DNA of 40,199 bases from Agrococcus sp. (GTDB lineage Bacteria; Actinomycetota; Actinomycetes; Actinomycetales; Microbacteriaceae): assembly GCA_031179215.1 (NCBI GenBank), contig JAPSIA010000013.1, positions 1-40,199 on the forward strand, in the 5' to 3' direction. The notes beneath the pieces are model-generated. The model worked only from the letters and a program-made list of their open reading frames with translations, ran no database searches and had not been told where the DNA came from. Shown one piece after another: positions 1 through 40,199 of this stretch. The translations under genes and the position numbers were made by a program. Within the stretch, counting starts at the first letter, position 1; every line of letters begins with the position of its first letter.

Positions 1-2
1 TC

Positions 3-1265
3 GGCATCTGGATCTTCGGCTGGGGGCGGCTGCGCAAGGGCCTGCACCTCGCGGCGCTGTGGTGCGCCGTGATCGGCTCGTGGCTCTCGGCCTACTTCAT
101 CATCGTCGCGAACTCGTGGATGCAGCACCCCGTCGGCGTCGAGCTCGGCGACGACGGCCGCCCGGTCATGACCGACATCTGGGCGGTGCTCACCAACAGC
201 ACGGCGCTCGCGGCCTTCTCGCACACCATCTTCGGCGCGCTCGTCGTCGTCGGCATGTTCCTCATCGGCATCTCCTGGTACCACTTGTGGCAGCGCCGGC
301 GCGACGGGATCGACACGACGGATGCGTCGGGTCGCGTCGTGGTGGGCGAGGCACCGAGCGTCGCGGGTCGCGACCGCGCCGACCACGGCGTGTGGCTCTG
401 GTCGCTGCGGGCGGGGGCGGTCGTCGCGATGCTCGCCTTCGGCGGCACGGTGCTCACCGGCGACTGGCAGGGCAAGCTCATGTACGAGCAGCAGCCCATG
501 AAGATGGCCTCGGCCGAGGCCGCGTGCCACTCGGGCTCGGCCTTCTCGGTGCTCTCGATCGGCGACCCGGGCTCGACCGACTGCCGCGACGTCGTGACGC
601 TCATCGAGATCCCCGGCGTGCTCGGCTTCCTCGGCACCGGCGAGTGGGGCGCAGCGATGCCCGGGATCTCGGAGCTCGAGCCGCAGTACGTCGACCAGTA
701 CGGCGAGACCATCCCCGACGAGGCGATCTACGGCTCCTTCGCCGGCAGCGAGGTGCAGTACGTGCCGCCGATGTGGGTGACCTACTGGGGCTTCCGGCTC
801 ATGATCGGCCTCGGCGGCATCACGGCCTTCGGCGCGCTCGTCGCGCTCTGGCTCACCCGCAAGGGCACGGTGCCGCGCTCGCCGTGGATCATGCGCCTGG
901 CGATCCTCGGCATCCTCGCCCCGTTCGCCGCGAACATCGCCGGCTGGGTCTTCACCGAGATCGGCCGCCAGCCCTTCGTCGTCGCGCCGAACCCCGACCC
1001 CTCGGGCATCGACGGCGTCTTCCTGTTCACCGCCGCCGCGGTCTCGCCCGGGGTCACCGCCGGCGAGCTGCTCGCGTCGGTCATCGCGCTCGCGTCCGTC
1101 TACGCGGTGCTCATGGTGGTCGAGATCTTCCTGCTCGCGAAGTACGTGCGGGGCGGCGTCGCGAGCGCGATGCCGGAGCTCGCTCCCGCGCATCGCGCGA
1201 CCCACGACGCATCCGACCACGACGACCCCGAGCGCCGCGACGACGTGCTCGCGTTCGCCTACTGA
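3..1265 (+). CDS. cydA: Cytochrome bd ubiquinol oxidase subunit I, 5' truncated by the window
   Basis: Membrane subunit that oxidises quinol and carries the haems of the bd-type terminal oxidase. The frame is open at the left edge, so roughly the first 110 residues lie outside, including the first haem ligand. Visible are a His in a helix beginning SHTIFGALVV (second b558 ligand position), the FRLM methionine (third ligand position), and a short Q-loop. Near the end is GRQPF, where the E. coli protein has GRQPW. Several hydrophobic helices precede a charged Asp/Arg/His-rich tail. cydB follows after 16 nt, so the two form an operon. The family call is secure; only the aromatic change in GRQPx is odd. 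Confidence 0.95.
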   Translation, partial: GIWIFGWGRLRKGLHLAALWCAVIGSWLSAYFIIVANSWMQHPVGVELGDDGRPVMTDIWAVLTNSTALAAFSHTIFGALVVVGMFLIGISWYHLWQRRRDGIDTTDASGRVVVGEAPSVAGRDRADHGVWLWSLRAGAVVAMLAFGGTVLTGDWQGKLMYEQQPMKMASAEAACHSGSAFSVLSIGDPGSTDCRDVVTLIEIPGVLGFLGTGEWGAAMPGISELEPQYVDQYGETIPDEAIYGSFAGSEVQYVPPMWVTYWGFRLMIGLGGITAFGALVALWLTRKGTVPRSPWIMRLAILGILAPFAANIAGWVFTEIGRQPFVVAPNPDPSGIDGVFLFTAAAVSPGVTAGELLASVIALASVYAVLMVVEIFLLAKYVRGGVASAMPELAPAHRATHDASDHDDPERRDDVLAFAY

Positions 1266-1281
1266 GCCCCGAGGAGCACTC

Positions 1282-2340
1282 ATGGAACCGCTCGCCATCA
1301 CCTGGTTCGTCATCATCGCCGTGCTCTGGACCGGCTTCCTCGTGCTCGAGGGCTTCGACCTCGGCGTCGGCATGCGCATGCTCTTCACCACGCGCGACGA
1401 GCGCGAGCGCCGCGTGATGCTCAACACCATCGGCCCCGTGTGGGACGGCAACGAGGTGTGGCTCATCACCGCCGCCGCCGGCATGTTCGCCGCGTTCCCC
1501 GCGTGGTACGCGTCGCTGTTCTCGGTGCTCTACGTGCCGCTGACGCTGACGCTGCTCGGGCTCATCCTGCGCGCCGTCTCGATCGAGTGGCGCGGCAAGG
1601 TGCACACCGAGCGGTGGCGGCGCGCGTGGACGGCGGGCATCGGGCTCGGCTCGCTCATCGCGGCGTCGTGCATCGGCGCGATGCTCGCCCTGACCTCGCT
1701 GGGCCTCCCGATCGACGCGAACGGCGACCGCGTGGGCGGCCCGTTCGCGTGGTTCGGGCTCCCCGCGATCATCGGCGCCCTCGCGCTCGTGGGCTTCTCG
1801 CTCGCCCACTCGGCGACCTTCCTCGCGCTCAAGGCCGACGGGCGCGTGCGCGAGCGCGCCGCTCGGTTCGCCGCGCGGTGGGCGCCGGTGTGCCTCGTGC
1901 CCGCGGCCGTCTGGGCGGTGGGCGTGCAGCTCGCCCACGGCGGCAGCCTGCTCTCCTGGGCGCTCGTCGCGCTGGCACTCGTCGCCGCGTGCGTCGGCTG
2001 GGCTGGCGCCCGCCGACGCGAGGAGGGGCTCGCCTTCGTCGGCTACGCGGGCTTCGGCCTGCTGGGCGTGGGCTCGGTCTTCGCCGGCATGTTCCCGCTC
2101 GTGCTGCCCTCGACGGTCGACGCCGCCTTCGACCTCACGGTCGCGAACGCCGCGAGCGGCGCGTACGCGCTCGGTGTCATGACGGTCATCACCGCCGTGG
2201 CCTTGCCGGTCATCATCGGCTACCAGGCGTGGAGCTACTGGGTGTTCCGCAAGCGCGTCACGCCCGGCATGATCCCCGACGCGCACATCGTGCTGCCCGC
2301 GATCCTGCGCGACCGCGATGCGGAGGCGACGCGGGCGTGA
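1282..2340 (+). CDS. cydB: Cytochrome bd ubiquinol oxidase subunit II
   Basis: Second integral-membrane subunit of cytochrome bd oxidase, 352 aa, slightly shorter than the E. coli protein (379 aa). The N-terminus holds the family signature: an LxGFDLGVGM helix, then a stretch reading IGPVWDGNEVWL. About eight hydrophobic segments follow. The ATG is preceded by GAGGAG at 1271-1276, five bases away. In many actinobacteria cydDC (the ABC exporter needed for bd assembly) follows directly. Here the next 150 bases hold only hairpin repeats, so cydDC must be elsewhere or absent. It is probably co-transcribed with cydA and used under low oxygen or when the bc-aa3 branch is blocked. Confidence 0.95.
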   Translation: MEPLAITWFVIIAVLWTGFLVLEGFDLGVGMRMLFTTRDERERRVMLNTIGPVWDGNEVWLITAAAGMFAAFPAWYASLFSVLYVPLTLTLLGLILRAVSIEWRGKVHTERWRRAWTAGIGLGSLIAASCIGAMLALTSLGLPIDANGDRVGGPFAWFGLPAIIGALALVGFSLAHSATFLALKADGRVRERAARFAARWAPVCLVPAAVWAVGVQLAHGGSLLSWALVALALVAACVGWAGARRREEGLAFVGYAGFGLLGVGSVFAGMFPLVLPSTVDAAFDLTVANAASGAYALGVMTVITAVALPVIIGYQAWSYWVFRKRVTPGMIPDAHIVLPAILRDRDAEATRA

Positions 2341-2364
2341 GCGCCCGCCGCCGCCGCTCCTCGG

Positions 2365-2434
2365 CGCGGACCCCGATCCGCCACGCGGACCCCCGAGCCC
2401 GGGTCCGGTTCGCGGAGCGGGGTCCGGTTCGCGG
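2365..2434 (+). terminator. Paired GGACCCC / GGGTCC inverted repeats after cydB
   Basis: Two copies of CGCGGACCCC (2365-2374, 2384-2393) are followed by two copies of GGGTCCGGTTCGCG (from 2401 and from 2420). Left and right copies can pair to form nested hairpins. There is no U-run. It lies just downstream of the cydB stop and probably ends or stabilises the transcript. The same core recurs after mscL. The 160-bp gap between cydB and the next gene holds nothing else that I can see. Confidence 0.5.
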
Positions 2435-2488
2435 CGTCGGGGCGGCCGCTCAGCCAGCGGCGGCACGCGGCGCGGCGGCCGGCGCCGC

Positions 2489-2494
2489 TACGGT
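2489..2494 (+). promoter_or_regulatory. -10 element (TACGGT) of a leaderless start
   Basis: TACGGT fits the actinobacterial TANNNT -10. It ends six bases before the GTG at 2501, which would place transcription start on or next to the start codon. No Shine-Dalgarno is present. Confidence 0.4.
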
Positions 2495-2500
2495 TGAGCG

Positions 2501-2893
2501 GTGGAGCCGATCGACGCAGCAGCCAGCATCGGCGAGCTCGTGTCGTGGCTGTGCCTCGTGCCCGGCATCCCGGCCCTGCTCGCCGCGTGGCTGCTGCGCG
2601 TGCGCGACGGCGGCTGGTCGGAGGTCGAGATCATCGTCGTGCGGGCGGGCGAGCGCGCGGTCGCGCGCTGGTACGCCGGAGGCGGCTTCCACGAGCGCAG
2701 GCTCTCGAGGAGCGAGGGGATGCGGCTGGCCGGCGACGGCGCGCACGTCGCGCACGTGAGCGAGCGCGACCCCTCGCGGATGCGCCTCCCGGGGCATCCG
2801 CCCGCGCAGCGCATGCTGCTCGTGATCGGCGCGGTGCTCACGGCGGCGGGGCTCGTGGGCTTCGCGCTCTCGCTGCTGCCGCTGCTCGCCTGA
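2501..2893 (+). CDS. Small membrane protein of unknown function, two membrane segments
   Basis: 130 aa, not recognised. A hydrophobic segment near the N-terminus (about residues 11-30, LVSWLCLVPGIPALLAAWLL) and one at the extreme C-terminus (about 106-130) bracket a soluble middle rich in Arg and Glu. Such a hairpin would put the middle section on one side of the membrane. The GTG start is chosen because a TANNNT element ends six bases upstream and no ribosome site is visible. It is a single gene between the cydAB terminator-like repeats and the convergent DUF2945 gene. Coding bias matches its neighbours, so it is likely real, but no function can be assigned. Confidence 0.6.
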   Translation: MEPIDAAASIGELVSWLCLVPGIPALLAAWLLRVRDGGWSEVEIIVVRAGERAVARWYAGGGFHERRLSRSEGMRLAGDGAHVAHVSERDPSRMRLPGHPPAQRMLLVIGAVLTAAGLVGFALSLLPLLA

Positions 2894-2929
2894 GCGGGGC
2901 TGCCACGGCGGTGCCGCCGCGCGCGGTCG

Positions 2930-3145
2930 TCAGCGCTTGAGCTTCCGCAGCGCCGAGCCCTTGTGGGCGGCGACGTGCTCGGTCTTGTCGCTCTGCACCT
3001 CGTACTGCGGCTCGTCGTCGCTCGCGCGGCGCGTGCGCCCCAAGAGCTCGAAGTCGCTCGTGTGCACCTTCGTGACCTCGCCGCGCACGCGCCCCGCCTC
3101 GGAGTTCCAGCTGACGCGGTCGCCGACCTCGAATGGCTCGCTCAT
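2930..3145 (-). CDS. DUF2945 (HVA1-type TUDOR-like) small protein
   Basis: 71-aa soluble protein matching the DUF2945 / hypervirulence-associated TUDOR domain family over its whole length. It opens with GDRVSWNSEAGRVRGEV and has the conserved DEPQYEV-SDKTEH block followed by HKGSALRKL at the end. The family is widespread, small and without a firm biochemical role; the fold suggests ligand or nucleic-acid binding. The ATG at 3145 is chosen because the family signature begins a few residues later; a longer frame upstream has no family match. A weak -10 (CACCAT) lies six bases upstream, so it may also be leaderless. It converges with the small membrane protein gene. Confidence 0.85.
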   Translation of the reverse strand: MSEPFEVGDRVSWNSEAGRVRGEVTKVHTSDFELLGRTRRASDDEPQYEVQSDKTEHVAAHKGSALRKLKR

Positions 3146-3205
3146 GCCGACATGGTGCTCGACGTACCTGGATGGCGCGAGCGCGCAGCCTCGACGATCG
3201 GTGAG

Positions 3206-3239
3206 GGCCGGTCCGCGGCCGCCGGTGCGGGGGCGGACC
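3206..3239 (-). terminator. Hairpin closing the six-gene catabolic operon
   Basis: CCGGTCCGC (3206-3214) pairs with GCGGACCGG (3231-3239) across a 16-nt loop. It starts seven bases beyond the last stop codon of the minus-strand operon, so it is a likely transcript end. No U-tract is seen, as is common at such GC content. Confidence 0.55.
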
Positions 3240-3245
3240 GGAGCG

Positions 3246-4319
3246 CTAGTACGCGCGGGCGTACTGCGGCGGGTGCCAGTCGACGTCGACGCCGAGCTCG
3301 CGCGCCCAGCGGATCGGCAGGAACGGGTCGCGGAGGGCCGCACGGCCCACGCGCACCGCATCGACGCCACGGCGCACCACCGCATCCGCCTGTTCGGCGG
3401 TCTCGATGAGGCCGACGGCGGAGACGGGCACGTCCTCCGCTCCGATGCGCTCCGCGAGGTGCACCTGGTATCCGGGCCCGACGGGGATGTCAGCCAGCAC
3501 CGCGCCGCCCGAGGAGGCGTCGACGAGGTCGGCGCCCGCTGTGCGCGCCCACGCGGCGACCGTCGCCGACTGCTCGGCGTCGAGGCCGCCCTCGGTCCAG
3601 TCGGTCGCCGACATCCGCACGATGATCGGCAGCTCGGGCAGCTCGTCGCGGATGGCGGTGACCACCTCGAGCAGCAGCCGCGCTCGGCCCGCGAGGTCGC
3701 CGCCGTAGCCGTCGGCGCGCCGGTTCGTCAGCGGCGAGAGGAACTGGTGCAGCAGGTAGCCGTGCGCGGCATGCACCTCGACGAGGTCGAAGCCGGCGTC
3801 CACGGCCCGGTGCGCCGCTGCCACGAAGGCGGCCACGACCTCGCCGATGTCGCTCGCCGAGAGCGCGCGGGGCGCGGCGAGCCCGAGGATCGCGGTGTCG
3901 GAGGCCGATGCCGTCTGCCAGCCGCCCGCGTCGATGGGCACCGAGCCGCGGGCCTCGCCGTCGCGGCCGAAGCCCGCGTAGGTGCCGGCCTTCGCGCCCG
4001 CGTGGTTCAGCTGCACGCCGATCGCGGCGCCCTGCTGGTGCGCGAAGTCGACGATCGGCCGCCAGGCCTCCACCTGCGCGTCGTTCCAGAGCCCGGTGTC
4101 CTGGCGCGTGATGCGACCCTCGGGCACGATCGCCGTCGCCTCGACGACGAGCAGCCCCGTGCCGCCGGCCGCGAGCGCGCCGTAGTGCACACGGTGCCAA
4201 TCGGTCGGCACGCCGTCGTACGCCATCACGGAGTACTGGCACATCGGCGCGATCCAGATCCGGTTGCGGATGCGCAGGCCGCGGACGTCGATCGGGTCCG
4301 TGACGCTCGGCGCGGTCAC
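3246..4319 (-). CDS. Old yellow enzyme family NADH:flavin oxidoreductase (YqjM/NamA-like)
   Basis: 357-aa FMN-dependent ene-reductase of the thermophilic-like YqjM class (B. subtilis YqjM is about 338 aa). These enzymes reduce activated C=C bonds such as enones, maleimides and nitroalkenes. Visible are PMCQYS with the redox-tuning Cys27 and Tyr29, the active-site pair His183/His186 in EVHAAHGYLLHQF with Tyr188, and the TNRRADGYGG flavin-site segment. The GTG start overlaps the stop of the M20 peptidase gene (GTGA). It is the last gene of the six-gene operon, followed by a hairpin. Context implies reduction of an unsaturated intermediate. The substrate is unknown. Confidence 0.9.
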   Translation of the reverse strand: MTAPSVTDPIDVRGLRIRNRIWIAPMCQYSVMAYDGVPTDWHRVHYGALAAGGTGLLVVEATAIVPEGRITRQDTGLWNDAQVEAWRPIVDFAHQQGAAIGVQLNHAGAKAGTYAGFGRDGEARGSVPIDAGGWQTASASDTAILGLAAPRALSASDIGEVVAAFVAAAHRAVDAGFDLVEVHAAHGYLLHQFLSPLTNRRADGYGGDLAGRARLLLEVVTAIRDELPELPIIVRMSATDWTEGGLDAEQSATVAAWARTAGADLVDASSGGAVLADIPVGPGYQVHLAERIGAEDVPVSAVGLIETAEQADAVVRRGVDAVRVGRAALRDPFLPIRWARELGVDVDWHPPQYARAY

Positions 4320-5473
4320 CGCGCTCCCCCGGCCGCGAGCTTGCCGAGCAGGAGCGCCGCGATGCCGGCGCGCTCGACCATGCCGCCGATGCTGATCCAC
4401 TCGTGCCGCGCGTGCGCCCCGTCGCCGACGGCGCCGAGGCCGTCGAGCACCGGCACACCGAGCGCGGCGGCGAAGTTGCCGTCGCTCGCGCCGCCCACCG
4501 ACGTCTCGGTCACGCTCGTGCCGAGCTCGGCCGCCGCCTCCTCGGCGAGCGCGAAGAGGCGCGCGGTGCCCTCGGAGCGCTGCATGACGGGGCGGTTCCA
4601 GCCGCCGCCGACCTCGAGCCCGGCGAGCTCGTGGCGCGGAGCGAGGCCCTGCAGCACCTCGTCGATGCGCACGCGCTCCTCGTGGTCGGCGACGCGCACG
4701 TCGACGAGCGCCGTCGCGAAGCCCGCCGTGACGTTCGAGCGCGAGCCGCCGCGGAGCGTGCCGACGTTGACGCTCGTGCCCGCGGCGAGGTCGGCGGCGC
4801 CATGCAGCTGCACGACGACGCGGGCGATCTCGTCGATCGCGCTCACCCCGCGCTCGGGGTCGAGCCCGGCGTGCCCCTCGATGCCGCGCGTGGTCACCTC
4901 GAAGATGCCGACGCCCTTGCGCGCGGTCTTCAGCGCGCCCGCGGCGCTCGCCTCGAACACGAGCACGGCGTCGCACTCGACGACCTCTGCCTCGATCACC
5001 GGGCGGGAGGCGGGCGAGCCCGTCTCCTCATCCCCGTTGAGCACGAGCCGGATCGCCGGCAGCGGCAGGCCGGCGTCTCGAGCCGCGCGGATCGCCCAGA
5101 CCGCCTGCACGAGGCCCGCCTTCATGTCGAACGCGCCGGGGCCCGTGAGCCGATCGCCCTCGACGCGCACCGGCCAGCCCTCGAGCGTGCCGAGCGGCCA
5201 GACCGTGTCGTAGTGGCACAGCACCGCGACGCGGCCCGTGCCGCCGCCCGATGCGGGGTAGTCGAGCACCAGGATGTCGCCGTGCTCGCCGCCGTCGGTG
5301 CGGCGCTCGTCGGCGGGCTCGCCGATCCGCTCGCCCAGCCAGCTGCGCACCCAGGCGAGGCCTGCCTCGAGCGCCGCCCGGTCGTCCGACGGCGTCTCCT
5401 GCTCGATGTAGGCGGTGAGGTCGGCGACCATCGCGGCCTGCGCGTCCCTCGTGTACTCCGCGATCGCGCTCAC
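4316..5473 (-). CDS. M20 family metallopeptidase (glutamate carboxypeptidase / acyl-amino-acid hydrolase type)
   Basis: 385-aa zinc-dependent hydrolase of the M20 (CPG2-like) family, which cuts C-terminal amino acids or N-acyl groups from small amides. All metal and catalytic positions are present: His87 and Asp89 in CHYDTVWP, Asp116 in FDMKAG, Glu149-Glu150 in DEETGS, Glu174 in FEAS, and His357 near the C-terminus. The dimerisation insert (about residues 180-290) is also there. No signal peptide is visible, so it is cytoplasmic. The GTG start overlaps the preceding stop (GTGA), and the same arrangement joins it to the OYE gene. In this operon it probably splits an amide intermediate; the true substrate cannot be read from sequence. 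Confidence 0.88.
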   Translation of the reverse strand: MSAIAEYTRDAQAAMVADLTAYIEQETPSDDRAALEAGLAWVRSWLGERIGEPADERRTDGGEHGDILVLDYPASGGGTGRVAVLCHYDTVWPLGTLEGWPVRVEGDRLTGPGAFDMKAGLVQAVWAIRAARDAGLPLPAIRLVLNGDEETGSPASRPVIEAEVVECDAVLVFEASAAGALKTARKGVGIFEVTTRGIEGHAGLDPERGVSAIDEIARVVVQLHGAADLAAGTSVNVGTLRGGSRSNVTAGFATALVDVRVADHEERVRIDEVLQGLAPRHELAGLEVGGGWNRPVMQRSEGTARLFALAEEAAAELGTSVTETSVGGASDGNFAAALGVPVLDGLGAVGDGAHARHEWISIGGMVERAGIAALLLGKLAAGGAR

Positions 5474-6477
5474 CGGGTGGCCAGCCGGTCGAGCTCGTCG
5501 AGGTGGGCCTCGTCCATCCGCGCCTGCCCGGTCTCGAGCCGCACGATCGCGTCGACCATCCACGCGGTGAGCGGCGCCTCGACGCCGAGCCGCGCGGCAT
5601 CCTCGAGCACGGGCGTGTACTGCGTCGGCACCTCCGTGCGGCGTCCGCGCACGGCGATGTCGCGCCAGATGCCCGAGCGCTTCTTCGACTGCGTCGCGAG
5701 CCACGCGACGAGGCCATCCGTCGCCGCGTCGGCCGCGGCGGCGTCGCCGAGGTACTGGCCGGGCACGAAGGCGTCGAAGCTCTCGAGCGCGATGCCCTGC
5801 TGCGAGGCGACGGTCAGCACCTCGCGCACGAGCGCGTGCATGCCGACCCGGTGGCGATCGATGAGCGCGCCCATGTCATCGTCGGCGAGCGCGGTGGCGA
5901 CGAGCATCGCACCGAACCCGAGCTTCGACCAGAGGAAGCCCTCGACGTTGTCGCTCAGGATCGGCGCTCCCCAGTGGCGGAGGTCCTCGGCGAGGGTGCG
6001 CACCCGGTCGCTCACGCCGCCGGCGAAGTCGCCGAGCGCGATGGCGCCGATGCCGCCGTCCTTGATCACCCCGGGCGAGATGACGTCGGCGAAGAGGTCG
6101 ACGAAGGCGGCGACGGTGCGCTCGGTGCCCACGTGGCGCGCGATCGTCGCCTCGTTGAGGCCGTTCTGCATGGACGCGACCCAGCCGTCGTCCGCGAGTC
6201 GCGGCGCGATCCACGCCGTGACGTCGTCGGTCGCCTGGGCCTTGACCGCGAGCAGCACCGCGCCGAGCTCCTCGGGCGCGTCCTCGGGCGTCGCGATCGG
6301 CAGCCGCGCCTCGAGCGTGGCACCGGGCTGCTCGATGCGCAGGCCGTGCTCGCGCACCGCCGCGACGTGCGCCGGGTCGGCGTCGATCAGCTGCACGTCT
6401 GCGCCCGCGAGGTGCAGGTGCACCCCGAGCGTGCCCCCGATGGCACCGGCTCCGACGATCGTGTACTTCGCGCTCAT
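5470..6477 (-). CDS. Ketopantoate reductase (PanE/ApbA)-like NAD(P)-dependent oxidoreductase
   Basis: 335-aa oxidoreductase with an N-terminal Rossmann motif GAGAIGG (residues 9-15), the QNG triplet with Asn105, and a C-terminal helical domain carrying LWSKL with Lys185, the catalytic lysine of this family. The two asparagines that follow this lysine in E. coli PanE (KLxxNxxxN) are Gly189 and Val193 here. That argues against true 2-dehydropantoate reductase activity and for another 2-keto or 2-hydroxy acid. It overlaps both neighbours by four bases (ATGA at its start, GTGA at its end). I would annotate it as a catabolic paralogue, not panE. Confidence 0.85.
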   Translation of the reverse strand: MSAKYTIVGAGAIGGTLGVHLHLAGADVQLIDADPAHVAAVREHGLRIEQPGATLEARLPIATPEDAPEELGAVLLAVKAQATDDVTAWIAPRLADDGWVASMQNGLNEATIARHVGTERTVAAFVDLFADVISPGVIKDGGIGAIALGDFAGGVSDRVRTLAEDLRHWGAPILSDNVEGFLWSKLGFGAMLVATALADDDMGALIDRHRVGMHALVREVLTVASQQGIALESFDAFVPGQYLGDAAAADAATDGLVAWLATQSKKRSGIWRDIAVRGRRTEVPTQYTPVLEDAARLGVEAPLTAWMVDAIVRLETGQARMDEAHLDELDRLATR

Positions 6478-7265
6478 GCGCCTGCGTCTCCTTCTCGGCC
6501 CAGGGCCGTCCAATGCTGCGGCAAGTGCCAGGCGCCGGTGGAGGCGCCGCCGTCGACGCGCAGCACCTCGCCCGTCACCCACTCCGCCTCGTCGCTCGCG
6601 ATCCACACGACCGCGCGCGCGATGTCGTCGGGCCTGCCGCGACGACCGAGCGGGGTGTCCCCCACCGCGTTCGCGTACTCCTCGGTCACGGGGTTGACGT
6701 CGCTGCCGACCTCGACGAAGCCGGGCGCGACCGCGTTGACGCGGATGCCGTAGCGCCCGAGCTCGAGGGCGGAAGCGCGCGTCGCGGCCTCGAGCGCCGC
6801 CTTCGACGTCGAGTAGGGAGCAGCGCCGGGGCGCGCCCGCAGCGCCGCGCCCGACGAGATGCTCACGACGCTCGCGGGGCGCCCCGCCGCGATGGCGCGC
6901 TTCGCGAGCGCGACCGTCAGCAGGACGGGCGCGCGCGTGTTGACGTCGAGCACGAGATCCCACGTGCGGACGTCGAGCTCGAGGAAGGGCGTCGCCGGGT
7001 AGACCCCAGCGCTCGAGACGAGCACGTCGACGGGCGCGCTCGACCACGCCGCATCGACGAGGTCCTCGTGCGCGCTGTCGCCGCGGAGGTCGATGGGCAC
7101 CGCCTCGACGCGCGGTGCGCCCGCCTCGCGCGCCTCAGCGGCGACGGCCTCGAGCGGCTCGGCGTCCAGGTCGGCGATCGTCAGGGCGTCGCCCCCGCGC
7201 GCGAACGCGAGGGCGACCTCCCTGCCGATCCCGCGGCCGGCACCGGTGACGAGTGCGTGGCGCAT
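6474..7265 (-). CDS. Short-chain dehydrogenase/reductase (SDR, classical)
   Basis: 263-aa NAD(P)-dependent alcohol dehydrogenase. The cofactor motif TGAGRGIG (residues 7-14) and the catalytic Ser138, Tyr151 and Lys155 (YSTSK) are intact. The structural NNAG motif is SSAG (84-87) here, a tolerated variant. Asp32 after the second strand favours NAD(H). The C-terminus continues past the usual VDGG end with a Trp/His-containing tail. Its ATG overlaps the transporter stop by one base (TGATG) and its stop overlaps the next start by four, so translation is coupled. The role is probably oxidation of a hydroxyl intermediate of the imported compound; the substrate is not predictable. Confidence 0.9.
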   Translation of the reverse strand: MRHALVTGAGRGIGREVALAFARGGDALTIADLDAEPLEAVAAEAREAGAPRVEAVPIDLRGDSAHEDLVDAAWSSAPVDVLVSSAGVYPATPFLELDVRTWDLVLDVNTRAPVLLTVALAKRAIAAGRPASVVSISSGAALRARPGAAPYSTSKAALEAATRASALELGRYGIRVNAVAPGFVEVGSDVNPVTEEYANAVGDTPLGRRGRPDDIARAVVWIASDEAEWVTGEVLRVDGGASTGAWHLPQHWTALGREGDAGA

Positions 7266-8575
7266 CAGTCGAGCTTCTTGCCCTTGGTCTCGGGCATCGT
7301 GAGGTAGACGACGAGGCCGATCGCGGCGGCGATGGCGCAGTAGAGCCAGACCAGCCCGCCGTACCCGTTCGCGTTCATCCACGTCGTGATGTACGGCGCG
7401 GTGCCGCCGAAGATGGCGACGGCGAGCGCGTACGGCAGGCCGATGCCGGTCGCCCGGACCTCCGGCGGGAACTGCTCGGCCATGATGACGGCGCAGTTGG
7501 CCGAGTAGCCCAGCAGCAGCACGATGCCGATGAGCTCGATCGCGAGCAGCATCCAGAAGTCGCCGTTCAGCAGCTGGAACGCGGGCCACGAGAAGAGCAG
7601 GAAGCCGCCCGCGAACGCGGCCATCGTGGGCTTGCGGCCGAGCTTGTCGGAGAGGATTCCCGCGAAGGGCAGCAGCACGAGGAAGACCACCATCGCGATG
7701 AAGTTGGCCAGCAGCGCCTGGTTGAGCGGGATGCCGGTCGCGACCGACGCGTACGTCGGCATGTAGCTGACCCACATGTAGTAGAGCAGCGTGCCGGCGA
7801 TCGTGATGCCGAAGACGCGCAGCACGGCCTTCGGGTGCTCGACGAACATCCGGAACAGCGCGTTGCGCCGCTCGCCAGCCTCGGCGTTGCGCGTCTTCGC
7901 CAGCTCGAACGAGTCGGTGTCGTCGACGGCGCGGCGCAGCCACAGGCCGACGAAGCCGAGCGACGCGGCGATCACGAACGCGAGGCGCCAGCCCCAGCTG
8001 TCGATGGCGTCGTCGGGCAGCGTCGACGTGATGATCGTGCCGATGCCGGAGGCGATGAGCACGCCCGCGCCGACCGAGACCTGCTGCCACGAGCCTGCGA
8101 AGGCGCGGCGCCGTGGGGCCGCCGACTCGACGATGAAGGCCGACGAGGAGCCGAACTCGCCGCCCGCGGCGAAGCCCTGCACCATGCGCGCGGCGACGAG
8201 GATGATCGGGGCCAGGATGCCGACCTGGTTGAACGTCGGCGAGAGGCCGATGAGCAACGTCGCACCGGCCATGAGGCCGATCGTGAGCACGAGGCCCTTC
8301 TTGCGGCCGTGGCGATCGGCGTAGGCGCCCATGACGGCGGCGCCCACGGGCCGCATCACGAAGCCGACCGCGAAGATGGCGAGCGTCGACAGGAGCGCTG
8401 CGGCGTCGTTGCCCGGCGGGAAGAAGTGGTGGGCGAAGATCGACGAGAACGTCGTGTAGATGGCCCAGTCGACCCACTCGACGGCGTTGCCGATGCTGCC
8501 GGCGATGAGGGCCTTCTTGCCCTTCTTGGAGAGCTTGGTGCCGTCGGCGGCCGAGCTCGTTGCGGTGGTGGTCAT
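7265..8575 (-). CDS. MFS transporter, metabolite:H+ symporter (MHS) family
   Basis: 436-aa, twelve-helix proton symporter of the MHS subfamily (KgtP, ShiA, ProP and citrate carriers), which import organic acids, zwitterions and aromatic acids. The N-terminal signature (lysine-rich stretch, then SIGNAVEWVDWAIYT) is typical. The loop 2-3 motif reads YADRHGRKKG and the loop 4-5 motif AAGGEFGSSSAF. A short Ser/Thr tail precedes the first helix and the protein ends in a lysine-containing cytoplasmic tail. It is the second gene of the operon, overlapping the hydrolase by four bases (ATGA) and the SDR by one. It very likely imports the substrate that the operon degrades. Confidence 0.92.
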   Translation of the reverse strand: MTTTATSSAADGTKLSKKGKKALIAGSIGNAVEWVDWAIYTTFSSIFAHHFFPPGNDAAALLSTLAIFAVGFVMRPVGAAVMGAYADRHGRKKGLVLTIGLMAGATLLIGLSPTFNQVGILAPIILVAARMVQGFAAGGEFGSSSAFIVESAAPRRRAFAGSWQQVSVGAGVLIASGIGTIITSTLPDDAIDSWGWRLAFVIAASLGFVGLWLRRAVDDTDSFELAKTRNAEAGERRNALFRMFVEHPKAVLRVFGITIAGTLLYYMWVSYMPTYASVATGIPLNQALLANFIAMVVFLVLLPFAGILSDKLGRKPTMAAFAGGFLLFSWPAFQLLNGDFWMLLAIELIGIVLLLGYSANCAVIMAEQFPPEVRATGIGLPYALAVAIFGGTAPYITTWMNANGYGGLVWLYCAIAAAIGLVVYLTMPETKGKKLD

Positions 8576-9498
8576 GCGTGCTCTTCTCGGGAGGTGTCCT
8601 GCAGGAGGGGGCTGACGTGCGTCGCGAGGTCGGCGTGGGTGCCGATCCAGACGTCGTCGAAGGAGCGGATGTGCGCCAGGAGGTCGTCCAGGATCTTCAG
8701 CCGCGAGCGGTACCCGATGATGTGCGGGTGGAGGGTGAGCTGGAACAGGCCGCCCTCGGCGCGCGCGGCATCGAACTCGTCGATCCAGATCTGGAGGAGC
8801 TGGCGCGGCGGCATGTGGGGGCGGAGGCCGCCGAAGCGGTCCATCATCAGGTACGGCGCGTCATCGCGCGTCCACTCGACGGGGATCTCGATGACGCCCG
8901 TGCGCTCGCCGTGCTCGAGCAGCTCGTACGGCTCGTTGTCGGCCATGAGCGAGGAGTCGTAGACGAAGCCGAGCTCGCGGATGACGCTCAGGGTGCTGCC
9001 GGAGAAGTCCCACGACGGCGTGCGGATGCCGACGGGCCGGAAGCCCAGCTGCGACTGGAAGACGTCGAGGGCCCGGACCATGAGGTCGAGCTCGTCGTCG
9101 CGGCCGAGGAGCGTGTTGCGCTCGTGGATCCACCCGTGGACGCCGACCTCGTGGCCGGCCGCGACGTAGCCGGGCGCCTCGTCGGGCCGCAGCAGCGCGC
9201 ACACCGCGGGCATGTAGAAGGAGGCGGGTGCCTCGTGCTTGCGCAGGAGCTCGAGGATCCTCGGCACGCCGACGCGCGCGCCGTACTCGCCCTGCGCCAT
9301 CCGGCCGGGCGACGTCTCGCCGTCGCGGAGCGCGGGAGTCTCGTGGTCGGAGTCGAAGGAGAGCGCGACGGCGACCTTCGCGCCGCCCGGCCAGCGCTTC
9401 GACGGATCCTCGTCGACGAGCGAGCGGCCAGCCCGCACGTGCTCGATGTGCGCCCGCCACTCGGCCTCGCTCCACTGCCACGGCTGCTGCTGCTCCAT
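8572..9498 (-). CDS. Polysaccharide-deacetylase-fold hydrolase, PuuE / cyclic imide hydrolase-like
   Basis: 308-aa NodB-fold protein. The first motif is SFDSDHE (residues 47-53) instead of TFDDG. The second is HGWIH (His121, His125), and THADLATH closes the domain. This pattern, with no signal peptide and a W-rich N-terminus, resembles the cytoplasmic branch with PuuE allantoinase, HpPgdA and bacterial cyclic imide hydrolase, which open cyclic amides, more than it resembles chitin or peptidoglycan deacetylases. It is the first gene of the six-gene operon, downstream of a promoter at 9550-9578, and overlaps the transporter (ATGA). A ring-opening amidohydrolase role is inferred; a true deacetylase cannot be excluded. 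Confidence 0.8.
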   Translation of the reverse strand: MEQQQPWQWSEAEWRAHIEHVRAGRSLVDEDPSKRWPGGAKVAVALSFDSDHETPALRDGETSPGRMAQGEYGARVGVPRILELLRKHEAPASFYMPAVCALLRPDEAPGYVAAGHEVGVHGWIHERNTLLGRDDELDLMVRALDVFQSQLGFRPVGIRTPSWDFSGSTLSVIRELGFVYDSSLMADNEPYELLEHGERTGVIEIPVEWTRDDAPYLMMDRFGGLRPHMPPRQLLQIWIDEFDAARAEGGLFQLTLHPHIIGYRSRLKILDDLLAHIRSFDDVWIGTHADLATHVSPLLQDTSREEHA

Positions 9499-9549
9499 GC
9501 GTGCTCCCCTCCATCGCGGAACGACGACACTGAGTCATCGATGCGGATG

Positions 9550-9578
9550 ATCTTAGGAAGAACCGTAGCCCTGCACAA
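9550..9578 (-). promoter_or_regulatory. Candidate promoter of the catabolic operon
   Basis: On the minus strand TTGTGC (9573-9578) and TAAGAT (9550-9555) are separated by 17 bases, close to a sigma-70-type -35/-10 pair. A better -35 hexamer, TTGACT (9578-9583), overlaps it but at 22 bases. This short AT-richer patch is unusual in the window. It lies about 50 bases upstream of the first gene and directly beside the inverted repeat at 9594-9618. Confidence 0.5.
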
Positions 9579-9593
9579 GTCAAATGGGCATTT

Positions 9594-9618
9594 CCGTCAC
9601 ATGACAACTGTGTAACGG
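9594..9618. promoter_or_regulatory. Inverted repeat, candidate operator of the Lrp-type regulator
   Basis: CCGTCACA (9594-9601) and TGTAACGG (9611-9618) form a near-perfect inverted repeat (7 of 8) with a 9-bp spacer. It lies between the catabolic operon and the divergent regulator gene, eleven bases upstream of the operon's -35. Size and position fit an operator that the regulator at 9688 could use to sense substrate. This is inference from position and symmetry. Confidence 0.5.
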
Positions 9619-9675
9619 ATGATCCTGCGAACCGAATCGCGCACTCGATGGCGAGCCCGAGCCCGGCGGACTGGT

Positions 9676-9681
9676 TAGTCT
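9676..9681 (+). promoter_or_regulatory. -10 element (TAGTCT) of a leaderless start
   Basis: TAGTCT ends six bases before the ATG of the Lrp-type regulator. No Shine-Dalgarno is present, so transcription likely begins at the start codon. Confidence 0.45.
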
Positions 9682-9687
9682 GGCCGG

Positions 9688-10719
9688 ATGCGGGACAGCC
9701 AGCATCGGGGCCTCCTCGACGAGACCGACCTCGACATCGCGGCGGCGCTGCACGTCGCCCCGAGGGTGCCGACCGCGGCGCTCGCGGAGCTGCTCGGAAT
9801 CCCGACGAGCACCGCGAGCCGGCGCCTCGCGCGGCTGCAGCAGCAGCGGCTGCTGCGCACGGTCGGCCGCCACGCGTGGCAGCTCATCACCTCGAGCAAC
9901 CCCTTCGAGCTCTGGATCACCTCAGCGCCGGGCGAGTCGCGCAGCGTGCTCACGCAGCTGCTCACCATCCCCGACATCCAGTTCGCGATGCACGCGAGCG
10001 GGCCGGCGGACATCTACGCCCACCTCTACCCGTTGCGCGGCTCCGACTCGGAGCAGCTGCTGGCCGAGCGCATCCCCTCGATCCCCGGGGTGCGAGCGGT
10101 CGACAGCCGCATGATCCTCGAGCCCGCGAAGGTCGGCCAGTCCTGGCGCTTCCAACGGCTGAGCGACGAGCAGGTCGCCGCGCTCGAGGAGCACGTCACG
10201 CCGGTGACCGAGGCGCCGCTGCAGGATCTCGAGCAGCTCTCCGAGCTCGAGTTCCTCACGATGCGCGAGCTCGGAGCCAACGCCCGCGTGACGGCGGCGG
10301 AGGTCGCCCGGAAGCTCGACACGTCGCCGTCGACGGCCGCTCGGGCGATCCGCATGCTGCTGCAGACGGGCGCCGTCTACCCGCGCGTGGAGATCCAGCC
10401 GGAGCTGCTGGGCTTCCCGCTCAACGCGGTCGTGAGCATCGACGCGCAGCCGCGCGGCGTGCAGCAGGTGCTGGCCTCGCTCACCGACCACCCGAACGTC
10501 CGGCTGCTCAGCACGGTCACCGGCGACACGCCCATCAGCCTCTACGCCGTGTTCGCAGGGCCCGAGGACCTCGCTCGCTTCATCCGCGAGGACCTCGGCG
10601 GCCGCAAGGATGTGCGGGCCGCGTCGAGCGTCGTCGCCCTGCGGCTCAAGCGGCGGTACTGGATCGACCGCGAGGACCACCTGCTCGGAGCCCAGGTCCC
10701 CGACGTCGTCCGTCGCTAG
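9688..10719 (+). CDS. Tandem Lrp/AsnC-type transcriptional regulator (HTH-RAM-HTH-RAM)
   Basis: 343 aa, about twice the usual Lrp length. A first AsnC-type winged helix-turn-helix spans about residues 9-63 (TAALAELLGIPTSTASRRL), followed by a RAM-like alpha/beta half (about 78-145). A second HTH lies at about 187-232 (TAAEVARKLDTSPSTAARAI), then a second RAM-like domain to about 330. Such double proteins behave like a covalent Lrp dimer that binds a small metabolite. It is divergent from the six-gene catabolic operon, with the inverted repeat at 9594-9618 between them, so it is the likely local regulator. Whether it activates or represses is not visible. A TANNNT element six bases upstream suggests leaderless expression. 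Confidence 0.88.
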   Translation: MRDSQHRGLLDETDLDIAAALHVAPRVPTAALAELLGIPTSTASRRLARLQQQRLLRTVGRHAWQLITSSNPFELWITSAPGESRSVLTQLLTIPDIQFAMHASGPADIYAHLYPLRGSDSEQLLAERIPSIPGVRAVDSRMILEPAKVGQSWRFQRLSDEQVAALEEHVTPVTEAPLQDLEQLSELEFLTMRELGANARVTAAEVARKLDTSPSTAARAIRMLLQTGAVYPRVEIQPELLGFPLNAVVSIDAQPRGVQQVLASLTDHPNVRLLSTVTGDTPISLYAVFAGPEDLARFIREDLGGRKDVRAASSVVALRLKRRYWIDREDHLLGAQVPDVVRR

Positions 10720-10854
10720 CCGTCGGCAGCGGCCGGGTGCGGCGCCGCCGTGGCGCCCCGCTGCCCTGCTCTGCGGCTTCGGGCGGCCGATCGCAGGGCG
10801 CTGCTCGCCGCCGGCACTGGCTCCGCGCCGCCGAGCCGCGCCGTCCGGACATGC

Positions 10855-10882
10855 GGAAGGCCCCGCCGAAGCGGGGCCTTCC
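10855..10882 (-). terminator. Perfect hairpin downstream of tRNA-Ala
   Basis: GGAAGGCCCCGC (10855-10866) pairs perfectly with GCGGGGCCTTCC (10871-10882) across a CGAA loop, giving a 12-bp stem. It begins two bases after the tRNA CCA end in the tRNA's direction and is its probable terminator. From the other side it may also end the regulator transcript. The stretch 10720-10854 shows no gene. Confidence 0.75.
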
Positions 10883-10884
10883 GG

Positions 10885-10960
10885 TGGTGGACCCGGGGGG
10901 AATCGAACCCCCGACCTTCTCATTGCGAACGAGACGCGCTACCAACTGCGCTACGGGCCC
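10885..10960 (-). tRNA. tRNA-Ala (anticodon CGC)
   Basis: A complete 76-nt cloverleaf: 7-bp acceptor (GGGCCCG with CGGGTCC, one G-U), GCGC/GCGC D-stem, TCTCG/TGAGA anticodon stem with loop TTCGCAA, and GGGGG/CCCCC T-stem with TTCGATT. Anticodon CGC reads alanine codon GCG, the dominant alanine codon here. The CCA end is encoded in the DNA. Confidence 0.95.
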
Positions 10961-11014
10961 GGACTGAGACAGACTAGCGGACGACGGGCGCGACCGCGAA
11001 ATCGGCGGCCCGCC

Positions 11015-11331
11015 GACGCGCGGCCCTTCGACACGCTCAGCGGACTGCGGCCGCCGAGCGGCTCAGGGGCCGGGCCACTGCTCCCTGAGCCGGTGCGCGC
11101 CCGCAGGGCGCTCACCGCGTCGAAGGGTGGTCCCTGAGCCCGTGCGCGCCGCAGGCGCCCACGGAGTCGAAGGGCAGCCGCCCGGGCCACCGACGCGCGG
11201 CCCTTCGACACGCTCAGCGGCCTGCGGCCGCGGAGCGGCTCAGGGACCGGGCCACTGCTCCCTGAGCCGGTGCGCGCCCGCAGGGCGCACACCGCGTCGA
11301 AGGGCGGCCGCGGAGCGGCTCAGGGGCCGGG
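11015..11331. repeat. Array of CCCTTCGAC...GCTCAGGG inverted-repeat units
   Basis: This gene-free stretch of about 370 bases (10961-11331) holds alternating units bounded by CCCTTCGAC / GCTCAGGG in one orientation (starting 11024 and 11201) and CCCTGAGCC / GTCGAAGGG in the other (starting 11083, 11132 and 11260), plus a last partial unit ending GCTCAGGG at 11325. A block of two units is repeated directly 177 bases apart (from 11015 and from 11192) with few changes. The units can fold into long hairpins. They resemble REP-like intergenic repeats of actinobacteria. No protein-coding gene is supported, although spurious frames cross it. Confidence 0.8.
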
Positions 11332-12531
11332 TCAGCCCACCCGCCGCAGGAACGCCTCGTGCACGTCGACGCCGCCGAGGTCGTCCTCGACCAGGCCCAT
11401 CGACGCGAACCTCGACGTGGGCGCGCGGCGCGCCTCGCCCTCGGCGATGCGGTGCTCGTCGCGGTCGGTCTCGATCGGCGCATCCGCACGGGTGATCTCG
11501 AGCGCCGTCGCCGCCGCGACCGCCTGCTCGCGGCGCGCCTCGGGCCCGCCGGCGGCGACGCGCGATCCGCGTTCGAGCTCGACCTCGCGGATGGGCATCG
11601 CCGGCTGCGTGGGTGCGAGCCGCCGCTCCTGCTGCGTGAGTGCGCGCTCGTCGCCCTCGATGATGGCCTCGAAGCTGCGCTCGAGCTCGGTCACGCGAGC
11701 GATCGGGCCGGAGATCGCCCGGCGATCCTCGGCGAGCTGCCGCTTCGCGCGAGCGAGCAGGTCGTCGTGGCGCGTCGGCTCGTACTGCGCGCGCAGTCGC
11801 TGCTCGGGAACGGGCTGGGGCGTCCAGCCGCGGTCGGTCAGCACCTCCTCGGTGCGCAGCGCACCGGCGGAGCGCGCCGATCGTGCGACGACCTCCTCGG
11901 CCATGCGCGCCTCGCGCGCGACCGACTGCGCCGCGACCTCGCGCGCCTCGACGAGATCCTTCACGCGCGGCGCCGTCGCCTCGGCGACCCGGCGCATCCG
12001 CGCCGACGACGCGTTGACCGCCACGAGCCCCACGACGCCGAGCACCGCGACGGCGGCGCCGGCAGCGAGCAGCAGCTGCAGCCCCGCGACGAGCGCGCCC
12101 GCGACCAGCGCCGACGCGCCGAGCACCACGAGCGCGAAGCACGCCAGCCGCGTGCGGCGCAGCCGCTGCGCGCGCGAGACGCTCGACTTCACCGCCGCGC
12201 GCACCTCGCGCTCGACGGCCTTGATCTGCTCGTCGAGCTCCCGCGCCCTCGCGACGGCCTTCGCGTGCTCCATGGCCTGCTTGAGGCGCACCTCCTTCGC
12301 GACCGCCTTCTGCTGCATCGCGATCGTGCGCGCATCGGCCTCGATGCGCACCTCCTCGGGCGCCTCGGCCGACTCCGCCATGATGCGCAGCGTCTGCTGG
12401 AGGCGGATGGCGTTGCGCTCGGTCGCGAGGTACTCGCGCTTGCGGGTCCACACGGGCACGAGGTACGCGACCCAGAGCACGACGGCGACGATGAGGACGA
12501 GCGTCGTCCCGAGACCTGCGAACTCTGGCAT
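11332..12531 (-). CDS. SepX/GlpR-like divisome-associated membrane protein
   Basis: 399 aa. One N-terminal membrane helix (about residues 8-27, LVLIVAVVLWVAYLVPVW) is followed by a basic patch and a long charged helical, coiled-coil-like region (about 35-115). Two closely spaced membrane helices follow (about 125-170), then a soluble Arg/Glu-rich C-terminal half containing a DRGWTPxPVP segment. This layout matches the actinobacterial SepX/GlpR family (Streptomyces SepX, mycobacterial Rv0996), which supports FtsZ-dependent division. The nearby GNAT, 5-formyl-THF ligase, FmdB and mscL genes match the M. tuberculosis neighbourhood, which strengthens the call. The ATG is preceded by TACCGT at seven bases with no ribosome site. 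The call rests on memory of family layout, not alignment. Confidence 0.62.
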   Translation of the reverse strand: MPEFAGLGTTLVLIVAVVLWVAYLVPVWTRKREYLATERNAIRLQQTLRIMAESAEAPEEVRIEADARTIAMQQKAVAKEVRLKQAMEHAKAVARARELDEQIKAVEREVRAAVKSSVSRAQRLRRTRLACFALVVLGASALVAGALVAGLQLLLAAGAAVAVLGVVGLVAVNASSARMRRVAEATAPRVKDLVEAREVAAQSVAREARMAEEVVARSARSAGALRTEEVLTDRGWTPQPVPEQRLRAQYEPTRHDDLLARAKRQLAEDRRAISGPIARVTELERSFEAIIEGDERALTQQERRLAPTQPAMPIREVELERGSRVAAGGPEARREQAVAAATALEITRADAPIETDRDEHRIAEGEARRAPTSRFASMGLVEDDLGGVDVHEAFLRRVG

Positions 12532-12538
12532 GTCCTGC

Positions 12539-12544
12539 ACGGTA
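12539..12544 (-). promoter_or_regulatory. -10 element (TACCGT) of a leaderless start
   Basis: TACCGT on the minus strand ends seven bases before the ATG at 12531. No Shine-Dalgarno is seen. Confidence 0.4.
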
Positions 12545-12620
12545 GTGGCGCGGCAGGCCCGAGCAGCGCAAGCGCCGCGGCGGTTCGTGCACTGCGGAGC
12601 GCGCTCGGGCGATGCTCGCC

Positions 12621-13640
12621 TCAGGCGGCCTCGCCCCGGCGCTCGAGCTCCGCGATCGCGCGCCGAGCGCGCCGCACGAAGCGGGCCGCGCGCCAGGCGA
12701 TGAGCGCGATCGCGACGGCGACGAGCAGCGCCGCGACGAGCAGCTGCCACTGCGCGTACACGACCGATCCGCTCGCCCGCTGCTCGCCCGCCTCGGAGCG
12801 CACGACGACCGAGGCGCTGCCCGCGAACAGCGGCGGCGCATCGTCGACGGTCGCCTCGAGCACGTGGGTGGCGCCCGTCAGGAGCTCCTGTGAGGCATCG
12901 ACCTCCAGGCGCCTCGAGCCGCCGGGCCAGCCCTGCAGCTCGAGCTCGACCTCGGGGCGCAGGTTCGTGTTGCCGGTGTTCGAGATGGGGACCGTGAAGT
13001 CGATCGCGTCGCCGTTCCGCTGCCACTGGATCGACCCTGCTTCGAGCTCGGTGACGGCCTCGCCCGCGACGTGCAGGTAGATGCGCACGCCGAGGCGCTG
13101 CACGACGTCGAGGCGCACGGCGGTGCCGTCGCCGAGCTGCGACGTGTCGCCGGCGGCGGGCGGGGCCTGGATGATGACGGCGCCGGCGTAGTCGCCCGGG
13201 CGCGTGCCGGCCGGCACCTCGAGCCGGATCGGCACGCGCACCTCGGCGCCCGCCGGCACCGTGATGGCATCGCGCTCGAGCTGCACCCACGCGCCGACGC
13301 CCTCGCGCGGCGCCGACTCGTCCTGCATCGCGAAGCCGCCGGCATCGCTCGTCGCATCGACCGGGTAGGTGCGCAGCGTGACGGGCTCGGCGCCCCGGTT
13401 CGAGACGACCGCCTCGGTGTCGAGCGCCGCGCCGGGCGCGAGCTCGAGGTGGAAGAAGTCGGCCTCGGCCGCGGGCCGGATGCCGAGGGTGCCGTCGTCG
13501 ACGGCTGCCGCCCGCGGCCCGGGGTCGAGGATCACGCCCGCGGTCGCGGCGAGGGCTGCGAGGAGCAGCGCCGCGGCGGCGCGCGGCCGTCGTGCCGCGC
13601 GCGCCTCGGACGTGGGGGCGATGCCGGTTGCGGAGCGCAC
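12621..13640 (-). CDS. DUF916 (WxL-interacting protein) membrane-anchored surface protein
   Basis: 339 aa. A signal peptide ends near residue 45, after a hydrophobic AAALLLAALAATAG core. A beta-rich DUF916-type domain follows (about 50-170), with family-typical phrases such as AVVSNRGAEPVTLR, PAGTRPGDYAGAVI and the second-half VPISNTGNTNLRPEV. A C-terminal membrane helix (about 298-318) and a basic cytoplasmic tail (RAARFVRRARR) end it. In Firmicutes, DUF916 proteins bind WxL-domain proteins and peptidoglycan. Here the gene lies 95 bases downstream of the WxL gene, as expected for a functional pair. The GTG start is supported by AAAGGA seven bases upstream (13648-13653). Confidence 0.82.
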   Translation of the reverse strand: MRSATGIAPTSEARAARRPRAAAALLLAALAATAGVILDPGPRAAAVDDGTLGIRPAAEADFFHLELAPGAALDTEAVVSNRGAEPVTLRTYPVDATSDAGGFAMQDESAPREGVGAWVQLERDAITVPAGAEVRVPIRLEVPAGTRPGDYAGAVIIQAPPAAGDTSQLGDGTAVRLDVVQRLGVRIYLHVAGEAVTELEAGSIQWQRNGDAIDFTVPISNTGNTNLRPEVELELQGWPGGSRRLEVDASQELLTGATHVLEATVDDAPPLFAGSASVVVRSEAGEQRASGSVVYAQWQLLVAALLVAVAIALIAWRAARFVRRARRAIAELERRGEAA

Positions 13641-13681
13641 TGGCGATTCCTTTCTTCGCTCGATGCCGCGAACGAGCGCGA

Positions 13682-13709
13682 CCCTCGGCCACCAGCGGTG
13701 GCGCGAGGG
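13682..13709 (-). terminator. Intergenic hairpin between WxL and DUF916 genes
   Basis: CCTCGGCCACC and GGTGGCGCGAGG can pair around a 3-nt loop with small internal bulges. Lying between two genes of one operon, it may attenuate read-through so that more WxL protein than membrane partner is made. That is inference. Confidence 0.4.
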
Positions 13710-13735
13710 CCGCGGCCCGGTCAGTGGATGGCTGA

Positions 13736-14317
13736 TCAGCCGATCGTGAAGGTGACCGTCGACACGTACGGGTTCAGCGGGCTCGAGCCGACGGCCGCCG
13801 AGTAGTTGGAGCGGTAGGCGTTCGCCGGGACGGTGAGCTCGAAGGTCGACGCACCGATCGAGTACGTGCCCTTGTGCGCGCCGGGGGCGCTGATGAGCGT
13901 CTGCGACGAGTCCGCGAGGGTCACGGTCGACGTCGAGATGCCCGTCGCAGCGTCGGCGCCGGGGCCCGCGGTCACCGCACCGGGGGTGAGCGTCAGCGCC
14001 GAGGCGGGGATCGTGCGCGCGATGCTCTCCACGGAGCCCGCGGCGCTCGTGAGGTCGGTCGCGCTGACCGACAGGCTCCACGCCTGCCCGGTGCCGCGGG
14101 CGTCGGTGATCGACCACTCCTGGGTCGCGCCGCTCGCGACCTGCGCGTTGACGCCGTCGATGGTGACGCCCGAGAGCGAGGCGCCCGAGACCGAGGCGGT
14201 GAGGTTGCCGCCCGAGACGGTCGAGTCGACCTCCTCGGCCGATGCCGGCGCGAGGCCGAGGAAGAGCAGGGCGCCGGCCGCGACGGCCGCGCTCGAGGAC
14301 ATGATGAAGCTGCGCAT
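13736..14317 (-). CDS. WxL-domain surface protein
   Basis: 193 aa, secreted. The signal peptide has an AVAAGALLFLGLAP core and a likely cleavage after ASA at residue 27. The mature protein carries both WxL hallmarks: a TDARGTGQAWSLSVSATDL segment with the WxL triplet at Trp80-Ser-Leu82, and a C-terminal LTVPANAY-containing segment before a final beta strand. WxL domains attach non-covalently to peptidoglycan in Gram-positive bacteria; they are best known from Firmicutes. The ATG is preceded by AGGAG. A roughly 100-nt leader separates it from an AT-richer upstream patch. It is first of a two-gene unit with the DUF916 gene. Confidence 0.82.
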   Translation of the reverse strand: MRSFIMSSSAAVAAGALLFLGLAPASAEEVDSTVSGGNLTASVSGASLSGVTIDGVNAQVASGATQEWSITDARGTGQAWSLSVSATDLTSAAGSVESIARTIPASALTLTPGAVTAGPGADAATGISTSTVTLADSSQTLISAPGAHKGTYSIGASTFELTVPANAYRSNYSAAVGSSPLNPYVSTVTFTIG

Positions 14318-14412
14318 GGCAATCTCCTGGGGTTCTGCGTCGGCACGGCGAGACCGCTGCGGCTGGGGACCGCAGGCGGCGCCGACTCGACGGGGTGAGG
14401 GAGTGGGGTACA

Positions 14413-14435
14413 AGAATAACAGACGCTTCACGTCT
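14413..14435 (-). promoter_or_regulatory. Candidate promoter and inverted repeat upstream of the WxL gene
   Basis: The patch 14405-14450 is much richer in A/T than its surroundings. On the minus strand TATTCT (14413-14418) could be a -10. Next to it an inverted repeat, AGACG-CTTCA-CGTCT (14421-14435), may be an operator. No good -35 is visible. Confidence 0.3.
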
Positions 14436-14469
14436 TTTGCGCGATTCGCATTCTCCCCGAAGGCCGACC

Positions 14470-15129
14470 TCAGCCCTGTCCGTCGCCTCTCGGGTCGCCG
14501 CCCACCGCGACGGGGTAGACGGAGCGGTCGAAGGGAGGCACGCGGCCGCCGACCCACCGGTCGAGCAGCGGCTCCGCGAGCTCCTCGCGCACGAGCGCGA
14601 AGCACAGGTGATCGCGCCAGTCGCCGTCGATGTGGATGTAGCGGCGACGGCAGCCCTCGTAGCGGAAGCCGAGCTTCTCGACCACGCGCAGGCTCGCGAG
14701 GTTCTCGGGCCGGATGCACACCTCGACGCGGTGCAGGCCCATGCCGAGCATGAGGTGATCGGTCACGAGCGCGACCGCGGTCGTCGTCGCGCCTCGTCCG
14801 GCGAAGCGGCGCGCGATCCAGTAGCCGAGCGTCGACGAGGAGAGCGCGCCGCCCGAGATGTTGGCGACGTTGAGCTGCCCCGCGAACTCGCCGTCGACCT
14901 CGATGGCGAGCGCGAGCCCCGTGCCCTGGCGGTCGGCCTCGAGCAGCGACCGGATCGAGGAGCGCGTGTCGAAGCGGCCCGAGGGACGCGTGCCGGGAAG
15001 CGTCGCCTCCCATCGCTCGAGCCATGGGCGGTTGACGCGCAGCTCCGTCTCGAGCGCGCGCGCGTCGCGCAGCCGGATGCCGCGCACGGTGACCGCGCCG
15101 TAGGAGAGCCGAGGGGCGCTGTCGAACAC
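14470..15129 (-). CDS. GNAT-family N-acetyltransferase, RimJ/RimL-like
   Basis: 219-aa acetyltransferase of the RimJ/RimL type, which modifies protein N-termini (ribosomal proteins in E. coli) or small amines. Visible are a GYWIARRFAGRGATTTA acetyl-CoA loop (pattern RxxGxG/A), the following helix with ALVTDHLML, and the LGFRYEG motif after VEKL near residue 175. The mycobacterial homologue (Rv0995) sits beside the SepX homologue, as this gene does across the WxL pair. The GTG start at 15129 is preceded by TAGGCT at exactly six bases and no ribosome site, suggesting a leaderless message divergent from the cyclo-ligase gene. Confidence 0.87.
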   Translation of the reverse strand: MFDSAPRLSYGAVTVRGIRLRDARALETELRVNRPWLERWEATLPGTRPSGRFDTRSSIRSLLEADRQGTGLALAIEVDGEFAGQLNVANISGGALSSSTLGYWIARRFAGRGATTTAVALVTDHLMLGMGLHRVEVCIRPENLASLRVVEKLGFRYEGCRRRYIHIDGDWRDHLCFALVREELAEPLLDRWVGGRVPPFDRSVYPVAVGGDPRGDGQG

Positions 15130-15135
15130 GCCTCG

Positions 15136-15141
15136 AGCCTA
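15136..15141 (-). promoter_or_regulatory. -10 element (TAGGCT) of a leaderless start
   Basis: TAGGCT on the minus strand ends six bases before the GTG at 15129 of the acetyltransferase. Confidence 0.45.
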
Positions 15142-15246
15142 CGGCGTGGCTGTTCCGTCGCGGTACCGGCCCGCGCGCTGCGCGCAGGAGGCCCGGCAAC
15201 ATCCCGGCGAGCCGGGCGCGCGCTCGCGACGCACGGCCGGGCGCGC

Positions 15247-15252
15247 TACATT
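15247..15252 (+). promoter_or_regulatory. -10 element (TACATT) of a leaderless start
   Basis: TACATT ends seven bases before the GTG at 15260 and decides that start over a longer frame beginning further upstream. Confidence 0.45.
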
Positions 15253-15259
15253 CCAGCCC

Positions 15260-15859
15260 GTGACCGACGACGAACGCTCCATCGAGGACGCCAAGCGCGC
15301 GCTGCGCCGCCGCCTGCGCTCCGAGCGCGCCGCCCGCGGTCCCGCATGGTCGGCCGAGCGCGCTCCCGCGCTCGCCGCCCGGCTGCAGGAGCTCACGACC
15401 GAGCTCGGCGCGCGCACGATCTCCGCCTACCTCTCCCTGCCCGACGAGCCCGACACGCGCGCGTTCCTGCGCTGGGCGAGCGAGCAGGGCATCCGAGTGC
15501 TGCTGCCCGTCATCCGGCCCGACGGCCTGCTCGACTGGGCCGAGCACGACGGCACCGAGACGATCGAGGCGACGCTCGGCGTGCCGGAGCCGACCGGCGA
15601 CGCGCTCCCGCCGACCGTGCTCGAGTCGATCGACCTCATGCTCATCCCCGCGACGGCCGTCGGCCGCGACGGCTCCCGCCTGGGCGGCGGGCGCGGATTC
15701 TTCGACAAGACCCTCGCCGCCATGGCAGAATGTCCCCCGGTCTACGCAGTGGTGCACGACGAGGAGCTGCTCGACAGCGTCCCCCATGCCCGCTACGACC
15801 AGCCCGTCGACGGCATCGTGACGCCGTCGGGGGTCATCCGCTTGACGCCGAGGAGCTGA
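15260..15859 (+). CDS. 5-formyltetrahydrofolate cyclo-ligase
   Basis: 199-aa ATP-dependent enzyme converting 5-formyl-THF to 5,10-methenyl-THF, rescuing an inactive folate store. The C-terminal ATP/folate motif is clear: GRDGSRLGGGRGFFDKTL, the actinobacterial form of RLGxGxGYYD. Earlier segments (an Arg-rich N-terminus beginning AKRALRRRLRSER, and YLSLPDEPDT) also fit. The GTG start is favoured because a TANNNT element sits seven bases upstream and the family N-terminus begins there; a longer reading from 15146 adds residues without family features. It overlaps nothing but leads directly into the FmdB gene two bases later, so the two are one unit. Confidence 0.93.
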   Translation: MTDDERSIEDAKRALRRRLRSERAARGPAWSAERAPALAARLQELTTELGARTISAYLSLPDEPDTRAFLRWASEQGIRVLLPVIRPDGLLDWAEHDGTETIEATLGVPEPTGDALPPTVLESIDLMLIPATAVGRDGSRLGGGRGFFDKTLAAMAECPPVYAVVHDEELLDSVPHARYDQPVDGIVTPSGVIRLTPRS

Positions 15860-15861
15860 CC

Positions 15862-16131
15862 ATGCCCGTCTACGCCTACGCCTGCACCGCGTGCGGCCAC
15901 GCCTTCGACGCGCGGCAGGGCTTCGACGAGCCTGCCCTCACCATCTGCGAGGCCTGCGGCGGGAGCCTGCGCAAGCAGTACGGCACCGTCGGCGTGACCT
16001 TCAACGGCTCGGGCTTCTACCGCACCGACTCGCGCGCGGCCGCCTCGAGCGGCTCGTCCTCGTCGTCCTCCGGCGACGCGAAGCCGGCGGCGAAGGCGCC
16101 AGCGGCGAGCGGAACCGGCTCCGCCGCCTGA
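15862..16131 (+). CDS. FmdB-family zinc-ribbon regulatory protein
   Basis: 89-aa protein with an N-terminal FmdB-type zinc ribbon: MPVYAYACTACGHAF, then CEACGGSLRKQYG, so four cysteines in two CxxC pairs (11/14 and 34/37) bind zinc. The next segment (VTFNGSGFYRTD) is typical of the family. The remainder is a low-complexity Ser/Ala/Lys tail. FmdB-like proteins are put forward as regulators of formamidase or as small redox-active chaperone-like proteins (mycobacterial Rv0991c). The ATG has AGGAG six bases upstream, overlapping the end of the cyclo-ligase gene. Neighbour order (cyclo-ligase, FmdB, mscL) is conserved in actinobacteria. Confidence 0.92.
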   Translation: MPVYAYACTACGHAFDARQGFDEPALTICEACGGSLRKQYGTVGVTFNGSGFYRTDSRAAASSGSSSSSSGDAKPAAKAPAASGTGSAA

Positions 16132-16163
16132 CGGCGCTCGACCACCACGCGAAGAGGATCGCC

Positions 16164-16586
16164 ATGCAGGGCTTCAAGAACTTCCTCATGCGCGGCAACG
16201 TCATCGAGCTCGCGGTCGCCGTCGTCGTGGGCGCCGCGTTCACGGCGATCGTGGGCGCGTTCACCGAGGCGATCATCAGTCCGCTCATCGCCATGGCCTT
16301 CGATGCCGAGGAGCTCTCGCGCGCCAAGGTCGGGCCGTTCCCGATCGGCGTCCTGATCGCCGCGATCATCAACTTCTTCATCGTCGCCGCGATCGTCTAC
16401 TTCGTGCTCGTGCTGCCGATGGCGAAGCTGCGCGAGCACCACGAGCGGCGCCGGGGCGTCGAGCCCGAGGCGCCCGCCGAGACCGACCTCGACATCCTGC
16501 GCGACATCCGCGAGCTGCTGCAGGCGCAGCAGCAGGCGCACGCGGCGCCGCCGGCCGACGCGCCCGGCACGCCCCCTCGCGCCTGA
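16164..16586 (+). CDS. mscL: Large-conductance mechanosensitive channel MscL
   Basis: 140-aa pentameric channel that opens on hypo-osmotic shock. The N-terminal amphipathic helix (GFKNFLMRGN), the pore-lining TM1 (VIELAVAVVVGAAFTAIV), TM2 (INFFIVAAIVYFVLVLP) and the C-terminal charged helix (DLDILRDIRELLQ) are all present in order. The Ala/Pro-rich end is longer than in E. coli MscL (136 aa) but ordinary for actinobacteria. The periplasmic loop is short. The start ATG has GAAGAGG as a weak ribosome site. It is the third gene of the cyclo-ligase/FmdB unit, followed by an inverted repeat. Confidence 0.95.
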   Translation: MQGFKNFLMRGNVIELAVAVVVGAAFTAIVGAFTEAIISPLIAMAFDAEELSRAKVGPFPIGVLIAAIINFFIVAAIVYFVLVLPMAKLREHHERRRGVEPEAPAETDLDILRDIRELLQAQQQAHAAPPADAPGTPPRA

Positions 16587-16610
16587 CGCTCGCAGGCAGC
16601 GCCGGCCCCG

Positions 16611-16676
16611 CGAAGCGGACCCCTTCCCCCGAACGGGACCCGGCATAGCGGGTCCGCTTCGGGGAACGGGGTCCGG
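16611..16676 (+). terminator. GGACCC/GGGTCC inverted repeats after mscL
   Basis: CGAAGCGGACCC (16611-16622) pairs perfectly with GGGTCCGCTTCG (16650-16661). A second GAACGGGACCC / GGAACGGGGTCC pair is interleaved. It probably ends the mscL transcript. The core repeats the GGTCC hairpins after cydB. No gene is seen between 16587 and 16724. Confidence 0.55.
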
Positions 16677-16724
16677 TTCCCGATCGTGCCGCCGCGGCGA
16701 GCCGACGCGGCAGGCCGCCGCTCG

Positions 16725-16934
16725 TCAGCCCCAGTGGGGCGGCACGTCGCCGCGGAGGCGCGCGTCGTTCTCGTTCGACTGCTGCCGCTCGATCGGGGGC
16801 TCGCCCGCGTAGCCTGCGGGCGGCTGCGTCGTGACGCGGCGCCCGCGCTTGCGGATCACGAGCGGCTGCTCGCCGCCGCCCTGCCGGTCCTCGCGGGCGC
16901 CGCCCTCGACATCCGCCGGCTCGTCACCGCTCAC
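16725..16934 (-). CDS. Small hydrophilic protein of unknown function
   Basis: 69 aa, not recognised. Very polar, with Glu/Gly/Arg-rich low-complexity sequence, no membrane segment and no cysteine. A central LVIRKRGRRV stretch is basic. Its GTG start overlaps the stop of the large helicase gene by four bases (GTGA), and it stays open to a clear stop, which is why I list it. It may be a companion of the helicase or only an overlapping frame. Confidence 0.5.
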   Translation of the reverse strand: MSGDEPADVEGGAREDRQGGGEQPLVIRKRGRRVTTQPPAGYAGEPPIERQQSNENDARLRGDVPPHWG

Positions 16935-19900
16935 GGCGTCGACGCATCCGCCCCGACGAGCTCGGCGATGCGGTCGGCCACGCCCTCGGGGTCGGTGAAC
17001 AGCTCGAAGGCGTGCACCCGCATCGTGTGCCAGCCGAAGCGGCGCAGCACCTCGGGGCGCAGCCGCAGCGCCTCGCGCAGCGTGCGGTCGCCGTCGTCGT
17101 GGTCGGCCTCGATCGCCGCGCAGACGCCGCCGTTGGCGACGACGAGCGGCAGCTTGCCGTCGTAGGACACGTCCGCCCGCAGGCCTCGCCGGCGCAGGCG
17201 CGTCGCGAGGTCGATCATGAGCGGGTCGCCGCCGTGGTAGCCCTGGCGGCGCTCCCCCGAGGCCGCGTCGAGCAGGATCTCGCGCAGCTGCGCCGCGCCG
17301 TGGCCGAGCTTCTCGGGGTCGAGCTCGGCCGCATCGAACGACGTCACGATCTGCAGCGACTTGCGCGCGCGCGTCATGGCGACCGCGAGGAGCCGCTCGC
17401 CGCCGGGCTGGCCGAGCGTGCCGAAGTCGACGTTCCTGCCGTGCTTGGTGTGGCCGTAGCCGACGGAGAAGATGACGCGGTCGCGGCTGAGGGCGCTCGC
17501 GTGCGTGACGTCGACGATGACGAACTGCTCGTCGCGGTCGGCGACGACGAAGTCGGCGAGCGTCGAGTTCGACGCGAGCGCCGCCATGACGGCCTGCTGC
17601 AGGCGCACCTCGTGCTTCTCGTTGGCCGTGACGACCATGAGCGAGTCCTGCGGTCGCGAGCGCGCGTGCTGCGCGACGAGCTGCACGACGCGCTCCACCT
17701 CGGCGTCGGGGCTCTCGACGGTCGCGCCGCCCTGCTCGGGCAGCCCGTAGGCGCCGTGCACGATCGAGGTCGTGAGCGAGGCGTGACCGAGGTAGGCGCC
17801 CGCCCAGGGCAGCGTCTCGATGCGGCCCTCGTAGAAGCGGTCGTTGACGGCGCTGACGAGGTCGGCGCCGCCCGTGCGGTAGGAGCGCGTGAGGCGCAGC
17901 ATCGGCAGCACCGCGCCCAGGCGCGAGAGCGCCGACTCCGCGTGCAGCTCATCCGGGGTCGCGAGCTCCTCGCTCGGGCGCACGCCGAGCGTCGAGACGC
18001 CGACGTCGAAGGGCGCGGGCGTCTGCGTCACCGAGTCGCCGACCGCGATGACCTGCCGCGCTCGGCTGATGGCGCCGGCGGCCTCGGCGATCGTGATGGC
18101 GCCGGCGTCGGCGATGATCACGGCGTCGAACGGGATGCGCTTGGGCACGCGGTGCAGGTCGTACGGGGAGGCGAGCCACACGGGCGCGACCGAGCGCGTC
18201 AAGTGGGCCGCGGAGCGCTGCAGCTCGTCGGCGTCGACGGGACCGGCCTTGATGAGGCGCCGCAGCGCATCCGCCTCGGCGGGGTGGTCGTCGACCGCGA
18301 GCCGCCACTGCTGCGCGATCTGGTGCGCGAGGCGAGCGCTCGAGGCGTCGACGTGCGCCTCGTCGACCAGTGCGAAGTCCTGCTCGAGGCGGCGCAGCAC
18401 GTCGGTGTTGCCGCGCAGGAGCGCGCGCTCCTTCGCGAGCATCGTCTGGAGCGCCGACTGCCACCACGCGAGGTCGAGCTCGTGCTCGACTTGGTCGTCG
18501 GCGACGTGCCGGTCGGCGAGGTCGGTCAGCAGCGCGTCGAGCCCGAGCCGCTCGATCGAGGCCATGAGCTCTGCGCGCTCCTGGATGTTCTGCAGCGCGT
18601 CGCTCGGCGCCGCGAGCGCCGCGATCCGCTCGCCCAGCTGCCCGAAGGGCAGGTCGACGCTCTTCACCTCGGGATGCAGCGCCGCGTCGAGCACGGCGAG
18701 GCGCGCCACGACGTCCCGCAAGCGGGCGTCGAGCGCCGCGAGCCCTGCCGGCACCGTGGGGATCGAGCCGTCGGGCGCGAACTTCGCCCACAGTCGCCGC
18801 TGCTGCGCGGCGGCGACGAGCACGTCGTGGAGGTCGGGCACGTGGGCGCCGGGCCGCACGTACTCCTCGGCGAGCTTCTTGAGCCGGCGCCGCTGCATGC
18901 CGCCGAGCGACTGGATCGCCTCGCGGCGAGGGCCCGTGGCGGTGATGAGCTCGCCGAGCGGCCGATCGTAGATCGAGGGCGTCATGACGTCGAGCGTCGC
19001 GCGCACGTCGGTCAGCAGCGCCACCTGGATCTCGAGCTCGGCGAGCGTCGCCGCCGGGCGCAGCTTCGTGTCGCCGACGACCTGCTTCGCCGCATCCTGC
19101 AGCGCCTGCAGGTCGCCCTCGGCGAGCCGCTTCGCGTCCTCGAAGGCGGCGGATGCGTCGGCGCTCGTCGCGAAGGACGCGCCGTACCAGGGCGTGTCCG
19201 AGGGCCCGTACTTGAACTGGCCGAGCGCGGCCGCCTTGCGCAGCGCCGCGGCGACGCGCGGGCGGTCGGTCGCGAGCGCGCGCGTGGCCTGCTCGCCCAG
19301 CCGGGCGCGCGTCGAGGGCGGCACGGGCAGCATCGCGAGCCTCGAGAGCTCCTTGAGCGCGTCGAGCACGCTCACCTGCAGCTCGGGGTCCACGCGCCGC
19401 AGTGCCGCGCGGTAGTCGAGCAGCACCTTGCGCAAGCGCAGCATCGCCTCGTCGATCTCGGCCGTGTCGGGGCGCGTCGAGCCCTCGATGCGGCGGATGG
19501 CGGCGATGAGGTCGCGGCGCAGCGTCGCCTCCGAGACCGCGAGCGCCGCGAGCTTCGTGGCGGCGAGCCGGTCGGCGATGTCGCGCAGCGTCGCGCGCCG
19601 GGGGCTCACGACGAGCACGCGCTTGTCGTCGCCGACGAGCGCGGCGATGACGTTCACGAGCGTCTGCGTGAGGCCCGTGCCGGGCAGCGCCTCGACGACG
19701 AGCGAGTTGCCGGCTGCGGCCTCGGCGATCACGGCGTCCTGCTCGCCGTCGGCGTCGAGCACGAGCCGGTCGACCTCGGGGTCGCGCTGGTCCTGCGGCG
19801 TCTCGTCGATGCCGGAGCGGCCCTCGCGCACGCGCCACGCGGCCTGCTCGTCGCCGCGCACCGCGTCGAGCACGTCGTGCTCCTGCTGCTGCAGGTCGGC

Positions 19901-20626
19901 GGCCATCGGCTCGCCGACGTCGGCGAACGTGGAGGCGAGCAGGCGCGCGTCGACGGTGAAGCCCGGCACGTGCGCGGCCGCTTGACGCAGCGCGTCGAGC
20001 ACGGCGTTGGGCGTGAACGTGCCCTCGCCCGAGCCGAGCTCGATGAGCTGGCGCTCGTCGAGCCGCACGCCGTGGTGGCCGCGCAGGATGCTCGCGAGGC
20101 GCGGGTTGACGAAGGGGCGGCCGAGCAGCTGCAGCTCGAAGTCGCGGCCGCGGCGGCGCACGACGAGCGGGCGCAGCAGCACCGGCCCGTAGACGTCGCG
20201 AGCGGTGCCGTCGGGCGCGGCGTGCGGGAAGCGCGCCATGCCGATGCCCAGGTGCACCGCGTCGATCGAGCGCGCGGCGGCGAGCTCGACGCCCTTCGAC
20301 GCGATCGCGGCGGCGGCCGAGCGCGCGGCGCGCAGGGCGAGGTCGTCGCGGATGAGGCTCGAGAGCGCCGTCGGGCGACCGGTGATGAACTGCGCGAGCC
20401 CGCCGGGGTGGGTCGTGGAGAGCTCGATGCGCGTCGCGGTCGTGTCGATGAAGTCGGTCAGCGGGCTGCGACCGCCCACGCGCCGCAGCGCATCCGCCCA
20501 GGCCTGCCACTCCCCCTCGCGCTTCGCGGGCTGCGGCTCGGGAGCGGGCACGGAGGCGGGAGCCGTCTCGAGCGGCGCGCCGTCGACGGGGCCGTCGCCC
20601 TGGATCTCGGTCTCGTCTTCACGCAC
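16931..20626 (-). CDS. Large SF1-type helicase-like protein with altered Walker A and B and a C-terminal nuclease-like domain
   Basis: 1231 aa. An acidic, Pro-rich N-terminus precedes a region with FITGRPTAL (about residues 80-95). The ATPase core starts near 300: VVEALPGTGLTQTLVN has Leu319 where Walker A needs Lys (CTC codon at 19670-19672). A long helical insert follows (about 400-800). The Walker B region reads FDAVIIADAG, Ala839-Asp840 instead of Asp-Glu, and the GDxxQ motif is GDSVT. Later motifs look intact: a RSYRTGG segment, VIFSVGYG, and GGERLLAVAMTRAR. The C-terminus (ADVSYDGKLPLVVANGGVCAAIEADHD) resembles the Vsr-like fold fused to such helicases. ATP hydrolysis is doubtful; a regulatory or DNA-binding role is possible. 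The GTG start has TATCCT six bases upstream. Confidence 0.75.
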   Translation of the reverse strand: MREDETEIQGDGPVDGAPLETAPASVPAPEPQPAKREGEWQAWADALRRVGGRSPLTDFIDTTATRIELSTTHPGGLAQFITGRPTALSSLIRDDLALRAARSAAAAIASKGVELAAARSIDAVHLGIGMARFPHAAPDGTARDVYGPVLLRPLVVRRRGRDFELQLLGRPFVNPRLASILRGHHGVRLDERQLIELGSGEGTFTPNAVLDALRQAAAHVPGFTVDARLLASTFADVGEPMAADLQQQEHDVLDAVRGDEQAAWRVREGRSGIDETPQDQRDPEVDRLVLDADGEQDAVIAEAAAGNSLVVEALPGTGLTQTLVNVIAALVGDDKRVLVVSPRRATLRDIADRLAATKLAALAVSEATLRRDLIAAIRRIEGSTRPDTAEIDEAMLRLRKVLLDYRAALRRVDPELQVSVLDALKELSRLAMLPVPPSTRARLGEQATRALATDRPRVAAALRKAAALGQFKYGPSDTPWYGASFATSADASAAFEDAKRLAEGDLQALQDAAKQVVGDTKLRPAATLAELEIQVALLTDVRATLDVMTPSIYDRPLGELITATGPRREAIQSLGGMQRRRLKKLAEEYVRPGAHVPDLHDVLVAAAQQRRLWAKFAPDGSIPTVPAGLAALDARLRDVVARLAVLDAALHPEVKSVDLPFGQLGERIAALAAPSDALQNIQERAELMASIERLGLDALLTDLADRHVADDQVEHELDLAWWQSALQTMLAKERALLRGNTDVLRRLEQDFALVDEAHVDASSARLAHQIAQQWRLAVDDHPAEADALRRLIKAGPVDADELQRSAAHLTRSVAPVWLASPYDLHRVPKRIPFDAVIIADAGAITIAEAAGAISRARQVIAVGDSVTQTPAPFDVGVSTLGVRPSEELATPDELHAESALSRLGAVLPMLRLTRSYRTGGADLVSAVNDRFYEGRIETLPWAGAYLGHASLTTSIVHGAYGLPEQGGATVESPDAEVERVVQLVAQHARSRPQDSLMVVTANEKHEVRLQQAVMAALASNSTLADFVVADRDEQFVIVDVTHASALSRDRVIFSVGYGHTKHGRNVDFGTLGQPGGERLLAVAMTRARKSLQIVTSFDAAELDPEKLGHGAAQLREILLDAASGERRQGYHGGDPLMIDLATRLRRRGLRADVSYDGKLPLVVANGGVCAAIEADHDDGDRTLREALRLRPEVLRRFGWHTMRVHAFELFTDPEGVADRIAELVGADASTP

Positions 20627-20632
20627 ACGGCG

Positions 20633-20638
20633 AGGATA
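20633..20638 (-). promoter_or_regulatory. -10 element (TATCCT) of a leaderless start
   Basis: TATCCT on the minus strand ends six bases before the GTG at 20626 of the large helicase-like gene. Confidence 0.45.
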
Positions 20639-20700
20639 GTCATGGCGCGGCGGCCCGCCCGGGTGACACTGCGAGAAGCCGCAGAATCGCGCGCATCCCC

Positions 20701-20718
20701 GCCGCGCGGCCGCGCGGC
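20701..20718. repeat. Perfect 18-bp palindrome, possible terminator
   Basis: GCCGCGCGGCCGCGCGGC reads the same on both strands. It lies just beyond the stop of the FemAB-type gene, in its direction of transcription, and could act as a terminator or be a chance GC palindrome. Confidence 0.35.
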
Positions 20719-20729
20719 CTCGAGCCGGC

Positions 20730-21797
20730 TCAGAACCAGGCGTCGCCCGTGCGGCGCGTGTAGACCGCCCGCAGCCAGCGGCCCGCCCGCTGCCACAGCG
20801 CGAAGCGGCTGCTGAGCGGCAGCTCGAACGTGGGCATGTACCGCACGGGCTCGGGCGCCCACGCCGTCTTGAAGGTGTAGAGGCCGCGGATGTCGCTCGT
20901 CTCCCACTCGGCCGGGTCCGGGATGTTCGCGAGCTCGTAGAGCGTGACGCCCTGCTCGTGGAGGTCCTGCATGATCTTCCACTGCATGAGGTAGGGCGCG
21001 AAGATCTTGGCGTTCTCGCGGATGCTGCCCGCGTCCTTGTACCAGGCGGTGTCGCCGAACCGGATCACGAACGCCATCGACTGCACCTCGCCCTCGTACT
21101 CGGCGACGTAGAAGTGGCCCTGGCCGACGGTCTTGTAGACGTCCCAGATGCGCTGGAAGTACTCGGGGTGGCGGAAGTAGCCGCCCGAGCGCACCTTGGT
21201 CTCACCGATGAGGCGGTGCATCTCGGCCTCGTTCTCGGGCGTCATCGCGACCTTCTTCACCGTGACGCCGAACTTGTTCTCGGCGGCGCGGTAGGAGTTG
21301 CGGGCGCGCTTCTTGAAGCGCGCGGCGACCTCGTCGAGCGTGCCGGTGAGGTCGACGGCGACGGCGTGCTGGTACTGGCTCGAGGCCGCTCGCACCCAGC
21401 CGTTGCGCTCGAACGCCGCGATGAGCTCGGGGTCCTCCTCCTGGAACGTCTCCATCTTCAGCCCGAACCAGCGCTTCGGGTAGGCCTTCGCGCGCGCCGT
21501 GATCGCATCGATCGCGGCGGCGTCGATGCCGCTGACGCGCGGCAGGAAGAGGATGCGGCCCGCGAGCGGCGCGCTGCGCTCGAAGAGCTGGATCGGCAGC
21601 GCTCGGCTGCCGCCGCCCTCGGTCGGCACCTCGACGACGTCGCGCAGCGCCCGCCAGGGGCTCTCCTCGCGCGTGCGGGCCCACGCATCCGACTGCATGT
21701 AGTGCGCGCGGGACTGCCCGGCGAGCACCTGCGCGTCCCACGCGGCCCCGTCGGTCGCCTTCGCGGGTCGTGGCTCACTGACGGCGGAGATGCTCAT
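20730..21797 (-). CDS. FemAB/FemX-type peptidoglycan bridge aminoacyltransferase
   Basis: 355-aa member of the lipid II:glycine glycyltransferase (FemAB) family, which uses aminoacyl-tRNA to add amino acids to the peptidoglycan stem peptide at the inner membrane face. Two GNAT-like halves are visible. The first contains HYMQSDAWARTREES and QYQHAVAVDLTGTLDEV, followed by the basic RFKKRARNSYRAAENK stretch typical of Fem proteins. The second has GHFYVAEYEGEVQSMAFVIRFGDTAWYKDAGS and ends in YTFKTAWAPEPVRYMPTFELPL. No staphylococcal-type coiled-coil arm is present, the usual actinobacterial layout. It is a single gene on the same strand as the patatin gene upstream. Confidence 0.9.
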   Translation of the reverse strand: MSISAVSEPRPAKATDGAAWDAQVLAGQSRAHYMQSDAWARTREESPWRALRDVVEVPTEGGGSRALPIQLFERSAPLAGRILFLPRVSGIDAAAIDAITARAKAYPKRWFGLKMETFQEEDPELIAAFERNGWVRAASSQYQHAVAVDLTGTLDEVAARFKKRARNSYRAAENKFGVTVKKVAMTPENEAEMHRLIGETKVRSGGYFRHPEYFQRIWDVYKTVGQGHFYVAEYEGEVQSMAFVIRFGDTAWYKDAGSIRENAKIFAPYLMQWKIMQDLHEQGVTLYELANIPDPAEWETSDIRGLYTFKTAWAPEPVRYMPTFELPLSSRFALWQRAGRWLRAVYTRRTGDAWF

Positions 21798-21834
21798 GCG
21801 CTCGCTCTCTACGGGGGCGGATGCGGGGGTCGCT

Positions 21835-21851
21835 CGGTGCTCGCAGCACCG
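21835..21851 (-). terminator. Short hairpin downstream of the patatin gene
   Basis: CGGTGCT (21835-21841) pairs with AGCACCG (21845-21851) across a 3-nt loop, about 40 bases beyond the patatin stop. It is a modest candidate terminator. Confidence 0.35.
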
Positions 21852-21891
21852 CCTTCGATGGTACCGGCGAGCCGCCCGTCGGAGCCGCGCC

Positions 21892-24800
21892 TCACGTCGC
21901 GGGCGCCGCCGTCCAGGCATCGCGCCGCGCCGGCCGGTCGCTCGGCCGGTAGGAGGGCTGCCACACCGCGGGCACCCACCACAGCACCGTCCCCCACAGC
22001 CACATCGCCGCGAGCAGGCAGCCGCCCACCGAGGCCCACGGCACGAGCAGCAGCAGCGCGAACGGGCCGCCGGCGGCGATGCCGCAGAGCACGGCGGTCG
22101 CGAGCAGCGCGACGGCCCCCTCGAGGCGCGGTCGCTCGCCAGGCTGCGCGTGGGACTGCCGGGCAGCGCCGCCGAGCCAGCCGATCGTGAGCGCGACGGC
22201 GAGCGCCGCGCCCGCGGCACCCACGACGAGCGCGATCCGCGCCGCCGCCGCGGGGTCGGCGGGGTCGGACCGGATGGCGAGCCCCCCGCGGAAGAGCCAG
22301 CTGCCCCCGACGAGCAGCACGGCGAGCGCCGCCCATCGGGCGGTGCGCCACGGCCCGTGACCGCTCGAGAGCCGCGGCACGAGGAACCGCGCGCGGGCGA
22401 CGAGCGCGAGCACGACCGCGGCCGCCAGCAGCATCCACGCCGAGACCGGCGTCGCGGCGGCGGGCCCCGTGAGCAGCGCGGCGACGACCGCCATGGCGAG
22501 CGCCGCGCTCCCCCAGGCAACGCCCTCCCACCGAGCGCGCCGCACGGCGCGCTCGACGTGCCCCCGTCGTCGCGCGTCGAGCGCCGCCCACACCGCGCGC
22601 GACTGCAGCACGCGCTCCTCCAGCGAGACGAGCGGCGCGATGATCGCGAGCGCGAGCGCGATCACGCCGGCCGTCGCCCACGGCCCCGAGGCCGCGGCCT
22701 CGCGCGGGACGAGGAGCAGCACCGGCGCGGCGAGGAGCGCGCCGACGACGGCTGCCCGCGCGGGGTCGAGCAGCATCGGCGCGAGCACGAGGAGCGGCCG
22801 CAGCAGCCAGAGCGCCGCTCGGTGCGGTGCCGTCCACCGGGAGCCGCGCACGAGCGCGCGCGACAGCAGCCGCAGGAGCCGCGACGCGACCGCGACGCGG
22901 TAGTCGGGGTGGAGCGCGCTGAGGCCGCCCGCCTCGACGCCGAGCCGCTCCTGGAACGCCGCTCGCGAGGGGACGTCCTGGGCGAGGGAGGCTCGCCACT
23001 CGTCGAGCACCGCTGCCTCGACGGCGGCGGCGGGGTCCTCCCCCTCGAGCGTCGCCGAGGCCGTCGGTGCCGGCCGCAGGGACTCGAGGAAGCCGACGGC
23101 GCCGCGGGCGGCGTCGAGCCGCCCCCACCACCAGTCGTTCGTGCGCCAGTCGGCGCTGAGGAACCCGGCGAAGTTGGCCAGGCTCATCCCTGCGAGCTTC
23201 GTGCGCGGCTGCAGCCGGTCGTCGGGCATCAGGTGGCGCACGACGTCGCTCACCTCGCGCCGATCCTCGTCGAGCGCGAGCTCGCGCGCGTCGTCGGGGC
23301 GCAGCCGGAGGAGGCTCCGGTAGCCGGCGAGCATCTGCGCGTGCACGAGCGACGCGTACGCGTCGACGTCCCACGCGTCACCGGCCGTGATGTCCTCGTA
23401 GGTCATGGCGGGCATCCCCAGCGGCATGCCGCGAGCGGCGACGAGCGGGGCGAGGTCGCGAGCGCGGAACGCCGGCGGCGACTGGCCGATGCCCGACCAC
23501 GGCGACCGCGACCACGCCGTCGAGTACGGGGGCGCGCTTTGCTCCGCCGCGCGCACCGCCGCGGAGACGGCGCGCAGCTCGTCGACGAGGTCGTTGAGGC
23601 GCGCCCAGCGCTCGGTGTCCTGCGGCTGCTGGTTCGCGAGCTCGAGCCAGGCGTCGGTGAGCCGGATCGCGAGCGCGCTCGGATCCGCGGCGACTGCAGG
23701 CGCGGTCGCGTCGGCGTGCTCGAGCAGGTGCGAGACGGCGGCGTCGCGATCGTCGAGCGACTCCTGATGCAGCGCGTGCATCGCCGTGCGCAGCGCCGAT
23801 CTGCCGCGCCCGCCCGTCGCGTCGCCCCACAGCTCGTCGAGCCACGCGATGCTGTGCGGGTCTGCAGGATCATCGGGCCCCCAGAACGCGCCGTCCTCGA
23901 GCGCCCGCACCCACGAGATGAGGCAGCGGCAGGCGTCGACCTGCGCTTGCGGCCCCGTGCAGACGCCCTCGAGCGCAGCGCCCTCGAGCCGGCTGAAGCG
24001 CGAGAACAGCTCGCCGTCGAGCGCGAGGAGCTCCTCGCGCCTGAACGCGCGGTGCTCCGCGCGCGGCTGCCGGGTCGGCAGCAGCCAGAGCGAGGGCTGC
24101 GTGAGCACGTCGGTCAGCAGCTCGAGGTCGGCGGCCGAGCGGAAGCGCGCGTAGGCGCGCTTGACCTGCAGCGGCTCGCCGTCGGCGAGGGCGATCTCCG
24201 CCTCCGTGAGCGGGGCGAAGAGCTCGTCCTTCGCGCGCTCGAGGTGGAGCAGCCGGCGGAAGCGCTCGACGTCGTCGACCTCGTCGTCCTTCGACTCGCG
24301 CCCCAGCATGTGGCCGATGCCGGTCAGGACGACCCCGAGGAAGGCGGATCTCGGATCGGTTCGCGGCACGCTGCCGTCCGGCCGCGGCGGCCTCCCGTGG
24401 TACGCCGTCGGGCGAGCGAGGCCTGCGAGCTCGAGCTTCGGGCTCGGGTCGAGGTAGACGAGGGCGCGATCGACGTAGTGCTCCGCCGAGCGGCTGCGGA
24501 TCGCGCGCAGGGCGCGGTCGATCGGCACGTTGTCGGTGACGCCGCCGTCGATCACGCGGAACGGGTCGAGCACGTCGCCGGCTCCGGGCAGCGCGTCCTC
24601 CGCCGTGCGCGCGCGAGGCTCGCGGTGGGCGTGGAACGCGTCGCGCATGTCGACGGCCTCCGGATGCGCCGGCACGGTGCCCGAGTAGATGAGCGCCGGC
24701 TCGAACGCGCCCGGGAAGGACGACGTCGAGCGTGCCGCGTACGCGAGCCGGGCGAGCACCGCGTCGCGGTCGGCCGCGCCGGCAGCGGGGATGACGCGGC

Positions 24801-25506
24801 CTCGCGGGTCGTCACCGAAGCCGCCGGCGAAGTGGAAGTGCGCCTTCCCCTCCCGGGTGCCGCGCTCGCTGCTCGCCTCGGCGTCGATGACCGTCGCCGA
24901 GAGGTCGACGGAGACCCGAGCGACGAGGCCGGCGTGCGAGGGGGCGTCGTGCAGCGCCTCGAGCGCGTCGCGCATCGCGCGCCAGAAGTAGTCATCGCCG
25001 CGCAGCACCGAGTCGACGCTGCTCGCACCCGCCGGGCGCATGAGCTCCCAGACGTCGCCGCTGCGCCGCCAGAGCTCGAGGATGCGGTCGGTCGTCGTGC
25101 CGACGCGCTGGGCGACGCCGTACATGACGGCGTTGAGCCCGCCGGCGCTCGCACCCGCGAGCACGTCGAGCTCGACGGCGTCGTAGCGGCGCGAGGCGAG
25201 CAGCTGCGCGTAGACGGCGGCGCGCGCGACGACATCGCGCTGCTCCTCGATCGCGCGGCCCGGGTCCGAGGTCGTGAGCAGGCGGGCCTCCGGCGCCTCG
25301 CGCGTGCCTGTCAGGCGGATGCGTCGCAGCACGTCGAGCTCGGTGACGGCTCCGCCGATCCACACGGCGAGGCTCACGCCGCCCTTCATGGCGAGCGCGA
25401 TGCGCAGCGTGCGGCCGAAGGGACCGGCGCCGCTCGGCGGCGCGTCGTCGGTGGCGACGGTCGCGACTGCTGCCGCACGGAGCGGCAGGACGATCGAGCC
25501 TTGCAT
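21892..25506 (-). CDS. Giant patatin-like phospholipase with multi-helix C-terminal membrane region
   Basis: 1204 aa. The N-terminal patatin fold has the oxyanion segment MKGGVSLAVWIGG (40-52), the nucleophile elbow GASAG with Ser120, and the DGG box with Asp320 (IDGGVTDN), so the Ser-Asp dyad is intact. The middle (about 340-850) is a long helical region resembling the DUF3376 extension. From about 870 to 1170 lie some eight hydrophobic segments separated by Arg-rich loops, ending in a short polar tail. It may hydrolyse lipids at the inner membrane; the true substrate is unknown. The ATG at 25506 is preferred. A GTG 33 bases upstream would sit on the likely -10 (TACAGT). Confidence 0.82.
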   Translation of the reverse strand: MQGSIVLPLRAAAVATVATDDAPPSGAGPFGRTLRIALAMKGGVSLAVWIGGAVTELDVLRRIRLTGTREAPEARLLTTSDPGRAIEEQRDVVARAAVYAQLLASRRYDAVELDVLAGASAGGLNAVMYGVAQRVGTTTDRILELWRRSGDVWELMRPAGASSVDSVLRGDDYFWRAMRDALEALHDAPSHAGLVARVSVDLSATVIDAEASSERGTREGKAHFHFAGGFGDDPRGRVIPAAGAADRDAVLARLAYAARSTSSFPGAFEPALIYSGTVPAHPEAVDMRDAFHAHREPRARTAEDALPGAGDVLDPFRVIDGGVTDNVPIDRALRAIRSRSAEHYVDRALVYLDPSPKLELAGLARPTAYHGRPPRPDGSVPRTDPRSAFLGVVLTGIGHMLGRESKDDEVDDVERFRRLLHLERAKDELFAPLTEAEIALADGEPLQVKRAYARFRSAADLELLTDVLTQPSLWLLPTRQPRAEHRAFRREELLALDGELFSRFSRLEGAALEGVCTGPQAQVDACRCLISWVRALEDGAFWGPDDPADPHSIAWLDELWGDATGGRGRSALRTAMHALHQESLDDRDAAVSHLLEHADATAPAVAADPSALAIRLTDAWLELANQQPQDTERWARLNDLVDELRAVSAAVRAAEQSAPPYSTAWSRSPWSGIGQSPPAFRARDLAPLVAARGMPLGMPAMTYEDITAGDAWDVDAYASLVHAQMLAGYRSLLRLRPDDARELALDEDRREVSDVVRHLMPDDRLQPRTKLAGMSLANFAGFLSADWRTNDWWWGRLDAARGAVGFLESLRPAPTASATLEGEDPAAAVEAAVLDEWRASLAQDVPSRAAFQERLGVEAGGLSALHPDYRVAVASRLLRLLSRALVRGSRWTAPHRAALWLLRPLLVLAPMLLDPARAAVVGALLAAPVLLLVPREAAASGPWATAGVIALALAIIAPLVSLEERVLQSRAVWAALDARRRGHVERAVRRARWEGVAWGSAALAMAVVAALLTGPAAATPVSAWMLLAAAVVLALVARARFLVPRLSSGHGPWRTARWAALAVLLVGGSWLFRGGLAIRSDPADPAAAARIALVVGAAGAALAVALTIGWLGGAARQSHAQPGERPRLEGAVALLATAVLCGIAAGGPFALLLLVPWASVGGCLLAAMWLWGTVLWWVPAVWQPSYRPSDRPARRDAWTAAPAT

Positions 25507-25697
25507 CGCGGACCCCGTTCCCTCGGGCGGTGCCCACACTGTACGCGAACAGCGTTATGCGCGGAAGTGGTCCCCGATCGCGACCGGAACCCGCCCGGTA
25601 CGCCGAGATCACCCACGCCGACGCGGTCTTCCGCGACCGCCGCGACAGGAGGAGGATCGCAGCCAGGCCAGCAGGCACCGCACCCAGGAGGCACGCT

Positions 25698-26039
25698 ATG
25701 ACGAAGTTCCTGATCTCGTTCCCGAGCGCCGCGATGGACGTGCCGGAGGACGAGCTGCCCGCCGTCGCCGAGGCGGCGCACGCGGTCGTGCGCGAGGCGA
25801 AGGAGGCCGGCGTCTGGGTCTTCGGCGGCGGGATCGACGAGGACGTCGCGCCCGTCATGGTCGCGGGCGACGGCACCGTCACCGATGCGACCTACCCCGA
25901 GACAGCCCAGCTCGACGGCGGCTGGGCGGTGCTGGAGCTGCCGACGCGGCACGAGGCGCTCGACTGGGCCGCGCGGCTCGCCGCGGCGTGCCGCTGCGCC
26001 CAGGAGGTGCGGCAGTTCGCGTTCGACCCCGAGAGCTGA
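25698..26039 (+). CDS. YCII-related (DGPF-type) small protein
   Basis: 113-aa soluble protein of the YCII/DGPF-like family. The ferredoxin-like alpha-beta fold begins MTKFLISFPSAAMDV and contains the GVWVFGGGIDEDVAPVMV and GGWAVLELPTRHEALDWAARLAAACRCAQEVRQF segments. Family members are small dimeric proteins linked to diverse pathways; some are fused to sigma factors. The strong ribosome site CCAGGAGG (25684-25691) decides the ATG at 25698 over a frame open further upstream. It is a monocistronic gene converging on tRNA-Arg. Function unknown. Confidence 0.8.
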   Translation: MTKFLISFPSAAMDVPEDELPAVAEAAHAVVREAKEAGVWVFGGGIDEDVAPVMVAGDGTVTDATYPETAQLDGGWAVLELPTRHEALDWAARLAAACRCAQEVRQFAFDPES

Positions 26040-26052
26040 CCGCGGACATCGG

Positions 26053-26124
26053 TGCCCCTGGAGGGACTCGAACCCCCAACCAGCTCCTTAGGACGGAGAT
26101 GCTCTTCCATTGAGCTACAGAGGC
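26053..26124 (-). tRNA. tRNA-Arg (anticodon CCT)
   Basis: A 72-nt cloverleaf: acceptor GCCTCTG with CAGGGGC (G-U tolerated), GCTC/GAGC D-stem, anticodon loop GTCCTAA with anticodon CCT reading the rare arginine codon AGG, and GGGGG/CCCTC T-stem with TTCGAGT. The outermost base pair of the anticodon stem is a T-C mismatch. The CCA end is not encoded. Confidence 0.93.
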
Positions 26125-26157
26125 CAGGCGCGACGAGTCTACCGTCGGCCGGATGGA

Positions 26158-26191
26158 CGAAGCGCCCGCCTCCTCGGAGACGGGCGCTTCG
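26158..26191 (-). terminator. Terminator hairpin of the first NlpC/P60 gene
   Basis: CGAAGCGCCCG (26158-26168) pairs perfectly with CGGGCGCTTCG (26181-26191) across 12 bases, ten bases beyond the stop codon at 26201. Confidence 0.7.
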
Positions 26192-26200
26192 CGGGTGAGC

Positions 26201-26968
26201 TCACGTGATGTCGTAGAAGACCGGGGCCGAGCCGCCGATGTGCACGCCTGCGACGACCGTGTTGAAGCCGGACCAGCCGCCGTGCACCGCGCGGCCGCCG
26301 CCGATGTAGATCGCGACGTGCGCACGGCCGGTGCCGCCGTCGGCGTAGTAGATGATGTCGCCGGGCGAGGCCGCCGACATGGGGACGGTCGGGCCGAGGC
26401 TGCCGAGGTTCGCCATGCCCGTGTAGGTGAGGCCGACCGCGGCGATCGCGCGGCGCACGAGCGCCGTGCAGTCCTGCGCCTGACCGACCTGCGCGAGCGC
26501 GGCGTTGGCGACGGTGCCGCCGGAGACGCCCGCGGAGGCGGCGCTCGACGACGAGGCGGACGACGACGAGGACGAGGTGCCCGCCCCCGAGCTCGCGGCT
26601 GCCGCCGCGGCGGCCTGCGCCTCAGCCTGCTGCTCGCGCTCGGCCTCGGCGGCCGCCTCGAGCTCGGCCCTGACCTGCTCGAGCTCCTCGGGCGTGGTGG
26701 CCTGCACCGCGAGCCGAGCGTCGCCCAGGCCGCTCTCGCCTGCCGTGACGACGCCGGAGACCGACTGCGCATCGCGTGCGACGAGCGCCGAGAGCGACTC
26801 CTGCGAGCCCGAGCCCGAACCGGATGCGAAGGCGGGCAGGGCGAGCGGCGTCGCGAGGGCTGCGGCGACGGCGATCACGCCGACCCGACGGGCGTTGCGC
26901 ACGACCGAAGCGCGCGTGAAGCGCTTCTTGCCGGGCTCGATGCCGGTCATCTCGGTAGAAGTCGTCAC
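26201..26968 (-). CDS. NlpC/P60-type secreted protein, divergent catalytic domain
   Basis: 255 aa, exported. Basic N-terminus, hydrophobic core VGVIAVAAALATPLALPAF and likely cleavage near residue 49. A short helical, Glu/Ala-rich segment (about 92-125) and a Ser-rich linker (126-150) lead to the NlpC/P60 domain. Cys167 (QDCTALV), His217 (AHVAIYIGGGRAVH) and His229 fill the catalytic positions. The usual PYxWGG segment before the cysteine is missing and DCSG is DCTA, so the active-site cleft differs from standard peptidoglycan endopeptidases. GTG 26968 is chosen because TTGGAG lies nine bases upstream; GTG 26974 is the alternative. Three 11-bp-spaced repeats lie upstream. Confidence 0.82.
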   Translation of the reverse strand: MTTSTEMTGIEPGKKRFTRASVVRNARRVGVIAVAAALATPLALPAFASGSGSGSQESLSALVARDAQSVSGVVTAGESGLGDARLAVQATTPEELEQVRAELEAAAEAEREQQAEAQAAAAAAASSGAGTSSSSSSASSSSAASAGVSGGTVANAALAQVGQAQDCTALVRRAIAAVGLTYTGMANLGSLGPTVPMSAASPGDIIYYADGGTGRAHVAIYIGGGRAVHGGWSGFNTVVAGVHIGGSAPVFYDIT

Positions 26969-27029
26969 AGTCACATGCTCCAAAGCTCTCGTTGCGTCGA
27001 TGCGCCGCCGGGGCGGCACGTCGACCCAC

Positions 27030-27056
27030 GTTACCAAATCGTTATCTGTTTGTCAC
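27030..27056 (-). promoter_or_regulatory. Triple GTNAC-type direct repeat upstream of the first NlpC/P60 gene (MtrA-like box)
   Basis: On the minus strand GTGAC, ATAAC and GTAAC follow each other with six bases between each (starts at 27056, 27045 and 27034), an exact 11-bp helical period. OmpR-class MtrA in actinobacteria recognises GTNAC-like direct repeats and controls cell-wall hydrolases. Identity of the regulator is inference. Confidence 0.5.
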
Positions 27057-27069
27057 CACGTTCGAAGGA

Positions 27070-27852
27070 TCAGCCGAACCGGCGGACCTCTGGCGTGCCG
27101 AAGGCCGCGACCATCGCCGAGTAGCTCGAGTACTTCACGGGCTTGCCGCTCGTCGCGGCGTGGATGATCTGGTTGCCGCCCGCGTAGATCGCGACGTGCC
27201 CGCTCCACACGAGCAGGTCGCCCGCCGCGACCTGCGAGGCGGGGACCGGGGTGCCGTAGCCCGCTTGCGCGTTCGAGGAGTGCGGCAGGTAGTGGCCGGC
27301 CTGGCCGTAGACCCACATCGTGAAGCCCGAGCAGTCGAAGCCGGTCGAGGGGCTCGCGCCGCCCCACACGTACGGGGCGCCGAGCTGCGACTGGGCGATG
27401 CCGACGATGCCGCCGTTGGCGGGCACGCTCACCGTGGCCGCCGCGGCGGCGGGAGCGCCTGCGGCCTCGCCCGACGCGTTCTCGGCGGCCGCCTCGCGAG
27501 CCTCGGCGAGCTCCGCCTGGCGCGCCTCCTCGGCCTCTGCGGCCGCGGCGCGGAGCGCTTCGAGCTCCTCGGCGGTCGTGCCGGAGATGCCCTCGCGGGC
27601 GATCGTCTCGACGCGCGCGTCGGAGGCGACCGTGACGGTCTGCGAGTTCTCGGCGATGACGCTCTGCAGCTCGGCCTCTGAGTACTGCGAGCCCTGCTGC
27701 GAGAAGGCCGCGGCGGGGAGCGAGAGCGCTCCCACGAGCGCGGCAGCGACGCACACGACGCCGACGCTCTTGGCGCCGCTGCGCAGCGACGCGCCGACGG
27801 GTCGCGCAGGGCGACGGGGCGAGACCTCGACGGCCGTGGTGTGCTGCTTCAA
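27070..27852 (-). CDS. NlpC/P60 family peptidoglycan endopeptidase
   Basis: 260-aa exported cell-wall hydrolase. A basic N-region and hydrophobic core (VGVVCVAAALVGALSLPAAAF) form the signal peptide. A helical Glu/Ala stretch (about 93-130) and Ala-rich linker precede a standard NlpC/P60 domain: APYVWGGASPSTGFDCSGF with Cys174, then SGHVAIYAGG with His219, and His231. It likely cuts D-Glu-DAP or similar bonds in stem peptides during growth or division. The start is uncertain. TTG 27852 is preferred because GGGGGA lies eight bases upstream and the N-region then matches the paralogue; GTG 27891 is possible. A GTNAC repeat lies upstream. Confidence 0.88.
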   Translation of the reverse strand: MKQHTTAVEVSPRRPARPVGASLRSGAKSVGVVCVAAALVGALSLPAAAFSQQGSQYSEAELQSVIAENSQTVTVASDARVETIAREGISGTTAEELEALRAAAAEAEEARQAELAEAREAAAENASGEAAGAPAAAAATVSVPANGGIVGIAQSQLGAPYVWGGASPSTGFDCSGFTMWVYGQAGHYLPHSSNAQAGYGTPVPASQVAAGDLLVWSGHVAIYAGGNQIIHAATSGKPVKYSSYSAMVAAFGTPEVRRFG

Positions 27853-27929
27853 GTCGGTGTTCCCCCAAGGACGTTCTGCGAGCCCCCGCACCGCGATGTG
27901 CAGGGCTGACCCGGGGAGACTAACCCACC

Positions 27930-27945
27930 GTTACCAATTCGTCAC
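27930..27945 (-). promoter_or_regulatory. GTNAC direct repeat upstream of the second NlpC/P60 gene (MtrA-like box)
   Basis: On the minus strand GTGAC and GTAAC are separated by GAATTG (six bases), then GGTGGG. The arrangement GTNAC-N6-GTAAC followed by GTGGG is shared with the repeat before the first NlpC/P60 gene. Confidence 0.5.
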
Positions 27946-27987
27946 AATCGACGCACACGATATCGGCGAGCCTGCACGCGGCCTGGA

Positions 27988-28010
27988 CGGCGCCTGGACG
28001 CGAGGCGCCG
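27988..28010 (-). terminator. Terminator hairpin of ideR
   Basis: CGGCGCCT (27988-27995) pairs perfectly with AGGCGCCG (28003-28010) across seven bases, nine bases beyond the ideR stop. Confidence 0.65.
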
Positions 28011-28019
28011 TTGCGGCCG

Positions 28020-28691
28020 TCAGGCCTCGAGGTAGACGTGCTGCGCGAGCTCGACCGGCAGGTCGATCGCGGCGCCGCCGGCGATGGTGAGGCGGATGCG
28101 GCCGGCCGCCTCCGAGACGGCGACCCGCGCGCCAGGGACGACGCCCGCCGCCTGCAGCTCCGCGAGCCCCTCGACGTCGGATTGGATCGGCTCCCCGAGG
28201 CGTCGCACGACCCGCTCGCCGCGCGCATCCGTCGCGGGCACGACGCCCTCGAGGAAGGGGGCGGCGGGGGCGATGCCGAGCTCCGCGAGGCCGGGGATGG
28301 GCGTGCCGTAGGGCGACTCGGTCGGGTTGCCGAGCAGCGTCAGCAGGCGGCGCTCCACCTGCTCGCTCATCACGTGCTCCCAGCGGCACGCCTCGTCGTG
28401 GACGAGGCTCCAGTCGAGCCCGATGACGTCGGCGAGCAGCCGCTCGGCGAGCCGGTGCTTGCGCAGCACGCGCGTCGCGAGCGCCCGCCCCTCCTCGGTG
28501 AGCTCGAGGTGGCGGTCGGCCGCGACGATGACGAGGCCGTCGCGCTCCATGCGAGCGACGGTCTGCGAGACCGTGGGGCCCGAGTGGCGCAGCCGCTCGG
28601 AGATCCGTGCCCGGAGCGGGACGATGCCCTCCTCCTCGAGGTCGAGGATCGTGCGGAGGTACATCTCGGTCGTGTCGACGAGATCGGTCAT
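28020..28691 (-). CDS. ideR: DtxR/IdeR-family iron-dependent transcriptional regulator
   Basis: 223-aa Fe(II)-activated repressor that controls iron uptake and storage genes. The N-terminal winged helix (VDTTEMYLRTILDLEEEG, then SGPTVSQTVARMERDGL) is nearly that of mycobacterial IdeR. All metal ligands fall at the DtxR/IdeR positions: Met10, His79, Glu83, His98, Cys102, Glu105 and His106. A C-terminal SH3-like domain (about 145-223) is present, which separates it from short MntR proteins. ATG 28691 is chosen over an in-frame GTG six bases upstream because the strong GGGAGG site then has proper spacing and the ligand numbering agrees. It is divergent from serC. Confidence 0.93.
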   Translation of the reverse strand: MTDLVDTTEMYLRTILDLEEEGIVPLRARISERLRHSGPTVSQTVARMERDGLVIVAADRHLELTEEGRALATRVLRKHRLAERLLADVIGLDWSLVHDEACRWEHVMSEQVERRLLTLLGNPTESPYGTPIPGLAELGIAPAAPFLEGVVPATDARGERVVRRLGEPIQSDVEGLAELQAAGVVPGARVAVSEAAGRIRLTIAGGAAIDLPVELAQHVYLEA

Positions 28692-28749
28692 CCGCACCTC
28701 CCTCTCCTGCCGCGCAGCCGTATGCCCCCACCTTATTGTCCAGCACTCC

Positions 28750-29865
<1,116 letters not shown>

Positions 29866-29906
29866 CGCCGGCGCGCGAGTCGCGCCGAGCCGGGCCCGCT
29901 GCGATG

Positions 29907-29930
29907 CCCGAGCCTCCTCGGAGGCGAGGG
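29907..29930. terminator. Weak hairpin between serC and DUF3027
   Basis: AGCCTC and GAGGCG can pair around CTCG, with outer CCC/GGG contacts and a mismatch. Its place between two convergent stop codons makes a bidirectional terminator plausible. Confidence 0.35.
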
Positions 29931-30668
29931 TCAGCCTCGAGCGTCGTCCGGCTCGGCGTCGGCCTCCGCGCCGCCGTCCCAGTCCGCGTCCTCGTCGTCG
30001 GGATCGATGATCGCGTCCTCGACGTCGAAGTCGTCGTCGAAGTCGTCCTCGAGGTCGGCCTCGAGATCCGACTCGAGCTCGTCGTCCGCGTCGTCCGCGT
30101 CGACGCCCTCGGCCTCCTTGGCGGCGAGGTAGTCCGCGAGGCGGTCGGCCCACGGCACCCACGCGGGTGCGAGCAGCGCGGTCTCGCCCGGCAGCAGCGC
30201 CACCTCGAGCACGGTCGGCCCGCCCTCGAGGCCGCGCGAGAGCAGCACCGTCCACGACCAGTCGGGGTAGCCGCCGAGCCTCGAGGCGTGGCGGATGGCG
30301 ATGACCTGCGCGCCGCCCTCCGCGCCCTGCTCGACGACCGCGTCCTGCACCTCGCCGACGGCTCCGGCAGGCGCGATCTCGTCCAGCGCCGCGAGCGCGA
30401 GCTCGAGCTCCTGCAGCGTCGGCGTCGTGGGCGTCGCCGCGGCCGGCTCGACGGAGCTCCCGGGCGTCGCCGCGGCAGGCTCGTCCTCGGCCGGTGCGTC
30501 CTCGGCCGGCGCGTGGTCGATCGGCGCCTCCGTCGACGGCGACGCGGCCGACTCGGGCAGCTCTGCCTCGCCCGCCTCCGGCTCGGGGATGCGGTGCTCG
30601 GCGCCGTCGGGCGACTCGGCGGGCTCGGCCGGGTGCGCCTGCGCGGCCGACTCAGGCGTCGAGGTCAT
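29931..30668 (-). CDS. DUF3027 domain protein with long acidic tail
   Basis: 245 aa. The N-terminal third is a disordered Glu/Ala/Pro-rich region. The DUF3027-like core (about 105-185) contains RLGGYPDWSWTVLLSRG and EVALLPGETALLAPAWVPWADRL, which is the family signature. The last 55 residues are strongly acidic, with runs of Asp and Glu. The family is specific to actinobacteria and of unknown function, usually beside a cold-shock protein gene as here. Its ATG lies inside the end of the cold-shock gene (17-bp overlap), so translation is coupled. The acidic tail suggests binding to a basic partner or nucleic-acid mimicry; that is speculation. Confidence 0.82.
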   Translation of the reverse strand: MTSTPESAAQAHPAEPAESPDGAEHRIPEPEAGEAELPESAASPSTEAPIDHAPAEDAPAEDEPAAATPGSSVEPAAATPTTPTLQELELALAALDEIAPAGAVGEVQDAVVEQGAEGGAQVIAIRHASRLGGYPDWSWTVLLSRGLEGGPTVLEVALLPGETALLAPAWVPWADRLADYLAAKEAEGVDADDADDELESDLEADLEDDFDDDFDVEDAIIDPDDEDADWDGGAEADAEPDDARG

Positions 30669-31026
30669 CGGCGACCCTTCGCAGCATCTGCGCGACGGTC
30701 GAGCCGTGCGCAGCGCTCGGGTAGCGGCCGCGGCGCAGGTCGTTGCCGATCGTGTCGAGCAGGCGCACGAGGTCCTCGACGATGATCGCCATGTCCTCGG
30801 TGTCGCGGCGCGCGGCCTTCACGGCGCTCGGCCCGATGAGGCGCAGCGACAGCGCCTGCGGCCCGCGTCGGCCCTCCGCCACGCCGTACTCGACCTTGGC
30901 GCCCGGCTTCACGTGCACGCCCTCCGGCACCGCCGATGCGTGCAGGAACACCTCGCCGCCGTCGTCGCCGGCGATGAAGCCGAAGCCCTTGGCGTCGTCG
31001 AAGAACTTCACCCTGCCCGTCGGCAT
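30652..31026 (-). CDS. Cold-shock domain protein with C-terminal extension
   Basis: 124 aa. Residues 1-66 form a cold-shock domain with RNP1 KGFGFI and RNP2 VFLHAS, which binds single-stranded RNA or DNA. Unlike CspA (about 70 aa) it carries a helical extension (RDTEDMAIIVEDLVRLLDTIGNDL) of about 55 residues, as in mycobacterial CspB-like proteins. The ATG is chosen by the strong GGAGG four bases upstream; the frame stays open further upstream but without family sequence. First gene of a unit with DUF3027. Confidence 0.9.
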   Translation of the reverse strand: MPTGRVKFFDDAKGFGFIAGDDGGEVFLHASAVPEGVHVKPGAKVEYGVAEGRRGPQALSLRLIGPSAVKAARRDTEDMAIIVEDLVRLLDTIGNDLRRGRYPSAAHGSTVAQMLRRVADDLDA

Positions 31027-31108
31027 GGCACCCTCCTGCTGCAGATCTCTCGCGGCGCGCCGCCGCTCGCACCAATGTACCGACGTCGGCTGGGACGCCG
31101 AGCCGCGA

Positions 31109-31114
31109 TACCCT
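31109..31114 (+). promoter_or_regulatory. -10 element (TACCCT) of a leaderless start
   Basis: TACCCT ends six bases before the ATG at 31121. Confidence 0.45.
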
Positions 31115-31120
31115 GGCCGG

Positions 31121-31438
31121 ATGCCGAAGGCGAGCAGCAACCCGACGCAGCGCCCCAAGAAGCGCGACCACGCGCCCGCTCCCGACGAGGGCTCGGGGCG
31201 CGACCTCCTCGAGCGCATCCTCGCGATCGCCGTCGTGGTCCTCGGCGCCACCGCCGTGCTCGGCTTCGCCGCGACCCTGCTGCACATCGCCTTCCGCGAT
31301 GGCAGCGCCTTCTTCGCCGGCATCGTCTGGCAGTACGCCTACTGGCTGCCGCTCGTGGCGCTGCCGCTCATGATCGTGTGCGTCGTGGTGCTCGTGATCG
31401 TGAGCGCGCGCGGCAAGGCGCGGAACCGCCGGGCGTGA
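31121..31438 (+). CDS. Small two-helix membrane protein of unknown function
   Basis: 105 aa, not recognised. A basic, Pro-rich N-terminus (about 30 residues) precedes a membrane helix (ILAIAVVVLGATAVLGFAATLLHIAF), a short loop and a second helix (YWLPLVALPLMIVCVVVLVIVSA), ending in a basic tail. Both ends are therefore predicted in the cytoplasm. A TANNNT element six bases upstream decides the ATG. It may be co-transcribed with the helicase-associated gene 27 bases downstream. A similar small membrane protein in this position would be a useful synteny check in related genomes. Confidence 0.68.
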   Translation: MPKASSNPTQRPKKRDHAPAPDEGSGRDLLERILAIAVVVLGATAVLGFAATLLHIAFRDGSAFFAGIVWQYAYWLPLVALPLMIVCVVVLVIVSARGKARNRRA

Positions 31439-31465
31439 GCGGGCCCCGGTCATGAGCGAGCGCTG

Positions 31466-33109
31466 ATGGACGTCGTCGAGCTCGCCGCGCGCATCCAGGC
31501 GCTCTCCGACGACGCCCTCGACGCGCTCGTGACCGAGCGGCAGGCGCCCCCGCAGCTGAGCTCGACCTTCGACCTCGCCGAGCACCTCATGGCGGATGCG
31601 TCGATCGCGCAAGCGCTTCGGTGGCGATCGGCGGCCGAGCTCGCCGCGCTCCGCGAGGGCGGCTCCACGCCTCGGCTCGATGCGCTCCTGCTCGGCGTCG
31701 ACGGCGAGGCGCTGCCCCGCGTGCGCGCGCTCGCCGCGGGGACCGACGCCCCGCGCGCGGCCACTCCGGAGCCGGCGGAGAGCGCGACCGCCGCGCAGTC
31801 GGCGATCGACGAGGCGATCAAGGTCTCCGAGCTCGTGCACCGCATCGCCGAGGCGCCCATCGCGCTGCGCAGCCGCGCGCAGCTGCCGGCCGCGATCGGG
31901 CGCGAGCTCGCGGCAGCGGTCGACGGCGACCCCGCCCAGCTCGAGGAGCGGCTCGAGCCGGCGCTCCTCGCAGGCCTCGTCGACCGGCGCGACGGCCGCA
32001 TGCTCGCGACCGTCGACGCGGATGCGTGGCTCGCCTCCCCCGTGCCCGATCGCTGGCTCGCGCTCGCGACCGCGTGGCTCGACGCGACGCCCGACGCGCC
32101 CGCGATCGCGGGCGATGCGTCCGAGCAGTTCCCGCTCGCCGACAGCGCCGTGCTCGACGTCCGAGCGCGGCAGCGCCGGCAGGCGGAGCGGCTCGGCCTC
32201 GCCGATCGCGGTGCGCCGACGACGCTCGCCGTCGACGCCCGCGAGCGCCCCGCAGCGGCGCGCGACGCGCTCGCGACGCACGTGCCTCCCGTGACCGCAT
32301 CCATCTACCTGCAGCCCGACCTCTCCGCGGTGGCCCCTGGGCCGCTCGAGGCCGGCGTCGAGTCGCGACTGCGCCGCATCGCGCGCATCGAGCGGGCGGG
32401 GATCGCCTCGCACTGGCGCGTGACGGCCGCATCCGTCGCAGCGGGGCTCGCCGCCGGGGAGGACGCCGACGGCGTGCTCGAGTTCCTCGGCGGCATCTCG
32501 CTCACGGGCCTCCCGCAGCCGGTCGCCTACCTCGTGCGCGACACCGCGGCGCGCTTCGGCAGCGTGCGCGTGCGCTCGGTCGACCCGGTCGCCGAGGGCG
32601 GCGCGCGATCGCAGGCGCGCAGCGACGACGAGCAGCTCATCCGCACGATCGCGGTCGACCGCGCGCTCGCGAGCGCCGGTGCCGTGCAGGCCGGCCCCCA
32701 CCGCGTGACCTTCCGCACGAGCGCCGAGGAGGCTCTCGAGGCGCTGCTCGAGGAGCGCTACCCCGCCGTGCTCGAGGACGAGTCGGGCGAGCTCGTGCGC
32801 CGCGAGCCCGAGCGCGCGCCGCGGCCGGTGCGCGAGCGGCACCGGCTCGTCGCCCGCTTGCGCGACGCGGGCTTCGAGGTGGGCGAGGAGGAGCGCGCGT
32901 GGCTCGAGCGCCAGCTGCAGACCGCGATCCGCGAGCGCGTGCCCGTGCGCCTCACCGTCACGACGGCGAGCGCGCCCGTCGAGGTCGAGCTCGTGCCGCT
33001 CGCGGTCGCGAACGGACGGCTGCGGGCTCGCGACGCGAACCGCGACGTGGAGCGCACGCTGCCGCTGAGCGCCATCACGCGCGTCGCTGGGCTCGGCGTC
33101 GCGAGCTGA
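31466..33109 (+). CDS. Helicase-associated domain protein (PF13625-like, XPB/Ssl2-type)
   Basis: 547 aa. The N-terminal half is helical and Ala/Arg-rich. The segment from about residue 273 (TASIYLQPDLSAVAPGPLE) to about 385 matches the helicase C-terminal/XPB-associated domain (PF13625), with the LEFLGGISLTGLPQPVAYLV core. A WYL-like beta-rich end (RVPVRLTVTTASAPVEVELVPLAV) closes it. It has no Walker motifs, so it is not a helicase itself. In mycobacteria the homologue (Rv0862c) lies beside the XPB helicase gene, as here. It is probably a partner of XPB in DNA repair or transcription-coupled work. The start ATG lacks a strong ribosome site. Confidence 0.82.
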   Translation: MDVVELAARIQALSDDALDALVTERQAPPQLSSTFDLAEHLMADASIAQALRWRSAAELAALREGGSTPRLDALLLGVDGEALPRVRALAAGTDAPRAATPEPAESATAAQSAIDEAIKVSELVHRIAEAPIALRSRAQLPAAIGRELAAAVDGDPAQLEERLEPALLAGLVDRRDGRMLATVDADAWLASPVPDRWLALATAWLDATPDAPAIAGDASEQFPLADSAVLDVRARQRRQAERLGLADRGAPTTLAVDARERPAAARDALATHVPPVTASIYLQPDLSAVAPGPLEAGVESRLRRIARIERAGIASHWRVTAASVAAGLAAGEDADGVLEFLGGISLTGLPQPVAYLVRDTAARFGSVRVRSVDPVAEGGARSQARSDDEQLIRTIAVDRALASAGAVQAGPHRVTFRTSAEEALEALLEERYPAVLEDESGELVRREPERAPRPVRERHRLVARLRDAGFEVGEEERAWLERQLQTAIRERVPVRLTVTTASAPVEVELVPLAVANGRLRARDANRDVERTLPLSAITRVAGLGVAS

Positions 33110-33150
33110 CACCGTTGCCGAGCGGGCCGGGCGGAGTAGGCTGGAACGCT

Positions 33151-34803
33151 ATGACTCAGCCAGGCCCGCTCATCGTGCAGTCCGACCGCACCGTGCTGCT
33201 CGAGGTCGCGCACCCCGACGCCGCGGCCGCGCGGCAGGCGCTGCAGGTCTTCGCCGAGCTCGAGCGCGCGCCCGAGCACATCCACACCTACCGCGTGACG
33301 CGCCTGGGCCTGTGGAACGCGCGCGCCGCGGGGCACACCGCCGACGAGATCATCGCGACCCTCGACACGCACGCGAAGTTCCCCGTGCCGCCGGGCGTGG
33401 CCCAGGACATCCGCGAGACGATCGGCCGGTACGGCAGGCTCGTCATCGAGCGCGACGGCGAGGGGCTCGTGCTGCGCAGCGACGACCGACCCGTGCTCGA
33501 GGAGGTGCGGCGGTCGCGGAAGATCCAGCCGCTGCTCGCGGGGCCCGTCGAGGGCGGCATCCGCATCGTCGACTGGGCACGCGGCGAGCTCAAGCAGGAG
33601 CTCGTCAAGCTCGGCTGGCCCGCGGAGGACCTCGCCGGGTACACGCCCGGCACGCCGCTCGAGATCGACCTCGTCGAGGACGGCTGGGAGCTGCGCCCCT
33701 ACCAGGCGGATGCGGTGACGCACTTCGCCGACGCGGGCTCGGGCGTCGTCGTGCTGCCGTGCGGCGCTGGCAAGACGATCGTCGGCGCCGCGGCGATGGC
33801 CGCGACCGACACCACGACGCTCATCCTCGTGACGAACACCGTCTCCGCTCGCCAGTGGCGCGCGGAGCTCCTCGCCCGCACGAGCCTCACCGAGGACGAG
33901 ATCGGCGAGTACTCGGGGCAGTCGAAGGAGATCAAGCCCGTCACGATCGCGACCTACCAGATCCTCACCGTCAAGCGCGGCGGCGAGTACGCGCACCTCG
34001 GCGTGCTCGACGCGCTCGACTGGGGCCTCATCGTCTACGACGAGGTGCACCTGCTGCCGGCGCCCGTCTTCAAGCTCACGGCCGACCTGCAGGCGCGCCG
34101 CCGGCTCGGCCTCACGGCGACGCTCGTGCGCGAGGACGGGCGGGAGTCGGACGTGTTCAGCCTCATCGGCCCGAAGCGCTTCGACGCGCCCTGGAAGGAG
34201 ATCGAGGCCCAGGGCTTCATCGCGCCCGCCGAGTGCTTCGAGGTGCGCATCGACCTCGACGAGGACGAGCGGCTCGAGTACGCGGCGAGCGGCGATCGCG
34301 AGCGGTACCGGATCGCGGCATCGAGCCCGCGGAAGATCGACACGGTGCGGCGCGTGCTCGCGCAGCACCCCGACGAGCCGACGCTCGTGATCGGTCAGTA
34401 CCTCGACCAGCTCGACGAGCTCTCGGCCGCCCTCGGTGCGCCGCTCATCACGGGCGAGACGCCCGTCTCCGAGCGGGAGTCGCTCTTCCAGGCGTTCCGC
34501 GAGGGCAGCGAGCGCGTGCTCGTCGTCTCGAAGGTCGCGAACTTCTCGGTCGACCTGCCGGATGCGTCGCTCGCGGTGCAGGTGTCGGGCTCGTTCGGCT
34601 CGCGCCAGGAGGAGGCGCAGCGGCTCGGCCGGCTCCTGCGGCCCAAGGGCGGTCGCACCGCGCGCTTCTACACGATCGTCGCCCGCGACACCGTCGACCA
34701 GGAGTTCGCGCTCGGCCGGCAGCGCTTCCTCGCCGAGCAGGGCTACGCGTACACGATCCTCGACGAGCACGAGCTCGACGCGGTCGACCGCGCGACGGCC
34801 TGA
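33151..34803 (+). CDS. XPB-type DNA repair helicase (SF2, ERCC3 homologue)
   Basis: 550-aa 3'-5' DNA helicase of the bacterial XPB group. An N-terminal damage-recognition-like domain (about 1-180) leads into the ATPase core: LRPYQADAV (Q-like motif), Walker A PCGAGKT (203-209), DEVH (297-300), TAT (322-324), the XPB-specific RED motif (327-329) and, in the second lobe, VSKVANFSVDLPDA and QRLGRLLRPKGG. Mycobacterial XPB unwinds DNA and is linked to excision repair. The upstream gene encodes its usual neighbour. A weak -10 (TAGGCT, 33137-33142) lies eight bases before the ATG and no ribosome site is seen. Confidence 0.95.
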   Translation: MTQPGPLIVQSDRTVLLEVAHPDAAAARQALQVFAELERAPEHIHTYRVTRLGLWNARAAGHTADEIIATLDTHAKFPVPPGVAQDIRETIGRYGRLVIERDGEGLVLRSDDRPVLEEVRRSRKIQPLLAGPVEGGIRIVDWARGELKQELVKLGWPAEDLAGYTPGTPLEIDLVEDGWELRPYQADAVTHFADAGSGVVVLPCGAGKTIVGAAAMAATDTTTLILVTNTVSARQWRAELLARTSLTEDEIGEYSGQSKEIKPVTIATYQILTVKRGGEYAHLGVLDALDWGLIVYDEVHLLPAPVFKLTADLQARRRLGLTATLVREDGRESDVFSLIGPKRFDAPWKEIEAQGFIAPAECFEVRIDLDEDERLEYAASGDRERYRIAASSPRKIDTVRRVLAQHPDEPTLVIGQYLDQLDELSAALGAPLITGETPVSERESLFQAFREGSERVLVVSKVANFSVDLPDASLAVQVSGSFGSRQEEAQRLGRLLRPKGGRTARFYTIVARDTVDQEFALGRQRFLAEQGYAYTILDEHELDAVDRATA

Positions 34804-34816
34804 GTCTTTGCACTGG

Positions 34817-34835
34817 CTCTCAGGAACCGCTCAGC
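34817..34835 (+). promoter_or_regulatory. CTCAG direct repeat before the response regulator (MprA-like box)
   Basis: CTCTCAGG-AAC-CGCTCAGC: two 8-mers sharing CTCAG with an 11-bp period, the usual format for an OmpR-class dimer. It lies 21 bases upstream of the response regulator's ATG and could serve autoregulation. Similar CTCAG repeats are described for mycobacterial MprA. Confidence 0.4.
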
Positions 34836-34856
34836 GAATCACCAGAGACTGAGCGC

Positions 34857-35552
34857 ATGACCGAGCCCAGCGCCAAGATCCTCGTCGTCGACGACGAGCC
34901 GCACATCCGCGACCTCCTGACCACGAGCCTCCGCTTCGCGGGCTTCGACGTGCGCGCCGTCGGCGCGGGCGCCGCAGCCATCTCCGCCGTCCTCGAGGAC
35001 GAGCCCGACCTCATCCTCCTCGACGTCATGCTGCCCGACATCAGCGGCTTCGGCGTGACCAAGCGGCTGCGGGCATCCGGGTTCACCTCGCCCATCCTGT
35101 TCCTCACCGCGAAGGACGACACCGAGGACAAGATCACGGGCCTCACCGTCGGCGGCGACGACTACGTCACCAAGCCCTTCTCGCTCGACGAGATCATCGC
35201 CCGCATCAAGGCGATCCTGCGCCGCACGATGGCCGAGACCGACGACGCGACGATCCACGTCGGCGAGCTCTCGATGAACCAGGACACGCACGAGGTGTCG
35301 GTCGCGGGCGAGGACATCGAGCTCTCCCCGACCGAGTTCAAGCTGCTGCGCTACCTCATGCTCAACGCCAACCGCGTGCTCTCGAAGTCGCAGATCCTCG
35401 ACCACGTGTGGGAGTACGACTTCAACGGCGACGTCGGCATCGTCGAGTCGTACATCTCCTACCTGCGGCGGAAGATCGACGACCGCGTGAGCGAGCCGAT
35501 GATCGTGACCAAGCGGGGCTTCGGCTACATGCTCAAGTCGCCGAAGGCGTAG
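34857..35552 (+). CDS. OmpR/PhoB-family response regulator
   Basis: 231-aa two-component regulator. The receiver domain has the acidic pair Asp12-Asp13, phosphorylation site Asp56 (LILLDVMLP), Thr84 and Lys106 (VTKPF). The C-terminal winged helix (about 135-230) reads ELSPTEFKLLRYLMLNANRVLSKSQIL, then IVESYISYLRRKID and GFGYML, typical of the OmpR class. The sensor kinase gene starts at the very next base after its stop, so they form a pair. A CTCAG repeat upstream suggests autoregulation. Which stimulus it serves cannot be told; it resembles MprA/TcrA-type envelope or stress regulators. Confidence 0.93.
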   Translation: MTEPSAKILVVDDEPHIRDLLTTSLRFAGFDVRAVGAGAAAISAVLEDEPDLILLDVMLPDISGFGVTKRLRASGFTSPILFLTAKDDTEDKITGLTVGGDDYVTKPFSLDEIIARIKAILRRTMAETDDATIHVGELSMNQDTHEVSVAGEDIELSPTEFKLLRYLMLNANRVLSKSQILDHVWEYDFNGDVGIVESYISYLRRKIDDRVSEPMIVTKRGFGYMLKSPKA

Positions 35553-37157
35553 GTGCGCGCACTCGCCGCCCGGCTGCTCGGCCGCATGTCGCTGGCCGGG
35601 CGCATCACGACGCTCATCGTCATCGTCATGACGTTCGGGCTCGCCCTCGCCGGCGTCGGCACGCTCGCCATCATCCGCGACGCGCAGGTGGCGGACATCG
35701 ACCGCGACCTCGACCAGTCGATGCAGGCCTTCACGAGCGAGGAGATCACGCGCTCGGACTCGCCGGAGCAGTGCGACCTCGCGCAGCGGATGCCGAACAT
35801 CTACTACCTCGGGGTCGCGGACGCCTCGGGGACGGTCCTGTGCGACAACAAGCTGCCGGGGCCTGCCAACCCCGATCTCGGCGGGCTCTCGCTCGGCACG
35901 ATCGCCCAGGAGGACCGCCCGTTCACGCTCGACTCGATCGACGGCCAGACGCGCTGGCGCACGCTCGTCGCCCCGAGCACCGTGAGCGGCACGGGCGAGC
36001 TGCTCGTCTCGATCGTCGCCGTCGACATGTCCTCCGCCGAGGGCACGACGACGAGCTTCACGCTCGTGTTCGTGGGCTTCTCAGCGCTCGCGGTCGTGCT
36101 CGGCGCCGCCCTCACGCGCATCCTCGCGGTCTCGACGCTGCGCGGGCTGCGGAAGACGGCCGCCGAGGCGCAGCGCTTCGCCGACGGCGACTACGACACG
36201 CGCCTCACGGGCGAGCACCCGCGCACCGAGGTCGGCTCGCTGCAGCTCTCGCTCAACCGGATGCTCGACCGCATCGAGGCCGCCATCGAGCAGCGCGACG
36301 AGTCGGTCGCGCAGATGCGGCAGTTCGTCGGCGACGCGAGCCACGAGCTGCGCACGCCCCTCGTCGCGGTGCGCGGCTACGCGGAGCTCTACCGCATGGG
36401 CGCGATCGCGACGCCCGAGGACGTCAAGAACGCCATGGAGCGCATCGAGGGCGAGGCGAAGCGCATGGCGCGCCTCGTCGAGGACCTCCTGCTCCTCGCG
36501 CGCCTCGACGAGCGGCGTCCCCTCGACCTGCAGCCGCTCGACCTCGTGCCGCTCGTCAACGACGCCGCGAGCGACACGCGCGTCGGCTCGCCGGATCGCG
36601 CCGTCGCGGTGCTGCCCGTCGATGCAGATGCGCTCGGACCGGTCGCGGGCGCCGAGGACGACGCGCCGGCGGGCGTCTTCACGCCGCCGCCGCTCACGCC
36701 GCCGGCGGTCGTGCTCGGCGACGAGAACACGCTGCGGCAGCTGCTCTCGAACCTCATCGGCAACGCCACGCGCTACACGCCGGCGGGCTCCCCCATCGAG
36801 CTCGGCGTCGGCGTCTCGACGCGTCGCCGCGAGGCGGTCGTCCTCGTGATCGACCACGGCGAGGGCATCCCGGCGGAGCTGCGCGACAAGATCTTCCAGC
36901 GCTTCTTCCGCGCCGACTCCTCGCGCACGCGCGAGACGGGCGGCTCGGGCCTCGGCCTGGCGATCGTGCGGGGCATCGTGCGCGCGCACGCGGGGCGCCT
37001 CGACGTCGTCGACACGCCAGGCGGCGGCGCGACCTTCCGCATCGCGATCCCGCTCGCCGACGAGGCCGCCGTCATGAAGCTGAGCGCGCGGCTGCGGCCC
37101 GACTCGCTCGCGACGACGACGGGTCATCCACAGCCGTCCGCCCACGGCCGGCGCTGA
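35553..37157 (+). CDS. Sensor histidine kinase of the adjacent response regulator
   Basis: 534-aa membrane kinase. TM1 (about residues 18-42, ITTLIVIVMTFGLALAGVGTLAII), an extracytoplasmic sensor loop of about 120 residues with two cysteines (from QCDLA and VLCDN), TM2 (about 168-188), a HAMP linker, the dimerisation helix with His264 (FVGDASHELRTPL), and the ATPase domain with N box (NLIGNATRYT), G1 (DHGEGIP), F (FQRFFRADSS) and G2 (GGSGLGLAIVRG). The variable insert between the dimerisation and ATPase domains (about 340-390) is Pro-rich and longer than usual. GTG follows the response-regulator stop directly. The paired cysteines may form a disulphide. Confidence 0.93.
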   Translation: MRALAARLLGRMSLAGRITTLIVIVMTFGLALAGVGTLAIIRDAQVADIDRDLDQSMQAFTSEEITRSDSPEQCDLAQRMPNIYYLGVADASGTVLCDNKLPGPANPDLGGLSLGTIAQEDRPFTLDSIDGQTRWRTLVAPSTVSGTGELLVSIVAVDMSSAEGTTTSFTLVFVGFSALAVVLGAALTRILAVSTLRGLRKTAAEAQRFADGDYDTRLTGEHPRTEVGSLQLSLNRMLDRIEAAIEQRDESVAQMRQFVGDASHELRTPLVAVRGYAELYRMGAIATPEDVKNAMERIEGEAKRMARLVEDLLLLARLDERRPLDLQPLDLVPLVNDAASDTRVGSPDRAVAVLPVDADALGPVAGAEDDAPAGVFTPPPLTPPAVVLGDENTLRQLLSNLIGNATRYTPAGSPIELGVGVSTRRREAVVLVIDHGEGIPAELRDKIFQRFFRADSSRTRETGGSGLGLAIVRGIVRAHAGRLDVVDTPGGGATFRIAIPLADEAAVMKLSARLRPDSLATTTGHPQPSAHGRR

Positions 37158-37217
37158 CGAGCCCGCTCCCCTAGCGTGCCCTCGAGCGCGGATGCTCCGC
37201 GCAGGATCGAGGGGATC

Positions 37218-37508
37218 ATGAGCAGGTACGTCGTCGACGCCGACGCCATCCACGGCGCCCACATCTCGGTGCGCGGCACCGCGAGCCGGGTGCAGTCGGA
37301 GGTCGCGGCCATGCACAGCCAGCTGCAGGCGCTGCAGGACTCGTGGAGCGGCCAGGCGGCCGTCGCGTTCCAGGGCGTCGTGCAGGAGTGGCGCGCGACG
37401 CAGCTGCGCGTCGAGGAGTCGCTCGCGGCGATCAACGAGGCGCTCGCGCACGCCGGCCGGCAGTACGACGAGGTCGAGCAGGGCAACCTGCGCATGTTCG
37501 CGGCCTGA
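37218..37508 (+). CDS. WXG100 (ESAT-6/EsxA-like) small secreted protein
   Basis: 96 aa, the exact family length. It has a helix-turn-helix hairpin with the WxG motif at the turn (QDSWSGQAAVAFQGVVQEW) and an acidic C-terminal helix ending in QYDEVEQGNLRMFAA. WXG100 proteins are exported by type VII secretion, though actinobacterial versions also occur alone. No EccC or other T7SS component lies in this window. The ATG is chosen over an upstream alternative because GAGGGG lies three to nine bases upstream and the family N-terminus begins there. It follows the kinase gene by 60 bases and ends at a convergent terminator before groEL. Confidence 0.88.
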   Translation: MSRYVVDADAIHGAHISVRGTASRVQSEVAAMHSQLQALQDSWSGQAAVAFQGVVQEWRATQLRVEESLAAINEALAHAGRQYDEVEQGNLRMFAA

Positions 37509-37540
37509 GCGCCGCCGCTGGATCGCCCCGCGGCACGCGA

Positions 37541-37568
37541 AAGGGCCCCAGCCGGAGCTGGGGCCCTT
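37541..37568. terminator. Bidirectional terminator between WXG100 and groEL
   Basis: AAGGGCCCCAGC (37541-37552) pairs perfectly with GCTGGGGCCCTT (37557-37568) around CGGA: a 12-bp stem between two convergent genes, 12 bases from the groEL stop. Confidence 0.8.
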
Positions 37569-37580
37569 CCGCGCGATGGA

Positions 37581-39262
<1,682 letters not shown>

Positions 39263-39268
39263 AGCCCA

Positions 39269-39297
39269 AGTCTGGCACTCGACGCTGGAGAGTGCAA
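39269..39297 (-). promoter_or_regulatory. Candidate groEL promoter
   Basis: On the minus strand TTGCAC (39292-39297) and CAGACT (39269-39274) are 17 bases apart. Both lie in or next to the second CIRCE element, so HrcA binding would block RNA polymerase. Confidence 0.5.
39273..39297. promoter_or_regulatory. CIRCE operator 2 (HrcA site)
   Basis: TGGCACTC, nine bases, GAGTGCAA: one mismatch in the repeat, same spacing as the first element and 10 bases from it. It overlaps the -35 of the candidate promoter. Confidence 0.85.
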
Positions 39298-39307
39298 GCG
39301 ACCCCGG

Positions 39308-39859
39308 CTACAGCGCGGACGGGGTGGGCGAGTGCTCCAGCTCGCCCTCCTCGCGCGGCTCGACGCTCGGCGCCGTGCCGATCGCATCAGGCCCCAGCAC
39401 GATCGTGATCGGCGTGCCGGAGAGCCGGCCGTCCGAGAGCTGCGCCTCGCCGGCGCCGAGCACCTCGGCGAGGCCGCGCGCCACCGGCGCGAGCTCCTCG
39501 CTGTCGAACCAGACGACGGTCGTCTCGCTCGCCTGCGAGCTGCCGCCCGTCGCGATGACGTCCCAGCCCTGGTCGGCGAGCGCTTGCCCCACGCCCGCCG
39601 CGAAGCTGTGCTCGCCCGAGGCGTCGAGCACCGTGATGGAGGCGTCGAGCGCGGGATCGATGGCGGCCGGGTCGGTGATGCCCTCCGGCGCGGCGGTCTC
39701 CATGGGCACGGGGGCCTGAGGGCGCAGCGTGTCGAGCGCGAAGAGCCCGATGGCAGCGAGCACGATCGCGGCCGCGAGCGCCGCGAGCAGGATCGCCCAC
39801 CGCGGCCAGCGGTCAGTCGAGACCGAGCGGTGCGCGCCGACGCGCTGCGGGCGGCTCAT
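39308..39859 (-). CDS. LytR_C-domain membrane protein (VirR/Rv0431-like)
   Basis: 183 aa. A basic N-terminus, one membrane helix (about 19-43, WAILLAALAAAIVLAAIGLFAL) and an extracytoplasmic LytR_C domain (about 73-155: ITVLDASGEHSFAAGVGQALADQGWDV through TPITIVLGPD). The C-terminus is short and Glu/Pro-rich. The mycobacterial counterpart (Rv0431/VirR, a few genes from groEL2) affects vesicle release and envelope integrity, and there too it follows a DUF3263 gene. The ATG overlaps the stop of the DUF3263 gene (ATGA), indicating translational coupling. It has no LCP catalytic domain, so it is a partner or scaffold, not a ligase. Confidence 0.85.
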   Translation of the reverse strand: MSRPQRVGAHRSVSTDRWPRWAILLAALAAAIVLAAIGLFALDTLRPQAPVPMETAAPEGITDPAAIDPALDASITVLDASGEHSFAAGVGQALADQGWDVIATGGSSQASETTVVWFDSEELAPVARGLAEVLGAGEAQLSDGRLSGTPITIVLGPDAIGTAPSVEPREEGELEHSPTPSAL

Positions 39860-40199
39860 CGGCCCTCGCGCAGGCGCAGCAGCCGCCGCACGAGCATCGG
39901 GTCGTGGCGCAGCGCCTCCTCGGTCTCGAGCAGGCCGTCGAGCACCTGGTAGTAGCGGGTCGTCGACCACCCGAACTCGGCGCGGATGGCGCGTGCCTTC
40001 GCGCCCCCGTGGCTCGTCCAGCCGGCCTCGAAGTCGAGCACGCGACGGATGCGCTCCTCGCGCGCGGCGGCGAGGTCGTGGGCGGTCGCATCCGCGGTGC
40101 CGCTGCCCGCCCCGGGCGGCGAGGTGCGCGAGTCGGCCGCGGCGAAGGCGAGGGCCGCCGACTCGTCGGCGTCGCCCTCACGGCGCGGGCGCGGGTGCG
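39856..40199 (-). CDS. DUF3263 protein, 5' end outside the window
   Basis: The conserved DUF3263 domain is complete at the C-terminal end: VLDFEAGWTSHGGAKARAIRAEF, then WSTTRYYQVLDGLLETEEALRHDPMLVRRL, a helical, probably DNA-binding fold. The frame remains open, with Asp/Ala-rich sequence, to the right edge of the window, so the true start is not visible; an internal GTG at 40041 would cut into the domain and is unlikely. It overlaps the LytR_C gene by four bases. The family is actinobacterial and of unknown function. Confidence 0.82.
   Translation of the reverse strand, partial: HPRPRREGDADESAALAFAAADSRTSPPGAGSGTADATAHDLAAAREERIRRVLDFEAGWTSHGGAKARAIRAEFGWSTTRYYQVLDGLLETEEALRHDPMLVRRLLRLREGR

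Follow-up and report, generated by a model that had tools for sequence, protein, structure and literature searches.

Candidate MtrA boxes built into the promoters of two NlpC/P60 peptidase genes of Agrococcus

The question raised by this locus is which regulator might read the short direct repeats that precede two NlpC/P60 peptidase genes of an Agrococcus sp., and how those repeats stand relative to the promoters. The stretch of DNA analysed (the window, 40,199 nucleotides) makes up contig C140 of a draft genome (2.56 Mb, 88% complete). The two genes form a tandem pair on the minus strand (Table 1), gene 2 first and then gene 1, and comparison of the two gave 34% identity over residues 4-231 (tblastn, E 4e-5). 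Among named organisms, gene 2 has its closest relatives in Agrococcus (74-80% identity, five loci), and matches to it at E <= 0.001 were found in 124 of 150 genomes of the family, its own genome included. A tRNA gene (26053-26124, minus strand) adjoins the pair, and a tRNA is also present in five of 20 NlpC loci scanned from other genomes of the family. The original prediction had described three repeats before gene 1 (GTGAC, ATAAC and GTAAC, with six-base gaps) and GTGAC-N6-GTAAC before gene 2, and both arrays are as described (on the minus strand, gene 1 has its repeats at 27056, 27045 and 27034, and gene 2 at 27945 and 27934), with repeat starts exactly 11 bp apart throughout. The GTGGG tail that was also said to be shared turned out not to be conserved, the corresponding tails of gene 1 in six Agrococcus loci being GTGGG, GTGGC, GTAGG, GTATG, GTAGG and GTAGC.

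Table 1. Genes, repeats and putative promoter elements of the NlpC/P60 pair (positions in the window)
Feature	Position	Strand	Remarks
Gene 2, NlpC/P60 peptidase, 260 aa, TTG start	27070..27852	-	PF00877, 83.8 bits
Gene 1, NlpC/P60 peptidase, 257 aa, GTG start	26201..26974	-	Downstream paralogue; PF00877, 35.6 bits
Gene 2 first half-site, GTGAC	27941..27945	-	Putative -35 position; 6/6 Agrococcus
Gene 2 second half-site, GTAAC	27930..27934	-	Putative -35/-10 spacer
Gene 2 putative -10, TAGTCT	27917..27922	-	17 nt after GTGACG; TANNNT in same frame in 6/6 Agrococcus
Gene 1 first half-site, GTGAC	27052..27056	-	Putative -35 position; ATGAC in 1/5 relatives
Gene 1 second half-site, ATAAC	27041..27045	-	Relatives: GTAAC in 3/5, ATAAC in 2/5
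Gene 1 third repeat, GTAAC	27030..27034	-	Overlaps putative -10
Gene 1 putative -10, TAACGT	27028..27033	-	Identical in 6/6 Agrococcus

GTNAC-N6-GTNAC has a single occurrence in the 40-kb window against 0.20 expected, a count equalled in 19 of 100 shuffled sequences and thus not significant, so that the evidential weight rests on comparison with relatives. Across the whole draft genome there are 15 such sites against three for the reversed pattern, and with a 5-bp gap instead there are eight against one. The contrast is sharper when sites are required to have an A/T centre in one or both halves (7/15 at N6 versus 1/8 at N5); the other eight exact sites in the genome consist of GTCAC and GTGAC alone and may be there by chance. 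Among the neighbours of the 15 exact boxes are gene 2, an Rpf-type transglycosylase (PF06737), an M23 peptidase, a SpaA-like surface protein, secA and three solute-binding proteins; the remaining boxes are next to other genes or within open frames. Enrichment near rpf and other wall hydrolase genes, which had been proposed as a check, was found: three of the six hydrolase genes counted (two NlpC, one Rpf and three M23) adjoin an exact box (hypergeometric P ~3e-6 to 7e-6, assuming 2000-2500 genes), while 12 of the 15 boxes are not next to any of these genes. It should be noted that the three hydrolase families were chosen after the original prediction had named rpf and NlpC/P60. A box is present at both NlpC genes, at rpf (L004) and at one of the three M23 genes; for the second M23 gene, the available 1190 bp of sequence before the domain contain no box, and a contig end truncates the third, which is hence uninformative on this point. 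The rpf promoter of the same genome has a similar layout (GTTAT-N6-GTGAC-N7-TAACGT). Fifteen Rpf loci were found in 14 of the 150 family genomes, of which two (G000 and G119) have a perfect box and two (G049 and G014) a 9/10 box of similar appearance; the other 11 comprise five with no 9/10 match at all and six with unlike ones only. Separately, on contig C63 of the window's genome, two proteins that look by eye like lipoproteins (L008:1501-1516 and L009:1501-1516) are encoded about 4 kb apart, each preceded by CATCGTGAC-N6-GTGACC and then a third repeat, GTGACCCC; neither protein has a Pfam match.

Within Agrococcus both arrays are kept at all six aligned loci (the window and five others) and also in a seventh genome, G119. 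At gene 2 the mean pairwise identity among the six loci is 1.00 for the repeats, 0.89 for the spacers and 0.67 for the flanks, and at gene 1 the corresponding values are 0.92, 0.88 and 0.64. The variation at the second half-site of gene 1, ATAAC or GTAAC, is the same A/G ambiguity as in the published MtrA half-site, and the putative -10 of gene 2 takes the forms TAGTCT, TAGTGT and TACTGT. At gene 1 the third repeat shares its TA with the putative -10 (TAACGT), and the invariance of its inner AAC suggests that it is a real third half-site.

The position of the repeats relative to the promoter was examined in upstream regions of NlpC/P60 genes from the wider family. Ninety regions (30 loci and 60 further stretches) were inspected first and seven from genomes without GlnR were added later; the genome that carries L026 is also G049 and was counted once, as Agrococcus. 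All counts that follow come from related genomes and hence are not independent. Among the 87 regions left when three from Agrococcus are taken from the 90, RTRAC-Nk-RTRAC is present in 16 regions at k=6 and in eight at k=17, with 0-4 regions at every other k from 0 to 30 and never more than three at any k on the reverse strand, giving periods of 11 and 22 bp. Where GTGAC or ATGAC is followed 11 bp on by RTNAC with at most one mismatch (45 sites, a set to which one region may contribute several sites and which takes in the three Agrococcus regions and the duplicates L119 and L145), TANNNT lies at offset 23 from the first base in 31 sites, compared with 0-2 at offsets 16-22 and 24-39. Among 93 regions (the 97 less three from Agrococcus and one duplicate), GTGAC-N18-TANNNT is present in 52, for which a Markov model gave a mean of 0.28 and a maximum of two in 50 runs. 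In this fixed frame the first repeat stands where a -35 is expected, the spacer to the -10 is 17 nt long and the second repeat lies inside it; from position and consensus the two hexamers are probably the working -35 and -10. The claim that these are tandem OmpR-class sites thus needs amending in one respect, since the repeats overlap the putative promoter elements and are not simply operators placed upstream of them.

When ATGAC is admitted as well, the core GTGAC/ATGAC-N18-TANNNT is found in 63 of the 93 distinct non-Agrococcus regions (62 genomes), leaving 30 without it. From these results the 63 core regions could be divided according to what accompanies the core: 25 have a full second half-site in the spacer, 24 have an upstream box, four have both and 18 have neither. 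The upstream box, GTTACC-N5-GT, precedes the first base of the core by 32 or 33 bp (three helical turns) in 24 regions (counted in the set of 97, which includes Agrococcus and the duplicate); L068, L099 and L109 are examples of family NlpC regions with this type of box. Such figures also bear on a rival account of the repeats, that these are constitutive sigma-A promoters (RTGACA-N17-TANNNT) in which the 11-bp repeat is incidental. It draws on the 38 of 63 core regions that have no full second half-site, including the 18 that have no upstream box as well. T is the sigma-A consensus base at the first position of the -35. Yet the first base in the core frame is never T (TTGAC-N18-TANNNT, 0/93 non-Agrococcus regions), the spacing peaks at 11 and 22 bp and nowhere else, and the second half-site of gene 2 is invariant in Agrococcus, which together make a plain promoter improbable. 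Base percentages taken from the aligned set are biased, as its members were selected for their likeness to GTGACA; the GTGAC and TTGAC counts are unaffected. A profile built from 25 non-Agrococcus promoters and searched over three Agrococcus genomes gave five matches at E up to 10, at modest values (E 0.0035 to 0.28), and all are at NlpC/P60 or rpf promoters: gene 2 in all three genomes, the gene 1 promoter in G049 and rpf in G000. In the other two genomes the gene 1 array is present but went unmatched by the profile, and rpf was likewise missed in two of the three. Further afield, among 26 more distant non-Agrococcus NlpC loci none has the GTGAC/ATGAC-N18-TANNNT core and four have a full RTNAC-N6-RTNAC pair.

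The reading that we favour, with a probability of roughly 0.75, is that the two NlpC/P60 promoters carry a built-in candidate MtrA box, whatever the sign of its effect; it is based on the repeats, their conservation and fixed frame, the presence of MtrA, the survival of the box in genomes without GlnR and its recurrence at rpf. MtrA had been named as the obvious candidate and it is still the best fit, as it is encoded in the genome and has a published 11-bp period and nlpC and rpf2 among its targets; what that proposal missed is that GlnR has the same published box. In Corynebacterium glutamicum the MtrA consensus is (A/G)TAACAATttn(A/G)TAACAAT with an 11-bp period, nlpC and rpf2 being among the targets (PMC3353115). 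The box before the Agrococcus genes has the form of the published sites, an 11-bp direct repeat with halves (A/G)TAAC or GTNAC. The mtrA gene was recognized in L020, which matches the MtrA equivalog model with 368 bits against a cut-off of 300 and has a segment, DTRLVNVHVQRLR, identical to M. tuberculosis MtrA (2gwr); the contig carrying it ends just past the gene. S. venezuelae MtrA binds its own promoter (PMC13189361), and in the window's genome no box was found in the 400 bp upstream of mtrA. A match to MtrA at E <= 1e-60 is present in 147 of the 150 family genomes. Two of the three genomes without one were looked at, G015 and G039 (one region each; G039 is 83% complete), and neither region has a box with a -10, a sample too small to carry weight. 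G015 is the smallest genome listed (0.93 Mb); it has neither an MtrA nor a GlnR match and has two NlpC matches, and the region inspected upstream of one of them is boxless. As six proteins with an OmpR-type DNA-binding domain were found in the genome of the window, another of them (L018, L022 or L021) might instead use the box. We take L018 to be RegX3-like and L022 to be the window regulator. The period, the consensus and the target set all agree with MtrA, and we regard a different OmpR-class protein as very unlikely, the least probable of the readings weighed here. A CRP-type site, with TGTGA as its first half, was also considered as a possible identity of the repeat.

GlnR deserves more attention, since its box in S. 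venezuelae is GTnAC-n6-GTnAC (PMC10704036) and the MtrA and GlnR motifs overlap; if these repeats were GlnR boxes, the peptidase genes would answer to nitrogen supply. The genome does encode a GlnR-like regulator, L019. We presume this identity from sequence features, no model being above its cut-off among the matches shown. MtrA, for its part, can reportedly bind GlnR boxes, as a Streptomyces study is said to have found. A GlnR array of the published a-b-a-b form does occur in this genome, about 65 bp before the likely start of glnA on contig C3 (GTAAC-N6-GAAAC-N6-GTCAC-N6-GCAAC, L167:1087-1124), and the NlpC arrays differ from it: at the Agrococcus loci they have no GaAAC b-site and their second halves are GTAAC or ATAAC. 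Eight family genomes have no GlnR match at E 1e-30; seven of these have MtrA and six of the seven have NlpC/P60 genes, which are members of the NlpC/P60 family and need not be orthologues of gene 2. Five of the six keep box and -10 (a full box in G051 and G121, which are of one genus, and a box with GTNAT as its second half in G100, G136 and G088), while in G005 box and -10 are not kept. Because the glnA array is distinct and the box persists in genomes without GlnR, GlnR is disfavoured as the regulator of the NlpC promoters, and we hold it to be about as improbable as the plain sigma-A promoter. It may be mentioned that in G100 about 1.2 kb separates two NlpC/P60 genes (L119:250-288 and L151:583-621) and that, as in the Agrococcus pair, both have a box of their own with a -10 in the same frame.

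If the box is indeed bound by MtrA, the layout suggests how it could act. The first half-site (RTGAC) would double as the -35 element, and the second (RTAAC), 11 bp on, would lie within the spacer, with the -10 (TANNNT) 7 nt past the box. A dimer of MtrA~P would bind both half-sites in tandem and so cover the -35 and the spacer, and at gene 1 the third half-site would extend this cover over the -10. MtrA~P bound in this way would block RNA polymerase and keep transcription of the wall hydrolase genes low. As the boxes cover -35 to about -20, and at gene 1 the -10 too, we infer that repression is slightly likelier than activation. In C. glutamicum MtrA represses nlpC (PMC9960051) and MtrA sites near the -10 accompany repression (PMC3353115), and in Dietzia hydrolase genes are up in an mtrAB mutant at pH 10 (PMC9602371). 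However, MtrA activates some targets in M. tuberculosis and Streptomyces, and so the sign here could be the opposite, with MtrA~P acting on the same box as a class II activator that offsets a weak -35 (GTGACA and not TTGACA). The fixed frame between box and -10 would suit such an activator. So would the upstream GTTACC-N5-GT box of 24 of the 97 regions, which lies near where S. coelicolor has the activating site whiI-a (-69 to -53; PMC5650626). Two further reports point the same way: overproduced active MtrA raises ripA in mycobacteria (PMC6265350), and a site at -34 in S. venezuelae was read as activating (PMC13189361). Set against this are the cover of the boxes from -35 to about -20, the third repeat of gene 1 over the putative -10 and the repression of nlpC by MtrA in C. 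glutamicum (PMC9960051), and activation takes somewhat less than half of the probability that we give to an MtrA box. A PhoB-like class II geometry was also considered for the promoter layout and given no evidential weight.

The regulator, the motif and the class of target are already known, and it is the promoter layout that is the distinctive part. The C. glutamicum MtrA sites (at nlpC, mepA and rpf2) are alike in the 11-bp direct repeat, the (A/G)TAAC halves and the nlpC and rpf targets (PMC3353115); unlike them, the Agrococcus promoters have GTGAC as first half-site at the -35 position and a fixed 18-nt gap to TANNNT. C. glutamicum nlpC also has a c-di-AMP riboswitch (PMC9960051), whereas a search with Rfam for this element (ydaO) at the gathering threshold found none in the window or in the loci of 20 relatives, the only matches being to tRNA. 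In S. coelicolor the MtrA sites at bldD and whiI are likewise short direct repeats, five bases apart, some of which overlap the -35 or -10 (PMC5650626); the targets described for them are developmental, whereas the Agrococcus sites are at wall hydrolase genes and in one fixed promoter frame. The M. tuberculosis regulon (ripA, rpfA-E) shares the wall hydrolase and rpf targets and a GTnAC-like repeat (PMC6265350), but that motif is described as a degenerate repeat and ripA rises with active MtrA. The actinomycete GlnR boxes resemble the arrays, in S. venezuelae, in sequence and in their 11-bp period (PMC10704036), and differ in having GaAAC b-sites (the S. coelicolor form, and that at glnA here) and in serving nitrogen genes. 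In Firmicutes WalRK similarly places wall hydrolases such as CwlO and LytE under two-component control (PMC7299342) and differs in being another regulator. By title or the start of the abstract, and with subscription literature thinly covered, our search returned no paper on wall hydrolase promoters in which the -35 is merged with an MtrA box, nor, by title, any study of MtrA sites in the family to which Agrococcus belongs.

The more general proposal, which we put forward tentatively and at rather less than even odds, is that the family uses a composite wall hydrolase promoter, RTGACA-N17-TANNNT, whose -35, with R and never T as its first base, has been turned into an MtrA half-site; the partner site would lie either 11 bp downstream, within the spacer, or 32-33 bp upstream as a separate box. 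For the sign of MtrA action, a natural comparison is between the regions that have the upstream box (24) and those that have a full half-site in the spacer (25), four regions having both. With the candidate boxes, a control of wall hydrolases by MtrA that is known from corynebacteria, mycobacteria and streptomycetes would extend to the Agrococcus family and, if the composite promoter is true, MtrA would repress or activate according to which partner site a lineage keeps.
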